A stretch of DNA of 64,000 nt. It comes from Aminicella lysinilytica (lineage in GTDB: Bacteria; Bacillota; Clostridia; Peptostreptococcales; Anaerovoracaceae). Shown here one piece after another: positions 1 to 64,000 of this stretch; within the stretch, counting starts at the first letter, position 1; every line of letters starts with the position of its first letter. Where the stretch lies: assembly GCF_004362975.1 (NCBI RefSeq), contig NZ_SNXO01000007.1, positions 1 through 64,000 of the forward strand. Direction: 5' to 3'. Both the position numbers and the translations under genes were made by a program. The notes below the pieces were generated by a model. It did not search any database. It was not told the origin of the DNA and saw only the letters and a program-made list of their open reading frames with translations.

Positions 1-5
1 TTCAT
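1..5 (-). CDS. Possible 5' end of a gene leaving the window
   Basis: On the minus strand an ATG (3-5) lies 8 nt downstream of a GGAGG (14-18), which is ideal spacing. A TATGAT (54-59, minus strand) preceded by TG could be an extended -10 box. Only the start codon is in the window, so nothing can be said about the product. Confidence 0.3.
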
Positions 6-212
6 TAGACATTCCTCCTTTAGCTATGGTAGTTTGGTTGGTGAACCTTTACTATCATAGCACAGGAGGTTTTATTTTGCCTAAAACTCAAGTTATTGAC
101 TCCACCCGCATAGCAGGTGGATTTTGATTCCTCGCCTTTCGGCTCGGAATTGGCCGCTAAAGCTACATTCAGAAACGGCGCCACAGTTTCCTGCGGCGCC
201 GTCATGGCTCAA
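6..212. other. Intergenic region upstream of pdp 3' end
   Basis: No credible gene is seen here. It holds the presumed leader of the gene leaving the window, an imperfect hairpin at about 112-130 (CCACC/GGTGG arms), and the terminator-like stem listed separately. A 61-codon minus-strand ORF exists but has no ribosome binding site and overlaps the hairpins. Confidence 0.5.
175..202 (-). terminator. Probable terminator of the deoB-pdp operon
   Basis: An 8-bp perfect stem (ACGGCGCC / GGCGCCGT) with a 12-nt loop lies about 10 nt downstream of the pdp stop codon. It is followed on the minus strand by only a short T-run (TTTCTG), so termination may be inefficient. Confidence 0.6.
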
Positions 213-1607
213 TTAGCTAATTATATCTTTTATCAAAATCGGCATCTCTGGTTTTCCCTCCCCAATACGGAAGGCGGCCTTAACTTCTGCAGCCGCGGCC
301 TCAGCCTTATGGGCATTGCCACTGTAAACAGTGGCAAGGACTTCTCCCGGGCGAACTGGATACCCAACTTTCTTGTGAAGCAAAACCCCTGCTCCGTAGT
401 CGATATCATCTTCCTTACGGGCACGTCCCGCGCCCGTATGCTGGGACGCGATGCCGATTCTTTCGGCATCGATCTCGCAAACGTATCCGGCGCCATCGGC
501 TACTACATCTACTGCCACTTTGGCAATCGTCAGTTTCGATGGATCATCAACAACTGTTGGGTCGCCGCCTTGGGCGGCAATCAACTCACGGAGTTTTGCC
601 AGGCCGGCACCGCTGTCCAGCGCCTGGCGTGCGAGGGCAACGCCCGCATCGATTGCCTGACGTGCAAGGGCTGTGCCATCTACTAAGCCGGCGCCCGCAT
701 TGGGCACGGCGTTTGCGCCGGAAGTTGCCATGCTACCGGTGCCCGCATCCAAGTTGCCACCCAAACAAATCATCACTCCAGCCAACCGTAAAGACAGCTC
801 TGTAATATCCGCAGGGCCGTGGCCGCTGAGAACATCTATAGCTTCACGGACTTCCAAGGCGTTGCCGACTGCGCAGCCAAGAGGCTGGCTCATATCAGTG
901 ATCACGGCCACGGTTTTGCGGCCGGCCGATTCGCCTATCTCACACATTATCCGACTCAGTTCCTGAGCATCCGATAAATTCTTCATGAACGCGCCGCCTC
1001 CGCATTTGACATCCAGAACTATGGCATCACTGCCAGCGGCAAGTTTTTTACTCATTATACTTGAGGCAATGAGGCTCATATTTTCAACAGTTCCCGTCAC
1101 ATCACGAAGAGCGTATATTTTCTTATCGGCAGGTGTTATGTGACCGGTCTGTCCGGTTACTGCAATGCCAATCGACTCTACCTGTGCCATAAACGCCGCC
1201 GGTTCCATCGAAGTAGAAAATCCCGGAATGGAATCCAGTTTATCCACTGTACCACCGGTGAAACCAAGGCCGCGGCCGCTCATCTTGGCCACCGTGACGC
1301 CGCAAGCGGCTGCCAGAGGACCAACGATCAGAGTTGTTTTGTCGCCGACACCGCCGGTAGAATGCTTGTCCACTTTGGTGCCACTGATTCCAGACAAGTC
1401 AATAGTATCACCTGAGCAACGCATGGCGTCTGTCAGCTGGAATGTCTCAGCCTTGTCTAGATGCTGGAAATAGATGGCCATAAGCAGGGCCGACGCCTGG
1501 TAGTCAGGAATGTCGCCGGCTGTGTATCCCTTTACAAAGTACTTGATTTCATCTGAAGTCAGGGTACCGCCGTCGCGCTTTTTGATTATAATGTCTTCCA
1601 TGTTCAT
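213..1607 (-). CDS. pdp: Pyrimidine-nucleoside phosphorylase with Gly/Ala-rich insertion
   Basis: Cytosolic enzyme that phosphorolyses uridine, deoxyuridine and thymidine to the base and (deoxy)ribose 1-phosphate. The family signature KHSTGGVGD (residues 81-89), KMSGRGLG, SSIMSKK (182-188) and the MSQPLG motif are all present. The protein has 464 residues against about 433 for typical bacterial Pdp. The excess is a Gly/Ala-rich insert around residues 286-325 followed by a near-duplicate helix (ALARQAIDAG, ALARQALDSG). The start ATG overlaps the deoB stop (ATGA) with GGGAGG nine bases upstream. DeoB next door converts the sugar 1-phosphate product to the 5-phosphate, so the pair forms a salvage module. 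Family call is secure; whether the insert affects activity is unknown. Confidence 0.95.
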   Translation of the reverse strand: MNMEDIIIKKRDGGTLTSDEIKYFVKGYTAGDIPDYQASALLMAIYFQHLDKAETFQLTDAMRCSGDTIDLSGISGTKVDKHSTGGVGDKTTLIVGPLAAACGVTVAKMSGRGLGFTGGTVDKLDSIPGFSTSMEPAAFMAQVESIGIAVTGQTGHITPADKKIYALRDVTGTVENMSLIASSIMSKKLAAGSDAIVLDVKCGGGAFMKNLSDAQELSRIMCEIGESAGRKTVAVITDMSQPLGCAVGNALEVREAIDVLSGHGPADITELSLRLAGVMICLGGNLDAGTGSMATSGANAVPNAGAGLVDGTALARQAIDAGVALARQALDSGAGLAKLRELIAAQGGDPTVVDDPSKLTIAKVAVDVVADGAGYVCEIDAERIGIASQHTGAGRARKEDDIDYGAGVLLHKKVGYPVRPGEVLATVYSGNAHKAEAAAAEVKAAFRIGEGKPEMPILIKDIIS

Positions 1608-2782
1608 TTCAGCAATCCTCCCAGGAAGCTCTCGCCCATTCTCGTCTCATAGACTCCCAGGTAATCTGCGATGGTCTGTCCGCAGTCAGCGAAGGTGTGA
1701 CGAGTGCCGATATCCACACCTGCCCTGATATTTTTGCCATAAATCATCAAAGGCACATATTCTCTGGTGTGGTCGAAACCGCTGTGGACCGGGTCGTTGC
1801 CATGGTCGGCGGTTATCATAAGAATATCCTCATCTTTCATGGCTCCTATGATTTCCGGCAGTCGACTATCGTAATCCATGATTGCGTGGCCGTAGCCGGA
1901 TGGGTCACGGCGGTGACCATATAGAGAATCGAAGTCCACCAGATTAGTGAAAATAAAGCCTCCGAAATCCTGGCCCATTGCTGATATGGTCTGATCCACA
2001 CCGTCCATGTTACCTGTTGTGTGGACAGACTTCGTCACCCCCTGTCCATTGAAAATATCACTGATCTTGCCTATAGCATAGACAGTCTGGCCAGCGCCGC
2101 TGATGTGATCCAGTACAGTCGGCTCCGGTGGCGAAACGGCGTAATCCCTGCGGTCAGTAGTTCTGACACGCTTGCCGTCCTTCTTGACATAAGGTCTTGC
2201 AATGACTCTCCCGCAAGCCCATTTTCCCACCAGAAGTTTCCTGGCGATCTTACAGATCTCGTATAAGCGTTCGAGAGGGATCACATCCGTATTGGCCGCG
2301 ATCTGGAAAACACTGTCCGCCGATGTGTAGACGATAGGCTTGCCCGTGGCTTCGTGCTCGTCGCCCAGGTCCTCGATGATCACAGTTCCAGATGCAGCGT
2401 AATTTCCAATGACTTCCGAGCCGATATCCCGTTGGAATTCCTCTATGAATTCCGCAGGGAATCCGTCCGGGTAGGTTTTGAATGGCGTCATTGTCTCTAT
2501 GCCCGCGATTTCCCAGTGGCCTGTTATGGTGTCTTTGCCCCGGGACATTTCCTGCATGCGGCCGTATGACCCCGTCAGTTTTTCAGGCGCAAAAACAAAC
2601 CTGCCTCCACCGGCCCCCTGGATGTTTCCCAGTCCCAGCTTCTGCAGGTTAGGTATTGCAAAATTATCCGTATTCTCAGCAGCATGAAGAAGCGTATCAG
2701 CTCCCAGATCCCCGTACTTGTCTGCGTCCGGCTCAGCGCCGACGCCCATGCTGTCCATTACCATTAGTATTACTCGTTTCAT
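1604..2782 (-). CDS. deoB: Phosphopentomutase
   Basis: Interconverts (deoxy)ribose 1-phosphate and 5-phosphate, linking nucleoside phosphorolysis to central metabolism. The 392-residue length matches the family. The alkaline-phosphatase-superfamily metal sites are visible: MVMDSMGVGAEPDA at the N-terminus, the nucleophile Thr in RGKDTITGHWE, and the C-terminal ITADHGNDP and HTREYVP motifs. A strong GGGGAGG precedes the ATG by six bases. It overlaps pdp by four bases, so translation of the two is likely coupled. Expression as part of the minus-strand group starting upstream at 5499 or metY is an inference from spacing. Confidence 0.96.
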   Translation of the reverse strand: MKRVILMVMDSMGVGAEPDADKYGDLGADTLLHAAENTDNFAIPNLQKLGLGNIQGAGGGRFVFAPEKLTGSYGRMQEMSRGKDTITGHWEIAGIETMTPFKTYPDGFPAEFIEEFQRDIGSEVIGNYAASGTVIIEDLGDEHEATGKPIVYTSADSVFQIAANTDVIPLERLYEICKIARKLLVGKWACGRVIARPYVKKDGKRVRTTDRRDYAVSPPEPTVLDHISGAGQTVYAIGKISDIFNGQGVTKSVHTTGNMDGVDQTISAMGQDFGGFIFTNLVDFDSLYGHRRDPSGYGHAIMDYDSRLPEIIGAMKDEDILMITADHGNDPVHSGFDHTREYVPLMIYGKNIRAGVDIGTRHTFADCGQTIADYLGVYETRMGESFLGGLLK

Positions 2783-2829
2783 AGCTACCTCCCCATAAGC
2801 CCGGGCTCACACTTTGCACAAGCTCCGGC

Positions 2830-3534
2830 CTATTCCCTGATAAGTTCCGGCTTGCACTCCAGATAATCCAAAGATACAAGTCTGTATTCTACTCCGTTTA
2901 ATACCCCAGAAAGACCATTCTTAAAAGCCTCTTTGCCATGAAGATGTCCGTAGATGCATGTTTCCACTCCGTATTCCGTCATCATATCCGTAAATCCCGA
3001 TGCCTGCATCTTATCGTTAGTCGGCGGATAGTGAAGCGCTGCGATTATAGTCTCCGCACCTGCTGACCTGGCCTCCTCCAAAGAAAACCTCAGGCGTATC
3101 ATTTCCCTGTCGTAGATTTTTCTGTCGTGGTCGTCGAAAGCCTCCGTCCCCGGGCATATCCAGCCGCGGGTGCCACAAAGGCCTACCTTTGTGCCGGGAA
3201 TCATGTAACAATGGTTCTGCAAAAACGTTATCCCCGGGAACATGCTGTTCATTTTGTTGGTAGATGTCCACCACAGATCATGGTTGCCTTTGGTTATGAC
3301 TTTATGGCCGGGCAAGGCATTTATCCACTCAAAATCGGCCATTGCTTCATCGAGGCGCAGGCCCCAAGAAACATCGCCCGGAATGAAGATCGTGTCTTCC
3401 TCGCCGATAGTTTTTTCCCAGTATTCCTTCACTTTCACATGATGATCCAGCCAGAGATCCCCGAATATATCCATAGGCTTCTCTATGCGCTCATCAAACG
3501 AAAGGTGAAGATCTCCAATAGCATATAAGCTCAT
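2830..3534 (-). CDS. Calcineurin-like metallophosphoesterase
   Basis: A 234-residue protein with the full two-metal phosphoesterase motif series: DLH near the N-terminus, GDVSWG, GNHD (N/H/D triad), LHYPP and GHLHG at the C-terminus. It resembles the stand-alone 'predicted phosphohydrolase' group in Clostridia, whose substrate is not established. No signal peptide or membrane segment, so it is probably cytosolic. Its ATG begins immediately after the rmuC stop (TAGATG), indicating translational coupling with rmuC. Family assignment is firm; the substrate could be a nucleotide, phosphoprotein or phosphodiester. Confidence 0.85.
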   Translation of the reverse strand: MSLYAIGDLHLSFDERIEKPMDIFGDLWLDHHVKVKEYWEKTIGEEDTIFIPGDVSWGLRLDEAMADFEWINALPGHKVITKGNHDLWWTSTNKMNSMFPGITFLQNHCYMIPGTKVGLCGTRGWICPGTEAFDDHDRKIYDREMIRLRFSLEEARSAGAETIIAALHYPPTNDKMQASGFTDMMTEYGVETCIYGHLHGKEAFKNGLSGVLNGVEYRLVSLDYLECKPELIRE

Positions 3535-4782
3535 CTATTCACTGTCCTCATCTGTTTCTCCATCTTCTAAACTATTAAAATCGAACATCTCAGCCGCCTG
3601 GTCTCCCGACAGCTCCGTGACGCTCTTCAGTTTCCGCTGCATGACTCTCGTCCTTGTGCCGATGAGAGTATCCAGATTATTATTAGCCTGATTGAGATTG
3701 TTCTGAGCCTTTACCAGAACGTCCTCGAATTTGCCGAACTCGGTCTTGACGGCGCCGAGAACATCCCAGACTTCGCTGGAACGCTTCTGGATTGCCAGTG
3801 TCCTGAATCCCATCTGCAGGCTGTTGAGCAGGGCCGCCATAGTGGTCGGTCCCGCGATGTTTACATTATAGTCGTGCTGCAAAGTTTCCACCATGCCAAG
3901 TCTTACGACCTCAGCGTAAAGTCCCTCAAAAGGCAGGAACATAATGCCGAAATTGGTGGTGTTCGGCGGCGCGATATATTTGGTTTTTATGTCTTTGGCT
4001 TCATTTTTGATCATGGTCACCAGGTTTTTCTGAGCAGCGTTAATAATGTCCACGTCGCCCACATCGTAGGCGTCCACAAGTTTAGCATAGGCATCGCCCG
4101 GGAATTTGGAATCGATTGGCAACCACACAGACTTACCGTTTTCTCCCGGCAGTTTGACGGCGAACTCAACGACATTGCTACCCTCACCTCTGGTATTTAC
4201 GTTCTCGGCATACTGCTCCGGCGCCAGGATCTCTTCAAGAATAGCTCCCAGCTGGACCTCTCCGAGGATACCTCTGGTCTTCACGTTGGACAAAACCTTC
4301 TTCAGATCGCCCACTCCCGTGGCAAGGGTCTGCATTTCTCCAAGGCCTTTGCTGACCTGCTCCAGGCGTTCGCTGACCGTACGGAAAGATTGGCCGATTC
4401 GCTCTTCCAGAGTTTTCTGGAGTTTCTCATCGACTGTATTTCTCATTTTCTCCAGCTGCCTGTTGTTGTCTTCAGTCAACTCGCCGATTTTCTGAGACAT
4501 AGTGCTTCTGATGTTTTCCAGTTTCTGCTCATTTTCCAGAGACATCTGGTTGAACTTCTCGTTGAGTTCTGCCAGCCTCTTGTCCTGAGCTTCCGTGGCG
4601 CTCTTCTGATTATTGAATACCATATTCCCAAAGGAACTGAAGGCATCATTTATATTGTGGCTGGTTTCTGTCCTGTACTGATTGATTTCCTTTCTGACCG
4701 ACGCGAATCTGGTCACGGTAAAAATGGAAATCACTATGGAAACTGCCAACATTATTATTAGTGTAATATCAAATCCCGACAT
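3535..4782 (-). CDS. rmuC: DNA recombination protein RmuC family
   Basis: RmuC proteins limit inversions and aberrant recombination and carry a PD-(D/E)XK-like nuclease core. Here an N-terminal membrane segment (about residues 5-25) is followed by a long coiled coil (about 30-150, rich in E, K, Q and L), then the conserved core with LPIDSKFPGDAYAKL, an ILAPEQYAEN motif and GIMFLPFEGLYAEV. I place the start at 4782, where AGGAGG lies four bases ahead of ATG. The upstream TTG (4845) overlaps the preceding stop codon and has no comparable site. It is co-directional with the acidic unknown protein upstream and the phosphoesterase downstream. Confidence 0.9.
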   Translation of the reverse strand: MSGFDITLIIMLAVSIVISIFTVTRFASVRKEINQYRTETSHNINDAFSSFGNMVFNNQKSATEAQDKRLAELNEKFNQMSLENEQKLENIRSTMSQKIGELTEDNNRQLEKMRNTVDEKLQKTLEERIGQSFRTVSERLEQVSKGLGEMQTLATGVGDLKKVLSNVKTRGILGEVQLGAILEEILAPEQYAENVNTRGEGSNVVEFAVKLPGENGKSVWLPIDSKFPGDAYAKLVDAYDVGDVDIINAAQKNLVTMIKNEAKDIKTKYIAPPNTTNFGIMFLPFEGLYAEVVRLGMVETLQHDYNVNIAGPTTMAALLNSLQMGFRTLAIQKRSSEVWDVLGAVKTEFGKFEDVLVKAQNNLNQANNNLDTLIGTRTRVMQRKLKSVTELSGDQAAEMFDFNSLEDGETDEDSE

Positions 4783-4845
4783 ACTGCCTCCTGCTGCTTT
4801 TTCGATATTGCCTTCCGCCGTTCTGATATGAACTGCTGCGCGCAA

Positions 4846-5499
4846 TTATTCTTCGTCATCAAATTCCTGCTTCTTGTATCTACGCGGTCTGGATCTGAGT
4901 TCTTCCTCGACCTCGTCCGCTTTATCCGGATCTTCGTCATTGGCGTTGATGTATGAAACATCCTCAGGATCGATTTCATCGCCGGCGTCATCGTCCTCGG
5001 CGCATTCACCCTCAGCATCCTGCTCCTGGAAATCCTCAGGCTTAGCTTTGCCCGTGAATATCATGTAGGCCTGATCCAGTTCGTTCAAAGTCACCATAGA
5101 ATCCCGCAGAGCCACATTGACCCCCGCCAGTGAAAGTTTGAAATCGTCCAATGTCACTTTGTTCTTGGTGTACTGCTTGCGGTCCATGAGATCGTAATGA
5201 TTCTGATTTCTCACGCAAAGCTTGATGAAATCGTCCAGGCTCACCTCGAACTTTTTCTCCAGCTCCTGAGCCTGCTCGTCCTCCTGTGGAATCTTCATGG
5301 CAGAAAGTTTCTGGCCCAGCTCCTTGGACTTTTCCTCCAGATCCTTGAAGCCCGCAATGTGGCCGCTGAAATCGATCTTCCGAAAAATGGCCAGTTTCTT
5401 GCCGTCTTTGGTGGCGGCCATGGTCACTTCCTTGTATTTAACAAGAATATCGTTATAATACTCATCAATATATGCTGAAATTTGCTCTTTGTAATCCAT
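4846..5499 (-). CDS. Acidic protein of unknown function upstream of rmuC
   Basis: I do not recognise this 217-residue protein. It is predicted helical and soluble through residue 150, then has a long Asp/Glu-rich tail (about 150-205) ending in a short basic patch (RSRPRRYKK) and DDEE. No membrane segment, no cysteine motif and no obvious enzyme signature. AGGGGG precedes the ATG by six bases. It lies 63 bp ahead of rmuC on the same strand, so a shared transcript is likely. The acidic tail could mimic nucleic acid or bind basic partners, but that is speculation. Confidence 0.75.
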   Translation of the reverse strand: MDYKEQISAYIDEYYNDILVKYKEVTMAATKDGKKLAIFRKIDFSGHIAGFKDLEEKSKELGQKLSAMKIPQEDEQAQELEKKFEVSLDDFIKLCVRNQNHYDLMDRKQYTKNKVTLDDFKLSLAGVNVALRDSMVTLNELDQAYMIFTGKAKPEDFQEQDAEGECAEDDDAGDEIDPEDVSYINANDEDPDKADEVEEELRSRPRRYKKQEFDDEE

Positions 5500-5540
5500 A
5501 ATATACCCCCTGGATTCAACTGTGATCCGACTTTTTCCGA

Positions 5541-6827
5541 CTATTTTCCGACTTTGTTCAATGCCTGATCGAAGTCTGCAATTATATCATCTAGGTTTTC
5601 GCAGCCGATAGATGCTCTTATGAGCTCCGGCCTGATGCCGCCTGCCAGCTGCTCTTCCTCGGAAAGCTGTCTATGGGTAGTCGATGCAGGATGCAGAACG
5701 CTTGTCCTGATATCGCCTACATGAACTACGATACTGGCCAGTTCCAAATGTGTCAGGAAATCCTCGCCCGCCGCGCGTCCGCCTTTGACTCCGAAGCACA
5801 AAACTCCGCTTGCGCCTTTCGGCATGTATTTCAGCTGTCTCTCGTGGTCGTCGTCGTCCTCGAGTCCCGGGTACTTGACCCAGTCAACCATCGGGTGCTG
5901 CTGCAGGAATTTCGCCACGGCCATGGCGTTCTCGCTGTGTCTTTCCATACGCAGGTGCAAAGTGTCCAGCCCCTGGAATGTAAGGAATGCGATCATTGGT
6001 GCCATGGTGCAGCCGATATCTCTGAGCATCTGTGCTCTCAATTTTACACAAAAAGCCTGCTTTCCGAATTTCTCTACATATTTAATGCCATGGTAGCTTT
6101 CGTCTGGCTCTACCATGCCCGGATATTTGTCTGCGTATTTATTCCAGTCAAAGGTGCCGCCTTCGATGATCATTCCGCCAACGCATGTGGCGTGGCCGTC
6201 GGACCATTTGGTCGTTGAATGAACGACGATGTCAGCGCCGTGTTTGAGCGGCTGGCAAAGTGCCGGCGATGCCAGCGTGTTATCTACGATTAAAGGCACG
6301 CCGATTTCCCTGGCTGCCCCACTGAATTTATCAAAGTCCAGCACTGTCAGAGCCGGGTTCCCGAGAGATTCTCCGAAAAGAGCCTTGGTGTTTGGTTTGG
6401 CCAGTGCCACGATTTCTTCTTTACTGATGTCCTGATCTATAAATGTAGTCTCGATGCCCATTTTCTTCATAGTCACGCCGAAAAGGTTATGTGTGCCGCC
6501 GTAAATGTTGGCGCAGGCGATAATGTGATCTCCCGCTTCACAGATGTTCAGCATAGTGATCAAATTGGCTGCCTGACCTGAACTGGTTGCGATTCCGGCG
6601 GTTCCGCCTTCCAGCGCCGCCATTTTCTCTTCCAGTGCATTCACTGTAGGACTTCCCAGCCTCGTATACATGAAATCGCTGCTTTCCAAATCGAACAACG
6701 CCGCCACATCCGGCGCATTGTAATATCTGTAAGTAGTGTTCTGGACAATGGGCAAAACCTGCGGTTCCCCGCTCTCTGCCTTATATCCGGCCTGTATGCA
6801 ATTGGTTTCAAATTTGTATTCTGTCAT
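5541..6827 (-). CDS. metY: O-acetylhomoserine sulfhydrylase / aminocarboxypropyltransferase
   Basis: PLP enzyme of the Cys/Met metabolism family that makes homocysteine (or methionine) from O-acetylhomoserine and sulfide (or methanethiol). The 428-residue length fits MetY. The PLP lysine is K207 in HSTTKWSDGH, with the family's YTRLGSPT, SSGQAA, NIYGGT and SVLHPASTTH-type segments visible. Ribosome binding site GGAGG lies eight bases before the ATG, and a good promoter is at 6868-6896. The stop codon falls inside a short tandem repeat (three copies of GTCGGA). Discrimination from methionine gamma-lyase rests on length and the C-terminal SVLHPASTTHRQLSEEEQ-like pattern, typical of MetY. Confidence 0.92.
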   Translation of the reverse strand: MTEYKFETNCIQAGYKAESGEPQVLPIVQNTTYRYYNAPDVAALFDLESSDFMYTRLGSPTVNALEEKMAALEGGTAGIATSSGQAANLITMLNICEAGDHIIACANIYGGTHNLFGVTMKKMGIETTFIDQDISKEEIVALAKPNTKALFGESLGNPALTVLDFDKFSGAAREIGVPLIVDNTLASPALCQPLKHGADIVVHSTTKWSDGHATCVGGMIIEGGTFDWNKYADKYPGMVEPDESYHGIKYVEKFGKQAFCVKLRAQMLRDIGCTMAPMIAFLTFQGLDTLHLRMERHSENAMAVAKFLQQHPMVDWVKYPGLEDDDDHERQLKYMPKGASGVLCFGVKGGRAAGEDFLTHLELASIVVHVGDIRTSVLHPASTTHRQLSEEEQLAGGIRPELIRASIGCENLDDIIADFDQALNKVGK

Positions 6828-6867
6828 TTTCTATACCTCCAAGGTTTTCTCCCGCTCCATCCTTAAT

Positions 6868-6896
6868 ATTCTATACCATAACCCGCTCAAAATCAA
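6868..6896 (-). promoter_or_regulatory. Promoter for metY
   Basis: Minus-strand -35 TTGATT (6891-6896) and -10 TAGAAT (6868-6873) are separated by exactly 17 bp, about 40 bp upstream of the metY start. No SAM riboswitch or T-box fits in this short leader. Confidence 0.65.
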
Positions 6897-6936
6897 TGTG
6901 TCGAAACCTTAATTCTGAATCCTTCGGGAAATGTCG

Positions 6937-7659
6937 CTAGATGGCGGAATCTGCCGAAGTATTGTCTTTGGTGATGATGGTTTTCATGGCAACGGTCCCG
7001 CCCAGGTACTTTAAAACCAAGGCTTCCAGCTCGTCGGTGGCCTGTGTGAGGTCGTCGTGACGGCTCGGGTCTACGCTCTCAAAAATGAGAAAGACGTTTT
7101 TAGAATCCTCTGTAAGCATTGTGCGTACGCCGTCTCGCCAGTTCCAGCATCGACATACCGCGCCTTCGTCATCGATATAACAAATCTCACTCGGCAGGGT
7201 CGGGTCGTTCTCCGTGTCTCCTAACGCAAGGAAACTGTCTCCGCCCTCAGTAATGGTAAGTCTCATATCGCCCTTGATGGTGTCTGCATCTTCGCCGCCG
7301 CAAGGCAATCCATACTTAAGGGACATGGCATTGTAAATGTCAACCAGCGGATTTATCGGTCCGACTTCCTTGCCTTTCTGTATTCTGTTCAACAGGGCCT
7401 CGATAGACGCTCTGTTGCCCTTCTTCTTCTTGAATTTCTGGAAGGCGTCCCTCCACACAGAAACCACGCTGCACTGACTCAAAACAGGTTTGTCTATGAA
7501 TTTTTCCGCTTCTCTATTGGCCTCCGCCAGCATATCAATGATTTCCTGCCGTGCCGGCCCGTCTTCCATAGAATTATCCAGGCCTCTGACCGTCATGATT
7601 CCCAGCTCCGCCTCTGGAAAAATGTCCCAGAACGACTTTTCTGCAATAAACTTGTCCAT
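6937..7659 (-). CDS. B3/B4 domain protein (PheRS beta-like)
   Basis: A 240-residue stand-alone protein resembling the B3/B4 domain of phenylalanyl-tRNA synthetase beta chain, the fold used there for editing mischarged tRNA. Supporting segments are the SVVSVWRDAFQKFKKKKG region, NPLVDIYNAMSLKYGLPCGGED, and a central CRCWNWRDGVRTMLTEDS stretch typical of free-standing B3/4 proteins. The role of free-standing members is not well established; tRNA editing or amino acid binding is an inference. AAAGGAGG lies six bases before the ATG. It is separated from metY by a 109-bp gap containing the metY promoter. Confidence 0.85.
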   Translation of the reverse strand: MDKFIAEKSFWDIFPEAELGIMTVRGLDNSMEDGPARQEIIDMLAEANREAEKFIDKPVLSQCSVVSVWRDAFQKFKKKKGNRASIEALLNRIQKGKEVGPINPLVDIYNAMSLKYGLPCGGEDADTIKGDMRLTITEGGDSFLALGDTENDPTLPSEICYIDDEGAVCRCWNWRDGVRTMLTEDSKNVFLIFESVDPSRHDDLTQATDELEALVLKYLGGTVAMKTIITKDNTSADSAI

Positions 7660-7828
7660 TTTCAGCCTCCTTTATGGCGCCCATCGTAAGCATACATTCT
7701 GACGCTCTATGCACCCCGATTATCACTTTAATTTCCGATTTTCGTTATCACTACATTTTATTACAAAATTCGGGTCCCGTCCACCCCCCTCCGAAAATGA
7801 CTTGTGAGCAAATACCTCTTTAGTGGGG
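7660..7828. other. Intergenic region between divergent genes
   Basis: Separates the minus-strand B3/B4 gene from the plus-strand regulator. It contains the B3/B4 ribosome binding site and AT-rich sequence. I could not define a convincing promoter for the B3/B4 gene. Confidence 0.4.
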
Positions 7829-7856
7829 TTGACTATTGTTCCATCAATGGTATAAT
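7829..7856 (+). promoter_or_regulatory. Promoter of the dual-HTH regulator, overlapped by inverted repeat
   Basis: -35 TTGACT (7829-7834) and -10 TATAAT (7851-7856) with a 16-bp spacer. Almost the whole spacer is the left copy of a 20-bp inverted repeat (7833-7852) whose other copy is at 9271-9290. A bound protein here would occlude RNA polymerase, suggesting autoregulation. Confidence 0.75.
7833..7852 (+). repeat. 20-bp inverted repeat, left copy
   Basis: CTATTGTTCCATCAATGGTA, the perfect reverse complement of 9271-9290. It has an internal dyad CCAT-CA-ATGG. A further stretch of about 16 bp outside the repeat is partly conserved (CTTT.G.G.GGT.G.). The two copies flank the regulator gene. 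Confidence 0.9.
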
Positions 7857-7949
7857 GGAAAATATTGGTAATTAAGATTAGCCGTAGTTGTTTTTGTTTG
7901 GATCTCAGAAGTTAAAGGAAAAATATAACACATATTAGGAGGTATAACT

Positions 7950-9251
7950 ATGTCCGTAAATGGATATATATCCGCTGATGCCGCTGCTGAGAAGTGGGGC
8001 ATTTCGCGTCGCAGAGTATACTCACTTTGCAAAAACAACCGAATCACAGGTTTGATCCGCTTCGAAAACCGCTGGCTGATTCCCGAAAACGTAGACAAAC
8101 CCACCGATGACAGACGAATCATCGGCTCAACCTCGTCAAACTATTTTTTGTCCAGCCTGCCAATAATGCTTGATTGTGGCGACGATTTAGAACTATTGCG
8201 CGACAACAAAGAGCTTCGCCCTTTGATTGACGGTCAACTAAACCGTGAAGCCTTGTATTTCCAAGGCAAGCCGCTTCCGAATGAAAGTTCTGCAAACTAT
8301 GATAGCATACCTTTGTTATCCAAGCATATAATAGGAAAGCAGGCGACCATTAACGCCGGTGATTTCAATGGCTTCAACGCGCATAGGATGCCCTTGGATA
8401 TTGCTGCGGGCAACCCATCCTATAGGCTGGATCCGTCAAGAAATCCAATCAAGGATCTGTCGAACGCCTTGGCATCGCTCACACTTTACCACAGTGGCAG
8501 ATGTTGTTCCCTGGTCAAAAGCGGCGTCTTTCCGCTTTTGCCGGAAAGCTGCCGAAGTTACGCTACTGTCCTTCACTGTAAATATCTGCTCGCTACTGAT
8601 AAACCGCTGGAAGCGGCATCAGCAGCCAAAGCAGCGCTTTCGATGCTACCAGTATCCGGCTACAAGATTTCTAAGATTTACCTTAATCTTACTATCGCAG
8701 ATGCGCTGATCACCCTTTACGAAACTGAAAATACCGGGTCCAGGAAATGTAAAACCAGTAAATACGAATCCAGTAAATATGACGCTGAAATCTATTTTAA
8801 AGCGGCAATTAAGTTAGCTGCTCCATTCGGGTACATACTTCCCTTCGCTGAGAATATGGTTAAATATGCAAAATTTACATTGGATTGCATTCTGAAAAAT
8901 CAGTGGTCCGCTGCTATGGAAATCAAATTACTTGCCTCACAACTTTCCGAGAATATGCATTTTATGATAAGCAAAATATGCTCCGACAACATTTCGCTTA
9001 TCCTAAATCCCGAAGACAGACTCCTTCTCACCATGGTAAAGGCCGGCTGTTCAGATTCGGAAATTGCTAAAATCAAACATAAATATACTCACCATATCAG
9101 AATCGAAAGGCGTAAACTATACAGAAGGCTTGGTATCACACGTAGAGAGCAGTTGGCTGCTTTCGAAGGATATGACCTGTGCGAACTCAACGATCAACAA
9201 ACCCGGCAGAATCAACAGAATACACAAACCCGGCAGCTGATAAATCCATGA
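7950..9251 (+). CDS. Two-headed transcriptional regulator (excisionase-type HTH + LuxR-type HTH)
   Basis: A 433-residue putative DNA-binding protein. Residues 5-50 (YISADAAAEKWGISRRRVYSL ... RWLIP) match the excisionase/MerR-like helix-turn-helix. Residues about 355-410 (LNPEDRLLLTMVKAGCSDSE ... YRRLGITRREQLAAF) match a LuxR/GerE-type HTH. The roughly 300-residue middle is helical and contains TPR-like segments (about 200-330) that could sense a ligand or partner. AGGAGG precedes the ATG. Perfect 20-bp inverted repeats lie in its promoter and just before the downstream yibE-type gene, so it probably controls itself and the membrane pair. The tail is Gln/Thr/Asn-rich. Function inferred from architecture only. 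Confidence 0.75.
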   Translation: MSVNGYISADAAAEKWGISRRRVYSLCKNNRITGLIRFENRWLIPENVDKPTDDRRIIGSTSSNYFLSSLPIMLDCGDDLELLRDNKELRPLIDGQLNREALYFQGKPLPNESSANYDSIPLLSKHIIGKQATINAGDFNGFNAHRMPLDIAAGNPSYRLDPSRNPIKDLSNALASLTLYHSGRCCSLVKSGVFPLLPESCRSYATVLHCKYLLATDKPLEAASAAKAALSMLPVSGYKISKIYLNLTIADALITLYETENTGSRKCKTSKYESSKYDAEIYFKAAIKLAAPFGYILPFAENMVKYAKFTLDCILKNQWSAAMEIKLLASQLSENMHFMISKICSDNISLILNPEDRLLLTMVKAGCSDSEIAKIKHKYTHHIRIERRKLYRRLGITRREQLAAFEGYDLCELNDQQTRQNQQNTQTRQLINP

Positions 9252-9270
9252 ATACTGTTACGCATAAAGG

Positions 9271-9290
9271 TACCATTGATGGAACAATAG
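9271..9290 (-). repeat. 20-bp inverted repeat, right copy
   Basis: Exact reverse complement of 7833-7852. It lies 19 bp after the regulator stop and about 95 bp ahead of the -10 box of the YibE-type gene. It can be read as a shared operator or as the end of an invertible segment. Confidence 0.9.
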
Positions 9291-9335
9291 CCCACCTCTC
9301 CAAAGTACCTACCAACATACCCCTAAATTGGCTCA

Positions 9336-9388
9336 GGTGCAAAAAACGGGGCAAATTGCACCGAAACTTCACATTGCAGTGCTATACT
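9336..9388 (+). promoter_or_regulatory. Putative promoter and dyad upstream of yibE-type gene
   Basis: An extended -10 (TG-C-TATACT, box 9383-9388) sits about 50 bp before the TTG start. Just upstream is a 7-bp dyad GGTGCAA (9336-9342) / TTGCACC (9356-9362), a candidate second regulator site. No good -35 is seen, which fits an activated promoter. Confidence 0.45.
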
Positions 9389-9435
9389 TATTTCATTATG
9401 TGGGCGAAGAGCCTGCGCGACTTCCGGAGGAAAAT

Positions 9436-10689
9436 TTGGATAGTTCATTATCAACAAAACCAAAACTGAAAGAGACAATCCTTGATCGAGCAGATCGTAA
9501 CAAACTCATAATCAAGATTCTACTATTCGTTGTCTGCGTATGCGTCGTTGGCGTGTTCACAGTTAACGACTATTTTCTGTACGACAAACCGATTGGAAAA
9601 ATCACGAAAGTGACCAACACTTATTCTGAAACCAAGGACGGTTACGACGGCACCTACAGTTATAATGAAAAGTATTATGATCAAACTATTACGGCCACGA
9701 TCATGAACGGCAAATATAAAGGAAAGATTGTGACGCTCACCAACGAATATGGAAAGTCCGAGGTTTATGACACGAAGTATTCCAAAGGCGACCGTGTTTT
9801 CATCGAGCAAATCAAGCACGCCAGCAAATCCGGCGCGGGCGCAGCGGCAGCAACCACCAGCAAATCCGGCGCGGGCGCAGCGGCAGCAAGCACCAGCAAA
9901 TCCGGCGCCGCACTTACGGGCAACATTTCCGGCACCAAGCGGGACTGGCTGGTGGCCATCGTCCTTACAATTTTGTTTGGACTTTTCCTGCTGGTTGGCG
10001 GAAAGAAAGGCGCCCTGACTATACTCAGCCTGGTCCTCAACATGGGGGCATTTTATGTGGTGCTGCTCCTTTACACCAAGGGAATCAACATCCTTGCAAT
10101 GACAATACCTATGACAATATTCTTCACAGCAATGCTTTTGTTCTTCATGCACGGGCGGAGCGAGAAAACCATGCTGTCTTTTGTTGCAACCATTATCACA
10201 ATCCTTGCGACTACAGCCATAGCCGCCATCGTCATCCACTTCGGCGAACGCATCGACTACGACTTCATGGACTACCTTAACCAGCCCTACGACCAGGACG
10301 ACGCCAACCTCATATTCATTTCCGAGATCCTCGTCGGCTGCCTGGGCGCCGTCATGGATGTCGTCGTAACTATGGTCATGACCGTGGACCAGATCACCGA
10401 GACCGGCATGGACGTGACGCGCAGAAATTACATCGACTCCTGCAGAGCCGTAGGCGACGACCTGGTGGGCACCATGATCAACCTGATGCTCTTCACAAAC
10501 ATAGCCGCGTGCATACCAAGATTTGTTTTGTTCATGAGAAACGGCATCGCCTTCACGACGATCCTTAAATACAACGTGTTTTTCGAGGTGGCCCGCTTCC
10601 TGACAGGGAGTATCGGCGTCGTACTGGCGATCCCCGTATCCGCCGCCGTGGCCATATGGTACTATAGAAAGAAGGTGGCAAAATGCTGA
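9436..10689 (+). CDS. YibE/F-family membrane protein (first of pair)
   Basis: Multi-pass membrane protein of the YibE/F family, whose function is unknown. An N-terminal membrane segment (about 25-45) is followed by an extracytoplasmic beta-rich domain (about 50-140), a Ser/Gly/Ala linker made of imperfect 12-residue repeats, then about seven membrane segments with conserved DVVVTMVMTVDQI. I chose TTG at 9436 because GGAGG (9426-9430) lies five bases upstream; a longer in-frame TTG at 9328 has no site and precedes the likely promoter. Overlaps the next gene by seven bases. Preceded by a regulator that probably controls it. Confidence 0.8.
   Translation: MDSSLSTKPKLKETILDRADRNKLIIKILLFVVCVCVVGVFTVNDYFLYDKPIGKITKVTNTYSETKDGYDGTYSYNEKYYDQTITATIMNGKYKGKIVTLTNEYGKSEVYDTKYSKGDRVFIEQIKHASKSGAGAAAATTSKSGAGAAAASTSKSGAALTGNISGTKRDWLVAIVLTILFGLFLLVGGKKGALTILSLVLNMGAFYVVLLLYTKGINILAMTIPMTIFFTAMLLFFMHGRSEKTMLSFVATIITILATTAIAAIVIHFGERIDYDFMDYLNQPYDQDDANLIFISEILVGCLGAVMDVVVTMVMTVDQITETGMDVTRRNYIDSCRAVGDDLVGTMINLMLFTNIAACIPRFVLFMRNGIAFTTILKYNVFFEVARFLTGSIGVVLAIPVSAAVAIWYYRKKVAKC
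9823..9909 (+). repeat. In-frame 36-bp tandem repeat within yibE-type gene
   Basis: Two full 36-bp copies (9823-9858, 9859-9894; differing at very few bases) and a 15-bp partial third. They encode SKSGAGAAAATT-type units. They lie between the extracytoplasmic domain and the first membrane helix of the core, so copy number would change linker length without a frameshift. Confidence 0.85.
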
Positions 10690-11510
10690 TTGCTCTAACC
10701 GCCATACTTTTCATACTCATATTCATAGTCTGCGGAGACAAAGGCACCAAGTCCATCATCTCAACAGTCATGAACGCCGTGCTGCTGCTTCTGGCGATTT
10801 TCCTCATATACAAGAATTTCAACCCTATGCTGGTCACCATTGCCTGCTGCGTCATGATTTCCGTGGTCACCCTCTTCTACCAGAACGAGGTCAACATCAA
10901 ATCCAAGGTGGCATTCCTGTCAGTACTGGTGGTCATCATCGTCGTGATACCTTTGATCTACTTCATGGCTTACGGCGCCAACGCGGCCGGGTTCAACCCT
11001 GAGGAATACGAGATCACAGACTCCAACGGTTACACCAGAAACATCGATGTCAGCATGCTGGCCCTGCAGATTTCCATCATGCTCATCGCCCTTATGGGGA
11101 CCATCATCGATACGGCCGTGGCCATAACATCGTCTATTTACGAGATACGATCAAATAATAAGGACCTGTCTCTGCAAGCCCTGATGAAATCATCATTCAA
11201 GGTCAGCAAAGCGGTCCTGAGTACTTCGATACATACGATATTCTATATTTACATTGCCGAGTACATGACTCTGCTCATTCAGTACATGACAGACTATTCC
11301 CTGTCGTACATTATCAACAGCCAGTCCTTTGCGCGAGAGCTCATATCAGTCTCCATCAGCGGCATCGGCTGCTGCCTAGTCGTGCCCGTGGCTACTGTTG
11401 CCGGCGCTGTACTGATCAGCCGCCAAGGCCAGATCAGAGTCAAAGGCGGTGTCAAGGCAAAACTCAAAGCCGGCGCCACGGTCAAATCCAAGAGCAAGCT
11501 CAGGCCTTGA
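10683..11510 (+). CDS. YibE/F-family membrane protein (second of pair)
   Basis: A 275-residue integral membrane protein with about seven to eight hydrophobic helices. Conserved features shared with its partner include the MGTIIDTAVAITSSIYEI motif, which aligns with DVVVTMVMTVDQITETG. The start overlaps the previous stop by seven bases, so the two are translationally coupled and probably form a complex. The C-terminus is strongly basic (VKGGVKAKLKAGATVKSKSK), likely cytoplasmic. The last 11 bp overlap the 3' end of convergent aroQ, and no intrinsic terminator fits between them. Confidence 0.8.
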   Translation: MLIALTAILFILIFIVCGDKGTKSIISTVMNAVLLLLAIFLIYKNFNPMLVTIACCVMISVVTLFYQNEVNIKSKVAFLSVLVVIIVVIPLIYFMAYGANAAGFNPEEYEITDSNGYTRNIDVSMLALQISIMLIALMGTIIDTAVAITSSIYEIRSNNKDLSLQALMKSSFKVSKAVLSTSIHTIFYIYIAEYMTLLIQYMTDYSLSYIINSQSFARELISVSISGIGCCLVVPVATVAGAVLISRQGQIRVKGGVKAKLKAGATVKSKSKLRP

Positions 11511-11925
11511 GCAATATCTTCATAGCCTCCACATAGCCTTGAAATCCCAGGCCCGACACTGTGTCTATGCAGGCCTCCCGCACAAAGGATACCCTGCGGA
11601 AGTCTTCCCGGCTGTCTACATGGGAAATGTGAACTTCTACGGCCGGCAGAGCTACTGCCTTCAGGGCATCGAGAATGGCTACGCTGGTGTGGGTGTATGC
11701 TGCAGGGTTAATGACGATGCCGTCGTAAACTCCGTAAGCCTGCTGAATGGCATCGACAATGTCACCCTCATGATTAGACTGGAAAAAGGCGGCCTCCACC
11801 TTTAACTGCGAAGCCGCCTTTTTAATATACTCTACCAGATCAGCATAGGTATCGCGGCCGTAAATATCAGGCTCTCTTATGCCCAGCATATTTATATTCG
11901 GTCCGTTGATAACTAAGATCCTCAT
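11500..11925 (-). CDS. aroQ: Type II 3-dehydroquinate dehydratase
   Basis: Shikimate pathway step 3: 3-dehydroquinate to 3-dehydroshikimate by the dodecameric type II enzyme. The 141-residue length is typical. Catalytic features are Tyr22 in the IYGRD lid region, the SNHEG segment, NPAAYTHTSVAI and EVHISH. It is the last gene of the aro operon; its start overlaps the aroEK stop by one base. The 3' end overlaps the convergent YibF-type gene by 11 bp. Assignment is secure. Confidence 0.96.
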   Translation of the reverse strand: MRILVINGPNINMLGIREPDIYGRDTYADLVEYIKKAASQLKVEAAFFQSNHEGDIVDAIQQAYGVYDGIVINPAAYTHTSVAILDALKAVALPAVEVHISHVDSREDFRRVSFVREACIDTVSGLGFQGYVEAMKILLKA

Positions 11926-13115
11926 TATTTCATCTCCTGATTATTATCTATGAAGAAGTCACTCCAATACTTATAAGCATCCTTGCGTTCCTCGTATAGT
12001 TTCTCCACTCCTGTAGAAGTAGAAAGAGGTCTGCCGTCTGTTACCAGTTTGTCCAGATCCCTCTTGATCCAGATTACCACGCCATTCTGCTTGATAATAT
12101 TGTAATTTACTTTTCTCTTGATTATACCGCCGCCTGTGGCGATGACAAGTCCGTTCCTGATGCAGGCCTTCTCCAGCATTTCGCTCTCGATGTTTCTGAA
12201 ATATGTCTCGCCCTTCTCATCGAATATCTTCTCTACAGACATTCCTTCGCTTTCCTCGATCATATCGTCCACATCCACGAAACCTCTACCCATACGTTCG
12301 GCCATCTTCTTGCCAAGCATAGTTTTCCCTGCTCCCGGCATACCTATCAGTATGGTATTCAGAGTCTCGCTTCTGACCTCATCGGTGACTATGTCTATAT
12401 CACCGTCATCTATCTTGATGCCCTGGAACAGTTCACTGGATTCCTTGGCCTGAGCCACCAGCATATCTATACCGCCGGCACATGGGATAGACCTGGCCAT
12501 AGCGTCCAGAATAAGTTTTGTTTTGTCCGGGTTGTATATGAGATCTACAACGCCTGCGCAATCATGAAAATCGTCCAGATTGACCAGGGTTTTACCGTTG
12601 TAGGGGAACATACCCACGGGCGTGGTGTTTACTATGATCTCCGCGTCGAAATGCTCCGATATGTTCTCATAATTGTCTTTGCCGGATCTGGAAATCACGG
12701 TCACGCTGGCCGCTTCTCTATCCGCAAGGACCGTACGCACTGTGTGAGAAGCACCGCCGCTTCCCAGAATTATGCACTTCTTCCCAGCCACATCTATCTT
12801 ATTATGTGTCAGCAGATATCTGAATCCGAAGTAGTCTGTGTTATAGCCTGTGATCTTGCCGTTCTCGTCTTTCAGAACGGTGTTGACACTCTGTATCTTC
12901 TTGCTGTCGTCTGAGAGTTCATCGCACAGGGCCATGACCTTCTCTTTATATGGTATAGTAATATTGAATCCGCTGTAATCTTCCGATCTCAGCAAGTCTT
13001 CCAGTCCCTCTTCATCGACCTCACAGATGTCATATTCATAGTTTCCGAATTTACTGTGGATCTGCTTAGAATAACTGTGTGAAAGGCTTCCCCCGATTAG
13101 TCCAAATCTACTCAT
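11925..13115 (-). CDS. aroE-aroK: Shikimate dehydrogenase-shikimate kinase fusion
   Basis: One polypeptide of 396 residues carrying two consecutive shikimate pathway steps. AroE occupies about 1-245: substrate motif GGSLSHSYSKQIH, catalytic Lys57 in NITIPYKE, Asp94 in YNTDYFG, and NADP loop GSGGAS (118-123). AroK occupies about 252-396: Walker A GMPGAGKT (258-265), the shikimate-binding DVDD/GGG region (TGGGII 328-332), and the lid GRPLS (361-365). Residues about 232-252 form an acidic linker. Start overlaps the upstream gene by eight bases, with GGAG upstream. Both active sites look intact. Fused versions are known in some Clostridia. Confidence 0.95.
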   Translation of the reverse strand: MSRFGLIGGSLSHSYSKQIHSKFGNYEYDICEVDEEGLEDLLRSEDYSGFNITIPYKEKVMALCDELSDDSKKIQSVNTVLKDENGKITGYNTDYFGFRYLLTHNKIDVAGKKCIILGSGGASHTVRTVLADREAASVTVISRSGKDNYENISEHFDAEIIVNTTPVGMFPYNGKTLVNLDDFHDCAGVVDLIYNPDKTKLILDAMARSIPCAGGIDMLVAQAKESSELFQGIKIDDGDIDIVTDEVRSETLNTILIGMPGAGKTMLGKKMAERMGRGFVDVDDMIEESEGMSVEKIFDEKGETYFRNIESEMLEKACIRNGLVIATGGGIIKRKVNYNIIKQNGVVIWIKRDLDKLVTDGRPLSTSTGVEKLYEERKDAYKYWSDFFIDNNQEMK

Positions 13116-13992
13116 TAGTCATCTCCATATAACTTCCTAAATAAACGTATTCCTGCTCTGCATGGCTTACCTGGCTTATCATGTTCCTGAAGGAATCGCT
13201 GTCAAATGGCGTTTCCACATCGAAACAGAACATCAGGTCCTCTTCATCGTCAGGCGCCGTCCAGCTTTTCATCTTGGAGACGTTCAGCCCCAGTGCATAG
13301 AATTTATCCAGAACTCCGTAGAGAGCTCCCGGCACGTCAGGTACTCTGAGCATCAGACATGTCCTGTCAGCGCCTCTGTAAATTTCCAGTTCCCTGCTGA
13401 TGCAGACAAACCTCATTCCACCGGCAGTTACCGTGCTGCGTACTATGTAGCAGTTATTCTCAGCCAGCATCTCGTATACTCTGTTACTGACATCTATATG
13501 CCTGCCTATAGTAATGACAGCATATTTGCACTGACCGCTTTCAACGGCAGCGAAGATGTCTTCCAGATCGTCAAAATACTGGATATGATCATCGTTTCCG
13601 AAGAACTTGACGCAGGCCTGCCTGCAGTATGGTTCCTGTTCTCCGTGGCACGCGATGGATTCATTATCAGGCGGCATGGCGGGAGTTTTCTCATAGGCTT
13701 CTTCAAGAACGCCCAGCATGTTGACTCCTCTTTGGATGACCCTGCGCTGATAATCTCTGCTCATCTCCATAATGTTATTATACAACATCCTGCAGTAAGT
13801 AGCCATATCTTCATCAGCCATTTTCGCTATTTCTTCAAGTTTGGCAGTTTCCCGAGCTTCATCCTTGATAGGCAGCTCGTTATCTTTCTTGTATGCCGCG
13901 ATCTCTCCTGACAGTTTCATTCTCTCCTGAAACAGCCTTACAATTTCGGCATCGACTCCGTCGATTTTCTTTCTTATATCCTTAATATCCAT
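13108..13992 (-). CDS. Chorismate mutase with degenerate prephenate dehydratase remnant and ACT domain
   Basis: Residues 1-88 are an AroQ-type chorismate mutase helix bundle with R7, R24, K35/K36 and an acidic segment near D44 in the expected places. Residues 113-187 align with the first lobe of prephenate dehydratase, but the sequence then jumps to a segment (MRFVCIS, 193-199) that in the neighbouring PDT follows about 95 residues later. The catalytic TRF region is therefore incomplete and the second lobe is missing. An ACT domain follows (about 208-294), but the Phe-binding ESRP motif of the paralogue is replaced by KSWT. Likely a chorismate mutase with altered regulation. The upstream gene is its paralogue. 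Confidence 0.85.
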   Translation of the reverse strand: MDIKDIRKKIDGVDAEIVRLFQERMKLSGEIAAYKKDNELPIKDEARETAKLEEIAKMADEDMATYCRMLYNNIMEMSRDYQRRVIQRGVNMLGVLEEAYEKTPAMPPDNESIACHGEQEPYCRQACVKFFGNDDHIQYFDDLEDIFAAVESGQCKYAVITIGRHIDVSNRVYEMLAENNCYIVRSTVTAGGMRFVCISRELEIYRGADRTCLMLRVPDVPGALYGVLDKFYALGLNVSKMKSWTAPDDEEDLMFCFDVETPFDSDSFRNMISQVSHAEQEYVYLGSYMEMTNE

Positions 13993-14008
13993 CTTCGCAC
14001 CTCTATCT

Positions 14009-15007
14009 CTATATTACTTCAATATAACTTCCCAGGTACTTGAAATCCCGACTCAGTTCATCGGTATGATTCATCATGCGAATGAACTTATCCGAGTAGA
14101 CATTAGCTTCCACATCGAAATAGAACATGAAATCGAAGTCCTTGTCGGGGATAGGCCTGCTCTCCAACTTGAACAAATTTATATCCAAAGCATAGAATCT
14201 GGCCAGTAGGTTGAATAGCGATCCCGGTTTGTGAGTCACGGTCATCATCATGCTGGTCTTGTCTGCACCCGGATATATCTCCATATCCTTGCTGATGCAG
14301 ATGAATCTGGTATAATTTCTGTTTCCATCCTGGACAGCCTCTTCAAGAATGTCCAGTCCGTAGATCTGCCCACATTCCCCTGAGGCCAGTGCCGCCACAT
14401 CATTCCGCTCTGAATCAGCTACCATTCTGGCCGCTTCGGCTGTATTCTCGCAGGCCGTTATCTTCGCCTCCGGAAACTGTCTGAGATAATCCTCGCACTG
14501 ACTTATAGCCTGCTCGTGAGAGAATATCTCACGGATATCCTTCCTATCTGTGCCTGCCTTGGCCAGAAGGCTGTGATCCACTCTCAACCTTACGCTGCGC
14601 ACGATGTAGAAATCGTACTTCATCATCAGGTCGTAGATCTTATTCACTGATCCTGCAGTGCTGTTCTCCAAAGGCAGGACGCCATAGTGGCAAAGTCCCT
14701 GATCCACTGCCGCGAATACGCCTTCAAAGTTCTTCATATACATTATCTGTGGATCTCTGAATAGCCTGTCGCAGGCCTGCTGCGCGTATGCTCCCGGCAC
14801 TCCCTGACAGGCTACCTGCGCCGTTTCCGGGAACACCTTAGGAGTTTCTTCTCTGGCTGCTTTTATCTTCTTCACCAGAGCCGTATCCTCCAGAGTGAAT
14901 TTACTCTCGTGATCCTTTTCCAACTCTACAATAGTATTATATAATAATCTGTTGTAAGATTCCATATCTTCATTAGCAAAAGTGGATTTATTGTTGATAT
15001 TTTTCAT
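14009..15007 (-). CDS. pheA: Prephenate dehydratase with ACT domain
   Basis: Converts prephenate to phenylpyruvate, the committed step to Phe. The complete dehydratase domain spans about 65-240 (GVPGAYAQQA, LPLENSTAGSV, catalytic NYTRFICIS at 231-239). The ACT domain spans about 248-332 with PGSLF (261-265) and ESRP (282-285), the Phe-binding motifs that confer feedback inhibition in this family. The N-terminal 35 residues (NEDMESYNRLLYNTIVELEK) resemble only the last helix of a chorismate mutase, as if the mutase had been lost from a once bifunctional P-protein. The downstream gene is the reciprocal case. AAGGTG precedes the ATG. Confidence 0.94.
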   Translation of the reverse strand: MKNINNKSTFANEDMESYNRLLYNTIVELEKDHESKFTLEDTALVKKIKAAREETPKVFPETAQVACQGVPGAYAQQACDRLFRDPQIMYMKNFEGVFAAVDQGLCHYGVLPLENSTAGSVNKIYDLMMKYDFYIVRSVRLRVDHSLLAKAGTDRKDIREIFSHEQAISQCEDYLRQFPEAKITACENTAEAARMVADSERNDVAALASGECGQIYGLDILEEAVQDGNRNYTRFICISKDMEIYPGADKTSMMMTVTHKPGSLFNLLARFYALDINLFKLESRPIPDKDFDFMFYFDVEANVYSDKFIRMMNHTDELSRDFKYLGSYIEVI

Positions 15008-15011
15008 ATTT

Positions 15012-15995
15012 TCACCTTATCATATCGTACAAAGCCATAGCGGCCGCTGCCTCCACGCAGGGCACAGCTCTCGGCACTATGCAGGGATCGTGCCTGCCTC
15101 CTACCTTGAGCTTCACATTTTCCTCCCGGGAGTAGCTTATGCTGCTTTGTTCTATAGCAATAGACGGCGTCGGCTTGACCGCCACCCTGAAAACAACCGG
15201 CATGCCGCTGGATATGCCACCCAGAATGCCTCCGTGGTTGTTGGTGCGGGTCCTGACCTTATGGTCATCGTAATAAAATTCATCGTTGTTCTCGCTGCCT
15301 CTGATGCGTGCCGCGTCGAAACCTCTGCCGAACTCGATTCCCTTGACGGCGGGGATACCGAAGACTGCTTTGGCCAGGACATTTTCCAGACCGTCGAACA
15401 TGGGCTCTCCTATGCCGGCGGGAAGCCCTGTAATGACGCACTCTATAATGCCGCCTACGGAGTCACCGTCCTTCATGGCCTCATCGACTGCCGCAAAAGG
15501 ATCGTTGCTGTTGCCGCCGATTTCCAGAATGCGCGCGTCTATGGTGATGCCTTCCTTTGCCAGTATCTGCTTGAAGATACCTCCTGCTATGCAAAGGGGC
15601 GCTGTCAGTCTGCCGGAAAAATGTCCGCCGCCGCGGTAGTCGTTGGCATCGCCGTATTTCACATGAGCCGCGTAGTCCGCATGGCCGGGTCTCGGCGTAT
15701 CTTTCATGTCATCGTAATCTGCCGATCTGGTGTTTTCATTTCTGATCATGGCCGTTACCGGCGTGCCGCATGTCATACCGTCCCTGATACCACAAAGGAA
15801 TTCCGGCCTGTCGGCCTCTTTCCTTGGCGTGGCGTATTTGCTCCGTCCCGGGGCGCGGCGTTCCATAAATACCTGCAATTCTTCCATATCGATACTGATT
15901 CCCGCAGGCAATCCGTCTATAGTAACGCCGATGGCCTCAGAGTGTGACTCACCGAAAATCGCTACCTTGATTTTATCTCCATAGATCGATGACAT
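15012..15995 (-). CDS. aroC: Chorismate synthase
   Basis: Final shikimate pathway enzyme; makes chorismate from EPSP using reduced FMN as a catalytic cofactor. Signature motifs are GESHSEAIGVTIDGLPAG at the N-terminus, RPGHADY, RGGGHFSGR, and GGRHDPCIVPRAVP near the C-terminus. At 327 residues it is shorter than many homologues (about 350-390) but no signature is missing. Start codon is preceded by GGAGG at seven bases. Tightly packed between aroA (4-bp gap) and pheA (4-bp gap) in the operon. Confidence 0.96.
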   Translation of the reverse strand: MSSIYGDKIKVAIFGESHSEAIGVTIDGLPAGISIDMEELQVFMERRAPGRSKYATPRKEADRPEFLCGIRDGMTCGTPVTAMIRNENTRSADYDDMKDTPRPGHADYAAHVKYGDANDYRGGGHFSGRLTAPLCIAGGIFKQILAKEGITIDARILEIGGNSNDPFAAVDEAMKDGDSVGGIIECVITGLPAGIGEPMFDGLENVLAKAVFGIPAVKGIEFGRGFDAARIRGSENNDEFYYDDHKVRTRTNNHGGILGGISSGMPVVFRVAVKPTPSIAIEQSSISYSREENVKLKVGGRHDPCIVPRAVPCVEAAAAMALYDMIR

Positions 15996-15999
15996 TTCT

Positions 16000-17166
16000 C
16001 TACCTCCATTTTTCCAGTTCTTTAAAAAAGCCCGGATATGATTTATTGACGGCTTCTCTGCCGTTGATTTCTACTTTATTTCTGCTGACCAGGGATGCTA
16101 CGGCCACCATCATTACGATACGATGATCTCCGAAGGAATCCACTGTGCCACCGTCCACCTGCACTCCGTCACTGCCTTTTATGATAAGGCCTTCAGGCTC
16201 TTCTATTACCCTGGCTCCGAGACTGTTGAGAGTATCGCTGATAGCTGTCAGCCTGTCGCTTTCCTTGAGTCTCAGTCTGCCTGCGTTGATTATATGTGTC
16301 TGTCCTTCTGCCATAGACGCAGCCAGAGCTATAGCCGGCGTCAGATCCGGTATGCCGGATACGTCTATCTCAGTTCCTGAAAGTTCAGACGGATACGCAG
16401 TAACGGCGCTATCTGTAGCTCCTATCTCGCAGCCCAGACTCCCCAGGACTTCAACTATCCTCATATCTCCCTGACGGGAATCTATGTTAAGGCCTCTGAC
16501 TCTGACTGGTTCACTGCCGATGGCTCCTGCCACCAGCCAGTTGGCCGCAGCCGACCAGTCTCCTTCTACTGTATATATTATCGGTCCTCTGAATTTCTGA
16601 CCACCCTTCACGAGAAAAGTGTTTTCATCAGCTGCTATGCGGATGCCGAAGCTCTTCAGCACATCTAAAGTAATATCCACATAGGCGGCCGATTCCAGAT
16701 GGCCTTCTATAACTACCCTGCTGTCCTCCGCCAGATTCGGCAGTGCCAGCAATAGTCCTGTTATGAACTGTGATGACACGTTGCCCGGCAGATGAAATAT
16801 TCCTCCCGTCAGCTGGCCCTCTATGGTCAGTCTGCCCAGATCGTCCTTGCCAACGGCGCAGCCGTGAGACGCCAGCTGGTCTATGAGAGGCCCCATAGGC
16901 CGTTCCGCCAGCCTGCCCTTTGTTACAAAGGTACCTTTGCACCCCAGCGCGCCTATGACCGGCAACATGAAGCGCAATGTCGAGCCGCTTTCGCCGCAGT
17001 CCATGACTGTCTCTCCGGACTTCATGGCCCTGACGCACTCCCGGGTAGCTCTGATATCCTCGGAAGCCAGGGGACACACGACCTCAGTTGGCGTCTCCGA
17101 CAGAGCCGCGCAGATGAGCGCCCGGTGGGCATATGATTTAGATGGGATAATGTCGATATTTATCAC
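16000..17166 (-). CDS. aroA: EPSP synthase (3-phosphoshikimate 1-carboxyvinyltransferase)
   Basis: Transfers enolpyruvyl from PEP to shikimate 3-phosphate. Motifs are PSKSYAHRALI (substrate Lys/Ser), GESGSTLRFMLP, SSQFITGLL, the catalytic DLTPAIA aspartate, RLKESDRL and FGDHRIVM. I use the GTG at 17166, seven bases after GGAG, giving 388 residues. It starts just after the tyrA stop (TAAAAGTG). Longer in-frame starts (17199 ATG, 17364) run into tyrA and add no conserved sequence. The FMLP-containing loop resembles forms outside the E. coli type, which could influence inhibitor binding, but that is not testable here. Confidence 0.94.
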   Translation of the reverse strand: MINIDIIPSKSYAHRALICAALSETPTEVVCPLASEDIRATRECVRAMKSGETVMDCGESGSTLRFMLPVIGALGCKGTFVTKGRLAERPMGPLIDQLASHGCAVGKDDLGRLTIEGQLTGGIFHLPGNVSSQFITGLLLALPNLAEDSRVVIEGHLESAAYVDITLDVLKSFGIRIAADENTFLVKGGQKFRGPIIYTVEGDWSAAANWLVAGAIGSEPVRVRGLNIDSRQGDMRIVEVLGSLGCEIGATDSAVTAYPSELSGTEIDVSGIPDLTPAIALAASMAEGQTHIINAGRLRLKESDRLTAISDTLNSLGARVIEEPEGLIIKGSDGVQVDGGTVDSFGDHRIVMMVAVASLVSRNKVEINGREAVNKSYPGFFKELEKWR

Positions 17167-17168
17167 TT

Positions 17169-18032
17169 TTATTCTCCGTTTATCTGCTGTGGACCGCATT
17201 TCTTCAAAACAGCCGTCTTGCAGGCTTTGCCCTCGGCCAGAAGCTTCATGAGCCGGTCTGGATCGGCCGCCTCCAGGGCTTCTTCGTATCTGGTAAGCTG
17301 GCCTATGAGGCCTCTGATCTCCTCTGACAGAAAGTCGCGGTTTTCCATAAAAAGCTGCGTCCACATCTTCTCGTCCAGGTAAGCTACGCGGGTGAAATCC
17401 TGGTAGCTGCCCGCCGATATCATCTGGCTGTCGTCCAGGGCCGTCTCGGATTTGATGAAGCCGTTTGAAATTATGTGGGGCATCTGGGACGTGAAGGCGA
17501 TGACCTTATCGTGCTCCTCAGATGTGGTGATGCCGATCCTGCCAAAGCCTGCCAGCATGATCATTTCTTTGACCCGGCACATGAGCTCCATGTCGTCGTG
17601 ATGCTTTGGCACCAGTATGAAGGGCGCGTTCCAGAACAGGCCTGCGCTGCTGTGTTTGAAGCCGCCGCGCTCTTTTCCGGCCATGGGATGTCCGCCCATG
17701 TATGTGAGGCCGTACTGGTCTGCTATGTCGAAGCAGGCCCTGCACACAGTCCTCTTGGTGCCGCAGCAGTCTATGACGATGGTGTCCTTGCCGATCTGCG
17801 GCGCATTCTCTCTAAACCATTTTACCGCTTCTACGGGGTTGATTGCAACTAAAATCAGGTCGCAATCCTTCATATTATTATCATCCAGCCTCTCATCGAT
17901 AGCCTCGGCCATGAGAGCGAACCGGGTGATCAGGTCGTCCTTATCTATGCCGAAGACCGTCACATCGGCGTCCTTGTACGCTTTGGCCAGTGACCCTCCT
18001 ATGAGCCCCAGCCCGACTATTCCTACCTTCAT
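17169..18032 (-). CDS. tyrA: Prephenate dehydrogenase
   Basis: Oxidatively decarboxylates prephenate to 4-hydroxyphenylpyruvate for Tyr synthesis. The 287-residue protein has the Rossmann motif GIVGLGLIGGSLAK at the N-terminus, GGHPMAGKERGGF and SQMPHIIS in the catalytic region, and an all-helical dimerisation domain. There is no C-terminal ACT domain, so direct Tyr feedback through ACT is not expected. Its ATG shares one base with the DAHP synthase stop (TAATG), so translation is coupled. Regulation probably comes from the attenuator at the head of the operon. Confidence 0.95.
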   Translation of the reverse strand: MKVGIVGLGLIGGSLAKAYKDADVTVFGIDKDDLITRFALMAEAIDERLDDNNMKDCDLILVAINPVEAVKWFRENAPQIGKDTIVIDCCGTKRTVCRACFDIADQYGLTYMGGHPMAGKERGGFKHSSAGLFWNAPFILVPKHHDDMELMCRVKEMIMLAGFGRIGITTSEEHDKVIAFTSQMPHIISNGFIKSETALDDSQMISAGSYQDFTRVAYLDEKMWTQLFMENRDFLSEEIRGLIGQLTRYEEALEAADPDRLMKLLAEGKACKTAVLKKCGPQQINGE

Positions 18033-19030
18033 TATATCACCTCTCTGATCTTTCTGACTTTATCCATCATCGCCTTGAACTGGTCAGGCGTCAGGGACTG
18101 GGCCCCGTCGCACAAAGCCTTTGCCGGATCGTTATGTACTTCTATCATGAGTCCGTCGGCTCCCCCGGCTGTAGCCGCCAGTGCCATAGGCGCCACCAGA
18201 TCCGCGTGGCCCGTTGCGTGGCTCGGGTCTACGACCACAGGCAGATGGGTCAGCTGGTGGAGCACGGGGATAACGGACAGGTCCAGGGTATTCCTAGTGT
18301 AAGTCTCAAAGGTACGTATGCCTCGCTCGCACAAAATTATATTTTCGTTGCCGCCGGACATTATGTACTCGGCGCTCATGAGTAACTCCTTGATGGTGTT
18401 GGCCAGGCCCCTCTTCAAAAGTATTGCTTTATTGGTATGGCCCAGCTCCTTCAGAAGTTCGAAGTTCTGCATGTTCCTGGCTCCCACCTGTATCACGTCT
18501 ACATCTTCGAAAAGCGGAAGATGATCTGCGTTCATTATTTCTGTTACTATCGGTAGCCCCGTGGCTTCCTTAGCCTCCAGCAGCAGTTTCAATCCTTCAT
18601 CTTTCAGCCCCTGAAAATCGTAAGGTGAAGTCCTTGGCTTGAAAGCGCCGCCTCTGAGCATAGTGGCTCCGGCTGCTTTGACTTGCTTGGCAACTTCTAT
18701 TATCTGTTCCTCGGACTCGACTGAACATGGTCCGGCTATGACTGCGAATTCTCCTCCGCCGATCTTAGCGTTTTCCACTTGAATAACGGAATCCTCAGGA
18801 TGGAATTTCCTGTTGGCCTTCTTGAAGGGTTCCGATATCATGGCTACTCTCTCGACATTTTCCAGCATCTCCAGCATTTCCACATCTATGCCCGATGTGT
18901 CTCCAATGAGTCCGAGCACCGTCTGATTCTCATCCTCGTACTCGTGTACTCTCAGACCCTGGTCCTCAAACCATTTGATGAGCATCTGCTTCTGTGCTTC
19001 CGTCGTGCCCGCCTTTAAAATACAAATCAT
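18032..19030 (-). CDS. aroF: DAHP synthase, type I-beta, with N-terminal regulatory domain
   Basis: First enzyme of the shikimate pathway, condensing PEP and erythrose 4-phosphate. Residues 1 to about 75 form the ferredoxin-like regulatory domain seen in B-type DAHP synthases. The TIM barrel follows with GPCSVES, LRGGAFKPRTSPYDFQG, VGARNMQNFELL, LLKRG, CERGIRTFE and DPSHATGH. Start 19030 has GGAGG eight bases upstream; an in-frame start at 19087 lacks this. It is the first gene of the aro operon and lies behind the leader peptide attenuator. A second copy without the regulatory domain is at 19421-20179. Confidence 0.95.
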   Translation of the reverse strand: MICILKAGTTEAQKQMLIKWFEDQGLRVHEYEDENQTVLGLIGDTSGIDVEMLEMLENVERVAMISEPFKKANRKFHPEDSVIQVENAKIGGGEFAVIAGPCSVESEEQIIEVAKQVKAAGATMLRGGAFKPRTSPYDFQGLKDEGLKLLLEAKEATGLPIVTEIMNADHLPLFEDVDVIQVGARNMQNFELLKELGHTNKAILLKRGLANTIKELLMSAEYIMSGGNENIILCERGIRTFETYTRNTLDLSVIPVLHQLTHLPVVVDPSHATGHADLVAPMALAATAGGADGLMIEVHNDPAKALCDGAQSLTPDQFKAMMDKVRKIREVI

Positions 19031-19051
19031 TTCCGTTTCCTCCCGCTTTTC

Positions 19052-19069
19052 GCGCTGATAACTCAGCGC
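19052..19069 (-). other. Hairpin just upstream of DAHP synthase ribosome binding site
   Basis: A perfect 7-bp stem with 4-nt loop (GCGCTGA / TCAGCGC). It lies between the attenuator terminator and the AGGAGG of the operon's first gene. It could protect the processed 5' end or set spacing; no sequestration of the ribosome binding site is evident. Confidence 0.5.
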
Positions 19070-19105
19070 TTCCCACGCGCCCCGCATGGTCCTCGCTCAT
19101 TGCGA

Positions 19106-19136
19106 TAAAAAAAAACCCCACAGCGTCAGCTGTGAG
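19106..19136 (-). terminator. Attenuator terminator of the aro operon
   Basis: Stem CACAGC / GCTGTG (19119-19134) with a 4-nt loop, followed on the minus strand by about ten T residues (19106-19115). It lies upstream of the first structural gene, so it must be read through for operon expression. Confidence 0.9.
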
Positions 19137-19140
19137 AATC

Positions 19141-19253
19141 AAGTAATCATTTTCCTATTCTGTCATTACTTAAACTTTTTCATACAGCAAAACGCTTTTT
19201 CTCATTGTTAAAGAAAAAGTAGTAATAATAGTATGCTGCTGATGCGTTTAAGT
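19141..19253 (-). promoter_or_regulatory. Competing RNA pairings of the aro leader
   Basis: Segment 1 (ACTTAAAC, 19246-19253, inside the leader ORF) is perfectly complementary to segment 2 (GTTTAAGT, 19168-19175, just after the leader stop). Segment 2 also overlaps AAGTAAT (19165-19171), which pairs with ATTACTT (19141-19147) next to the terminator. A ribosome stalled on the Tyr/Phe codons would cover segment 1 and free segment 2. How far 2:3 pairing disturbs the terminator needs a fold calculation. Confidence 0.65.
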
Positions 19254-19260
19254 TTCTCAT
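19180..19260 (-). CDS. Tyr/Phe leader peptide of the aro operon
   Basis: A 26-residue ORF: M-R-N-L-N-A-S-A-A, then five consecutive Tyr codons, three consecutive Phe codons, then N-N-E-K-K-R-F-A-V and TGA. A weak AAAGG lies about ten bases upstream. Eight adjacent codons for the two end products of the operon, followed by competing hairpins and a terminator with a T-run, is the classical layout of ribosome-mediated transcription attenuation. The peptide itself is probably not functional. It is too short for most gene finders. Confidence 0.85.
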   Translation of the reverse strand: MRNLNASAAYYYYYFFFNNEKKRFAV

Positions 19261-19330
19261 TAGTACATTGCCTTTCTGCAAATTTCCAACCGGCCGCCCG
19301 TCTCACCGGCGCCGCTCCTCGAATAAACCT

Positions 19331-19359
19331 ACTGTAACATATATCTTGTGGCAAATCAA
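19331..19359 (-). promoter_or_regulatory. Promoter of the aro operon
   Basis: Minus-strand -35 TTGATT (19354-19359) and -10 TACAGT (19331-19336), 17-bp spacer. Transcription would begin around 19324 and cover the leader ORF, giving a leader of about 290 nt before the DAHP synthase start. Confidence 0.6.
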
Positions 19360-19420
19360 GAGTTTTTACAAATAATTTTACATTTTTTTGTGAGCACGCA
19401 CAAAGTGCGCCTTTTGTGCC

Positions 19421-20179
19421 CTACACAGCCGCCCTGACTCGCCTTACCTTTGCTACTATCTCAGTAAACTTGTCAGGCGTCACTGCCTGCTGACCGTCGC
19501 TGAGGGCCCTGGCCGGATCGCTGTGGACTTCTATCATCAGCCCATCGGCGCCGCAAGCCGCCGCTGCCAGAGCCATAGGCTCCACTAGGTACGAATGACC
19601 TGTGCCGTGGCTTGGATCTACGATCACCGGAAGTTCCGTCATGTGCTTGAGAACAGGCACCGCAGCCAGATCCAATGTGTTTCGGGTCTCAGTTTCAAAG
19701 GTTCTGATTCCCCGTTCGCAGAGAATTATATTATCATTGCCGCCGGCCAGAATATACTCGGCGCTGCTGAGAAGTTCGCGGAGGGTGTTAGCCATGCCGC
19801 GCTTGAGCAGGATTGTCTTCCGTGTATTTCCCAACTCCGTCAAAAGTTCGAAATTCTGCATATTTCTGGCTCCAACCTGGATCACATCTACATCATCGTA
19901 AAGAGGAAGATGCTCTACGCCGGTGATCTCAGTCACTACAGGGAGACCTGTCTTCTTCTTTGCCTCAAGGAGCCACTCCATTCCCTCTTCCTTTTTGCCC
20001 TGAAAATCGTAGGGTGAAGTACGCGGCTTGAAAGCGCCGCCCCTGAGCATATCCGCTCCGCCGGCCTTTACCTTCTCCGCAATGTCTGCGATCTGTGTTT
20101 CTGATTCTACAGAACAGGGGCCGCCTATTATTATGAAATTACCCTGGCCGCATTTGACGCCGCCGGCATTTACTATCAT
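19421..20179 (-). CDS. DAHP synthase catalytic domain only (second copy)
   Basis: A 252-residue protein that is clearly a paralogue of the 18032-19030 gene (shared GPCSVES, LRGGAFKPRTSPYDFQGK, VGARNMQNFELL, LLKRGMANT, CERGIRTFET, DPSHGTGHS). It lacks the N-terminal ferredoxin-like domain, so it is expected to be insensitive to allosteric control through that domain. It has its own promoter (20261-20288) and lies upstream of the attenuator, so it escapes the Tyr/Phe leader. GGAG is eight bases before the ATG. Both copies look catalytically intact. KDO8P synthase is the alternative for this fold, but the near-identity to the neighbouring copy favours DAHP synthase. Confidence 0.9.
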   Translation of the reverse strand: MIVNAGGVKCGQGNFIIIGGPCSVESETQIADIAEKVKAGGADMLRGGAFKPRTSPYDFQGKKEEGMEWLLEAKKKTGLPVVTEITGVEHLPLYDDVDVIQVGARNMQNFELLTELGNTRKTILLKRGMANTLRELLSSAEYILAGGNDNIILCERGIRTFETETRNTLDLAAVPVLKHMTELPVIVDPSHGTGHSYLVEPMALAAAACGADGLMIEVHSDPARALSDGQQAVTPDKFTEIVAKVRRVRAAV

Positions 20180-20260
20180 ATTCCTATCTCCACTTCCGTT
20201 GTTTGGTCCGGCGCATTGATTTGCGCACTGGATTTTTCGACCTTAGTTTCTACTGTTGCT

Positions 20261-20288
20261 ATTATACCATAGTTTACAAGTTCTACAA
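20261..20288 (-). promoter_or_regulatory. Promoter of the stand-alone DAHP synthase
   Basis: Minus-strand -35 TTGTAG (20283-20288), 16-bp spacer, -10 TATAAT (20261-20266), about 80 nt before the start codon. The leader has a small GCGC stem but no T-box or leader ORF that I can see. Confidence 0.65.
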
Positions 20289-20334
20289 AGGAAAGCCGTT
20301 TTTCTCAATTATACTTTATAAAATAACAACATTG

Positions 20335-20343
20335 TGATATAAT
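20335..20343 (+). promoter_or_regulatory. Extended -10 promoter of the acyl-CoA ligase gene
   Basis: TGA-TATAAT (TG at 20335-20336, box 20338-20343) about 38 bp upstream of the ATG; no strong -35. It is divergent from the DAHP synthase promoter. Confidence 0.5.
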
Positions 20344-20381
20344 GTTGCGATTAACAAACAGGAAATTCAGGAGATGAATAT

Positions 20382-22124
20382 ATGAGTAAAAGTAGAAAAA
20401 TATTAGTTCCGCAGCTTCCGAAGCTTTACGATTCAAGGCTTCACAGCGATTTTCGCGAGCTGATGAACTACGCTGCCTTCCAGTATATGGACGACAAGGC
20501 ATTTATTATAAAGAAGAAACCTAAGAACCGTCACGACGAGCCAACCTATATCAATAAGACTTTCATCGATTTCAAAAACGATGTAAACAGTCTGGGAACG
20601 GGCCTCCTCGACATGGGCCTCCGGGACAAGCGCATAGCCGTTATCGGCAAAAACCGCTACGAGTGGATGCTCGCTTACTTCGCCACCCTTTGTGGCCTGG
20701 GCATATCAGTGCCTCTGGACAAAGGCCTGCCTTACGATGAGGTAGAGTCATCCCTGGCCCGCAGCAAAAGCGACGTGCTGGTCTTCGATAAAGACCATCT
20801 GGACATGGTCAAGGAGTTGGAAAAGGGTGGCAACACCGGCGTTTCCCTGTTCATTTGCATGGACGAGATCCCGGATTACCACTCAGTTCCGGAAATAATT
20901 GCCAAAGGCAGAAGAGCTATGAAAGACGGCAGCACCGAATACATGTCACTGCCAGTCAACGGCGACGAAGTGTCGATTATTTTGTTCACCAGCGGCACCA
21001 CCAGCATTTCCAAGGCTGTCATGCTTTCCCAGTTCAACATAACCTACAACATCTACGCCATGCTGCAAACAGAGGACATCCACCACGGCGACGTGAATAT
21101 GGCATTCCTGCCCTACCACCACACCTTCGGCTCCACGGGTCAGGTGCTCATGCTGGCCACAGGCGCGACTACGGCTTTTTGCGACGGTTTGAAATACGTA
21201 CAGAAGAACATGGTAGAGTACGGCGTGTCGGTCTTCGTATGCGTGCCGTTGCTCATCGAGGCCATGTACAAAAAGATTCTTGCAGGGATAAAGAAGCAGG
21301 GTAAGGAGGCCACCTTCGAGAAAGGCCTGAAGATCTCGGGCTTCCTGCGCCGAATGCACATCGATGTCAGACGCAAGCTGTTCAAGGACATTCTGTCCGA
21401 ACTGGGCGGCGGACTGCGCTTCATAATAAGCGGCGCGTCGGCCTTGGATCCTGAAGTCGTAAAGGGCTTCGACGCTATCGGTATCAAGATCGTTCAGGGC
21501 TACGGCATGACTGAGGCATCACCTGTTCTGTCGGCTGAGAATGCAGGCACTCAGTGTCCCGGTTCCATCGGCAAAGCCATGATCGGCGTAGAACTGATGA
21601 TTGACGAGCCTAACGACGAGGGCATCGGCGAGCTGATTGCCAGAGCTCCTAACGTAATGCACGGCTACTATGAAAACGAAGAAGCAACGGCTGAAACTCT
21701 GGTAGATGGCTGGCTCCACACAGGAGACCTGGCTTCCATCAATGAAGACGGCTTTATCTTCATCCGCGGCCGCAGCAAGAATGTCATCGTCCTGAAAAAC
21801 GGTAAGAACATCTATCCGGAGGAGCTTGAGATCCTCCTGACCAATCTGCCGTATGTTGAGGAAAACATCGTCTACGGCGAACCTCGCCACAAAGACGGCG
21901 ATCATAAGGATCTGGCCATCTGCGCCAAGATCGTATATAACAAAGATTACATGAAGGATAACTACGGCATCGAGGACAACGATGCTGCCTACGATGTCAT
22001 CAAAGGCGACATCGACGCCATCAACGACGAGTTGCCTACATACAAACATATCCTGCGTCTCATCGTAACAGACGAACCAATGGACAAGACCACGACTGGA
22101 AAGGTTAAAAGATACAAGAAGTGA
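20382..22124 (+). CDS. AMP-forming acyl-CoA synthetase (long-chain fatty acid--CoA ligase type)
   Basis: A 580-residue adenylate-forming enzyme that activates a carboxylic acid with ATP and then CoA. Conserved motifs are the P-loop ILFTSGTTSISKAVMLS (about 205-220), the A5 motif GYGMTEASPVLS, the GWLHTGDLASINEDGF aspartate motif, and the C-terminal lysine region TTGKVKR. A soluble or peripheral protein; no membrane segment. AGGAG lies before the ATG. Long-chain fatty acids are the best guess from overall similarity to FadD-like proteins and the presence of a fatty acid operon nearby, but the acyl specificity cannot be read from sequence. Confidence 0.85.
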   Translation: MSKSRKILVPQLPKLYDSRLHSDFRELMNYAAFQYMDDKAFIIKKKPKNRHDEPTYINKTFIDFKNDVNSLGTGLLDMGLRDKRIAVIGKNRYEWMLAYFATLCGLGISVPLDKGLPYDEVESSLARSKSDVLVFDKDHLDMVKELEKGGNTGVSLFICMDEIPDYHSVPEIIAKGRRAMKDGSTEYMSLPVNGDEVSIILFTSGTTSISKAVMLSQFNITYNIYAMLQTEDIHHGDVNMAFLPYHHTFGSTGQVLMLATGATTAFCDGLKYVQKNMVEYGVSVFVCVPLLIEAMYKKILAGIKKQGKEATFEKGLKISGFLRRMHIDVRRKLFKDILSELGGGLRFIISGASALDPEVVKGFDAIGIKIVQGYGMTEASPVLSAENAGTQCPGSIGKAMIGVELMIDEPNDEGIGELIARAPNVMHGYYENEEATAETLVDGWLHTGDLASINEDGFIFIRGRSKNVIVLKNGKNIYPEELEILLTNLPYVEENIVYGEPRHKDGDHKDLAICAKIVYNKDYMKDNYGIEDNDAAYDVIKGDIDAINDELPTYKHILRLIVTDEPMDKTTTGKVKRYKK

Positions 22125-22139
22125 TAACCTGCCCGTCGT

Positions 22140-22335
22140 TTATAGCAGCTCTTTGGTTTTTCTGATCAAATACAGCGGAATATTGGTTATATCACCGTCT
22201 TTTCTGTACCCGCGTTTGGAAAAGCGCAGTGCATAATTCGGTTTTCTGTCTTTAATATATTTTTTGAAAGATGGTGCGGATTTATCCTCGCCATCTTTTT
22301 CCGGCTTTTTGAGCTGGTACAATATAGTTGTAATA
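22140..22335 (-). pseudogene. C-terminal remnant of a DUF4143-type ATPase, cut by IS3
   Basis: About 60 readable residues ending in YALRFSKRGYRKDGDITNIP-LYLIRKTKELL, which resembles the C-terminal end of the AAA ATPase/DUF4143 family common in Clostridia. The frame runs rightward into the left end of the IS element, and no continuation is seen beyond the right end at about 23555. The insertion, with loss of the rest of the gene, is the simplest explanation. Not functional. Confidence 0.65.
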
Positions 22336-22381
22336 TGTCTGTGACTTTTGTAAAATATAGTTATTATGAAAGGAGCACATC

Positions 22382-22663
22382 ATGACACACTTTGAACCAG
22401 AAGTTGAGAGGAATATTGTTAAGCAGCATATTCAAGATGGACGCACTTATGAAAGCCTGGCTAACGAATATGGCTGTTCGAGATATGTAATTGGCAGGGT
22501 GGTAAGCAATTATCTAAAAGATGCAAGGCAGCATGAACTGGAAACCAAGCAAATAGCCGATATGGAAACTATGAATCGACTTCAGAAAGAAAATGATGAT
22601 CTGAAGAAGGAGAATGACTTCCTAAAAAAAGCGGCGGCATTCTTCGCGAAGGAAAGCAAATAA
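22382..22663 (+). CDS. IS3-family transposase OrfA
   Basis: A 93-residue protein with an N-terminal helix-turn-helix (about 10-50, DGRTYESLANEYGCSRYVIG) and a leucine-zipper-like coiled coil (about 60-85). OrfA binds the element ends. GGAG lies just upstream. Near its end the A7-G tract permits a -1 frameshift to produce the fused OrfAB transposase. The reading frame is intact. Confidence 0.9.
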   Translation: MTHFEPEVERNIVKQHIQDGRTYESLANEYGCSRYVIGRVVSNYLKDARQHELETKQIADMETMNRLQKENDDLKKENDFLKKAAAFFAKESK

Positions 22664-23517
22664 CCAAATACAGGTTTATCGATAAGTATTCTAAGCGCTA
22701 CGGAGTAAACTGGCTCTTAAAACATTTGAAGGTTTATCCAAATGCTTATTACAACTACAAGAAGCACCGCAAGAATGCCCAACAAAAATCCAAAGCTTCT
22801 ATACTGAAAGTCATTGAGAAACAATACCATGATGCCGAAGGAGTACCAGGCTATCGTATGATGAGGACACTGTTAGCAAACAACGAAAAAATCGATCTAA
22901 GCGTACAAACTGTGCGTAAATACATGAATGTGGAACTTGGATTGAAGTCAGTTACGAGAAAGCCCAAATATGTCTATTGCAAGGGATCTGAGGCCTATGA
23001 GATCGCAGAGAATATCATAAATCGTGAGTTTACTGCCGAAGCCAGAAACACTAAATGGTGTGTTGATTTCACATACTTGTTTTTAGCCAATCACAGCAAA
23101 CGATACAACTGTACGATCATAGATCTATACGACCGCAGAGTCGTTGCCAGCGTAAACGGTAAACACATCGATGCTCAGCTCGCAATCGATACACTCACAA
23201 AAGCAATTGAACGTTGCGATGGAAAAACCGGAATGATCCTTCATAGTGACCGTGGCAGTCAGTTTACATCAAAAGACTTCACGGAATTCTGTAAAAAGCT
23301 TGGAGTTACACAGAGTATGAGTCGACCTGGTTGTCCATACGACAATGCACCAATGGAGCGTTATTACAATACTCTAAAAGCCGAGCTGATCAACCTGAGA
23401 ACATTCTCTACTGAGGAGTTGCTCTATCAGAAAGTCAATGCTTATGCATATGGATGGTACAACTACAAGAGACCACATTCATTTAACAATGGTTTACCAC
23501 CAGCTAAAGTCGCATAA
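22624..23517 (+). CDS. IS3-family transposase OrfB (DDE integrase), by -1 frameshift
   Basis: The -1 frame is open from the A7-G slippery site through 23517. The residues before the first possible start (TTG 22726) already match OrfB N-termini (KYRFIDKYSKRYGVNWLLKH), so synthesis by frameshifting as OrfAB is the natural reading. The catalytic triad is visible: D in KWCVDFTYL, D in HSDRGSQFTS and E in NAPMERYYNTLKAE. An HTH_21-like segment precedes the rve core. Intact, so the element may be mobile. Confidence 0.9.
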   Translation, partial: KKSGGILREGKQITKYRFIDKYSKRYGVNWLLKHLKVYPNAYYNYKKHRKNAQQKSKASILKVIEKQYHDAEGVPGYRMMRTLLANNEKIDLSVQTVRKYMNVELGLKSVTRKPKYVYCKGSEAYEIAENIINREFTAEARNTKWCVDFTYLFLANHSKRYNCTIIDLYDRRVVASVNGKHIDAQLAIDTLTKAIERCDGKTGMILHSDRGSQFTSKDFTEFCKKLGVTQSMSRPGCPYDNAPMERYYNTLKAELINLRTFSTEELLYQKVNAYAYGWYNYKRPHSFNNGLPPAKVA

Positions 23518-23568
23518 AAGGCGCATGACTACTACAATTATGCTTGACCAGAACAACTTTTTAATCGC

Positions 23569-24063
23569 TCACGAATGAATAGGCTCCTCATCTATAACAT
23601 ATTCCCACCTTGATCTGTTATCGAAGGAGCTACTTTCATATAGCACCATTGCCAGGGCAATGCAGATCATTGAAATAATGGCCATTGTCTTCTGCTGACC
23701 GATATCAGTGCTTCGCGACATGAATACCACAAGGACAAAAGTGGTAAAGTTTAAAGCAGCGCCTAAGGCCAGCTCCACTACTTCTTTCTCCACTTTTTTC
23801 ACAGGTTTTATAATTCTTCTCTTATGCTTGATGTACAGCAGCCCTATAAGGCAATATAAAACATCCAGTGCCTGGATCACGGGAATCAGGACCGGCCAAC
23901 TGTAAACGGAAACATCCCATTGCGGATCTGTTGCAAAAATTATAAATGCAAGGTAGACCCAGAAATTCAACCCCAGAAGTATCGCTATCCTGAAAATCCG
24001 CTCATTGCGAAAATCTTTAGTTGATACATAAATTGCTTCTTTTTCTTTATTCTTCTTTCTCAT
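23569..24063 (-). CDS. Small membrane protein of unknown function
   Basis: About 164 residues, not recognised. It has a basic N-terminus (MRKKNKEKE) and about four hydrophobic helices (roughly 24-44, 50-72, 98-117, 125-145), so it is an inner-membrane protein. I chose ATG 24063 because AAGGAG lies seven bases upstream; the longer frame to 24114 would overlap the neighbouring S4 gene's 3' end. It lies 14 bp beyond the IS3 element and follows the YlmH-like gene on the same strand, possibly in one transcript. Confidence 0.65.
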   Translation of the reverse strand: MRKKNKEKEAIYVSTKDFRNERIFRIAILLGLNFWVYLAFIIFATDPQWDVSVYSWPVLIPVIQALDVLYCLIGLLYIKHKRRIIKPVKKVEKEVVELALGAALNFTTFVLVVFMSRSTDIGQQKTMAIISMICIALAMVLYESSSFDNRSRWEYVIDEEPIHS

Positions 24064-24091
24064 TACTAAACTCCTTATTGATAAAATATGA

Positions 24092-24847
24092 TCAATAGCG
24101 TTCAAATTCCACATATACCCTTCCTTTACGCGATCTGCCGCCCACCTGAGAAAGGTCGGCTCTTCCTTTGTGCCTGAGTACGATCCTATCGCCCTCGGAA
24201 AGCTGCATATCCACCTTGGTGGCCTCTACATGATTGACGAAAACCAGACCCTGGCCGATGGCCTGGGTGGCTTTTGTGCGCGAAATGCCGAAGGCCGACG
24301 CGACGATATTGTCCAGGCGCAGGGATGCCACCGTGTCGATCACATGAGTCAGCTTGCGCTCCGGGATCATAAGGTCCTCTATGGGGCAGACCTCAACGGA
24401 AAGCTCCGCCCGGCCGGCTTTGGTATAATTGCGCAAAATGTAGTCGGCGATCTCTTCAAGAACGATAATGTCGGCGCCATCGCTGCGGACCAGGATGTCG
24501 CCTATCATGCTGCGGCTTATGCCAAGGCCCGTGATAGAGCCCAGGTAATCACCGTGGGCCAGCTGCCTGCCGCCTTTGCCGACGCCTGCGCTGACTCTTA
24601 TTACCATCAAAGGCTGAGCGGTCTCTATGGTCGCATAGTCGGGAAGGCACAGCAAAACCACCCTCTCCGCGTCCTCGTATCCGCCATAAAAAAGCAGCTC
24701 GCAGCCCCAGTCTTTCCTGGCGACGGTGCCCCTGAGCAGGGACTGCTGGTGAGGGTCCAGGAATATCGTATTGGTTGGCATGTTACGCTCAAAGCACTGC
24801 CCGATCTTATCTTCGGCCTGGCCGATTATCAGTTCATCATCTTTCAT
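24092..24847 (-). CDS. S4-domain RNA-binding protein, YlmH-like
   Basis: About 251 residues. The C-terminal S4 domain (about 170-230: VASLRLDNIVASAFGISRTK ... GLVFVNHVEA) is characteristic, and the N-terminal part matches the YlmH/RNA-binding architecture (TIFLDPHQQ, FYGGYEDAER, ITGLGISRSMIGDI). YlmH homologues have been linked to cell division loci and ribosome rescue; here it is not in a division cluster. ATG 24847 has no ribosome binding site. A consensus promoter ends six bases before it, so the mRNA is probably leaderless. Confidence 0.85.
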   Translation of the reverse strand: MKDDELIIGQAEDKIGQCFERNMPTNTIFLDPHQQSLLRGTVARKDWGCELLFYGGYEDAERVVLLCLPDYATIETAQPLMVIRVSAGVGKGGRQLAHGDYLGSITGLGISRSMIGDILVRSDGADIIVLEEIADYILRNYTKAGRAELSVEVCPIEDLMIPERKLTHVIDTVASLRLDNIVASAFGISRTKATQAIGQGLVFVNHVEATKVDMQLSEGDRIVLRHKGRADLSQVGGRSRKGRVYVEFERY

Positions 24848-24853
24848 AGTTCT

Positions 24854-24882
24854 ATGATACAATAACCGCCGTCGGCTGGCAA
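24854..24882 (-). promoter_or_regulatory. Promoter giving a leaderless mRNA
   Basis: Minus-strand -35 TTGCCA (24877-24882), 17-bp spacer, -10 TATCAT (24854-24859). Only six bases separate the -10 box from the ATG at 24847, so transcription would start at or next to the start codon. This agrees with the missing ribosome binding site. Confidence 0.65.
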
Positions 24883-24911
24883 GGGGTCTGCTGTATCATA
24901 TACTCGAAAAA

Positions 24912-24940
24912 TTGACCTGTTGTTTAGATAGGCGTATAAT
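24912..24940 (+). promoter_or_regulatory. Promoter of the secreted hypothetical gene
   Basis: -35 TTGACC (24912-24917), 17-bp spacer, -10 TATAAT (24935-24940), about 33 bp upstream of the ATG at 24974. Strong vegetative-type promoter, divergent from the YlmH-like promoter. Confidence 0.75.
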
Positions 24941-24973
24941 ACCGATATTAATAATTCAAAGGGTGTTTTAAAT

Positions 24974-25465
24974 ATGAGTAGAACTGCTAATGAGAAGGTT
25001 GGCAAGTCACGTAAACTGAAAACAGCCATGTTCATGCTTTTGTCCATGGCGGTGATCATCTTTCTGACCGGTATACAATACGGCTGGTTTACCACCAATA
25101 ACGCCTATGGCATCGACCTGATGTCTCTGGCGCCCCATCGCATCGTAGCCGAAAGCAATAGCTGGCAACTTTCTGATCCGAAGAAAAACGATAGGGCACC
25201 ATACCTGATCTACAGAGGCAAAGGTTCGCCGGGCAAAAGCATTACTATCAACGGCCGCATAGACTATACCTATGTTGACGGCAACAACAAAACCGTCAGC
25301 GACTATTCCGACGGTAAGGCTACGCTTGTCAAAGACAGACATTTTCTCATTGGCGAGCGCCGCTGGTATTTCACAAGCGATTACGATGATGAGTACTTCA
25401 CAAAAGCCAGCCTTACAGTGACCTGGACTGATAGCGGAAAGGTGCATTCTGAAAAGATGCGATAA
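24974..25465 (+). CDS. Membrane-anchored extracytoplasmic protein, unknown function
   Basis: 163 residues, not recognised. A basic N-terminus (KVGKSRKLK) precedes one hydrophobic helix (about 18-35) without a clear signal peptidase site, so a type II membrane anchor is likely. The rest is polar and beta-rich (GKSITINGRIDYTYV, RRWYFTSDYDDEYFTKASLT), consistent with a small extracytoplasmic beta domain. AAAGGGTG precedes the ATG. It stands alone with its own promoter, and a separate riboswitch unit follows. Confidence 0.6.
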   Translation: MSRTANEKVGKSRKLKTAMFMLLSMAVIIFLTGIQYGWFTTNNAYGIDLMSLAPHRIVAESNSWQLSDPKKNDRAPYLIYRGKGSPGKSITINGRIDYTYVDGNNKTVSDYSDGKATLVKDRHFLIGERRWYFTSDYDDEYFTKASLTVTWTDSGKVHSEKMR

Positions 25466-25492
25466 TTTTTTCCTCTCTGAGGCGAAAATAAC

Positions 25493-25522
25493 TTGCAATA
25501 AATGGGAATTCGTGATATATTC
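25493..25522 (+). promoter_or_regulatory. Promoter of the riboswitch-controlled P-type ATPase
   Basis: -35 TTGCAA (25493-25498), 18-bp spacer, -10 TATATT (25517-25522). The start site would be about 10 bases before the riboswitch aptamer. Confidence 0.65.
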
Positions 25523-25537
25523 GTATTAACATTTTAA

Positions 25538-25630
25538 GAGGGAGTAGCTGGCAGGGCTTCGGCACTGCAGTAAGACGCGTCAGTACGGTCATATAAGACC
25601 CGCGATTACTTGAAATAGCAAGACTTTTAA
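25538..25630 (+). ncRNA. yybP-ykoY (manganese) riboswitch
   Basis: Matches the known aptamer in order: GAGGGAGTAGC (from about 25539) at the 5' side, a paired hairpin (GGGCTTCGGC), the second conserved loop CGTCAGTACG (25579-25588), a further stem, and the closing GCAAGACTTTT (from 25619). The family senses Mn2+ and usually relieves an intrinsic terminator when bound. Its placement before a P2A ATPase is a common genomic context. Confidence 0.92.
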
Positions 25631-25667
25631 GATAACCCGATTTGGGCTATCTTGGAAGTCTTTTTTA
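25621..25667 (+). terminator. Expression-platform terminator of the Mn riboswitch
   Basis: AAGACTT (25621-25627), AGATA-CCC ... GGG-TATCT, and AAGTCTT followed by six T. The first arm is also the 3' closing strand of the aptamer, so the aptamer and terminator are mutually exclusive. This supports an ON switch with metal. Confidence 0.85.
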
Positions 25668-25697
25668 ATAACTAAACAAACAGAGAGGAAGAAAAGA

Positions 25698-28307
25698 ATG
25701 GCAACTTATTATAACAGAGAACCTGCCGACATAATGGCAGAATTCGGCACCTGCGAAGACGGCCTGACCGCCGCTAAGGTAGCTGAAAACAAGGAAAAAT
25801 ACGGAGAGAACAAACTTTACGAGAAGAAAAAGCGCAGTCTCATCTCTATATTTGCCGGTCAGTTCAAGGATCTGCTGGTCATCATACTGATAATCGCAGC
25901 CCTGATTTCAACTGTCACAGGCAATGTGGAGAGTACTGTAGTCATTATAGCTGTTCTGATACTGAACGCCATACTTGGTACAGTTCAGACAGTCAAAGCG
26001 GAAAAATCTCTTGAAAGTCTTAAGAAACTATCATCTCCCGAGGCCAAGGTCATCAGAGACGGCAAGCATCTGATCATAGATGCAGCAGAACTTGTTACCG
26101 GAGATATAGTCATACTGGAAGCCGGCGATGTTATCCCCGGCGATGGCAGACTGTTCGAGAGTCATTCGCTGAAAACCAACGAAAGTGCTATGACAGGAGA
26201 ATCAGAAAGTGCTGAGAAGAGCATCGGCATTATTAATGAAGAAAAAGTCGCCCTTGGAGACCAGGACAACATGGTCTTCTCCGGTTCACTTGTAACCTAC
26301 GGCCGCGGCCGCGCAGTAATTACCGGCGTCGGCAGAAGCACAGAGCTCGGCAGGATAGCCGACCTGATGAACGATACTACCGAGCGCAAAACGCCACTTC
26401 AGATCACCATGGACAACTTCAGCAAGAAGCTATCCATCGGCATCATGATCATCTGCGTGATAGTTTTTGCCCTAAGCCTGTACAGAGACATGGCCATAGC
26501 AGACGCGCTGCTCTTTGCAGTAGCCCTGGCAGTGGCAGCCATACCGGAAGCCCTGGCATCGATAATTACCATTTCCCTCGCCATAGGCACATCGCGGATG
26601 GCCGATGAAAACGCTATAATCAAGCAGTTGGAGGCCGTTGAAGGTCTGGGCTGCGTTTCCATAATCTGCTCGGACAAGACCGGAACTCTGACGCAGAACA
26701 AAATGACAGAGGAATATGAAAGTTCAACAGAGGGCGCTGAGACGGATCTGCATCTGGCCTCCATCCTCTGCAACGACACCAATATAGTCGACGGCGAGAC
26801 CACGGGAGATCCAACAGAGACGGCCCTGGTCGACTACTATATGAAATCTCATCCGGATTATGAACAAGTCAAAAGGGAGTATTCGAGACGGTCAGAGTTA
26901 CCATTTGATTCTGACAGGAAACTTATGAGTACTCTGCACCATATAAACGGCAAATACGTCATGTACACGAAAGGTGCCATCGACGTTATACTGAGCCGCG
27001 CGTCTAACTTGTCGGAGGGCGGTAAGGAAGCAATTTCAGGGGAAAATTACCGCCTCTCCAACGAGGGACTGAGAGTTCTTGGCTTCGCCAAGCGCGAATT
27101 CGACGACATTAAATCCCTGGAAATGGATGACGAAAACGATCTGCAGTATCTGGGCCTCATGGCTGAGATGGATCCTCCGAGAGAGGAATCGGCTCAGGCC
27201 GTTCAGGATTGCAGAAATGCAGGCATCAAGCCGATCATGATCACAGGCGATCACAAAATCACGGCTTCTGCCATTGCCCGCAGGATAGGCCTCATGCAGG
27301 AAGGCGACCTGGCCTTTACCGGCCCTGAAATCGACGAAATGTCAGACGATGAACTCAATGAAAAGCTGGAGCATATCAGCGTTTACGCCAGAGTTTCCCC
27401 TGACAACAAAATCAGGATAGTCAAGGCCTGGCAGGACAAAGGTCACATCGTGGCTATGACCGGCGACGGCGTCAATGACGGTCCCGCGCTGAAGAGCGCC
27501 GATGTAGGCGTTGCCATGGGCATCACGGGTACTGAGGTCGCAAAGGATTCAGCTTCCATGATCCTGACGGATGACAACTTCGCAACTATAATCAAGTCCG
27601 TGCTTAACGGGCGCAACATATACGCCAACATTAAGAACGCTATAAAGTTCCTTTTGTCAGGGAACGCGGCCGGCATACTGGCAGTTCTGTATGCCTCCCT
27701 TATGGGACTGCCTATGCCGTTCACCGCAGTGCAGCTTTTGTTCATCAATCTGATCACAGACAGCCTGCCTGCACTGGCAATCAGCATGGAACCGTCAAAC
27801 CCGCATCTTATTAAGGATAAGCCGCGGCCGAGGGACGAGTCAGTCATAGATAAACCAACTCTGCGCGAGGTATCTATAACAGGTATCCTCATCGCCGTAG
27901 CATCTATGACGGCATTTTACATAGGCCTGGGAGCGGGCCCGAGCGGAAGCTATGGTCTTCCTGCTGATGCAGCTGTAAACTTCGGAGCAGTAACGGCTTC
28001 GACTATGGCCTTCTCGACTCTGTGTCTGGCAAGACTGTGGCACGGATTCAACTGCCGTGGCCGTGAAGGAATATTCAAACTTGGATTGTTCACCAATCTT
28101 TACACGATCGGCGCATTCCTGCTGGGAGCACTGCTGCTGCATATGCTGCTTCTGTTCCCTGTGCTGTCCAAGGCATTCAACGTAGCTATGCTCAATCCGC
28201 ATCTTCTGGGATGGGTATGGGGTCTGTCATTTGCACCGACTCTGATCATCCAGATATATAAAGCCATAAAATTCAGAAATGAAGACAAGGAAGATAAAGC
28301 GGTTTGA
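25698..28307 (+). CDS. P2A-type cation-transporting ATPase (Ca2+/Mn2+ exporter)
   Basis: 869-residue P-type ATPase of the SERCA-like P2A class. Features are the N-terminal cation ATPase domain, TGES actuator loop (167-170), membrane helix 4 motif AAIPEALASI (280-289), phosphorylation site DKTGT with D326, KGA nucleotide-binding motif, and TGDGVNDGPALK hinge. The M4 PEAL and M6 NLITDSLPALAIS residues match Ca2+/Mn2+ site I/II patterns. The upstream manganese riboswitch indicates that it exports Mn2+ in vivo, possibly also Ca2+. It probably protects against metal excess. The GAGAGGAAG before ATG is a good ribosome binding site. A terminator follows at 28337. Confidence 0.93.
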   Translation: MATYYNREPADIMAEFGTCEDGLTAAKVAENKEKYGENKLYEKKKRSLISIFAGQFKDLLVIILIIAALISTVTGNVESTVVIIAVLILNAILGTVQTVKAEKSLESLKKLSSPEAKVIRDGKHLIIDAAELVTGDIVILEAGDVIPGDGRLFESHSLKTNESAMTGESESAEKSIGIINEEKVALGDQDNMVFSGSLVTYGRGRAVITGVGRSTELGRIADLMNDTTERKTPLQITMDNFSKKLSIGIMIICVIVFALSLYRDMAIADALLFAVALAVAAIPEALASIITISLAIGTSRMADENAIIKQLEAVEGLGCVSIICSDKTGTLTQNKMTEEYESSTEGAETDLHLASILCNDTNIVDGETTGDPTETALVDYYMKSHPDYEQVKREYSRRSELPFDSDRKLMSTLHHINGKYVMYTKGAIDVILSRASNLSEGGKEAISGENYRLSNEGLRVLGFAKREFDDIKSLEMDDENDLQYLGLMAEMDPPREESAQAVQDCRNAGIKPIMITGDHKITASAIARRIGLMQEGDLAFTGPEIDEMSDDELNEKLEHISVYARVSPDNKIRIVKAWQDKGHIVAMTGDGVNDGPALKSADVGVAMGITGTEVAKDSASMILTDDNFATIIKSVLNGRNIYANIKNAIKFLLSGNAAGILAVLYASLMGLPMPFTAVQLLFINLITDSLPALAISMEPSNPHLIKDKPRPRDESVIDKPTLREVSITGILIAVASMTAFYIGLGAGPSGSYGLPADAAVNFGAVTASTMAFSTLCLARLWHGFNCRGREGIFKLGLFTNLYTIGAFLLGALLLHMLLLFPVLSKAFNVAMLNPHLLGWVWGLSFAPTLIIQIYKAIKFRNEDKEDKAV

Positions 28308-28336
28308 TCATCATATAATTAACTCTTTTCATAATA

Positions 28337-28370
28337 CAAAGACAGCAGCTCTTCGGAGTTGCTGTCTTTG
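28337..28370. terminator. Bidirectional terminator between ATPase and marR
   Basis: 11-bp perfect arms CAAAGACAGCA (28337-28347) and TGCTGTCTTTG (28360-28370) with a TTCG-type loop region, flanked by A and T-rich sequence on both sides. It serves the plus-strand ATPase and the minus-strand marR gene. Confidence 0.85.
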
Positions 28371-28404
28371 TTTGGTGATATAAATCCCTAAACAGGCACC
28401 ACGC

Positions 28405-28866
28405 CTATTTGATTTTTTTCTCTTCGCCTATTTCGACTTCCGGCATCAGTTCGTCTGCCGTTGTCTCAAGGATCTCATCCAGTTTCTTCACGTCATCCGG
28501 CGAGAATGTCTCCTGAACGCGGCCCAGGACTACAGCGATATAGTCATAGATGACTCCATAATTTTTCTTATATTCTTCAGTTGCCTCTATGTGATACTCC
28601 CGTTTATCTTCCGTACTCTGTATCTTATTGATATATCCCTTCTGTATAAGCTTGTTCACTTTATATGCGGCGTTCGGCGGTGAAAGTTTGGCAGCCGTTG
28701 CAAATTCATTGATCGTCGGGTTCCCAAGTGCCACTATTATTTCCATGCTAATAACCTCCATGGCTGACAGAGGTTCAACGTCTTTATCCTTGAACTCTTT
28801 AAATACCTTGGAGTAAAGGTCCATCTTGAATTTGGTATAAACCTTTGAAAAACTGTTTTCTAGCAT
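28405..28866 (-). CDS. MarR-family regulator, candidate fatty acid synthesis regulator
   Basis: 153 residues from ATG 28866 (an in-frame upstream start exists at 28917 but lies beyond the proposed operator). The winged-helix core spans about 40-110: LSAMEVISMEIIVALGNPTI, INEFATAAKLSPPNAAYKVNKL (recognition helix), wing STEDKREYHIEAT. It lies downstream of the fab operon on the same strand. Its promoter carries an AT-rich dyad (28885-28905) resembling the operator of the fab operon (39683-39708), so control of fatty acid synthesis plus autoregulation is a reasonable inference, not shown. Confidence 0.8.
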   Translation of the reverse strand: MLENSFSKVYTKFKMDLYSKVFKEFKDKDVEPLSAMEVISMEIIVALGNPTINEFATAAKLSPPNAAYKVNKLIQKGYINKIQSTEDKREYHIEATEEYKKNYGVIYDYIAVVLGRVQETFSPDDVKKLDEILETTADELMPEVEIGEEKKIK

Positions 28867-28884
28867 AGCACTCACTTCCCTCAC

Positions 28885-28933
28885 AGTTATTTTAACAAAA
28901 TAGCTGTATAAATGCAAATCCGATTTTCCGCAA
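28885..28933 (-). promoter_or_regulatory. Promoter and operator-like dyad of the MarR gene
   Basis: Minus-strand -35 TTGCGG (28928-28933), 17-bp spacer, -10 TATACA (28905-28910). An imperfect dyad AGTTATTTT-AAC-AAAATAGCT (28885-28905) covers the start site. The -35 box lies in a copy of the CCGCAGCAGTCGCAGCTGACGC repeat element. Confidence 0.6.
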
Positions 28934-28950
28934 CAGTCGCAGCTGACGCA
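28928..28950 (+). repeat. Partial copy of a 36-bp intergenic repeat
   Basis: 23 bp matching the middle of the repeats at 29484-29519 and 29614-29649 with one mismatch (CCGCAACAGTCGCAGCTGAC then GCA). Confidence 0.8.
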
Positions 28951-29014
28951 TACCCAGCAGATAGCGGCTGATAGTGCCGCCGAATCCGGCGACTAATATA
29001 TCCTGAGGACTCTG

Positions 29015-29369
29015 CGCACGTATTAGGCTAATATCCAAAACGATAGTGCGACTTTTTAATTATTGTAAACCAAATTCGCACTTATAGCCTCAATCTGATA
29101 TGTCAAGGTGCGTGTCAATGGGTTTATAATCCATTGCTGGTAATTTACGGTATATAGCCAGATCATAAACGCACTTCTGTTCCTTCAAAATGGCTGATAC
29201 GTGCGCAGATAATCGTTAGAATTCCAATATACGCACCTTCGTTATCGAAATACGGCCTATACGTGCGGAAAACCAATTGGGAATCACCTTAAACGCACCT
29301 TCGTTCCTCAATTCAAGGCAATACGTGCGCATGCGCACGTATACCCCAGATAATCAAATAAGAGGTGCG
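29015..29369. repeat. Phased array of six 36-bp inverted-end units, 62-bp period
   Basis: Six units each start CGCAC and end GTGCG and are exactly 36 bp: 29015-29050, 29077-29112, 29170-29205, 29232-29267, 29294-29329, 29334-29369. Linkers are 26 bp between units 1-2, 3-4 and 4-5, 57 bp (26+31) between 2-3 and 4 bp between 5-6. Thus CGCAC and GTGCG alternate every 31 bp, about three helical turns. The ends extend as CGCAC(G/C/T)T.. and ATACGTGCG; cores are mostly different. Spacing and end conservation are directly visible; function unknown. Confidence 0.9.
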
Positions 29370-29400
29370 CGGCCTATTATCGTACCCGTACGCCGCGGTA

Positions 29401-29468
29401 GAACTCACCAAATCACAGATTTGGGAGTTCCTCTCATGAGACCTGCCACGATTTGTCTAAAACAAATC
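29401..29468. other. Two perfect hairpins in the repeat region
   Basis: Hairpin 1: GAACTC (29401-29406) / GAGTTC (29425-29430) with inner AAATC / GATTT. Hairpin 2: GATTTGT (29450-29456) / ACAAATC (29462-29468), 5-nt loop. They lie between the phased array and the 36-bp direct repeats and suggest structured RNA or cruciform DNA. Confidence 0.7.
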
Positions 29469-29483
29469 GGGCTAGGGCTTCAA

Positions 29484-29519
29484 GCACCGCAGCAGTCGCA
29501 GCTGACGCAGCTGTGAAGG
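29484..29519 (+). repeat. 36-bp direct repeat, copy A
   Basis: Begins GCACCGCAGCAGTCGCAGCT and ends GCAGCTGTGAAGG. It recurs 130 bp downstream (29614-29649) with one mismatch. A GTACGC palindrome core lies upstream of both copies. Confidence 0.9.
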
Positions 29520-29553
29520 TAACTTCGTCTCTTCTTGTCTTCTAGGCGCAGGA

Positions 29554-29654
29554 TTTTTCCTTCACAGCAAGGAAGCAAGACTGCGAGGAGCGGCGCGTAC
29601 TTCCCGTACGCTAGCACCGCAGCAGTCGCAGCTGACACAGCTGTGAAGGAAAAA
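29554..29654 (-). other. Long hairpin downstream of fabZ
   Basis: TTTTTCCTTCACAGC (29554-29568) and GCTGTGAAGGAAAAA (29640-29654) form a 15-bp perfect stem, starting eight bases after the fabZ stop codon. The 71-nt loop holds a second palindrome (GCGTAC-TTCCC-GTACGC) and most of repeat copy B. It could protect or terminate the fab transcript, though it has no T-run after it. Confidence 0.65.
29614..29649 (+). repeat. 36-bp direct repeat, copy B
   Basis: Same as 29484-29519 except one base (GACACAG instead of GACGCAG). It is partly inside the long hairpin at 29554-29654. Confidence 0.9.
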
Positions 29655-29661
29655 GACAAGC

Positions 29662-30087
29662 CTAGACAATTGCGAAAGATATACTTCCCATAGCTGCCAC
29701 CTCTCCCTCCACAGTAGCAATCGCCTTGCCGAAGCCGACATTACCCCGCTGGCCGGTGATCTGGCAGGACAAATCCAGCACATCGCCGGGAACCACGGGT
29801 CTTTTAAAGCGGCAATCCTTGATACCGCCGAAAACAACAAGCTTGCCTTTGTTCTCCGGCTGAGACAGAATGGCTATGGCGCCGGTCTGGGCCAGAGCCT
29901 CCATAATCAGCACCCCGGGCATTATGGACTTGCCCGGAAAATGCCCGACAAACTGCATTTCGTTGGCGCTGACGCATTTGATGCCGCGAGCGCTGACGCC
30001 GGGCTCCATGTCCGTTATGCGGTCAACCAGCAGAAACGGATATCTGTGAGGGAGGCTCTCCCTGATTTCATCAATATTAAGTTCCAT
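29662..30087 (-). CDS. fabZ: 3-hydroxyacyl-ACP dehydratase
   Basis: Hot-dog fold dehydratase removing water from 3-hydroxyacyl-ACP in fatty acid elongation. 141 residues from ATG 30087, which shares a base with the fabF stop and has GGAGG upstream; the frame upstream is inside fabF. Motifs are [12 protein letters not shown] and the catalytic His/Glu in [20 protein letters not shown]. It is the last gene of the operon. No separate fabA or fabM is visible, so unsaturated fatty acid synthesis in this locus is unexplained. Confidence 0.95.
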
Positions 30088-31379
30088 TATACCCTCCTGA
30101 AAATCAGAGACCCATTGTGGCCGCCGAAGCCGAGAGAATTCGACATGGCATATTCCGTAGTCATATCTACAGCCTCGTTTGGCACTATGTCCAAGTCGCA
30201 ATCCGGGTCGGCCACCTTGAATCCCACCGTCGGAGGCGCAACCTGATTACGCAGGGCATCTACTGTTATCAGTGCTTCCACGGCTCCGGAAGCTCCGAGG
30301 AGATGGCCTGTCATCGACTTAGTTGACGACATGAGCAAGTCCGACGCCGCCGAGCCGAAAGCCAGGCGCACTGCCTTTGTTTCGCAAGAATCGTTCATAG
30401 GCGTGCCTGTGCCGTGAGCGTTGATATACCCCACGTCTGACGGTTTCAGGCCAGCATCGTCCAGGGCAGCCTTCATTGCTTTTGCCGCAAAAGTTCCTTC
30501 GGCCAAGGGCGCCGTCATATGGTGTGCGTCGCAGCTGGTGCCGTAGCCGACCAGTTCGCCGAGGATCCTGGCGCCGCGGGCTGTGGCGTGTTCGTAGTCT
30601 TCGAGCATGAGTACGGCCGCACCCTCTCCCATAACAAAACCCGACCTTTCCTTGTCAAAAGGAATGGATGCTCGCTGGGGATCCGGGGATTCTGACAGAG
30701 CTCGCATGGCTGTGAATCCGCCGATGCCGAGAGGTGAGATACAGCTTTCCGCGCCGCCGGCGGCCATTACATCGGCATAGCCGTCTCTGATCTGACGGAA
30801 GGCATCGCCTATGGCGTTGGTGGCTGATGCGCAGGCTGTAACATCGCAGGTGCAGCCTCCGTGGAAGCCCAGCTCTATAGCCGTCATGCCGGCTGCCATA
30901 TTGGTAATAGCCATAGGAACGAACAAAGGCGACACTCTGTCGAAGCCTTTTTCGATGCCTCGGTAGTGCTCTTCTTCAATGACGCCAAGGCCGCCTATAC
31001 CGCTGGAAAGGCACACGCCGTAGCGGTCTCGGGATTTCGACGAGCCTAAAGCCGCGTCGAGGGCTGGCGAACCAGACGCCGCGCCGGATGACTGCGATTC
31101 CTCTGCGCCCAGTCCGCTCTGATCGTATGCCTCCCTGGCCGCTGCCAGCGCAAACTGCGTGAAACGGGCCGTCCTTCTGGCCTGCATTTTGTCCATTATC
31201 ATAGTCGGGTCGAAATCCTTGACTTCGCCGGCCACAGTGACCTTGTGGTCTGCCGTATCGAAGGCCGTGATCTTATCTATGCCGCAGACTCCGTCCCTGG
31301 CGTTTTTCCATATTTTCTCTGATGAGTTACCGATAGGCGCGATGCCGCCCATGCCGGTAATTACAACTCTTCTTTTCAT
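30087..31379 (-). CDS. fabF: Beta-ketoacyl-ACP synthase II
   Basis: Elongating condensing enzyme. From ATG 31379 (AGAGG six bases upstream) it is 430 residues, slightly longer than usual because of a Ser/Ala/Gly-rich insertion near residues 93-116 ([20 protein letters not shown]). The Cys-His-His triad is present: [21 protein letters not shown] and [12 protein letters not shown]. It is 16 bp downstream of fabG and overlaps fabZ by one base. Low-complexity insertions also occur in pdp, which may be a genome habit. Confidence 0.95.
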
Positions 31380-31395
31380 TTGATACCTCTTTTCA

Positions 31396-32133
31396 TTACA
31401 TGCACATGCCGCCGTCGACACACAAAACCTGTCCGGTGATATACGCTGAATCTTCCTTTGCGAAAAAGCTCACTGCCCCGGCCACATCCTCGGGCCGGCC
31501 AATGCGTCCCTGTGGTATGCCGCTAAGCACGGCAGTTCTGGCCTTTTCCGCCATGGCCCTGGTCATATCCGTATCGATGAATCCCGGCGCCACAGCGTTG
31601 ACCGTGATTCCCCGGGCGGCGATCTCCCTGGCGAAGGATCTGGTCATTCCTATTACTCCGGCTTTGCTGGCCGAATAGTTGACCTGGCCGGCATTGCCCA
31701 TAAGACCCGTAACTGACGCCATGTTGATTATCCTGCCGTAACGGTTCTTCATCATAGGCCTTGCCACAGCCTTCATCATAAGGAAAGCACCCTTCAAATT
31801 CGTATCTATCACTGCGTCGAAATCCTCCGGCTTCATCATGGCCAGAAGCCCGTCGCGGGTTATGCCCGCGTTGTTGACCAGCACATGTACTGTGCCGAAA
31901 TTCTCCAGAGTCTCATCAACTATGTGCTTGCAATCCTCCGGACAGCTCACATCGCCGCGGACTACCAGAGTCCCGGCGCCGACCTGCCGGCAGGCCCTTG
32001 CTGTCTCTTCGGCAGCCTCACCATTTCCGGCGTAATTGATCACTACATCAAATCCGTCACGGGCCAGCTGCACTGCCACTGCCCGGCCGATACCACGTCC
32101 GGCACCTGTTACTATTGCTGTCTGCTTCTCCAT
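31396..32133 (-). CDS. fabG: 3-oxoacyl-ACP reductase
   Basis: NADPH-dependent short-chain dehydrogenase, 245 residues. The cofactor motif TGAGRGIG (10-17), NNAG, the catalytic Ser in NMASVTG and YSASKAG (Tyr/Lys) are all present, ending with the usual ITGQVLCVDGGMCM. The start lies one base after the fabD stop with a GGGGAGAA ribosome binding site inside fabD. Its position between fabD and fabF supports the assignment over other SDR enzymes. Confidence 0.95.
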   Translation of the reverse strand: MEKQTAIVTGAGRGIGRAVAVQLARDGFDVVINYAGNGEAAEETARACRQVGAGTLVVRGDVSCPEDCKHIVDETLENFGTVHVLVNNAGITRDGLLAMMKPEDFDAVIDTNLKGAFLMMKAVARPMMKNRYGRIINMASVTGLMGNAGQVNYSASKAGVIGMTRSFAREIAARGITVNAVAPGFIDTDMTRAMAEKARTAVLSGIPQGRIGRPEDVAGAVSFFAKEDSAYITGQVLCVDGGMCM

Positions 32134-32134
32134 A

Positions 32135-33058
32135 TCATTCTCCCCTCATGACTGTCAGAACATTTTCCATATCCTCGGCAGTATCTATTGTCATAATTCT
32201 GATGCTGCCGTCAGTCTTCCGCACAAAACCCGACAGGGCTTTCCCCGGGCCGATTTCCAGTGCGTTGTCTATGCCGGCCGCGGCCATGTTCCTTATAGTG
32301 TCCTCAAAGTACACACTGTTTGAAACCTGCCTGACAAGCATATCGACCACGGTCTCGCATTCATTAAGGGGCCTGCCGACGCAGTTGAAATATACAGGGA
32401 AATCCATCTTGCCTAAGGTCTCGCGAGCGAATCTCTCTTTGAGTTTCTCACCGGCCGGTTCCATAAACGATGTATGGAAGGGACCGCTGACCTTCAGAGG
32501 AAGACACCTCCGGGCGCCTTTTGATGTGGCCAATTCCCCTGTCATATCCACAGCCGGCCCTTCCCCGGCAATGACGATCTGCCCGGGGCAGTTGAAATTA
32601 GCTATCTCCACGCGACCCTTTGCGGTTGCTATCCTGCAGCAGTCTGCGACAGTATCACGGTCCAGGCCCAGAATGGCTGTCATCTTACAGTCAACACCAC
32701 GGGCTGCCTCTGCCATAGCCTCGGCGCGGAAGGTGACCAGTTCTATGGCCTGCTTTTCTGTAAATACTCCGGAAGCGCAAAGGGCAGAATATTCGCCCAA
32801 GCTCAGACCTGCGGCGGCGTCAGGTCTCATGCCTGCGTCCTCCAGAAGTCTGTAGACTCCAAGAGCAAAAGCCGTCATTATAGGCTGAGTGTTCACGGTA
32901 TCCGCAAGTTCCTCTGCCGGTCCTTCGAAGGCTATGCGCCTCTGTGACTGCGGCAGCATGTCGAACACCTCACGGAATCCCTCATATTTTTCATAAAAAT
33001 CTCTGCCCATGCCCGGCCGCTGACTTCCCTGGCCGGCGAACAAAATTGTTGTTTTCAT
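32135..33058 (-). CDS. fabD: Malonyl-CoA:ACP transacylase
   Basis: Loads malonate from CoA onto ACP. 307 residues with oxyanion-hole GQGSQRPGMG near the N-terminus, the nucleophile Ser in GLSLGEYSAL, Arg in the FRAEAM segment and the catalytic His in SGPFHTSFM. GAGGTG precedes the ATG. It lies between the fabK paralogue (3-bp gap) and fabG. Confidence 0.95.
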   Translation of the reverse strand: MKTTILFAGQGSQRPGMGRDFYEKYEGFREVFDMLPQSQRRIAFEGPAEELADTVNTQPIMTAFALGVYRLLEDAGMRPDAAAGLSLGEYSALCASGVFTEKQAIELVTFRAEAMAEAARGVDCKMTAILGLDRDTVADCCRIATAKGRVEIANFNCPGQIVIAGEGPAVDMTGELATSKGARRCLPLKVSGPFHTSFMEPAGEKLKERFARETLGKMDFPVYFNCVGRPLNECETVVDMLVRQVSNSVYFEDTIRNMAAAGIDNALEIGPGKALSGFVRKTDGSIRIMTIDTAEDMENVLTVMRGE

Positions 33059-33061
33059 ATT

Positions 33062-34078
33062 TCACCTCAGTTCTTTCATTAATTTCTTAACTGTAGTCAT
33101 AGGTCCGACTTTTCCTACATTGCTTCCGCAAAAGAAAAGGCCTTCCTCGTAATTACCATAATAAGCGTTTATCAGTGCCCGGTTGATGCAGTAGGGCGTC
33201 GTGTCATGGCGACAAGTCCTTATGCAGCCTATGCACTTGTCAGCACCTGCCCTTTGGCCCGATGCCACTCTGTCCATGAGCGGCGTCTTAAGGGCACGGC
33301 CCGGCATACCTACAGGACTGATGATGATTTCCGCATCCTCTCCTGCGGCACCTATGATTATGTCCTTGAAGCCCTGGGTCGCGTCGCACTCTTCAGTAGC
33401 GATGAACCTGGTAGCCATCTGGACGCCGGCAGCGCCAAGATTCATGAGCCTTTCTATATCCACCTTATGGAAGACTCCGCCGGCTACGAATGTCGGTATA
33501 TCTGGTGCCACTTCCAGGACATCTTTCAGAATATCCTCCAGAGGATCAGCCGTTCCGTCCATCATCTGTTCCTCTTTGAAGCCCAGATGACCGCCTGCTT
33601 CAGAACCTTCTATGACAATGAAATCAGGCCTGCGGTCGTGATTGCGAGCCCAGCTTTTGCACATGAGCCTGGCAGCTTTACCGCTGGAAACGATGGGCGC
33701 AATGAGAACGTCTGCTCCCACTACGTGGGCCGGGAGTTCCAATGGCAGACCCGCTCCGGATATGACTGCGTCTATGCCGTGACTTACGGCCACCTCCACC
33801 ATGTCCCAGGCGTTAGTCGTAGCCACCATTACGTTGATGGCAATGAGGCCGCGGCCACCGGAGATCTCACGGGCCTTTTCAATTTCCCTGATAAGGGCAC
33901 GCCTATCGGCTTCCTGGGTATCAGTGTAGAAGTCATCTTCCCTAAAGCCGATGTTGGCAGTGGAAATAACGCCCATACCTCCCTCGGCGGCTACGGCTCC
34001 TGCCAGACCGCCCATGGATATGCCTATGCCCATGCCTCCCTGAATTACAGGTACTGACATGCTATCTAATGTTTTCAT
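33062..34078 (-). CDS. FabK-like/nitronate monooxygenase-family flavoprotein with Cys cluster
   Basis: 338-residue FMN TIM-barrel protein of the FabK/NMO family: VIQGGMGIGISMGGLAG, INVMVAT, SGAGLP, IEGSEAGGHLG, VAGGVF and GVQMATRF. Unlike the neighbouring canonical FabK it has a C-terminal cysteine cluster (DKCIGCIRTCRHDTTPYC and a later FFCGS), suggesting an Fe-S or metal site. It overlaps fabK by 17 bp, so the two are co-translated. It might be a second enoyl reductase, a partner or an unrelated reductase using the same operon. Function unresolved. Confidence 0.75.
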   Translation of the reverse strand: MKTLDSMSVPVIQGGMGIGISMGGLAGAVAAEGGMGVISTANIGFREDDFYTDTQEADRRALIREIEKAREISGGRGLIAINVMVATTNAWDMVEVAVSHGIDAVISGAGLPLELPAHVVGADVLIAPIVSSGKAARLMCKSWARNHDRRPDFIVIEGSEAGGHLGFKEEQMMDGTADPLEDILKDVLEVAPDIPTFVAGGVFHKVDIERLMNLGAAGVQMATRFIATEECDATQGFKDIIIGAAGEDAEIIISPVGMPGRALKTPLMDRVASGQRAGADKCIGCIRTCRHDTTPYCINRALINAYYGNYEEGLFFCGSNVGKVGPMTTVKKLMKELR

Positions 34079-34973
34079 ATTCTCCTACCATTTTCTCCAG
34101 TATTTCACGGACGGGACGGATGTCCTTCACCATTGCCGACACCTGACCGGCCATAAGCGAGCCCGTCTTCACATCACCGTCGACGACGGCCCTGCGGAGG
34201 GAACCCAGAGTAAACCTCTCAAGCTCCATTTTGTCCGCGCCCTTTCTTTCCATGCTTACGTATTCTCTGGCCATAGGGTTTTTCAGGATCCTGACCGGCG
34301 TGCCGGCGATCCTGCCCGTTACGATGGTGTCGTTGTCTCTGGCCTTAAGGATGGCCTCCTTGTAGTTTTCGTGAATGGGGCATTCTGCGCTTGCCAGAAG
34401 GCAGGTGCCGATCTGGACTCCGTTGGCTCCGAGATCAAAGGCGGCAGCCATCTGCCTCCCGGAGCATATGCCTCCTGCGGCAATTACGGGTATGTTCACT
34501 GCGTCGCAGACCTGGGGCACGATGACCATAGTGGTCAGCTCGCCGATATGTCCGCCGCTTTCGCAGCCTTCGGCAATGACGCCGTCGGCGCCGGACGCCG
34601 CAAGACGCCTGGCAAGAGCTACCGATGAGACCACCGGGAAAACCCTGACGCCGGCTTCTTTCCACTTTGTCATATACTTGCCAGGATTGCCTGCCCCGGT
34701 AGTAACCAAAGGCACGCGTTCCTCGGCGACGATATCCGCCATTATATCCGCATCGGGATTCATGAGCATTATGTTGACGCCGAAGGGCCTGTCAGTGAGT
34801 TCCTTGCAGCGCCTGATGTGTTCTCTCAGGTCGGCGGCTCTCATGCCTCCTGCCCCTATAATGCCCATGGCTCCGGCCTTGGATACTGCCGCGGCGAATT
34901 CACCTGTTGCTATATTTGCCATACCCCCTTGGAAAATCGGGTATTCTATATGGAACATTTCATTTATCTTCAT
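34062..34973 (-). CDS. fabK: Enoyl-ACP reductase II (FMN-dependent)
   Basis: Final reduction step of each elongation cycle. 303 residues with the FabK pattern: YPIFQGGMANIATGEFAAAV, GAGGM, FGVNIML, TTGAGNP, EGCESGGHIG and AAGGICSGRQM followed by GVQIGTCLLAS. No FabI or FabL occurs in the window, so this is the presumed sole classical enoyl reductase. This implies intrinsic triclosan tolerance, as established for FabK enzymes. The start follows the fabH stop by eight bases with GAGGT upstream. Confidence 0.93.
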   Translation of the reverse strand: MKINEMFHIEYPIFQGGMANIATGEFAAAVSKAGAMGIIGAGGMRAADLREHIRRCKELTDRPFGVNIMLMNPDADIMADIVAEERVPLVTTGAGNPGKYMTKWKEAGVRVFPVVSSVALARRLAASGADGVIAEGCESGGHIGELTTMVIVPQVCDAVNIPVIAAGGICSGRQMAAAFDLGANGVQIGTCLLASAECPIHENYKEAILKARDNDTIVTGRIAGTPVRILKNPMAREYVSMERKGADKMELERFTLGSLRRAVVDGDVKTGSLMAGQVSAMVKDIRPVREILEKMVGEYENIR

Positions 34974-34981
34974 GTGTTACC

Positions 34982-35911
34982 TCAAATTTTTATCATCATT
35001 GATCCGTAGGTCAGGCCCGCTCCGAAGCCTGTGCAGATCACAGTCATTCCGTCCTTCAGCATGTGGTTTTCATACATTTCACACAGAGCGATCGGTATGC
35101 TGGCGGCCGACGTATTTCCGTAGCTGTAAAGGTTTTTGAAAAATTTCTTTCTGTCTATGCCGGTCTTGCCTGCGGCGCTGTCGATTATCCGCTCGTTGGC
35201 CTGGTGGCAGATGTAATAATCTATGTCTCCTGCCGTGGTTCCCGTGAGGCCCAGCATGCGGTCAGTGCACTCTACGATCTTGCTCACTGCGAATCGGTAG
35301 ACTTCCTGGCCTTTCATTCTGATGGCCGGGTCGAATCTGTCGCAGTGGAGCACATCCTCGTCAGGATCGCAGCCAGCTATGGATTCAAAGGCTCCATCCT
35401 CTTCTCTGGAAACTACCACAGCTCCTGCACCGTCTCCGAAGAGGACGCAGGTACCGCGATCGCGCATATCCATAAGAGGAGATATTTTTTCGCTTCCTAT
35501 TATGAGAGCATACTCTGCCCGGCCTGCGGCCAGCATGGCATCGGCCAAAGCGCAGCCATAAATAAACCCTGTGCAGGCGCCGTTGAGATCCATGGCCATA
35601 AGGTCTTCTCGGAGGCCAAGTCTTCCGGCCACCTGGCAGGCTACTGAAGGCGTGGCCTCGTCAGGCGTAAATGTGCAGACCAGCAGCAGGCCTATACGTT
35701 CCCTGGGCACATTAGCCCGGGCCAGGGCGCTTTCGGCTGCTACGCAGGCCATGTCTGCGTTGGTCAGATCCCGCGCAAAATATCTGCTGTGTATGCCTGT
35801 CTTCTCTCTTATCCATTTGTCGCTTGTGTCTACGATGTCGGCCAGATCGTCGTTTGTGACTGTGCACTCACCGTGAGATCTGCCGAAACCTTTAATTCTA
35901 ATTCCTGCCAT
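34982..35911 (-). CDS. fabH: Beta-ketoacyl-ACP synthase III
   Basis: Initiates fatty acid synthesis by condensing acyl-CoA with malonyl-ACP. 309 residues. The nucleophile Cys lies in NGACTGFIYG, His in CHQANERI and Asn in YGNTSAAS; the loop GIHSRYFA is the family N-terminal signature. It overlaps accA by 14 bases. Primer specificity (acetyl against branched-chain acyl) cannot be told from the sequence alone, but the Ile-linked por operon in the window makes branched primers worth considering. Confidence 0.95.
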   Translation of the reverse strand: MAGIRIKGFGRSHGECTVTNDDLADIVDTSDKWIREKTGIHSRYFARDLTNADMACVAAESALARANVPRERIGLLLVCTFTPDEATPSVACQVAGRLGLREDLMAMDLNGACTGFIYGCALADAMLAAGRAEYALIIGSEKISPLMDMRDRGTCVLFGDGAGAVVVSREEDGAFESIAGCDPDEDVLHCDRFDPAIRMKGQEVYRFAVSKIVECTDRMLGLTGTTAGDIDYYICHQANERIIDSAAGKTGIDRKKFFKNLYSYGNTSAASIPIALCEMYENHMLKDGMTVICTGFGAGLTYGSMMIKI

Positions 35912-36713
35912 TTATCTTCCCTACATTCCTTAATTTCTTATATCTGTTCTTGGCCAGTTCCCTGCCGGATTCCTCCATGAGAGGCCGGAGTGCTCCGAGC
36001 ACGGCCCGGTCTACTGCGTCGAAAATGTATTCTTCTGCGGCGTGGGCTCCTGCCGTAGTTTCCGGTATGACCACATCGCAGATCCCCAGTTCCTTAAGGT
36101 CCTCCGCCGTGAGCTTCATGACCTGAGCCGCTTCCTTCCACCGGCCGGCATCCTTCCACAGAATACTGGCGAACCCTTCCGGCGACAAAATCGAGAATAT
36201 GCTGTTTTCAAGCATTATCGATTTATCAGCCACGGCCAGGGCCAGAGCTCCGCCGCTGCCTCCCTCGCCGATGAATACAGCGATTGTCGGCACCTTCAGC
36301 CTTGACATTACTTCTATGGATCTAGCGATGGCTTCTCCCTGACCTCGCTCTTCTGCTTCCATACCGGGATATGCTCCCGGTGTGTCAACAAAGGTGATTA
36401 CGGGCCTCCCGAATTTCTCGGCCTGTTCCATGAGACGTCGGCTCTTTCTGTAACCCTCGGGATTTGGCATCCCGAAACGATACTCTATGTTCTCCTCCAG
36501 TGATCTCCCCTTCTGATGTCCGATCACTGTTACGGGACAGCCGTGAAAGGAAGCGATACCGCCGATGATGCTCTTATCATCGCCGTAGCATCTGTCTCCA
36601 GACAACTTGAGAAAATCGTCGAAGATGTTGCTGATGTAGTCTCTGGTTGTTGGTCGCTGTGGATTCCTTGCCAGCTGAACTCTCTCGGCGGCCGTTATCC
36701 TGTTAATTTTCAT
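35898..36713 (-). CDS. accA: Acetyl-CoA carboxylase carboxyltransferase alpha
   Basis: Half of the carboxyltransferase that moves CO2 from biotin to acetyl-CoA. 271 residues with [63 protein letters not shown] and [12 protein letters not shown]. It is shorter than E. coli AccA (319) at the N-terminus, like other clostridial members. The start overlaps accD (ATGA), consistent with stoichiometric expression of the two subunits. Confidence 0.95.
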
Positions 36714-37477
36714 TTTCGCTGTCCCTTCTCGTGAAGTCTGAGTATGGTCGCCAGGCTGTCACGCATATCCTTTCTTTCTACTATCATATCCACGAAACCG
36801 TGTTCCTCCTGGAATTCAGCCCGCTGAAAGCCATCCGGCAGTTCTTGGTTGATAGTCTGCTCGATGACTCTAGGTCCGGCGAATCCTATAAGGGCTCCCG
36901 GTTCAGCTATGATAATGTCGCCCAAACTGGCGAAACTTGCAGTTACTCCTCCCGTAGTCGGGTCTGTAAGAACAGAAATGTATAGGAGCCCTGCCTCGTC
37001 GTGGAGAGCTATTGCAGCCGAGGTTTTGGCCATTTGGAAAAGGGCCAGTATCCCCTCCTGCATTCTGGCCCCGCCTGACGCCGCAAAGATTATGAGCGGC
37101 AGGCGCTTCTTGGTTGCATACTCGCAGGCCCGGGTGATCTTCTCACCCACCGCCATGCCCATGCTTGCCATCATGAAACTTTTGTCCATAACGCAGATGA
37201 CTGTCTTGATGCCGCCGATCCTTCCCGTGCCCGTGACCACAGCCTCCCTCAGGTGGGTTTTGTGCCTGGTGCCCTCCAGCTTTTCCTTGTATCCAGGAAA
37301 TCCCAGCGGGTCGCCGCCGACCAGAGTCCTGGAGAATTCCCGGAATGTGCCCCTGTCCACGGTTTCCGCCAGCCTGGCTTTGGCAGAGCCTTCGGCCCTG
37401 ACTTCTGCCGCCATGCCTCCTCTGAGGATCGCCTTCATCTTCTGTATTATCTTTTTATTTTCTATCAGTGGATTCAT
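36710..37477 (-). CDS. accD: Acetyl-CoA carboxylase carboxyltransferase beta, lacking the zinc ribbon
   Basis: 255 residues from ATG 37477 (GGAGG five bases upstream). The crotonase-fold core is complete: [74 protein letters not shown]. The usual N-terminal four-cysteine zinc ribbon (two CxxC pairs) is absent: residues 1-45 contain no cysteine, only MNPLIENKK-type helix. Typical AccD is about 290 residues, so the ribbon has been lost cleanly. It overlaps accC by 23 bases. Confidence 0.92.
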
Positions 37478-38852
37478 TTCTGCCTCCTGCCGCCTCGTAA
37501 ATGTCCAGGATCTCCTGAAGGTGTTTCTCCATGTAGCCCGTGTTGTAGGTGCCACGCAGGAAATCTCTGCTGTACATAATCAGGTCCTGAATGGGCAAAG
37601 TAGTGCTGACGCCTTCAATAGCAGTTTCTTCCAAAGCCCTCCGCATGCGTCTGACTGCTTCCAGCCTGGTGCCGCCGGTGGTGATGACCTTGGCGATCAT
37701 GGAGTCATAGTAGGGGCTGATCTCGCATCCGTTGTATACGGCGCTGTCTACTCTCACGCCATTTCCTGCCGGAAAGTGCAGGAAGTCTATCCTGCCGGGG
37801 CATGGCGCAAAGTTTCTGTATACGTCTTCGGCTGCAATCCTGCATTCCAAAGCGTGACCGCTGATCCTGACATCCTCCTGTTTAAGGGACAAAGGCAGGC
37901 CTGAAGCGATCCGCAGTTGTTCGTTCACTATATTTACTCCCGTTACCATTTCTGTTACCGGATGTTCTACCTGGAGTCTGGTGTTCATTTCTATGAAATA
38001 GTAATTATCCTCATCATCCATGATGAATTCAATGGTCCCGGCGTTTTCATAGCCTGCGGCTTCCGCTGCCCTGACGGCGGCGGCGCCCATTTTCTTTCTG
38101 ATCTGGTCGCTGAAGCCGAAAGCCGGTGCCTCTTCTATCATCTTCTGATTTCTTCTCTGGATGGAACAATTGCGCTCTCCCAGATGGATGACGTTGCCTT
38201 GGCTGTCAGCCAAGATCTGGAATTCGATGTGCCTCGGATCCTCTACAAGTTTCTCCACATAGAGTTCTCCGTTGCCGAAGCAGCTTTCCGCCTCGGCTGA
38301 CGCTTCGGAATATGCTCTGATGACTCCTTCTCTATCATCAGCTCGCCTCATGCCGCGGCCACCGCCGCCGGCAGATGCCTTGACGAGCACCGGATAACCG
38401 ATCTGCTCTGCCACATCAACGGCCTCTTCGGCGGTTGTCACAGGGCCGTCAGACCCTGGCACCACAGGAACGCCTGCCCTTTTCATCATGTCTCTGGCGG
38501 CGGATTTGTTTCCCATCATGTCGATGACGTCTGCCGCCGGACCGATGAATTTCAGGTCGTTATCCTCGCATGCTCTGGCGAAGTCGCTGTTCTCCGATAA
38601 AAAACCGAATCCAGGATGGATCGCGTCGCAGCCTGTGTTGACAGCGGCCGAAATGATGTTATCAATGTTCAGGTAGCTGTCCGCCGGCCGAGGCCCGCCA
38701 ATGCACACGGCTTCGCCCGCCATCAAGGTGTGTAGGGCGTCTTCTTCGCCTTTGGAGTATACTGCTACTGTTTCCAAAGACGCGTCCATGCATTCTCTGA
38801 TGATGCGCACGGCGATCTCGCCTCTGTTGGCCACCAGTACTTTTCTTAACAT
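37455..38852 (-). CDS. accC: Biotin carboxylase
   Basis: ATP-grasp enzyme that carboxylates biotin on AccB. 465 residues with [36 protein letters not shown] (ATP loop), the [17 protein letters not shown] catalytic segment and a biotin carboxylase C-terminal domain. A short Gly/Asn/Ser tail ([12 protein letters not shown]) extends past the usual end and overlaps the accD ribosome binding region. The start overlaps accB by seven bases. Confidence 0.96.
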
Positions 38853-39331
38853 GGCCGTACCTCGAAAAGCACCTGGTCGTACTGAACCATCTCGCCATCG
38901 TCTGCCATGACTTTCTCAACTACTCCATCAACTGGTGATTTCAATTCGTTCATCATCTTCATGGCTTCCACCAGGCAAAGGGTCTGGCCCTTCTTCACCT
39001 GCTGCCCTTCTGTGGCAAAGGCTTCCTGGTCCGGAGCCGGGCTCATGTAGAAGATGCCGACTATGGGAGATTTCACCGGCGCCAGATCCGGATCTGTTAT
39101 GGGAGCTGGCGCGCCAGCCGGGCGCGCTGTGTTACCGGCTGCAATCGCCGGTACATTGGCCAAACTTGCCGTAGTTGCTGGCCCTGCCAGACCTGCCAGG
39201 CTTCCTTTTGCGCAGGGCTGTTCTTTCTCAAAGCGCACTCTGCCGCCGTCATCTTCTATTTCCATTACCGCCAGCTCCGACTTCTCGAATCGGGCCATCA
39301 ATTCATAAATTTCCTGCTTTTCCATTTCCAC
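38846..39331 (-). CDS. accB: Biotin carboxyl carrier protein
   Basis: 161 residues. The biotinyl domain is C-terminal (about 85-160) with the biotin lysine in EAMKMMNELKSP and the upstream SPIVGIFYMSPAPDQEAF. An Ala/Gly/Pro-rich linker (about 45-80) gives mobility. N-terminal residues 5-35 form the helix that binds AccC in this family. A modest AAGG site precedes the start. Second gene of the fab operon. Confidence 0.94.
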   Translation of the reverse strand: MEMEKQEIYELMARFEKSELAVMEIEDDGGRVRFEKEQPCAKGSLAGLAGPATTASLANVPAIAAGNTARPAGAPAPITDPDLAPVKSPIVGIFYMSPAPDQEAFATEGQQVKKGQTLCLVEAMKMMNELKSPVDGVVEKVMADDGEMVQYDQVLFEVRPC

Positions 39332-39411
39332 GCCTTATACTTCTCTATAACTAATGCCTGTATATTATGCCTGCTTGTTCCGCGGCTGTAACTGCCCGAA
39401 ATCCGTGCCGG

Positions 39412-39645
39412 TTACTGAGCCTTGTACTTCTCTACGCAGCTGACGATGTCTCCGACTGTCTCCATGTTGCCAAGCTCCTCATCGGGGATCTTGATACTGT
39501 ATTCTTCCTCGAGAGCCATTACCAGTTCCACGGCATCCAGGGAATCAATTCCCAGATCATCAGCTATAGTTGCCTCCGGCTTGATCTTATCTCCATCACA
39601 GCTCAGAGTACTTATCATCAATTCCTTAACCTTATCAAATGTCAT
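39412..39645 (-). CDS. acpP: Acyl carrier protein
   Basis: 77-residue carrier of growing acyl chains. The phosphopantetheine serine is in GIDSLDAVELVMALEEEY. I take the ATG at 39645 (MTFDKVKEL), because GGAGG lies eight bases before it. An ATG five codons upstream (39660) places that ribosome binding site inside the gene. First gene of the 12-gene operon, 80 bp before accB. Acidic and helical as expected. Confidence 0.95.
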   Translation of the reverse strand: MTFDKVKELMISTLSCDGDKIKPEATIADDLGIDSLDAVELVMALEEEYSIKIPDEELGNMETVGDIVSCVEKYKAQ

Positions 39646-39682
39646 TTCATTATCCTCCATTACTTCGTCGATAGTTTAATTA

Positions 39683-39747
39683 TTTTAGTTAAAATTATTT
39701 AACTAAAAAACTTTAACCATAGTACACCTTCGGCCGTGGATTGTCAA
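39683..39747 (-). promoter_or_regulatory. Promoter and palindromic operator of the fatty acid operon
   Basis: Minus-strand -35 TTGACA (39742-39747), 17-bp spacer, -10 TACTAT (39719-39724). Just downstream of the start site is a perfect 26-bp palindrome, TTTTAGTTAAA-ATTA-TTTAACTAAAA (39683-39708), a classic MarR-type operator position. The likely binder is the MarR protein at 28405-28866. Confidence 0.8.
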
Positions 39748-39820
39748 TAGGTTAATTTTTGTATTTCAAGTAAAAAAAATCAGGCGGGGAACTCCTCGCC
39801 TGATCAAATGCCTATGACTG

Positions 39821-40684
39821 CTATCCGATATTTATCTGCAGCTTGGTCACATATTCATTTTCATTTCCGGTATCATGATTATCGATGACATACAGCTCTA
39901 TGGCGTGATCGCCGGGCTTCAGGCCACGGGTCTTCATCTCACCGATGAGTTTCTGCCAGGCATCCGGTATGGCAGAATAACTTCCGCGAACTGTGGAAAC
40001 CAGATAGGAACCGCCGGGAAGAATTGCATCGTGCTTCTCGCCGGCTCCTACTATATAGAAAGCCGAATCGAAATGGCCGTAATGGTCACCGAGAAGTTCT
40101 GACGTCGGAATAGTCGCGCCAATATCACCGTTGCCGATTATATAAAGCCTGTCATCATAATCCGACTGAAGCTTTTTAATCATTAGATCCAGATCCGCGT
40201 CTTTATATACATCCTCGCTGATTCGCAGAATGTAGCGGTCCGGCAAAGTTTTGATCTCGGCATCGGAAACCGCGCCATTGCCAAAGCCGGCATCCACGAC
40301 ATCGCCAGCGACGACATCTGCCAGGTCGGATTTTGTCGCACCAGCGTTGGCCTCGATCTCGGCGATGCGCTCTTCCATGTGCCCTTTCAGTGTCTGGAGG
40401 TCTGCGATCTTCTCATCAATAGAAACGATACCGCGGCGAAAAAGCGCCATAGTCTTCGCCAGGTCGAAATCAGCCAGATGTTCGCCGATCTCTTTGACAG
40501 AAAAACCGATTAGACGCAGCTCCCGGAGCACGTTCAGAGTACGGATCTCATTGATTGAATAGAGCCGGTAACCGTTATCGCCACGCTTGGGCTTAAGGAT
40601 TCCGATCTTCTCGTAATATCTCAGAGAATCCGTGCCGATATTATACAGTTTGGAAATTTCTCCTATCTTATAAAACTCTTTCAT
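39821..40684 (-). CDS. MerR-family regulator with effector-binding domain
   Basis: 287 residues. The N-terminal winged HTH (KIGEISKLYNIGTDSLRYYE ... GYRLY, 5-70) is MerR-type. A dimerisation coiled coil spans about 80-115. The C-terminal part (about 145-287) resembles the GyrI-like/BmrR effector domain that binds drugs. It is divergent from a MATE exporter whose promoter has the 19-bp spacer typical of MerR activation, so drug-induced control of that exporter is likely. AGGAGGT lies before the ATG. Confidence 0.88.
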   Translation of the reverse strand: MKEFYKIGEISKLYNIGTDSLRYYEKIGILKPKRGDNGYRLYSINEIRTLNVLRELRLIGFSVKEIGEHLADFDLAKTMALFRRGIVSIDEKIADLQTLKGHMEERIAEIEANAGATKSDLADVVAGDVVDAGFGNGAVSDAEIKTLPDRYILRISEDVYKDADLDLMIKKLQSDYDDRLYIIGNGDIGATIPTSELLGDHYGHFDSAFYIVGAGEKHDAILPGGSYLVSTVRGSYSAIPDAWQKLIGEMKTRGLKPGDHAIELYVIDNHDTGNENEYVTKLQINIG

Positions 40685-40692
40685 AAAAACCT

Positions 40693-40725
40693 CCTTGACA
40701 TTAGTATTATACCAAGGTTTATCAT
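40693..40725 (+). promoter_or_regulatory. MerR-type promoter of the MATE exporter
   Basis: -35 TTGACA (40695-40700) and -10 TATCAT (40720-40725) with a 19-bp spacer, the over-long spacing that MerR regulators untwist. CCTTG (40693-40697) and CAAGG (40713-40717) form an inverted repeat inside the spacer. The opposite strand carries TATAAT for the regulator gene, so the site could serve both. Confidence 0.75.
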
Positions 40726-40752
40726 ATAAATAAAGAGAAAGGAAGCAAGAAA

Positions 40753-42075
40753 ATGACTAAGATGAAAAAATTCTACATACAGCATAAGTTTTTCTCCTAC
40801 GTGGTGCCGTCAGTGGCCGCCATGTGGGTCTACACCATATACACCATGGTCGACGGGATATTCGTAGCGCGGGGCGTCGGCAAAGAAGCCCTGGCCGCGG
40901 TAAATCTTTCAATGCCGATGATAAATGTGGCATTCGCCCTGGGCATACTTTCTGCGGTAGGCGCAAGCACCCGAGCATCCATTTACAAAGGCCGCGGCGA
41001 CAAAAGCCGGGCTGACAAAGTTTTCACTTTAAGTACTGTCACTGTCGCCTGCATCGGCATAGCCGTCATGGCGATCATCAGTTTAAATATTTCCACCGTT
41101 GCATCCATCCTGGGCGCTACTGAGGAAACCATGGAATATGTTGTGGATTATCTGGGAATAATAATACTGTTCGTGCCTTTTTATATGACTTCATATAATC
41201 TGGAAGTTCTGATCAAGGCAGACGGATTCCCTAAGAAGGCCATCATGACCAGTGTGGCCGGGGCTCTGACAAATGTGGGCCTGGATTATGTTTTCGTGAT
41301 CCTGCTATCCTGGGGAATAAAGGGAGCAGCCATTGCGACTGGCATATCCCAGGTCATGACCTTTACGGTCTACCTGTGCCATTTCCTGTCGAAAAAATCC
41401 GGTTTTTCTTTTGTTAGAATCAAATGGCGGCCTCACGACGCGGCCGGCCTGGCAAGACTCGGCGTGGCAGACTTTTTCACGGAGTTGTCTGTGGGTATCT
41501 GCATATTCACATTCAACCAGGCCCTGCTCCACGTATCAGGCAACGACGGCATCGTTATTTACACGGTGATTTCCTATTTTTCCCAGCTGATACTCATGAC
41601 CATGATGGGCATCAACCAGGGGACACAGCCGCTTATAAGCTTTTATCACGGCAAGGAGCGCCAGTATTTCTGTCACTACATTTTCCGTATAGGACTGATT
41701 TCCGCAGGCATATGTTCTGCAGTAGCATTCCTGATCGGCTTCGTTTATCCGAATCCGATCGTGGCCATATATATTGACAGAGTTGCCGACGCGGCCCTCT
41801 TCGAAAGCGGAGTTTCCGCCTTCAGGCTGTATTCCTTCGCCTTCCTGCCTCTCGGGGCGGTTATCGTGATAATGGGATTCTTTACAGCTATGGAAAGGCC
41901 GAATTTCGCCATGAGCATATCCATCGGTCGAGGCGCTGTCTTCGCGATAATTTCTGTAATAGTCATGGCTGCCCTCTTCGGTGAGACCGGCGTCTGGCTG
42001 TCAGCCGCCATTTCCGAGACCTGCGCACTGATACTGGCCCTGCTGCTGTACTACCGCAGATACGCCCCAGACTAA
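40753..42075 (+). CDS. MATE-family multidrug exporter
   Basis: 440 residues, 12 membrane helices in two six-helix bundles; N-terminal VVPSVAAMWVYTIYTMVDGI and later MGINQGTQPLISFYHGK are standard MATE motifs. Expected to export cationic drugs or metabolites using Na+ or H+. Controlled by the divergent MerR-type regulator. GAGAAAGGAAG precedes the ATG. A second, broken MATE gene is at 56980-58130. No terminator with a T-run was identified between this gene and the convergent por operon. Confidence 0.92.
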   Translation: MTKMKKFYIQHKFFSYVVPSVAAMWVYTIYTMVDGIFVARGVGKEALAAVNLSMPMINVAFALGILSAVGASTRASIYKGRGDKSRADKVFTLSTVTVACIGIAVMAIISLNISTVASILGATEETMEYVVDYLGIIILFVPFYMTSYNLEVLIKADGFPKKAIMTSVAGALTNVGLDYVFVILLSWGIKGAAIATGISQVMTFTVYLCHFLSKKSGFSFVRIKWRPHDAAGLARLGVADFFTELSVGICIFTFNQALLHVSGNDGIVIYTVISYFSQLILMTMMGINQGTQPLISFYHGKERQYFCHYIFRIGLISAGICSAVAFLIGFVYPNPIVAIYIDRVADAALFESGVSAFRLYSFAFLPLGAVIVIMGFFTAMERPNFAMSISIGRGAVFAIISVIVMAALFGETGVWLSAAISETCALILALLLYYRRYAPD

Positions 42076-42143
42076 ATCAGAATGCAACCAGACAAATATG
42101 GCCGCACTGTCTGAGGCGAAATAAACAGGAGCGAGAGTGATGC

Positions 42144-43073
42144 CTACTCGCACTTAGCCTGCAGCTTCTCCCACTGCTCGTCTACATACTGCTGAGCCTC
42201 TTCAAGCATCCACTCATTTCCCTTCTTGAACATGTGGGCAAAGCGGCCCTGCATCTTCAGAAACTCAGCAACAGGCGCCTTGCGGCGAGGTTCATAATTC
42301 AAATGCCACTGGCCGTCCTCTATCTCATAAAGAGGCCAGACACAGGTTTCCACGGCCAGATTACAGATCTCCGCCAGATCCTCCATATCATAACGCCAGC
42401 CGCGTGGACACGGCGCCAGCACATTGAGGAAACACGGACCCTCAGTATATATCGCTTTGTGGGCCTTGGTATGAAGATCCTTGAAATCCCCGATCATAGT
42501 AGTCTGTGCCGCATACGGAACATTGTGAGCTGCGATGATAGAAGTAAGATCCTTTTTGTTCTGGACCTTTCCATAACTCTGAGTTCCCACAGGCGTCGTC
42601 GTTGCGTCAGCGAAGCGAGGCGTCGCCGATGACCTCTGGATGCCCGTATTCATGTATGCCTCGTTATCATAGCACACATATACCATATCGTGACCGCGCT
42701 CCATAGCCCCGGACAAAGACTGAAGACCTATATCATAAGTCCCGCCGTCGCCGCCGAAACAGATAAATTTGAAATCATCCTTTATCTTGCCGCGCTTTTT
42801 CAGGACACGGTAAGCCGTCTCCACGCCGCCTGTCGTTGCCGCGGCATTCTCGAAAGCACTGTGGATATAACTGTCCTCATAAGCCGTATTCGGATATATG
42901 AAAGTCGAAACCTCCAGACAACTGGTAGCATTGGTAACTACCGCTTTGTCGCCTTCATCCACTGCGCGCAGCACGCCCTGAACAGCCGCACCCGCGCCGC
43001 AGCCTGCGCAGAGCCTGTGACCCGGCGCCAGACGGTTCTTTTTGTTCAATTCTTCTCTTAGACTGTATCCCAT
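42144..43073 (-). CDS. porB: 2-oxoacid:ferredoxin oxidoreductase, beta (TPP) subunit
   Basis: 309 residues. Binds thiamine diphosphate via GGDGGTYDIGLQSLSGAMER ... NEAYMNTGIQRS, and has the CAGCGAG motif (C22, C25) with later cysteines for a 4Fe-4S cluster. Forms the active site with porA. Last gene of porCDAB. Annotated as pyruvate oxidoreductase by similarity, but the Ile-type T-box upstream suggests 2-oxobutyrate or a branched 2-oxoacid as the physiological substrate. Confidence 0.9.
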   Translation of the reverse strand: MGYSLREELNKKNRLAPGHRLCAGCGAGAAVQGVLRAVDEGDKAVVTNATSCLEVSTFIYPNTAYEDSYIHSAFENAAATTGGVETAYRVLKKRGKIKDDFKFICFGGDGGTYDIGLQSLSGAMERGHDMVYVCYDNEAYMNTGIQRSSATPRFADATTTPVGTQSYGKVQNKKDLTSIIAAHNVPYAAQTTMIGDFKDLHTKAHKAIYTEGPCFLNVLAPCPRGWRYDMEDLAEICNLAVETCVWPLYEIEDGQWHLNYEPRRKAPVAEFLKMQGRFAHMFKKGNEWMLEEAQQYVDEQWEKLQAKCE

Positions 43074-43078
43074 ACCTC

Positions 43079-44257
43079 TTATGCCTCTCTTACTCCTATA
43101 TGCCTGTAGCCGTCGCCGGTGTCGCCGGTGGCCGCAACCTCCTGCAGATCCTCGAAGACCTCGTCGAAGGTCTCGATGGTGACATCTCTGCCGCCGAGTC
43201 CGTAAACGTAATTCATCATGTAAGGCCTGTCCTCAGCTTCGTAAAGGGCCGACCTGGTCTCCGCAAACAGGGGCCCACCCTGGCCTGAGAAACTCTCCGC
43301 CTTATCCATTACCGCGACAGCCTTTGTGCCTGCCAGGGCTATTGCCAGCTCTTCTGCCGGAAATGGCCTGAAAACCCTGACCTTGATCAGACCTGCTGCC
43401 ATACCGTCTGCCCGGAGCATGTCCACGGCAGCCTTGCCGGTGCCTGCCGACGAGCCGATGAGGACAACTGCGTACGCCGCGTCATCCATGCGATACTCCT
43501 CCAGCATGCCATAACCACGGCCCGACATTTGTCCGAAAGCCTCGCCTACTTCTTTAATGCGTGCCGGGGCCGACTTCATAGCCTCGGCCTGGGCTTTCTT
43601 TATCTCCATGTAATATGGAGACACGCCGTAAGGGCCTACGGAGTATATTTCTTCCTCGTTCAAAAGGTAATGCTCCGGGTCGTACTCGCCGACAAAATCT
43701 TTCACGCTGGCGTCGTCGAGAAGTTCGATGTTTTCCACGGCGTGGCTGGTGATGAAGCCGTCCTGGCATATCATGATTGGAAGTCTGCAGTGCTCGGCTA
43801 TGGGCATAGCCTGGATATAATTGTCGTAGACCTCCTGATTGTTTTCCGCATAGATCTGTATCCACCCGGCGTCACGGCATCCCATGGAGTCGGAGTGATC
43901 ATTGTTGATGTTGATCGGGCCCGTCAGAGCTCTGTTTACTACTGCCATGACTACCGGAAGCCTGCTGGATGAAGCTACGTATAGAAGTTCATACATGTAA
44001 GCAAGTCCCGCAGATGATGTAGCCGTAATAGCTCTGGCCCCTGCCGCCTCTGCACCTATGCAGGTTGACATGGCCGAATGCTCTGATTCCACAGCGACAA
44101 ATTCCGTGTGGACCTTACCATCGGCAATGTACTTGGCGAAGTACTGGGGGATCTCCGTAGACGGCGTTATAGGGAAAGCGCCCATAACGTCGGGATCTAT
44201 CTGCTTCATAGCATAGGCAACCGCCTCGTTGCCGCTCATTCTGTCTTTCTTTGCCAT
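43079..44257 (-). CDS. porA: 2-oxoacid:ferredoxin oxidoreductase, alpha subunit
   Basis: 392 residues with the transketolase-type pyrimidine-binding domain (GNEAVAYAMKQIDPDVMGAF, ITPSTEIPQYFA, FVAVESEHSAMS, INNDHSDSMGCRDAGWIQIY) and the C-terminal domain II (VRVFRPFPAEEL, VMDKAESFSGQGGPL). Works with porB, porC and porD as the four-subunit form found in anaerobic bacteria and archaea. Five-base gap to porB and directly adjacent to porD. Confidence 0.92.
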   Translation of the reverse strand: MAKKDRMSGNEAVAYAMKQIDPDVMGAFPITPSTEIPQYFAKYIADGKVHTEFVAVESEHSAMSTCIGAEAAGARAITATSSAGLAYMYELLYVASSSRLPVVMAVVNRALTGPININNDHSDSMGCRDAGWIQIYAENNQEVYDNYIQAMPIAEHCRLPIMICQDGFITSHAVENIELLDDASVKDFVGEYDPEHYLLNEEEIYSVGPYGVSPYYMEIKKAQAEAMKSAPARIKEVGEAFGQMSGRGYGMLEEYRMDDAAYAVVLIGSSAGTGKAAVDMLRADGMAAGLIKVRVFRPFPAEELAIALAGTKAVAVMDKAESFSGQGGPLFAETRSALYEAEDRPYMMNYVYGLGGRDVTIETFDEVFEDLQEVAATGDTGDGYRHIGVREA

Positions 44258-44560
44258 TTAACGTTCCTCCTTGCCCATAGTTATTGCATCGAAATGGCAT
44301 ATTTTGGCACAAATGCCGCAGCCTTTGCAGTAATCCAGATCTGTTTCCAGGCGCCTGCCATCCTTTACAGGTATGGACGCGTCGGGACAGTATGGCACGC
44401 AAAGCATACACTGCTTGCATTTGGTCCCATCAAACAATGGCGTAAGTACGCGCCATTCTCCTGTTTTCACTAATTTGGATGTCGCAGGTTCGTATATCTC
44501 CGCGCCCGGCGTCAGGCCCTGCCACGGTGTGTTTTCATTTATATCTTTTGCTCTAACCAT
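44258..44560 (-). CDS. porD: 2-oxoacid:ferredoxin oxidoreductase, delta (2x[4Fe-4S]) subunit
   Basis: 100-residue ferredoxin-like subunit with two cluster motifs, CKQCMLCVPYCP and CKGCGICAKICH. Passes electrons from the TPP site to external ferredoxin. It abuts porC and porA without gaps. The start has an AAGGTAGG-type site inside porC. Confidence 0.93.
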   Translation of the reverse strand: MVRAKDINENTPWQGLTPGAEIYEPATSKLVKTGEWRVLTPLFDGTKCKQCMLCVPYCPDASIPVKDGRRLETDLDYCKGCGICAKICHFDAITMGKEER

Positions 44561-45148
44561 TTATCCTACCTTTACCTGATCCATTGACATCCTGAGTGCC
44601 TTCATATTTCCGTCGATAACGTAAGGCTTGGATGCGAATTTATGCTTGAACGAACTCTCCATATCATGGAGGAATTTATGATTTTCAACTACGTTGCTTA
44701 CCTTGACAGCGGCTGCCAGCATTGGAGTGTTAGGGAAATTCTTCCCGAGAGTCTCAACGGATATTTTCTCGGCGTCTACAGTACAGACCTTGCCCTTATA
44801 TCCGCCCAGTAGTTCTCTGACCTCAGCCGGCTCCCTGGTGCTGTTAACGATTATGGCGCCGTCCTCTGAAAGGCCCGAGGTCACATCCACTGTGTGGAGC
44901 AGCGTCTCATCGACTACAACCACGTAGTCCGGGTGATATATGTTGGAATGGACCGAATTCTTATCATCGGATATTCTGTTATATGCTGTTATAGGGGCCC
45001 CCATTCTCTCAGGACCATATTCAGGAAATCCCTGAACCTGCTTCCCCGAGCTGAAGGCTACATCCGCCAGAAGGAGGCATGCCGTCTTGGCACCCTGTCC
45101 GCCTCTGCCGTGCCATCTGATCTCAACTGTATTTCCCTGCTTTTTCAT
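44561..45148 (-). CDS. porC: 2-oxoacid:ferredoxin oxidoreductase, gamma subunit
   Basis: 195 residues from ATG 45148 (GGGAG eight bases upstream; an in-frame start at 45190 is unsupported). Motifs are IRWHGRGGQGAKTA and EYGPERMGAPITAYNRIS, typical of gamma subunits. First gene of porCDAB and directly downstream of the T-box leader. The binding partner is porA/B. Confidence 0.92.
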   Translation of the reverse strand: MKKQGNTVEIRWHGRGGQGAKTACLLLADVAFSSGKQVQGFPEYGPERMGAPITAYNRISDDKNSVHSNIYHPDYVVVVDETLLHTVDVTSGLSEDGAIIVNSTREPAEVRELLGGYKGKVCTVDAEKISVETLGKNFPNTPMLAAAVKVSNVVENHKFLHDMESSFKHKFASKPYVIDGNMKALRMSMDQVKVG

Positions 45149-45196
45149 TTCATTATCTCCCTTTTCATCTGAAACCAATTGGACATACACTTCGAT

Positions 45197-45230
45197 AAAA
45201 AAAATCTCCGCCCTGCATCAGGACGAAGAT
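45197..45230 (-). terminator. T-box terminator
   Basis: 11-bp arms (45204-45214 and 45220-45230, allowing G-U pairs), 5-nt loop, eight T on the minus strand. It is mutually exclusive with the antiterminator containing AGCAGGTGG. Confidence 0.88.
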
Positions 45231-45440
45231 CAAATAATCATCGTTATAAACCACCTGCTACTCTTGCATACTATCATATGCTCTTCCGATAACGGGGAAG
45301 GCCCGTCAGAACTTACTGGCTATGCTTTCGGTTCTGCGACTCAGGAGTGATTTTCAAAACACGCTTTTCTCGGTATCGGGCTCTCACCATCCCCGATTCG
45401 CTTGACCTTATAGCGTATATCTACTGTCTCCGTCAATGTC
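45197..45440 (-). ncRNA. T-box leader, predicted isoleucine (AUC) specifier
   Basis: Minus-strand order: GACGGAGACAGTAGATAT (5' stem I with AGTA), the distal-loop motif GGGGATGGTGAGAGCCC, the specifier strand GAAAATCACTCCTGAGT, then AGTAAGTTCTGACGGG, the antiterminator box AGCAGGTGG followed by TTTATAACG, and the terminator. By alignment with the glyQS pattern GAAA-GGC-A..CTTGAG, the specifier codon is ATC (Ile). The TGGT in the box would pair with an ACCA 3' end, as tRNA-Ile has. Controls porCDAB. Confidence 0.85.
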
Positions 45441-45468
45441 TTTGGTTTCTTATTTAATTGATACTGCT

Positions 45469-45497
45469 ATGTTACTACTGCAGGCCTTCATTGTCAA
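45469..45497 (-). promoter_or_regulatory. Promoter of the por operon
   Basis: Minus-strand -35 TTGACA (45492-45497), 17-bp spacer, -10 TAACAT (45469-45474). It would start transcription about 20 bases before the T-box. Confidence 0.75.
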
Positions 45498-45631
45498 TAG
45501 TTTTTTGTGTTTATTTACAAGAACATTTTTTATTATTTGTTTTCTCGCACAAAATCCAGCCTGGCAAGCAGGGTGTTTTTGTGGCCGGAGGTAACGGCCG
45601 TGGCCGCCTGTGCAAGTTACCTCTGCGAAGC

Positions 45632-46666
45632 TTATTGTTCTCCTGCGTCGATAACGGCCAGGGCCTGCTCCATGATGGCCTCATGGTCCAGTCCGACTAT
45701 GTCGAGACACTCAGCGCGATACTCTTTGAAAGACCTGACCCCCAGCATTTCACCGATGCCGCAGATGTAATCGAAGCCAAGATTTTTGTCTCCGATAGGT
45801 CCGCCGGCAGTGGTGATGTATGTCAGTTCTTTGCACTTGCAAAGTCCGCTGTAGCCTGTCTCCGACTCTTCAAATGTCAGGCCCGTGACAACGATGTTCT
45901 CGATATATACCTTCAGGATGGCCGGAAAAGCGCAGTCCCAGTATGGCGCGCCGACCAGAACGTAGTCGGCCCTCTTGAACTGATGAGCATAGTCAAACAT
46001 TGGATCATCGTAGGCACCGGCTGTGGCTAGATCGTTGCGCCTGTTGATATCATCCCTGTCCAAAGGCTCCGCGCAGCCCTTCTCCACTATTACTGTCTCT
46101 ACGTTGACGCCCGGATGGGCCTTTATAAACTGTTCAAGATAGTGATCTGCGAGCCTCATAGTTCTGGATATGTGAGTCGTCACACAGGAATCGATGAACA
46201 AAAGTCTCTCTCCTGAGTATTCGAAAACCATAAATTCCGGCTTGCAGGTCTTGCCGTACTGATCGCAGTTCTTACACCCGAAAATATCCGGCGTATCCTC
46301 CGGCTCCAGATAACGGAAGCCGTACTTCTCGAAAAATTTCGGGGCTTTGGCGGTAATATGGACCTGCCTTGCGCCCATGTCCAGCATCCGCGTCATAGCC
46401 GTCTGGAACAAAAGGCGACCTATGCCTGTGCTCCGCAGTTCTTCTTCAACGGCAATGTCATTGAGGACATAGTAGCCTTTCTTTCTCGTTATAGCGCAGC
46501 CACCTACCAGAGCGCCGGCCTCGTCTACAGCCTTCCACGCCGTAATGAATCCCTCCGGTCCTTTGCCGCTGTCGTCCAGGTTAAGCTCCAGTCCCGACCT
46601 CTTGAACAGATCAGCAAACTGCAGGTAATCCTGAGTCTCTATTATATTCATCTTTCTGATATTCAT
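45632..46666 (-). CDS. GNAT acetyltransferase fused to flavodoxin-like NAD(P)H oxidoreductase
   Basis: 344 residues with two domains. Residues 1 to about 150 are a GNAT fold (YYVLNDIAVEEELRSTGIGR acetyl-CoA loop, then FFEKYGFRY), followed by a cysteine pair segment (FGCKNCDQYGKTCKPEFM). Residues about 155-344 match the FMN-binding flavodoxin_2/azoreductase family (LLFIDSCVTTHISRTMRLAD, VLVGAPYWDCAFPAILKVYI, TTAGGPIGD). Each half is a common family; the fusion is unusual. A modest AGAGGG site precedes the ATG. The substrate for acetyl transfer is unknown. Upstream of the por T-box and on the same strand, it might influence that operon only by read-through. Confidence 0.8.
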   Translation of the reverse strand: MNIRKMNIIETQDYLQFADLFKRSGLELNLDDSGKGPEGFITAWKAVDEAGALVGGCAITRKKGYYVLNDIAVEEELRSTGIGRLLFQTAMTRMLDMGARQVHITAKAPKFFEKYGFRYLEPEDTPDIFGCKNCDQYGKTCKPEFMVFEYSGERLLFIDSCVTTHISRTMRLADHYLEQFIKAHPGVNVETVIVEKGCAEPLDRDDINRRNDLATAGAYDDPMFDYAHQFKRADYVLVGAPYWDCAFPAILKVYIENIVVTGLTFEESETGYSGLCKCKELTYITTAGGPIGDKNLGFDYICGIGEMLGVRSFKEYRAECLDIVGLDHEAIMEQALAVIDAGEQ

Positions 46667-46688
46667 ACTCTGCCTGCCCTCTCATTTA

Positions 46689-47843
46689 TTACTCTTCATA
46701 ATACGACTTGATGCTGTTGGTGCCATCCGGCGCTATGCGCAGGAGACTGTACTTCCAAGCCGATACATAATTACCTCTGTGCTTGTTGTAGTCACAGCCC
46801 AGCCTGATCTTTTCCGTAGTGCCTGTGTAAACGTACGCCGTGTACAATGACAGTTTGAAGTACATAGTCTGACCGCCGGACAAGGTCACCGTCTTAGTAT
46901 ATTTGGTGTACTTCTTTCCGTTTGTACTGTAGTACAAAATGGTCTTCAGTTTATTCCCTTCGGCATCATAGAAGGCAGTCCTGCTGTTATATATATTCGT
47001 GCTGTAGTTATTTGCGTCTGACTTGACCTTGATAATGATCCCTGTGGTACTCTTATCTTTAGTGTTCATTACTGTAGTTGTGAACTTTCCCGTAGTGTTC
47101 CTGGCAAAGTATGATTTCACATCTGAGTATTTGCTATAGACAGTAGTATTCCCGAATTTAGTGTAACTTCTTACCTTATAGCAGTAAAGCGTCTCGCTGT
47201 CTGATATTTTACTATCCTTATATGCTACCGTTACAGCCGGCGTAGTCTGATGGACTTTGGTCGATGTCGGTTCCAGTTCTATAGTCCTGCTCTTGCCGAT
47301 TCTCTTATACTTTTTATTATCGGTGACCTTTTTCCCATCTGTTGAAACTGCGCGATAAATCAGCAGCCCGGCCTTACCGTCATTAGTCTGCCACTGGGTA
47401 GTGATGTGCTCACTGTCGCTGAACCTGTCAAAGAACACAGGCTTTCTAAGGCCGGTACTGCCTGTTATATATGTTGTAGGTCCATATTTATTCTTGCTCT
47501 TAACTACCTTATATGGAGTAACTGTGATACTGTAATTTTTCGACTTCTTCAAACCAGTAAGGTTGTATGAAGTAACAGCTTCATCCTTTATATTTTTAAC
47601 AGTCTTATAATACTTGTCCCCTGAGGCCTTTCTGGATATCTTATATCCGTCAGCTTCATCAACAGGGTCCCAAGATACATTAATAGAGCTGTAGCTTACA
47701 GCCGTTGTCACTACATTGGTCGGTTCGTACATGCCGTTGGTATTCTCATTACCTGTCACCGCAAATGCCATAGCCGGCATGAATGCTATGATCATCAGCC
47801 CCGCCAGTATAAGCGCCGCCGCTTTCTTCATGGTTATTCTCAT
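46689..47843 (-). CDS. Secreted fibronectin type III domain protein
   Basis: 384 residues from ATG 47843 (GGAGG eight bases upstream). A signal peptide (KKAAALILAGLMIIAFMPAM-AFA, cleavage near residue 28) leads to a FnIII domain (about 40-130, SSINVSWDPVDEADGYKISR, NYSITVTPYK). The remainder is Thr/Tyr/Lys-rich and beta-like with FnIII-resembling repeats (LYCYKVRSYTK). No LPXTG or other sorting signal. Probably an extracellular or wall-associated structural or binding protein. It ends close to the GNAT fusion gene. Confidence 0.78.
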   Translation of the reverse strand: MRITMKKAAALILAGLMIIAFMPAMAFAVTGNENTNGMYEPTNVVTTAVSYSSINVSWDPVDEADGYKISRKASGDKYYKTVKNIKDEAVTSYNLTGLKKSKNYSITVTPYKVVKSKNKYGPTTYITGSTGLRKPVFFDRFSDSEHITTQWQTNDGKAGLLIYRAVSTDGKKVTDNKKYKRIGKSRTIELEPTSTKVHQTTPAVTVAYKDSKISDSETLYCYKVRSYTKFGNTTVYSKYSDVKSYFARNTTGKFTTTVMNTKDKSTTGIIIKVKSDANNYSTNIYNSRTAFYDAEGNKLKTILYYSTNGKKYTKYTKTVTLSGGQTMYFKLSLYTAYVYTGTTEKIRLGCDYNKHRGNYVSAWKYSLLRIAPDGTNSIKSYYEE

Positions 47844-48332
47844 TCTTCGTTCCTCCTGTTTCAACTATTAAGCATTTCTTAATAGTTGCTCTTTCCTCAT
47901 GCCTTGATTATACAATCGGTTAAGTTCACTGTCAACAAAAGCAGAGACAACTTCTGCTCCTGCGGAATCGCATAAGGCAGAAGCGTCTCTGCTAAGTGAA
48001 AGATACCTGGATTTTGGCTTTGATAGTACAGCAATATCCTGATAAGCACCCAAATATTGGTGGACTCTCAAACAACCAATGCGCTACCTCATAGGTCTGA
48101 ACGATTCCGCAGGAGCGAAGCAGTTGCCGATGAAATGAAAAGACAAAAATAGCTAAACACCTATGCACTGTCTGAGTTGAAGCGAGCATACTTTAAAAGG
48201 GGGTAATTAATTACCCCCCCTTTTTTTAACGCTTCAACGAGTTTGCATAGTGTTCTATTTTTGTTTTCATGAATCACTTGCAACTACTCGCACACGAGGA
48301 CTAGTGATGACCTCTGAAGGTAGTGCCCCCAA
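47844..48332. other. Gene-free region with nested inverted repeats
   Basis: About 490 bp without a credible gene; the short minus-strand ORF 47868-48071 is made of the inverted repeats. It contains a hairpin AGCAGAGA..CTTCTGC / GCAGAAG..TCTCTGCT (47940-47993), a 14-bp perfect inverted pair CTCCTGCGGAATCG (47957-47970) / CGATTCCGCAGGAG (48100-48113), and the long hairpin at 48114-48292. Confidence 0.7.
48114..48292. repeat. Long imperfect inverted repeat around a strong terminator
   Basis: Arms of about 65 bp (about 48116-48184 and 48231-48291) align as inverted copies with small gaps (GCAGTTGC / GCAACTAC, CAAAAATAG / CTATTTTTG, TATGCA / TGCATA, TTGAAGCG / CGCTTCAA). At the centre GGGGGTAATTAATTACCCCC (48198-48217) is followed by T7, a strong intrinsic terminator. 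It resembles a MITE-like element or a structured RNA. Confidence 0.7.
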
Positions 48333-49028
48333 TTAAAATCCCCGCAACGACAGCGCCACCGCATAAGTCGCCAGGAAATACGACGTAAACACAAAAGTCC
48401 CGAACCAGTCAGGCACCCTTTTGTTAAAACACCTGAAAGACAGAGATAAATCAGAAAACCAGAACATCATAGCTCCGGTGCCGAAGAAAAACACCTGTCG
48501 GTCCATGTCACTGACCAGCAGCAGGTTGATACCGAAAGCACAGAAAGAACCCACCAGAACAGCGTAGCACATAAGCGGAACTTTGTACCTGCCGAACTCC
48601 AGCACACCCTTCTTAGAAAGAATCAGCATGCCGATCACCGTTGCCGGGATCATCAGCAATGCCGGCGTAAACTGAAAATGCGCCAGGTATATCAAATCAG
48701 CGCAGAACATTATATGGGCCAGGCCAAAACTCAATATACCCATAGAAAAATACGGTTCCTTAAGCTCTATGTCATATTCATTAGACAAGAACAGCGTTAT
48801 ATCGCCCGCAGTGCAGAACATCAGCCCCGGGATCACAAACATGCAATCCTTAATATCGCCGTAACGGCTCAATTCCACGAAAGCTACCAGAAGAACTCCC
48901 AGGCTCAGTGTCATCTTCAATATGAAATAAGAAATAATCGTCCATTTCCGGCTCAACTGGCCGGCTTCAACTCGTTCGCCCTGGACGTAATTTACACAGA
49001 ATAGAAATAATTGTATCGGATTCAACAA
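48333..49028 (-). CDS. YhhN-family membrane protein
   Basis: 231 residues, about seven to eight hydrophobic helices. FTAGDITLFL-type (FCTAGDITLFLSNEY), GLAHIMFCADL and FWFSDLSLSFRCF segments match the YhhN/TMEM86 family, some eukaryotic members of which are lysoplasmalogenases. Enzymatic activity here is an inference; plasmalogens do occur in anaerobic Clostridia. The start is TTG 49028 with AAGGGG a few bases upstream. It lies 15 bp downstream of marR and probably shares its transcript. Confidence 0.75.
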   Translation of the reverse strand: MLNPIQLFLFCVNYVQGERVEAGQLSRKWTIISYFILKMTLSLGVLLVAFVELSRYGDIKDCMFVIPGLMFCTAGDITLFLSNEYDIELKEPYFSMGILSFGLAHIMFCADLIYLAHFQFTPALLMIPATVIGMLILSKKGVLEFGRYKVPLMCYAVLVGSFCAFGINLLLVSDMDRQVFFFGTGAMMFWFSDLSLSFRCFNKRVPDWFGTFVFTSYFLATYAVALSLRGF

Positions 49029-49043
49029 ACCACCCCTTACTTA

Positions 49044-49481
49044 TTATTCGGATTCGTTCTCACTTATATTAGACTGTATCCCGCGCATGGTCGCAAGAAG
49101 CTGCCGAGCCTCCCCATCGTCCATGTCTCCGAAAGCCAGACGGCACCACTTGCGCAATGCATTGACAATTATCGGCTCCATGCTCCTTCCGTCTTCCGTA
49201 AGATGAAAGATCCAGGAACGCTTATCCTCAGGATTTTCGCTGCGGTCAATAAGGCCCGTCTTCTCCAGAGACTGCATAGTCCTCGCCATTACGCTTTTAT
49301 CGTAATAAATCGAAGACAGCAATCCGTCCTGAGTCTGGCCGTCCGTCTCGTATAGAGACAAAAGCACCAGTGCCTCGGTGACTGTGAGCCCCTGCTCCTT
49401 CAGGGCATTCTTCATGAACACCTTGAACCTCTTATCATAGGCCATAATGATTCGACCTATTTCAGGATACATCGTTTTCAA
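49044..49481 (-). CDS. MarR-family repressor of the adjacent MFS exporter
   Basis: 145 residues with the MarR winged-helix core (LTVTEALVLLSLYETDGQTQ, DKSVMARTMQSLEKTGLIDR, NPEDKRSWIFHLTEDG). I use TTG 49481 because AAGGAG is seven bases upstream; ATG 49472 is too far from it. It follows the MFS gene by 77 bp on the same strand. Two AGTTGC..GCAACT palindromes in the MFS promoter are the probable operators, giving ligand-induced expression of exporter and regulator. Confidence 0.88.
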   Translation of the reverse strand: MKTMYPEIGRIIMAYDKRFKVFMKNALKEQGLTVTEALVLLSLYETDGQTQDGLLSSIYYDKSVMARTMQSLEKTGLIDRSENPEDKRSWIFHLTEDGRSMEPIIVNALRKWCRLAFGDMDDGEARQLLATMRGIQSNISENESE

Positions 49482-49557
49482 GTTTACACTCCTTTTATGA
49501 TTCTGTAAATAATAATCTGAAGATTTAAGGTAATCTTAATATTATAAGTATACCTTA

Positions 49558-51981
49558 TTAACTATCTTTTCTCAACTTCCTTCTGTAAAGCAGCAATAAC
49601 AACAGTCCTACGGCCGAGGATATTGCTGTCATGGCGTATATCTGCCTGAAGCCGATATTCAGCGTCTTCTGGAAAGTACTTTCAATCTTGGCCGACCTTG
49701 AATCTACATCCTTCAGGTAATTTTTTTCCGCGGTCTTGAAGGCACCCGGGACGGCGGCCTTCAGCACCTTCATCTGGCGCAAAGTCTCCCTAGTGGATTT
49801 TTCGCCGGAGTTTATCTTGGCGATGGCGGCTGTCATGGACGCCTTCTGGCTTATGAGTTTGCTGCGCTTGGCGGCTACCTGGGCTCTGGCGGCTGTCAGT
49901 GATGCAATACCCTTGTCCAGCTTGTCTCTGGAAGCTTTCAGCTTGTTTACCTTAGTTGTCAGGGTGGTGATGTTGTCAGCAAAACCATCTATCATGCCCT
50001 TCAGTTGCTGCTGGCTGTAGACCTTCTCCAGCATTGTTACTACGGCCGGCGAAAGGCCGGACTTCACAGAGTCCGGCAGCCTGCTGGCATAAGGCGCCGG
50101 CGGCATTGCAGGCCCGACAGTTTCCATATAATCGTATACCGTTGAAAGCTGATCATGCAGGACCCTTTGTGCGGCGATGCCTGACGACACGCCAGCATAG
50201 CCTTTCTGAATGCCGGCTCTGCCCTTCTGCATTTTCGTAAGAGCTGCGTCCTGCTTGGCCAAAGCCTGAGTCATGCCGGAGATTCCTTTGGTCATACCCG
50301 CCTGTCCCTTCTTCATCTTAGCCGTGGCTGTGTCCATCTTGGCTATAGCCGTATTTACTCCATCGATTCCCTGATCCACGCCGTCGTATATCTTGGCTGT
50401 GATCTTAGGACTCATTTCTTCAAACATGTATTTTGCCATATTATGCGCACTGTCCGTTACCGTTGTGACGTCAGAATTCTGCAGTTCGTTCAGAAGACTG
50501 TCCGGGATCGTCACGTCGCTATCCTTTGTGCCTGCGGATGTCATGTCTATCTTAACCGTCGTCATAGCAGTCAGATCAGGCATGCCAGTTATATTTTGTT
50601 CCTTCATAGCCTGATTCAGTTCTTCGGCATAGGGCAGTTTCGGCACGTTGATTTCCGTGGGCATGAGCTTCATAAGATCACCGGAAACGCCTGCCCCGGC
50701 GTGAGCGATGAAACCTACCATTATGGCCGGAGCTATGACAGTTCCAAGGGAGCGTACCAGCGAAAGTGTCGCCAGAGCCGAATTGGACTCCCTGAGGTCT
50801 ACCTCCCAAAGCATCATGTAATTAAGCGGCGCGCCCATGGTGAAGCCGATGCCCGTGCCTATGAGCACCAGACTTATGATCACAGTTATCCATCCCGGGT
50901 AAACTGTTGTTACAAATATCAGGAATAGCGAACCTGCTATGGTCGCTATAAATCCCAGGCTCAGGACCATTTTCGGACCTCTGCGGTCGGTCATACGTCC
51001 CGAAAGCGGCGCGCCTATACCTGCAAATATTCCAAGGATGATGACGAAATATCCGCCGTCTCCGGTCTTGATTTTCATGCAGTTCTCGCACATCTGAGGA
51101 ACAAAAACAAGCCCCATAAGCACTATGCCCGTGATAACGGCCACGGTCAGGGTTATGAGTATCCTTTTGTTCCTGAAATATTCCAGATGCATGACCGGAT
51201 CTTCTGCCCTATGCTCAACGAATATGAACAAAGGCATCAGCAGACAAAATGCAATCAGATAAGGGTATACGTCTGTGCCGGTCAGTGTGTCTGTGAAGTT
51301 GAAGAAATCTATATTTTTCAGGCCGTACATTATGCAGAGGACCATGATCACCAGCAGGCCTATGCCCAGGCCGTCGATCTTGCTCTGAGCTTTTTCCCTG
51401 GTATTAGGCAGGGCGAAGAAGCCCGCAATCAGTATGAACACTGCAATTGGAACGTTGACGAAGAATATGAATTCCCAACGCGTAGTCCCGAAAATATCCA
51501 TGACGGCGCTGCCTATGCTGGCGCCTATGATGTTAGCCACTCCGTAGACTCCACCGACGAGGCCCAGGGCCATTCCCCTCTTTTCTTCCGGGAATGTGGT
51601 ACCGAATTCAGCCGTAGCCACCGGCATGATGCCGCCACCTCCTATAGCTTGGATCACTCTGGCAATGAGCAGAAATGTAAAGCTGCCCATATTATGAGAC
51701 AGACCACAGAGCAGCGATCCCAAACCAAATAAGAAAATACTCAGAAGGTATATGGTCCTCCTTCCCATACGGTCTGCCAGTTTCCCCATTACCGGTATGC
51801 TGGCAGCGTAGGCCAGTGTGTAAATTGTGATCATCCAGATACCCGTATTAGCGTTTACGCCCAGGGAATCCTGTATGACAGTACGGGCAGGAGTTACTAT
51901 TCCAGTGTCTACTGCGCCCATAAATATTCCCAGCAGATATACTGTCAGGATCAATCCGAAATTCAGTTTCTTTTCTTTAGT
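49558..51981 (-). CDS. DHA2-type MFS exporter with large extracytoplasmic domain
   Basis: 807 residues from ATG 51981 (GGAGC upstream). Residues about 1-420 are a 14-helix drug:H+ antiporter fold (MDRMGRR-type loop as ADRMGRRTIYLL, motif C-like GLVGGVYGVANIIGASIG). Instead of ending, it inserts about 330 residues (about 440-770) before the last helix. That region is Lys/Ala/Thr-rich, helical and repetitive (AKMDTATAKMKKGQAGMTKG, ALTKMQKGRAGIQKGYAG), like the coiled extracytoplasmic domains of MmpL/YhgE-type proteins. It could span the thick wall or bind a partner. Regulated by twin operators at 52010-52061. Confidence 0.85.
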   Translation of the reverse strand, partial: TKEKKLNFGLILTVYLLGIFMGAVDTGIVTPARTVIQDSLGVNANTGIWMITIYTLAYAASIPVMGKLADRMGRRTIYLLSIFLFGLGSLLCGLSHNMGSFTFLLIARVIQAIGGGGIMPVATAEFGTTFPEEKRGMALGLVGGVYGVANIIGASIGSAVMDIFGTTRWEFIFFVNVPIAVFILIAGFFALPNTREKAQSKIDGLGIGLLVIMVLCIMYGLKNIDFFNFTDTLTGTDVYPYLIAFCLLMPLFIFVEHRAEDPVMHLEYFRNKRILITLTVAVITGIVLMGLVFVPQMCENCMKIKTGDGGYFVIILGIFAGIGAPLSGRMTDRRGPKMVLSLGFIATIAGSLFLIFVTTVYPGWITVIISLVLIGTGIGFTMGAPLNYMMLWEVDLRESNSALATLSLVRSLGTVIAPAIMVGFIAHAGAGVSGDLMKLMPTEINVPKLPYAEELNQAMKEQNITGMPDLTAMTTVKIDMTSAGTKDSDVTIPDSLLNELQNSDVTTVTDSAHNMAKYMFEEMSPKITAKIYDGVDQGIDGVNTAIAKMDTATAKMKKGQAGMTKGISGMTQALAKQDAALTKMQKGRAGIQKGYAGVSSGIAAQRVLHDQLSTVYDYMETVGPAMPPAPYASRLPDSVKSGLSPAVVTMLEKVYSQQQLKGMIDGFADNITTLTTKVNKLKASRDKLDKGIASLTAARAQVAAKRSKLISQKASMTAAIAKINSGEKSTRETLRQMKVLKAAVPGAFKTAEKNYLKDVDSRSAKIESTFQKTLNIGFRQIYAMTAISSAVGLLLLLLYRRKLRKDS

Positions 51982-52008
51982 CATTATTCTCGCTCCATAA
52001 TAAAAAAG

Positions 52009-52061
52009 TAGTTGCTTTAACAACTAACAAGTATACCACTGGCTAGTTGCTTTTGCAACTA
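52009..52061 (-). promoter_or_regulatory. MFS promoter with two MarR operators
   Basis: Minus-strand -35 TTGCAA (52053-52058), 17-bp spacer, -10 TATACT (52030-52035). Palindrome 1, AGTTGC-TTTT-GCAACT (52045-52060), covers the -35. Palindrome 2, AGTTG-CTTTAA-CAACT (52010-52025), covers the start region. Centres are 35 bp apart. A very clear repressor site for the MarR protein at 49044-49481. Confidence 0.88.
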
Positions 52062-52075
52062 CTTTATTATGTTCA

Positions 52076-53218
52076 CTATTTTTTCTCTTTATGAGCCTGC
52101 TCTTTATTCCTGTACATCATGTCATCAGCTATGTCCAGTATCTGGCTTCCCGTCAGCTGACCGTCGGCCCTGGCATAACCGAAGCTCATTGTCAGTTCGT
52201 AAGGAAGATCTGCGCCTATGGTAGCTTTTGTCAGGTTTCTCTGAATCGCATCTATCAATCGCTCCGGCGGCTTCTTATCAGTCATCTCCCATATTATGCA
52301 GAATTCATCTCCTCCGTACCTTGCCAGGAAGGCATCATACTCACCGCACACTGTCTTCATGACCTCCGAAGCCAGTATCAGAGCCTTATCGCCTTCGGCG
52401 TGACCATAAGTATCGTTGATATTCTTGAAATCATTGATATCTCCAAGAAAGAAAACCATATTAGGATGATAATCTACTATTTTCATCTCGAAATACTCAT
52501 CAGCTCTTCGTCTGTTATTCAATCCTGTCAGGGCGTCGCTGAAAATTCTGGTATCCTGGACCTTGATATATACCATCAGAAGCGGCAGTGTCATGGAAAT
52601 AGCTCCAACTGGCAGGACCGGCGTAAAGAAGACACTTACATTCAGTACCAGCGGCAGAATGAAGAATGATGCGAGAGCAATATACTCATTTCTCCTGGTG
52701 TGATTCCTAGCTTTAATAGCGTGGTTCAATGCGTGGGCAGAAGCCCCTACAAGATATATCATTATTCCAATAATCTGTATTACTCTGTAGTATCCGGAAT
52801 GGAATCCGTCATTGACATCTATATAGTATACCCATTTTGTAAAAGGAGACAAAACTACACAAACAGAAACGATTATCAGAGGCAACATCGCAACGAAGCG
52901 TATCTTTCTGGAAAAGAATTCATATTCGCCCAATCTGATCTCATTGTACACGAACCAGTAATACGCTGAAATCGTAACGCATATAAGGTAAATGATATTT
53001 ACCAGATGATTAGCCTCGATAGTATAAGGCAATATTCCGCTCTCTCCCAAAGCCCACATGGCATCTGTCAGCGCAACTAAAATATGCGAGTATGACAGCT
53101 TCTTAAGTGGCCGCATCTCGTATGACTTACCGTAATCACCTTTTAACCGTATCAGAATGTATATCAGTATTAGAATGCTGATACCATTGACCTCTGTATA
53201 CGTAAGTGCGTAGTCCAT
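52076..53218 (-). CDS. Membrane-anchored diguanylate cyclase (GGDEF)
   Basis: 380 residues from ATG 53218 (GGAAGG five bases upstream). About six N-terminal membrane helices (residues 5-215) form a possible sensor. The C-terminal GGDEF domain (about 225-378) has SDALTGLNNRRRADEYF, FLGDINDFKNINDTYGH and the intact active site YGGDEF, so c-di-GMP synthesis is expected. I see no RxxD inhibitory site five residues before it. No EAL or PilZ partner in the window, though an orphan pseudopilin is nearby. Confidence 0.92.
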   Translation of the reverse strand: MDYALTYTEVNGISILILIYILIRLKGDYGKSYEMRPLKKLSYSHILVALTDAMWALGESGILPYTIEANHLVNIIYLICVTISAYYWFVYNEIRLGEYEFFSRKIRFVAMLPLIIVSVCVVLSPFTKWVYYIDVNDGFHSGYYRVIQIIGIMIYLVGASAHALNHAIKARNHTRRNEYIALASFFILPLVLNVSVFFTPVLPVGAISMTLPLLMVYIKVQDTRIFSDALTGLNNRRRADEYFEMKIVDYHPNMVFFLGDINDFKNINDTYGHAEGDKALILASEVMKTVCGEYDAFLARYGGDEFCIIWEMTDKKPPERLIDAIQRNLTKATIGADLPYELTMSFGYARADGQLTGSQILDIADDMMYRNKEQAHKEKK

Positions 53219-53336
53219 ATACACCTTCCATCTATATAGAACCATTGTATTGATTGTTCAAAAGTCACCTTTACATTATACATCTAAATTCAGAAAAATA
53301 AAATGGTTGATTTAAATTCTTCACACAACTGTCATG

Positions 53337-54236
53337 TCAATCATCAATATAGTCGTTGCGTCCGTAATATCTGTCCAGAGAAAATCCCCTGCCGCTTACA
53401 TCGCTGGCCGGAACCATAGTAGTAAAGGCCACCGGATCTACTCCTAGTATTGTGTCCTTGACCTTCCTGACGCTTCTTCTCCTGACCGTGCAGATGATCA
53501 CCTGCTGATCCTTGCCCAGATATCCGGTCCTGCCCTGTAGAAGCGTTGTGCCTGTGAGCACATCCTTATGGAGAGCCGCATTTATTTCTTCCCATTTCTC
53601 GCTGACGACGATGAAATGAGCGTCACTACTGCCCATAATGAGCACCTGATTCATTATCATTGTATATAGGATTATGATGAAAACTCCGTAAAGGACATCA
53701 TCAACTGTGGCAAATGTGCACTGAAGTAAAAGTGCAATTATGTCGACAACATTGAGAACTGCCGCTGTGCTGACGCCGAACTTTCTGTGAGCTACTATTG
53801 CTATGACATCGCTGCCCCCTGTGCTGCCGCCGGCTCTGATGACTATGCCGACGCCTACCCCTATGAACAAAGCGCTGAATACCGATGCCAGCAGTTTATC
53901 CTGCGTAAGGTTCTGCAGTCCCGGCACGGTTTCTATTATATATAGACATGCTGGATAAAGGAATGTGCCAAGTATTATCGTCGCTGCGAACTTTTTGCCC
54001 AGGCAGATCAGCCCCAGCAGAAACAAAACAACCGACACGATTGCTACTGCGTAGGATGTTGGTATGTTCGCTACGTGTGCTATGAACCTGCCATATCCCG
54101 TAGCGCCACCGCACAAAAAATTATTCGGCAGTATGAATATGCCGGCGCCGATGGCGTTGAAAGCAACTCCCACAGCCAGCAGAAATACCTGCATGAATTT
54201 ATCTTTTGCACTTGTTCCAGTCTTTGATCCAAACAT
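53337..54236 (-). CDS. YitT-family membrane protein (DUF2179)
   Basis: 299 residues. About five membrane helices in the N-terminal two-thirds (AFNAIGAGIFILPNNFLCGG, SYAVAIVSVVLFLLGLICLG, GVGIVIRAGGSTGGSDVIAI) followed by the cytoplasmic DUF2179 domain (TLLQGRTGYLGKDQQVIICT ... DPVAFTTMVPASDVSGRGFS). Widespread in Firmicutes with no settled function. GGGGGAG lies six bases ahead of the ATG, and a terminator-like hairpin precedes it at 54301-54329. Confidence 0.9.
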   Translation of the reverse strand: MFGSKTGTSAKDKFMQVFLLAVGVAFNAIGAGIFILPNNFLCGGATGYGRFIAHVANIPTSYAVAIVSVVLFLLGLICLGKKFAATIILGTFLYPACLYIIETVPGLQNLTQDKLLASVFSALFIGVGVGIVIRAGGSTGGSDVIAIVAHRKFGVSTAAVLNVVDIIALLLQCTFATVDDVLYGVFIIILYTMIMNQVLIMGSSDAHFIVVSEKWEEINAALHKDVLTGTTLLQGRTGYLGKDQQVIICTVRRRSVRKVKDTILGVDPVAFTTMVPASDVSGRGFSLDRYYGRNDYIDD

Positions 54237-54300
54237 TATTATCTCCCCCTAAATTTTCACAACCACTACATTATAACTAGGAGAAAGCCCTTAGTCAACA

Positions 54301-54329
54301 AAAAAACGCCGAAAATTTCGACGTTTTTT
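54301..54329. terminator. Bidirectional terminator between ABC exporter and yitT
   Basis: AAAAAACG-c-CGAAA / TTTCG-a-CGTTTTTT with a 2-nt loop and A/T tails on both sides. It can end the minus-strand ABC transcript, whose stop is at 54403. Confidence 0.8.
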
Positions 54330-54402
54330 GTTCATTGATAACAAAGCCACAGATGTAACCGTTATTTTTTGTGCACTTCATATAAATCCCTAACAAATTC
54401 TC

Positions 54403-56145
54403 TTACTTCAGTTCCTGGGTCTTCTCCAGTTCCGCGTAAACTCCATTCTTCTCCACCAGCTCGTCATGTGTTCCAAGTTCTATGATCTCGCCATGCTCTA
54501 TAACGGCTATCCTGTCGGCGTTCCTGACGGTTGAAAGTCTGTGAGCTATGACTATGGTCGTCCTCCCTACGGAAAGCTGATCGAAGGTCTCCTGTATCTT
54601 AGCTTCAGTGACGCTGTCCAGGGCCGATGTAGCCTCGTCCAGAATCAGCACCGGCGGGTTCTTCAGGAATATCCTGGCTATGGATATTCTCTGTTTCTGA
54701 CCACCAGAGAGAAGCTGTCCGCGTTCTCCCGCATTAGTATCGAAGCCGTCAGGCATATCCATTATATCGTCATATATCTCAGCCATTTTAGCTGCTTCTA
54801 CGATTTCATCCTCAGTTGCATCAAGTCTGCCGTAGCGTATGTTCTCGGCTATGCTGTCAGCAAAGAGGAATACATCCTGCTGAACTACGCCGATATTTCT
54901 GTGAAGTGATTCCTGAGTCACGGATCTCACATCCTTGCCGTCTATGTAAACGGTTCCGTCAGTCACATCGTAGAATCTCGGTATCAGCTGGCTCAGAGTG
55001 GTCTTGCCGCCTCCTGATGAGCCCACCAGCGCTAATGTCTCCCCTTCCCTGATGTGTAATGTTACATCGTTGAGCACATCATGGTCTCCTGTATATGCAA
55101 AGGAAACGTGATCCACATCAATGTCGCCTCTTACATCTGTAAGGTCTTCTGCATCTTCTGCGTCTACCAGGTCAGGCTCTGTTTTCATAAGCTCGATGAA
55201 TCTGTGAAGTCCGGCCGTACCGTTAGCAAAGAGTTCTGCAAAGTTCGACAGCTTGCGTACCGGCGTGACGAAGGTCGTCACATAAAGACTGAAGGTTATC
55301 AGATCGATAATGTTCAACTGTCCCTTCATGATCAGGGCACCGCCTACAGCTATGACAGCCACGGACAAAATGCACATAAAGAACTCCATGACGGCGTTGA
55401 ATCTTCCCATTGCCTTGTGGAACTGCCTCTTGGATGTCTTGAATGTATCATTTGATTTATTGAATTTCTTGAATTCTCTTGATTCGTTGGCAAAGGCCTT
55501 GGCTGTCTTTATTCCCGAAAGCCCCGACTCAATATCAGCATTGATTTCAGCTGTAGTCTGCTTCAGTTTCAGCGAAGCCTCGCTCATGGAACGACGGCAG
55601 CGCCAGACAACCAACATGAATACCGGCAGCATCAGAGCAATGACAATAGCCAGCCTCCACTGTATGGAAAACATTATGACGAGGGATCCGACTATAGTGA
55701 CAGCCGAGATGAATACATCCTCCGGACCGTGATGAGCCAGCTCCGTTATATCAAATAGATCCGCCGTAAGCCTGCTCATGAGCTGGCCTGTACGGTTGTT
55801 GTCGAAATAATCAAAGCCTAATTTCTGTATATGCCCGAAGAGATCGCGCCTGATGTCAGCCTCGACTCTGATGCCGAAGGTGTGACCCCAGTAAGCGATG
55901 ATATAGGTAAAGTACGACCTGAATAAGTAAGCGACGAAAACTATGGCCATTACTATCCAGAATGTCTTCCACAGCTTGCCCGGAAGCAACGTGTACATGC
56001 ACCAGCGGGAAATATAAGGGAAGGCCAGATCAATGAGGGATATAGCAAGAGCGCAGGTCATGTCCAGTAAAAACAGCTTCTTGTGCGGCTTGAAGTATGA
56101 TACGAAAACCTGCAGCATATTCATGTTTTTAAAATCTCTTTTCAT
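54403..56145 (-). CDS. ABC exporter, fused permease-ATPase
   Basis: 580 residues: six-helix transmembrane domain (about 1-310) and nucleotide-binding domain with Walker A GSSGGGKTT, Q-loop VQQDVFLF, signature LLSGGQKQR, Walker B VLILDEATSAL and switch IAHRLSTV. Half-transporter, acting as a homodimer or with a partner, of the MsbA/BmrA lipid and drug exporter class. No second half-transporter adjoins, so a homodimer is likely. It is 25 bp downstream of the pseudopilin gene on the same strand, which may be coincidental. Confidence 0.92.
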   Translation of the reverse strand: MKRDFKNMNMLQVFVSYFKPHKKLFLLDMTCALAISLIDLAFPYISRWCMYTLLPGKLWKTFWIVMAIVFVAYLFRSYFTYIIAYWGHTFGIRVEADIRRDLFGHIQKLGFDYFDNNRTGQLMSRLTADLFDITELAHHGPEDVFISAVTIVGSLVIMFSIQWRLAIVIALMLPVFMLVVWRCRRSMSEASLKLKQTTAEINADIESGLSGIKTAKAFANESREFKKFNKSNDTFKTSKRQFHKAMGRFNAVMEFFMCILSVAVIAVGGALIMKGQLNIIDLITFSLYVTTFVTPVRKLSNFAELFANGTAGLHRFIELMKTEPDLVDAEDAEDLTDVRGDIDVDHVSFAYTGDHDVLNDVTLHIREGETLALVGSSGGGKTTLSQLIPRFYDVTDGTVYIDGKDVRSVTQESLHRNIGVVQQDVFLFADSIAENIRYGRLDATEDEIVEAAKMAEIYDDIMDMPDGFDTNAGERGQLLSGGQKQRISIARIFLKNPPVLILDEATSALDSVTEAKIQETFDQLSVGRTTIVIAHRLSTVRNADRIAVIEHGEIIELGTHDELVEKNGVYAELEKTQELK

Positions 56146-56170
56146 TGATAGTCTGTTTTCCCTTCTGATT

Positions 56171-56929
56171 TTATTTCAGTTTATAGTTATTATCTGTCAG
56201 CCATTGATCCAAGGTAGTATCTATAGTCTTGGCAGTCGGAACCGAAGTCTCATCGATTTTTCCGCCATATGTCTTTTTTGTAGAGACATAATAACTCCCA
56301 TTATAGTACACAGCGTACCCCTTCCATCCTGCTGTTCCGCTGTTGCCGGCATTGGCATAGAGGAACACGACCTTCTTACCGTTGGATTCGACCACCTTAG
56401 GTCGCCAATAAAGCGTTGTATCAGATGTCTTAAGCGCTGAATCTCCAAAGAGTGAGCTGGTACTTACGCTGACCAGCTTTCCATTATTTGCTTCTATTAC
56501 CTTGGCTATCAGATCATCGCCGCTGTGCCATTTTTCGCCGCCTGTCAGTTCATCCTCCACTTTGGATGCCAGAGCAGCAAAGTCATCAAGTTCTCCTCCC
56601 GAATGCTTGGAACATACTATTTTAAATGTACCGTCGGCAAGATTGCCGGAAACTGTATATGTGCCGCCTGACGGGCATCTTGTCTCGTCTTTGTCTATGT
56701 ACTTTTTCAATGCTGCATCATTAATAGATGTGATATTACCCGAAAGATAATCTACAATTATGTGATGACGAAGTGTAGTCCTGTTGGCCTCGCAGGTAGT
56801 CCTTCTGGCCTTATCCAACTGCGAAGTAAACACAGGTATGGATACAGCAACAAGAACTGCGATGATAGCCACAACTACCAGCAGCTCTGCTAACGTAAAA
56901 CCTTTGATATTTCTCTTCATTTCCAACAT
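56171..56929 (-). CDS. Type IV pilin-like (pseudopilin) protein
   Basis: 252 residues. The class III signal is plain: KRNIKGFTLAELLVVVAIIA with a prepilin peptidase site after Gly, Phe at +1 and Glu at +5, then a hydrophobic helix. The large C-terminal domain has two cysteines (CPSGG, CSKHSGG) that may form a disulfide. No pilus ATPase, platform protein or peptidase is in the window, so the assembly machinery must lie elsewhere. ATG 56929 and an in-frame ATG three codons later are both possible; ribosome binding sites are weak. Confidence 0.85.
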   Translation of the reverse strand: MLEMKRNIKGFTLAELLVVVAIIAVLVAVSIPVFTSQLDKARRTTCEANRTTLRHHIIVDYLSGNITSINDAALKKYIDKDETRCPSGGTYTVSGNLADGTFKIVCSKHSGGELDDFAALASKVEDELTGGEKWHSGDDLIAKVIEANNGKLVSVSTSSLFGDSALKTSDTTLYWRPKVVESNGKKVVFLYANAGNSGTAGWKGYAVYYNGSYYVSTKKTYGGKIDETSVPTAKTIDTTLDQWLTDNNYKLK

Positions 56930-56979
56930 ATAACCACTCGCTTTTCTCTCTTGTATAAATCACATTCGTCTAAATGATA

Positions 56980-58130
56980 CTACATTTTTTCCGGGTTGTA
57001 AACGGTTGTCCCCCTGCAAGAAAACACGTCTTTAATGAATATTAAAGTCACTAAGGCAACTATGGCTTCTGTCACGGTAAACGACAGCCATACTCCTGTC
57101 ATACCGAATAATCTGCTCATGATCAGTACCGTTGGCACCAGTATTATGCAGCTTCTCATAAGAGCCATGGCCATGGATTTCCCCACTTCAGTTACCGAAC
57201 TCAGAAATGCTGCCGCTACTATGTTGACGCCTCCGAAGAAAAACCCCGTGAAGAACAGCCGCAGGCCCTTGGATGCCATTGCTCCCAGCACCGTGCTGCC
57301 TTCGCTGTTAAATATCGATACCACAGGATCGGCCAGAATAAACATAATGATGTATAACGTCACAGCCATAGTCTCTGCTGTTACCAGGGCGTACATCAGA
57401 ACCTGTCTCACGGACTTTCGATCGTCTCTACCATAGACGAAAAGCCAAGACCGACTATCCTCAGCATCCTTTTGAGACTGAGGTTGCACCTGATCAGCCG
57501 AAAATTCTGTTTTCCGGAGAAATAATGCCGCGACAGGATCGCAAGGCTTATGACCGGCGAGAAGCACGTAGCCAGAGCGGCTCCGAACATGCCCAAGGCC
57601 AGGGGATACATGAACACATAATCCAGCAATATATTGGACAGGCTGCTGACTACCATGGCTATCATAGACAATCTCGGCTCGCCGTCGTTTCTCACAAAGG
57701 CCAGCATTATATTGTTCAGTATGAAGGCCGGCGAGAAACAAAGGAACGTCTTCAAATAGACTTCCGTCATAGGTAATATGCGTCCGGAGGCTCCCAGGAC
57801 GCGGCTCAAAGGTTCCGTCAGGAATAATCCTATGCAGACAAGCACTCCGGCAGCCATAGCTCCCAAAGCCAGCGAATGCGCTAAAGCTTTGTTTTGTTCC
57901 GGCGGTTCCCCCGACTCTTTGGTGACCGCATAGTCAGTGCCGCCACCGATGCCTGTCATCAGGCCTACAGCTGACATGATGCTGAAAAACGCTATGGCAA
58001 AATTCAGGGCCGCCAGGCCGTCGGCTCCCATAACCTGTGACACTAAAAACGTGTCGACCAGTATATAGCAGGACACGCCAAGCATCCCTATAATGTTCAG
58101 ACTCACATATCTCGCAAATTGTTTCTTCAT
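56980..58130 (-). pseudogene. Frameshifted and internally deleted MATE exporter
   Basis: The N-terminal frame (57408-58130; MKKQFARYVSLNIIGMLGVS ... LRIVGLGFSSMVET) ends at TGA. The C-terminal half continues in another frame (from about 57425: DRKSVRQVLMYALVTAETMA ... EAIVALVTLIF) to 56980. Together they give about 375 residues, whereas MATE proteins have about 440; the segment between GFSSMV and the DRKSVRQVL region is missing. This looks like a deletion of about 65 codons that also broke the frame. A sequencing error alone would not remove the middle. Confidence 0.8.
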
Positions 58131-58135
58131 GTAGT

Positions 58136-58417
58136 TTACCTTGCCGTGCCTTCATCCTGAGACTGCTGCATTTCCAAGGCCTTGCCCACTGCTATGGACA
58201 ACTGGTCAGAGCATGATGTGTCTTTTCCTTCGCACATAACGCCTCTCAGTTTGTCATTTATCTCTTCCACAGTCCAGCCTTCCAGGATAATGGGAATAGC
58301 CTTAAGGTTGCCGCTGCAGCCACCTGTGAAGTTTATGTTATGTACCACATTTTCGTCCAGATCGAAATCTATCTGACGGGAGCATGTGCCTGATGTCGTA
58401 TATCTGTAATGTTTCAT
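58136..58417 (-). CDS. TSCPD-domain protein (TIGR03905 type)
   Basis: 93-residue small protein with TSGTCSRQIDFDLDENVVHN, GGCSGN and CEGKDTSCSDQLSIAVGKAL, matching the free-standing TSCPD family, a domain also found at the C-terminus of some ribonucleotide reductases. The conserved cysteines may bind metal. Function of stand-alone members is not established. Its ATG overlaps the upstream flavin-protein stop (ATGA), so the two are co-translated. Confidence 0.88.
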   Translation of the reverse strand: MKHYRYTTSGTCSRQIDFDLDENVVHNINFTGGCSGNLKAIPIILEGWTVEEINDKLRGVMCEGKDTSCSDQLSIAVGKALEMQQSQDEGTAR

Positions 58418-58893
58418 TCAACGATCTCCCTTGCTGCCTTACCTGTGAGATGCTCGATCTCCAGTTCCATTACGCATATTGCCGGCAGTTCTTTCTCTAC
58501 TGTCTCGGCCCTTTCCTTCTCGAATCCCGGGCGGTATTTGGCCCCGATGACGTCTGCCGCCCTGCGTATTTCTTCCTCGTCTTCGATTATGCTGATTCTT
58601 CCGAAGGCGATAGCGCTTCTGAAATATGTAGTATATTCTTCCGGCACGATCTGATCCTTATCTATAACGGAGAATGAAGCCTTGTCGCAGTTCCTGACAG
58701 CGTCGACCCTATGTCCCTTCTTGGCACCGTGGATCAATATCCTGTTGTTATCGTAGGCATAACTGACCGGCACTGAATAAGGATATCCGTCGTCCCCGGC
58801 TAGAGCCAGCGTCCCGGCAGTGTTCCTCTCAAGTATTGCCATAGTTTCTTCCTGCGATAACAGCTGCTTTTTTCTTCTCATTTCTCTGAACAT
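58414..58893 (-). CDS. Pyridoxamine 5'-phosphate oxidase-family flavoprotein (NimA-like)
   Basis: 159 residues from ATG 58893 (GGAGG seven bases upstream). Split-barrel FMN-binding protein: GTLALAGDDGYPYSVPVSYA, ILIHGAKKGHRVDAVRNCDK, YFRSAIAFGRI. It resembles the NimA/5-nitroimidazole reductase-like group common in anaerobes. Nitro-drug reduction is possible but not demonstrated by sequence. Overlaps the TSCPD gene by four bases. Confidence 0.85.
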   Translation of the reverse strand: MFREMRRKKQLLSQEETMAILERNTAGTLALAGDDGYPYSVPVSYAYDNNRILIHGAKKGHRVDAVRNCDKASFSVIDKDQIVPEEYTTYFRSAIAFGRISIIEDEEEIRRAADVIGAKYRPGFEKERAETVEKELPAICVMELEIEHLTGKAAREIVE

Positions 58894-58998
58894 ATTGTGT
58901 CCTCCTACAAAACAAGCATCCGCAAGCATATCTTCTAAGACCTAATGATACACTTAGCGAATGCTCTCACATCCAACTACCCGGTGGCAGTATTCATA

Positions 58999-59803
58999 TT
59001 ACTTCAGTTTTTCGATTTCGTCTTTGCTAAGGCCTGTTATTTCTGAAATCAGCGGTATTTCGAAGCCTTTAGCCATCATTGCAAGTGCAGTGCTTTTCTT
59101 TCCATTTAACTTCCCTTCGGAGAATCCTGCATCTTTGCCTTCGGAGAATCCTGCTCTATACCGTTCATTTATCTTATCTTCTAACGTATGCAAAACCTTC
59201 CTCCTCTCCACTGTGTTCAGTCTTCCTGGTACATGTTGCATTTAAGATTATTGTACAGGTTTCGTCCCCAAGTTTCAAGTCCGTTTTATTCTTACATAGC
59301 ATTTCAAACTGATATACAGGCATATCTTCACCAAAAAGATCAAATGTGCAGATGAATATCACATACGACGGTTTAAGGTGGTTATATCCTTCACCTTTAT
59401 GTAGCATAGCTACATCGACTGCGCTATGGTAATACCTGCTTCTCTTTGGAAGATCTATATCATAGCCGCATTGCATCTCAATATCATACCACTCATTATC
59501 ATCGATCATAAATACATCCAGACGTATGCCCTTCGCAGATATGCCGTTTTCTATTACATACTGAGTAGTAATATCAAACAGTTTGTTTTTGTCGGCAACA
59601 GGCATCACGTCTTCATCGTCCTCGTTGATCAGTCGTATTTCCCCGATTTTCTTATCCGGAAATATTCTCTCAAGCAATTGCCTGCTTATTTCCGGATCCT
59701 GCATGACAAGGTTAAAGACGATGTCATTAGTTATTGGAAACTCGATGATGTTGTCTTCAGACGCTGTCCCCTGAGATTTACTGATTACTTTCTCTTCTTT
59801 CAT
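58999..59803 (-). pseudogene. Broken Rpn/PD-(D/E)XK nuclease-family transposase
   Basis: N-terminal part (59174-59803) has ITNDIVFNLVMQDPEISRQL, RLDVFMIDDNEWYDIEMQCG (PD-(D/E)XK-type catalytic core, D..EMQ) and YVIFICTFDLFG, typical of Rpn recombination-promoting nucleases. The frame ends early in NATCTRKT.., and the usual following segment is missing. A different frame (58999-59241) resumes with the normal C-terminus (GFSEGKDAGFSEGKLNGKK ... LSKDEIEKLK). About 50-70 codons appear deleted at the junction near 59175-59240. AAAGGAAAG precedes the ATG. Confidence 0.75.
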
Positions 59804-59842
59804 TTTTTGCTTTCCTTTCCTTCTTACATTTTATGGTTTTAT

Positions 59843-59860
59843 GTAATGTATATACATTAC
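59843..59860. repeat. 18-bp perfect palindrome upstream of Rpn remnant
   Basis: GTAATGTATATACATTAC, about 40 bp before the start of the nuclease pseudogene on the minus strand. It overlaps a possible -10 (TATACA), so it could be an operator. Confidence 0.75.
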
Positions 59861-59914
59861 TACCATTGTATGGGGAAAGCAAGTTCTATATTTAGAACGA
59901 TGATGAAATAGGCC

Positions 59915-60147
59915 CGCAAGAATCGGCCTGAAATTATTGCCATTGTGGCATTATCCTATTTTAGAAATCAATTGAACGCAAGAATCGACCTCATAATTGG
60001 ACTGATGTGGCGGATATCAGATTGCCACTCAGGATCCGTGCAAGAATCAATTAAGTAATTGATTCATTGTGACGTGTGCCGGCCTCTAAACCAGTGTTTC
60101 CAATGGTTACGTGCCACATTGCTTATGGAATTTCCCTGATTCTTGCG
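59915..60147. repeat. Second phased array: four 36-bp units, 62-bp period
   Basis: Units 59915-59950, 59977-60012 and 60039-60074 are direct copies spaced exactly 62 bp (conserved GCAAGAATC at 59916, 59978, 60040 and TGTG(G/A)C at 59944, 60006, 60068). A fourth, inverted copy is 60112-60147 (GCCACA ... GATTCTTGC). Best unit is CGCAAGAATC-N16-TGATGTGGCG. Cores differ. Linkers between the direct units are 26 bp, as in the array at 29015-29369. Confidence 0.88.
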
Positions 60148-60213
60148 CGAGCCGGATCAGCGGGCTCCAAACCAACGCGGGCCTGGTCGGTGCCCGGCTT
60201 CTCAAACCTTTAC

Positions 60214-60894
60214 TTACCCTTCCAGATATTTTTTCGTGAAGGTGCAGGTGGCGAAGCATTTTCCGCAGAGATCCTGCTTGATGCCCGTCTCACGGAACAT
60301 GATCTCAAGCTGTTTTTCATAGCACCTGTCAACATCTACTAATTCCCGCCTCTTCATTCCAGCTCTCCAAAGGGTCCCTTGCAGGGCCTTAGCCGGGCAA
60401 TTCATGACACACAATTTACATAGGCCGCACTTTGATTCTATTATAGGATCATTACATTCCAAAGGCGCATCGGTCAGCAATGATGAAAGTCTCACGGCAG
60501 AGCCATATCTTTCAGTCACCAGTAGACAGTTCTTGCCTATCCATCCCAAGCCTGCCCTCGCGGCAACAGTCTTGTGAGGTAACCTTGATATATGTCCATC
60601 TTCGATCCGGACGCGATCCCTGGTCTGAGCGAAAGCATTATACCCTTTGTTCCTTAAGAATTCCTCTCCGGCAGTGACGATCTCGTCCAACTGACTGTTC
60701 ATGGAATAATACATGTCGTAGTATTCTTTAGTCGGTGCTGTCTGCAGATCGCGTGCAATATGCTTTGGTACAGGCATGGCAACCGCCACTCCGCAAGAAT
60801 AGTCACAGGCGGCAACACCCTTCATGTTGCCAACGCCGACCAGCGCTGCACCCTTTTGATATAATATATCTTTCAATTCATCAGTTAACGTCAT
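60214..60894 (-). CDS. QueG-like 4Fe-4S protein
   Basis: 226 residues resembling short epoxyqueuosine-reductase-like proteins of Clostridia. N-terminal half: KGAALVGVGNMKGVAACDY; middle: ARAGLGWIGKNCLLVTERYG (cobalamin/substrate region of QueG). C-terminal cluster motifs are CGLCKLCVMNCPAKAL and CGKCFATCTFTKKYL. It is much shorter than true QueG (about 350-380) and lacks the HEAT domain, so tRNA modification is uncertain; a different reductase role is possible. GGAG lies seven bases before the ATG. Confidence 0.75.
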   Translation of the reverse strand: MTLTDELKDILYQKGAALVGVGNMKGVAACDYSCGVAVAMPVPKHIARDLQTAPTKEYYDMYYSMNSQLDEIVTAGEEFLRNKGYNAFAQTRDRVRIEDGHISRLPHKTVAARAGLGWIGKNCLLVTERYGSAVRLSSLLTDAPLECNDPIIESKCGLCKLCVMNCPAKALQGTLWRAGMKRRELVDVDRCYEKQLEIMFRETGIKQDLCGKCFATCTFTKKYLEG

Positions 60895-60898
60895 ATAT

Positions 60899-61234
60899 CT
60901 ACTCCTTTACCTGCTTTGAATCGCCCTGTAATAGTTCGCGCCAATTTCTTTTATTATGAAGAATTCGTATAATAATTATTGATTCAGCATCTATCCTGAA
61001 AAAGATGACGAAATTCCCTGCTATTATAAACCTGATGCCCTGCGCATCGATATCTTCATCTAGTACTTTCCTTCCTCTCTCAGGCATTTCAGATAATGAC
61101 ATCACAGCCCTTTCTATAATATCAATTGTATCCCTGGCAGCTTTCTTGTTTTTCAAGACATTAGAAATATAAGTTCTTATTTGCATAATATCATCCTTGG
61201 CAGGGGATGCAAAGGATATGGAGCATTTACCCAT
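60899..61234 (-). CDS. RelE/ParE-type toxin
   Basis: 111 residues from ATG 61234 (GGAAGG eight bases upstream); the longer frame runs into the antitoxin. Typical RelE/ParE sequence: SISFASPAKDDIMQIRTYIS, LSEMPERGRKV, FIIAGNFVIFFRIDAESIII, RILHNKRNW. Expected to inhibit translation (RelE-type) or gyrase (ParE-type). It starts one base after the antitoxin stop. The TA pair lies next to an AgrC/LytTR system. Confidence 0.88.
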   Translation of the reverse strand: MGKCSISFASPAKDDIMQIRTYISNVLKNKKAARDTIDIIERAVMSLSEMPERGRKVLDEDIDAQGIRFIIAGNFVIFFRIDAESIIIIRILHNKRNWRELLQGDSKQVKE

Positions 61235-61235
61235 A

Positions 61236-61493
61236 CTACAATCCTTCCTTTGCTGCATCAAATACTTCCTTCGCCGAATACAAATCGCCCTTATCTGCTG
61301 CTTCAATACCTTCATTGAGTTTGGAAACAAGTTCCGCCCTGCCTGACAATAATTCATAAGCCTCAATGCTCATCACAACCAAGTCACCTTTTCCATTTTT
61401 AGTAATATAGATTGGTTCACCATAATCATGACAAAAACTCGAGATCTCATTATATTTATTTCTTATATCTGTGCTAGGTCTTATCTTAGGCAT
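61236..61493 (-). CDS. Phd/YefM-type antitoxin
   Basis: 85 residues from ATG 61493 with GGAGGGGG just before it. N-terminal DNA-binding domain (MPKIRPSTDIRNKYNEISSF), the PIYITKNGKGDLVVMSIEAY strand of the Phd fold, and an acidic helical toxin-binding tail (LNEGIEAADKGDLYSAKEVF). It autoregulates through the palindrome at 61511-61539. Confidence 0.9.
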   Translation of the reverse strand: MPKIRPSTDIRNKYNEISSFCHDYGEPIYITKNGKGDLVVMSIEAYELLSGRAELVSKLNEGIEAADKGDLYSAKEVFDAAKEGL

Positions 61494-61510
61494 ATTCCCC
61501 CTCCATTTAT

Positions 61511-61539
61511 CTATCGTTATTATATCATAATAGTGATAG
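61511..61539 (-). promoter_or_regulatory. Palindromic operator/promoter of the toxin-antitoxin pair
   Basis: 29-bp dyad CTATC-GT-TATTAT ... ATAATA-GT-GATAG. On the minus strand it contains an extended -10 (TGA-TATAAT), with a possible -35 TTCCAA 16 bp upstream. Binding of the antitoxin-toxin complex here would block its own promoter. Confidence 0.75.
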
Positions 61540-61626
61540 CTTGGAAAGAGAGCATTCCAATTCTTGATAGTTTCTATAAGTTGTAATATACTAATCATAG
61601 ATACTATTATGAAAGGCGGTAACCCG

Positions 61627-62331
61627 GTGAAGATAGCTATTTGCGATGACAATTCCATTATGCGTGAGGAGCTTCGCGTCCTGCTGGAAGAATACTACAA
61701 AAGTCTGGATGTAGTCATAGAGCAATTCGCCTCAGGCGAGGACATCTGTCAAACTGTTTCTTCGCAGCCGGACAGGTTCGACTGCATCTTCATGGATATT
61801 GAAATGTCTGGGATAGACGGGCTGACGGCAGCTAAACAGATCAGGACTTTTAACAAAAATGTCCCTGTGATTTTTCTGACCAGCTACAGGGAATTTGCGG
61901 CTGATGGTTACGAGGTCAACGCCTTCAGGTACCTGACCAAGCCAGTCAATGAAGATAAACTTATCGAGGCTTTGGACAAGTTGAAAGCAAAAGGTTCCAG
62001 CGAAGGCAAAGTCATAGTTTCCGATGGTAAGAAAGAGGTCATTCTTTCCTACGAAGATATTATCTATATCAAAAGCGAAAATGTCTATTTGCGTTTGTTC
62101 ACTCTAAAGGGCAGCTTCCTGGTACGCCGCAAACTCAAGGATCAGATCACTGAACTACCGGCTATGTACTTCATGCAGGTCCATCGTAGTTATGTTATCA
62201 ATCTGAATCACGTATCAGCCTTCGATGGCAGGAATGTCACAATGGATCAGGGACACCTGATACCAGTCAGCGACAAATGGAAAAGTGAACTGCCTATACG
62301 GCTTGCAGCATATCTGCGGGAGATGAAATAA
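61627..62331 (+). CDS. LytTR-family response regulator
   Basis: 234 residues from GTG 61627 (AAAGGCGG upstream). Receiver domain about 1-120 (KIAICDDNSIMREELRVLL, phosphoacceptor in CIFMDIEMSG, FLTSYRE, YLTKPV). LytTR DNA-binding domain about 130-232 (YIKSENVYLRLFT, FMQVHRSYVINLNHVSAF). AgrA/ComE-like partner of the downstream kinase; the stop and next start overlap (TAATG). No peptide pheromone precursor gene is recognisable in this window. Confidence 0.93.
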   Translation: MKIAICDDNSIMREELRVLLEEYYKSLDVVIEQFASGEDICQTVSSQPDRFDCIFMDIEMSGIDGLTAAKQIRTFNKNVPVIFLTSYREFAADGYEVNAFRYLTKPVNEDKLIEALDKLKAKGSSEGKVIVSDGKKEVILSYEDIIYIKSENVYLRLFTLKGSFLVRRKLKDQITELPAMYFMQVHRSYVINLNHVSAFDGRNVTMDQGHLIPVSDKWKSELPIRLAAYLREMK

Positions 62332-63662
62332 TGATGGGCTTATTAAACATACTATATAATGCTCTCGCCAGCATAGAATGTCTGATCCTTCTGGTTCTGA
62401 TATCTCACTACATATTTCTGGAGCCGAGCTATAGGAATAAGAACTCTTGGATAAAGCTCGGCGTTTTTCACGTGGTTATCTTCACCATTCTGGTCTTTGC
62501 CTCGGAGCCAGCTAACGATCTGCCGAACTTAACAGGATTTCCGACCTTCGCCCTTTACAGTTTCACCTGCAGAAGCAAAAAACGCATACTGGGTTTCTTC
62601 AGAGTTATACCTATACTGGGAACCATGCTCTCTCTGTTATTTATAGTTGAAGCATTCTCATATGCTCTGACTTCTAATTCATTGTCCGAATCCAGGTCCC
62701 TGTCTTTCATACTGGACGCAGTTCTTTGGATAGTCCTGGTCATTTTCTTTCTCAAAGGGAAAAACTGGCGCAGGCAATTCGAGGAGGAAATAGTGTATAT
62801 GCCTGACAAGAACTGGGAGAAATACGTTCTCAATGGCGCCGGGGTTTTCCTGCTCATGCTCAGCCTGCTACTTGTAAGTCTTGAAGAATCATCAATAAAA
62901 GAGTTCTATGTCAGGTTGATTATTTTGTCCGGCGGAATAAGTATGATACTGCTTCTGATTGCTATGGCCGCCATGGTGAAACAATGGAGAAAGAAAAATT
63001 ACTATATGTACACGGCCGAAGCAAACCAGCGCTTCCTGAAAATGGAACTAGAACACTTCCGCAATTACCAACAGATGGAAAGCGAGACCCGCCGGATGCG
63101 CCACGACATGAAAAATCACATTTTGTGCATGGAAACCCTTGCTGACAAAGATGACTACGCCGGCCTGAAAAAGTACATAGACAGTCTGGGGCAAAATATG
63201 CAAGCCCTAGACAAGGGCATTCAAACCGGCGATCCCATGGCAGACGCTATCTGCAGCGAGAAATCTCACATAGCCGCGAAGTCTGGAATCTCCATAAATG
63301 TACAGGGCAAACTGTCCGCAGATATCCCAATGGAGCCCACTGACCTGTGCGCAATTTTCGCTAATGCCTTGGATAACGCCATATATTATCTGTCGAGCAG
63401 CAACTCAGCCCTTGAAAAGAAAATCAGCATAAACATTTCATCCCAAGGCTCTATGGAACTCATCACCTTTGAAAATCCGGTAGCTAATGGTTCCCTGATT
63501 CCCGCGGCCGGAGAGACAACCAAGAAAGAAAAGTCGAGCCATGGTTTCGGCACTGTCAATATGATAGAAGCCGTCAGGCGTTACAACGGCACACTGACAA
63601 GGAACGTAGTTCCCGTAGGCTCCGGCTCGGTGTTCCGCCTTGAAATCATTATTTTCGGTTGA
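62331..63662 (+). CDS. AgrC-type sensor histidine kinase (GHKL)
   Basis: 443 residues. About six to seven N-terminal membrane helices (5-220) form a sensor. The dimerisation helix has the phosphorylated His in MRHDMKNHI (about residue 262). The GHKL ATPase has N-box ANALDNAIYYL and G-box SSHGFGTVNM. HPK10-like kinases of this kind usually sense peptides. It is translationally coupled to the response regulator. A membrane protein follows downstream. Confidence 0.92.
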   Translation: MMGLLNILYNALASIECLILLVLISHYIFLEPSYRNKNSWIKLGVFHVVIFTILVFASEPANDLPNLTGFPTFALYSFTCRSKKRILGFFRVIPILGTMLSLLFIVEAFSYALTSNSLSESRSLSFILDAVLWIVLVIFFLKGKNWRRQFEEEIVYMPDKNWEKYVLNGAGVFLLMLSLLLVSLEESSIKEFYVRLIILSGGISMILLLIAMAAMVKQWRKKNYYMYTAEANQRFLKMELEHFRNYQQMESETRRMRHDMKNHILCMETLADKDDYAGLKKYIDSLGQNMQALDKGIQTGDPMADAICSEKSHIAAKSGISINVQGKLSADIPMEPTDLCAIFANALDNAIYYLSSSNSALEKKISINISSQGSMELITFENPVANGSLIPAAGETTKKEKSSHGFGTVNMIEAVRRYNGTLTRNVVPVGSGSVFRLEIIIFG

Positions 63663-63715
63663 TCCACAACAAAATTCGACAGTTTCGCAACATTATCTAC
63701 ACAAACCTGACAAAA

Positions 63716-63753
63716 CCCCTTAGTATGTAACCGTAAGGAACATACGAAAGGGG
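63716..63753 (+). promoter_or_regulatory. Hairpin covering the next ribosome binding site
   Basis: CCCCTT (63716-63721) / AAGGGG (63748-63753) with inner TATGT (63724-63728) / ACATA (63740-63744). The right arm is the ribosome binding site of the next gene and is followed by TTTTATAT. It could act as a terminator or hide the site. Confidence 0.6.
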
Positions 63754-63761
63754 TTTTATAT

Positions 63762-64000
63762 ATGAACGAAACTTTAAACGAAAAGAAAGAACTTAAGAGA
63801 ACCGTAAATTTCATGAGCCTATCAGTGATTTTCTACAATCTGATCATGATAAGTGTAATAATGACGCAGGCGATTATTGAATCTGTCAAATTGCTTAAGA
63901 ATGATCCAAACGCCTCGGAAGCTGTGTTTGACAATTTGCAGAAGGAGTTCATCAATTCCGGCACATCGTCCATCATCGGCGTCGGTGCAGGTTTGCTTCT
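63762..64000 (+). CDS. Membrane protein, 3' end outside the window
   Basis: ATG 63762 with AAAGGGG eight bases upstream; 79 codons are visible. The N-terminus is charged (MNETLNEKKELKRTV), then a hydrophobic helix (FMSLSVIFYNLIMISVIMTQ), an acidic loop and the start of a second helix. Context (AgrC/LytTR) suggests a CPBP-type protease or exporter, but the visible part does not identify it. Confidence 0.7.
   Translation, partial: MNETLNEKKELKRTVNFMSLSVIFYNLIMISVIMTQAIIESVKLLKNDPNASEAVFDNLQKEFINSGTSSIIGVGAGLL

Follow-up and report, generated by a model that had tools for sequence, protein, structure and literature searches.

The window (the whole 64,000-nucleotide stretch of DNA analysed here) lies on contig C7 of the Aminicella lysinilytica genome, which is 2.29 Mb in size and 99.7% complete. 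On the minus strand it carries, in order, a DAHP synthase paralogue, a promoter-like site, a Shine-Dalgarno (SD) sequence, a short leader ORF, a terminator, a second DAHP synthase gene and a set of aro genes. The features are listed from 5' to 3', with the RNA stretches that can pair with one another numbered as segments 1 to 4:

19331..19359 (-): promoter-like site, predicted from its consensus match only; TTGATT (19359-19354), a 17-nt spacer and TACAGT (19336-19331).
19271..19277 (-): SD-like AGAAAGG, 10 nt 5' of the leader ATG.
19180..19260 (-): leader ORF, 26 codons, ATG start at 19260 and TGA stop; predicted translation MRNLNASAAYYYYYFFFNNEKKRFAV.
19246..19253 (-): outer part of pairing 1:2, ACUUAAAC; exact complement of 19175-19168, with which it also pairs in the minimum free energy (MFE) fold.
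19234..19242 (-): segment 1 core; in MFE folds GCAGCA (19239-19234) pairs with UGCUGU (19189-19184) and UCA (19242-19240) with UGA (19182-19180).
19210..19233 (-): regulatory codons, five Tyr (19233-19219, TAC TAT TAT TAC TAC), then three Phe (19218-19210, TTT TTC TTT).
19184..19192 (-): segment 2 core, UUUUGCUGU, with alternative partners in segment 1 and segment 3; it extends to the leader stop codon.
19165..19175 (-): segment 2 extension, GUUUAAGUAAU; partner either 19253-19246 (1:2) or 19147-19139 (2:3), both exact complements used in the folds.
19139..19147 (-): segment 3 extension, AUUACUUGA, paired in the antiterminator MFE.
19129..19137 (-): segment 3 and 5' arm of the terminator, UCUCACAGC; ACAGC (19133-19129) pairs with GCUGU (19188-19184).
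19107..19124 (-): segment 4 and 3' arm of the terminator, GCUGUGGGG (19124-19116) and nine U (19115-19107).
18032..19030 (-): gene of a DAHP synthase that includes the N-terminal domain, the first to follow the attenuator; GGGAGG precedes its likely start, the ATG at 19030.
11500..18032 (-): downstream aro genes, namely prephenate dehydrogenase, aroA, aroC, prephenate dehydratase, a chorismate mutase-ACT-like gene, an aroE-aroK fusion and aroQ.

A leader ORF of 26 codons with five Tyr codons followed by three Phe codons had been described in the first-pass annotation, and this is exact (19260-19180, -); at the sequence level the ORF has both a start codon and an SD. The terminator (19137-19107) is made up of TCTCACAGC (19137-19129), a TGAC loop, GCTGTGGGG (19124-19116) and a tail in which nine T can be counted (19115-19107) rather than the ten previously given, and it stands between the leader ORF and the first gene, as is expected of the intrinsic terminator of an attenuator. 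The first gene had already been named as a DAHP synthase, an identity borne out by TIGR01361 and NF006421, both above cut-off for 18032..19030 (the NF006421 match starts at residue 20 of the longer ORF); several of its nearest named relatives are from Emergencia (Anaerovoracaceae, Clostridia according to NCBI). The matches for prephenate dehydrogenase, prephenate dehydratase, chorismate mutase and aroE/aroK fall below curated cut-offs. As the operon includes both prephenate dehydrogenase and prephenate dehydratase, the Tyr/Phe codon run fits its end products.

The other DAHP synthase of the window (19421-20179, -), directly upstream, is without the N-terminal domain and without a recognisable leader; a leader hit at this gene (L023) was a TTG-started ORF and was judged false. 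Within the operon, 13108-13992 (-) and 14009-15007 (-) encode a chorismate mutase fused to a prephenate dehydratase C-terminal-like region (the full dehydratase being absent) beside a prephenate dehydratase; the arrangement resembles a CM-PDT duplication with partial loss. Elsewhere in the window, two adjoining ORFs (22382-23517, +) resemble, by eye, an IS3-type transposase pair, and 45216-45445 (-) is a T-box-like leader scoring 70 bits against a family cut-off of 93. The genes behind the latter (44561-45190, 43079-44257 and 42144-43073) are by eye like subunits of a 2-oxoacid:ferredoxin oxidoreductase, which looks like an unusual T-box target.

Folding of the leader, put forward in the first pass as a check, gave the three classical states, with the terminator formed when the RNA is free, the antiterminator when a ribosome is stalled and the terminator again when the ribosome is at the stop codon (the leading edge of the ribosome being assumed 12-13 nt ahead of the A site). 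The 158-nt leader folds with z = -3.3, and the MFE of the free, whole leader combines 1:2 with the terminator, 1:2 consisting of an inner part (GCAGCA:UGCUGU) and an outer part, the exact 8-bp complement of 19253-19246 (ACTTAAAC) with 19175-19168 (GTTTAAGT). For RNA from 19206 on, as left free by a ribosome close to the first Phe codon, the MFE (-21.9 kcal/mol, z -3.1) is that of the antiterminator, despite the presence of the complete terminator stem; its helices are GCUGU (19188-19184) with ACAGC (19133-19129) and UUAAGUAAU (19173-19165) with the segment 3 extension (19147-19139). It is also the MFE before the 3' arm of the terminator exists, with a z of -1.4 that is not unusual compared to shuffles. 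With RNA from 19168 on, as for a ribosome at the stop codon, the terminator remains. The window's 1:2 duplex (-23.5 vs -14.0 shuffled) was matched by none of 60 shuffles and its 2:3 duplex (-8.4 vs -5.1 shuffled) by two of 60.

Two pairings had been named earlier as mutually exclusive, 19253-19246 with 19175-19168 (8 bp) and 19171-19165 with 19147-19141 (7 bp, AAGTAAT with ATTACTT). Both are exact and their helices extend 1:2 and 2:3, but alone they do not exclude the terminator, because 19147-19141 lies outside the terminator stem, and the decisive GCUGU:ACAGC core had been missed. The helix 19171-19165:19147-19141 was therefore rejected as the whole antiterminator, having no overlap with the terminator stem; it forms part of the larger 2:3. 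With that core, the leader has an antiterminator that excludes the terminator and an upstream pairing, 1:2, that competes with it, the latter on the evidence of folding and shuffles, with covariation not supporting it.

Within a sample of the genus, a recognisable leader was found before the DAHP synthase in 14 of 17 genomes (own genome included), and a leader ORF was absent at this gene in the remaining three (G008, G009 and G007). In G007 two contigs each hold part of the DAHP synthase, and no leader ORF accompanies the part that includes the 5' end. The loci of G008 (L020) and G007 (L024) have the GCAGC/GCTGC terminator of the family before the DAHP synthase with the Tyr/Phe ORF absent, and in L024 a longer gene ends immediately 5' of TTTTGCTGC; both are possibly relics of a lost leader.

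The wider comparison drew on DAHP synthase loci from the contigs of named genomes together with those of the genus, and comprised 85 distinct leaders, including that of the window, after L023 (at the own first DAHP synthase) and L041 had been removed as false from an initial 87. A tally of 89/95 was set aside; it excluded loci with less than 200 nt upstream and L098 (N's), and it held certain genomes twice over (e.g. L009/L026) as well as the false L023 and L041. One leader (L081) is from a Synergistaceae record. The start codon is ATG in 83 of the 85 (found with a script that prefers ATG), an SD-like match of at least 4 nt, a loose criterion, is present in 75/85, and sites similar to TTGA...TGTTA stand, by eye, before the leaders of several relatives. 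The orthologous leaders do carry the Tyr/Phe runs on which the first-pass reading depended, with at least two Tyr and at least two Phe codons in 82/85, and Trp in one. The run spans of the 85 leaders (935 codons) contain 366 TAY, 343 TTY, no TTR and one TGG; with 343 TTY against 0 TTR, it is the amino acid, and not T-richness, that appears to be constrained. After the run, TTTTGCTG(C/T) is conserved in genus-type leaders and a TGCTGC-like stretch more widely, this segment 2 motif being present in 74/85 leaders and absent from 11.

These leaders bear on the possibility that the nascent peptide arrests the ribosome on free tyrosine or phenylalanine, in the manner of TnaC, rather than the codons sensing tRNA starvation. 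Some leaders do share motifs outside the run, such as AAEYY, or GYxFSAGYLFCKK-like ends in the second sub-type described below, but these shared residues coincide with the pairing segments (GCAGC, TTTTGCTGC and AATGAG), and the leaders differ widely in how many Tyr and Phe they have and in how these are ordered and spaced (e.g. YYYYYFFF, YFYFYF and YYYYFYY). Arrest on excess would, moreover, have the wrong sign for a biosynthetic operon, and we regard peptide arrest as very unlikely.

Covariation was examined in an alignment of 25 of the 85 leaders (A1), and the shuffle counts that follow are not probabilities, because the aligned sequences are related. For 1:2, 89.3% of cells pair (the row of the window being 3 nt off register), and its core showed no covariation beyond shuffles in this alignment, the score being reached by 121/500. 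For 2:3, 96.8% of cells pair, and the score together with the number of doubly changed cells was reached by 0/500 shuffles; two of its five pairs are doubly changed, a number reached by 62/500. For 3:4, 89.8% pair, seven of ten pairs are doubly changed (2/500 shuffles) and the score was reached by 0/500. A further alignment (A3) covered 63 of the 74 leaders with the segment 2 motif, the 11 omitted being mostly near-duplicates. Here, five of the seven pairs in the helix between the codon run and the RNA behind it are doubly changed in at least one sequence, some of which may be artefacts as the genus-type rows are about two columns out of register. The cleanest doubly changed pair (columns 53-87; UA 38, AU 9) involves the base that decides between Tyr and Phe, the middle one of the codon.

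In silico, the 5' arm of the terminator pairs with upstream RNA at a mean over the 85 leaders of 0.47 when free, 0.70 when stalled and 0.42 with the ribosome at the stop codon. The stalled value exceeds the free one in 78/85, the stop codon value in 61/85 and both in 58/85, 28 of which show a margin of more than 0.2 over either, and the gain in the window is modest (0.56, 0.77, 0.56). The 24 leaders without a gain relative to the ribosome at the stop are mostly short, with a stop codon well before segment 2. Pairing 1:2 falls from 0.51 to 0.24 on shuffling of the 5' part, the real sequence beating all 15 shuffles in 53/85 leaders; in the window it was equalled by one of 15. In many single leaders the 2:3 duplex does not outdo shuffles of the arm (e.g. 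L025 23/60, L061 44/60).

Each of the 85 leaders is followed by a T-tailed hairpin, a few of these hairpins scoring low. This argues against the same leader acting mainly through translation or through Rho, with no termination at the hairpin, as does the aligned set, in which segment 2 pairs with the hairpin's 5' arm; even though coupling is loose in some Firmicutes, with runaway transcription in B. subtilis (PMC7858274, PMC9226507), we see next to no likelihood in such control.

With its ORF and codon runs, its three alternative and conserved helices, two of them covarying, and its association with DAHP synthase, the locus is very probably a ribosome-mediated transcription attenuator tuned to Tyr and Phe together, placed before an aro operon. 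The proposal of Tyr/Phe leader attenuation at this operon is accordingly well supported by sequence, folding and comparison; stalling, ribosome-polymerase coupling, the efficiency of termination and the response to Tyr and Phe are what we infer from these. RNA polymerase would transcribe the leader and a ribosome would initiate on the 26-codon ORF. When charged tRNA-Tyr and tRNA-Phe are both ample, the ribosome would reach the stop codon and cover segment 2, the 3:4 terminator would form and transcription would stop at about 19107. If either charged tRNA is scarce, the ribosome would stall on the five Tyr or three Phe codons and cover segment 1; segment 2 would be left to form 2:3 with the terminator's 5' arm, allowing read-through into DAHP synthase, tyrA, aroA, aroC, pheA and the remaining aro genes. 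If the leader is not translated, both 1:2 and the terminator would form.

The distribution of the leader was assessed in an even sample of the class Clostridia, in which 110 of 147 genomes match the DAHP synthase of the window. The upstream regions surveyed are those of 147 genes from 104 genomes among the matches listed, weaker matches lying outside them; the gene of the window, that of G009 and the own paralogue (the last two without a leader) were left out. Under a strict rule (ATG start, at least six Tyr/Phe in 12 codons, at most 70 codons and a T-tailed hairpin), 54/147 upstream regions have a leader, one each in 54 genomes, against 3/147 for the antisense control and 1/1176 for dinucleotide shuffles. 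A looser rule gives 57/147, with 90/147 failing. A second sub-type with unchanged logic accounts for 11 of the 57 (L146, L150, L156, L157, L161-L163, L165, L173, L177 and L188), in which segments 2 and 3 are ATGAG (leader) and CTCAT (terminator) and the peptide often has a GYxFSxGY..CKK-like end. Only 13/57 class leaders have a perfect complement between the RNA behind the run and the terminator that outdoes 95% of shuffles.

A covariance model (R1) was also searched against whole genomes, with strict filters and 15 candidates scored per genome. It matched 20/291 class genomes once each (own genome included), in all 20 cases upstream of DAHP synthase. In the phylum it matched 4/398, the own genome plus three that do not belong to the class; here too DAHP synthase lay downstream every time, and the three have a leader and a terminator. 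In the own genome the copy in the window alone was significant (next E 1.55). The RNAalifold consensus underlying R1 is weak (7 pairs, -1.6 kcal/mol), and as its matches were far fewer than those of the ORF survey it was used only for where matches lie. R1 was trained on DAHP synthase leaders, and some matches share species or even leaders (e.g. L069 and G018) with the training set, so that it tests the association with the gene and does not test the family independently.

These counts bear in turn on the suggestion that the hairpin is merely the intrinsic terminator of the upstream DAHP synthase paralogue, which ends at 19421, and that the Tyr/Phe ORF arose by chance in a T-rich, unregulated stretch. 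The leader does lie between two genes, and six-codon Tyr/Phe runs in the own genome (18 overlapping matches) are about as frequent as a reversed control pattern (22), on which ground a long Tyr/Phe run was rejected as evidence standing alone. A chance origin is, however, at odds with the 54/147 regions compared to 1/1176 shuffles, with the lack of TTR codons in the run spans and with the covariation, and most relatives in the genus, for which one DAHP synthase match each was found (in one genome broken into two pieces), retain both leader and terminator (14/17, own genome included), which makes this explanation exceedingly improbable.

It had been stated in the first pass that such operons in Clostridia are more usually under T-box control and that leaders of this type are uncommon there. 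The survey does not bear this out, the leader being found in 54 (strict) or 57 (looser) of 147 regions and a T-box core, recognised by regular expression, in 24/147. The Rfam gathering score was reached by 16 of 20 of these T-box loci that were checked, and by none of 20 checked among the 66 loci with neither mark. Nowhere among the 147 regions do leader and T-box occur together, be it at one gene or in one genome; two loci counted as T-box (L212 and L237) also have a weak GTG-started Tyr/Phe ORF, which fails the stricter rules. The presence of T-boxes before these other DAHP synthase genes, and the own genome's five T-box matches, none of which reaches the family cut-off, are what could suggest a T-box or another Tyr/Phe metabolite riboswitch in place of a translated leader. 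On the other hand, none of the 57 leader-bearing regions has a T-box core by regular expression, neither the window nor 20 relatives gave a match to Rfam 15 at gathering, and codon content is the most constrained feature, so we attach hardly any probability to a riboswitch here.

A Tyr/Phe leader before DAHP synthase therefore looks common rather than rare, being present in about half of the class genomes examined (54/104). On balance we lean towards Tyr/Phe leader-peptide attenuation being the commonest recognisable control of DAHP synthase in the class Clostridia. It would then comprise at least two RNA sub-types, extend to Synergistaceae and to other classes of the phylum, and alternate with the T-box instead of standing as an exception to T-box control. 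A proteobacterial-style leader, apparently sensing Tyr and Phe at once, stands before DAHP synthase in these 54 genomes, and leader and T-box offer an example, class-wide and easy to score, of two RNA mechanisms taking each other's place. The leader is also an annotation target without a match in Rfam 15, and whether transcription and translation are coupled in Clostridia can be tested on it directly. Should the mechanism be as drawn, ribosomes in these anaerobes would have to trail the polymerase closely, in contrast to the runaway transcription reported from B. subtilis. The distance from stop codon to terminator, less than 12 nt in 10/47 cases in the own genome and in 6/16 in E. coli stretches, was set aside as a small and crude measure of coupling.

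Among known systems, the Phe leader attenuators of gammaproteobacteria are found at pheA and pheST. The corresponding family (Phe_leader, RF01859) aligned end to end over 19249-19105 with 21 bits and an E of 0.3, short of the gathering cut-off of 55. It resembles the window leader in having an ORF rich in Phe codons, the 1:2, 2:3 and 3:4 logic and an end-product gene downstream; the window leader differs in having Tyr codons too, in its predicted control of DAHP synthase and a whole aro operon, and in occurring in Clostridia. The T-box (RF00230) also senses tRNA charging and also stands before clostridial DAHP synthase genes. It has no leader ORF, unlike the leader of the window, and gave no gathering match in the window and none among the matches of the leader region at E up to 10.

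No Tyr/Phe attenuator of a clostridial aro operon was recognised among the literature matches listed, in a search outside of which most subscription papers fall. The closest candidates are short ORFs upstream of genes of the pathway. The uORFC-13-1 motif lies upstream of aroF and is described from Acholeplasma and environmental sequences only (24 representatives with at least one Phe); it shares with the window leader a uORF with Phe, a terminator and a DAHP synthase gene, and differs, compared by description only, in that no Tyr run is mentioned in the accessible part of the source (PMC8632094). In 2019, a screen of five genomes, including Clostridium novyi and Thermovirga lienii, gave two candidate F/Y uORFs at shikimate genes (Fig. 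6b legend of PMC6429828). These are likewise short Phe/Tyr ORFs at such genes, as far as the legend and text describe them, and differ in that the available text gives neither a mechanism nor a distribution (PMC6429828). Eight uORF candidates were reported from 50 further genomes, with ilvB and fthC among those named and tyrosine and phenylalanine absent from the portion of text available (PMC11109978). Histidine leader peptides in Firmicutes, at hisS/hisZ of bacilli (PMC2965389) and his operons of C. difficile and others (PMC9413887), use leader-peptide attenuation as in the window, but for histidine and, in these partly available accounts, in few lineages. A recurrent pattern has been described in which a T-box in Firmicutes corresponds to a leader peptide in Proteobacteria (PMC2965389, in the part available). 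Set against these systems, the probable regulator of the window is of a known kind, a classical leader-peptide attenuator, with an unexpectedly wide distribution.
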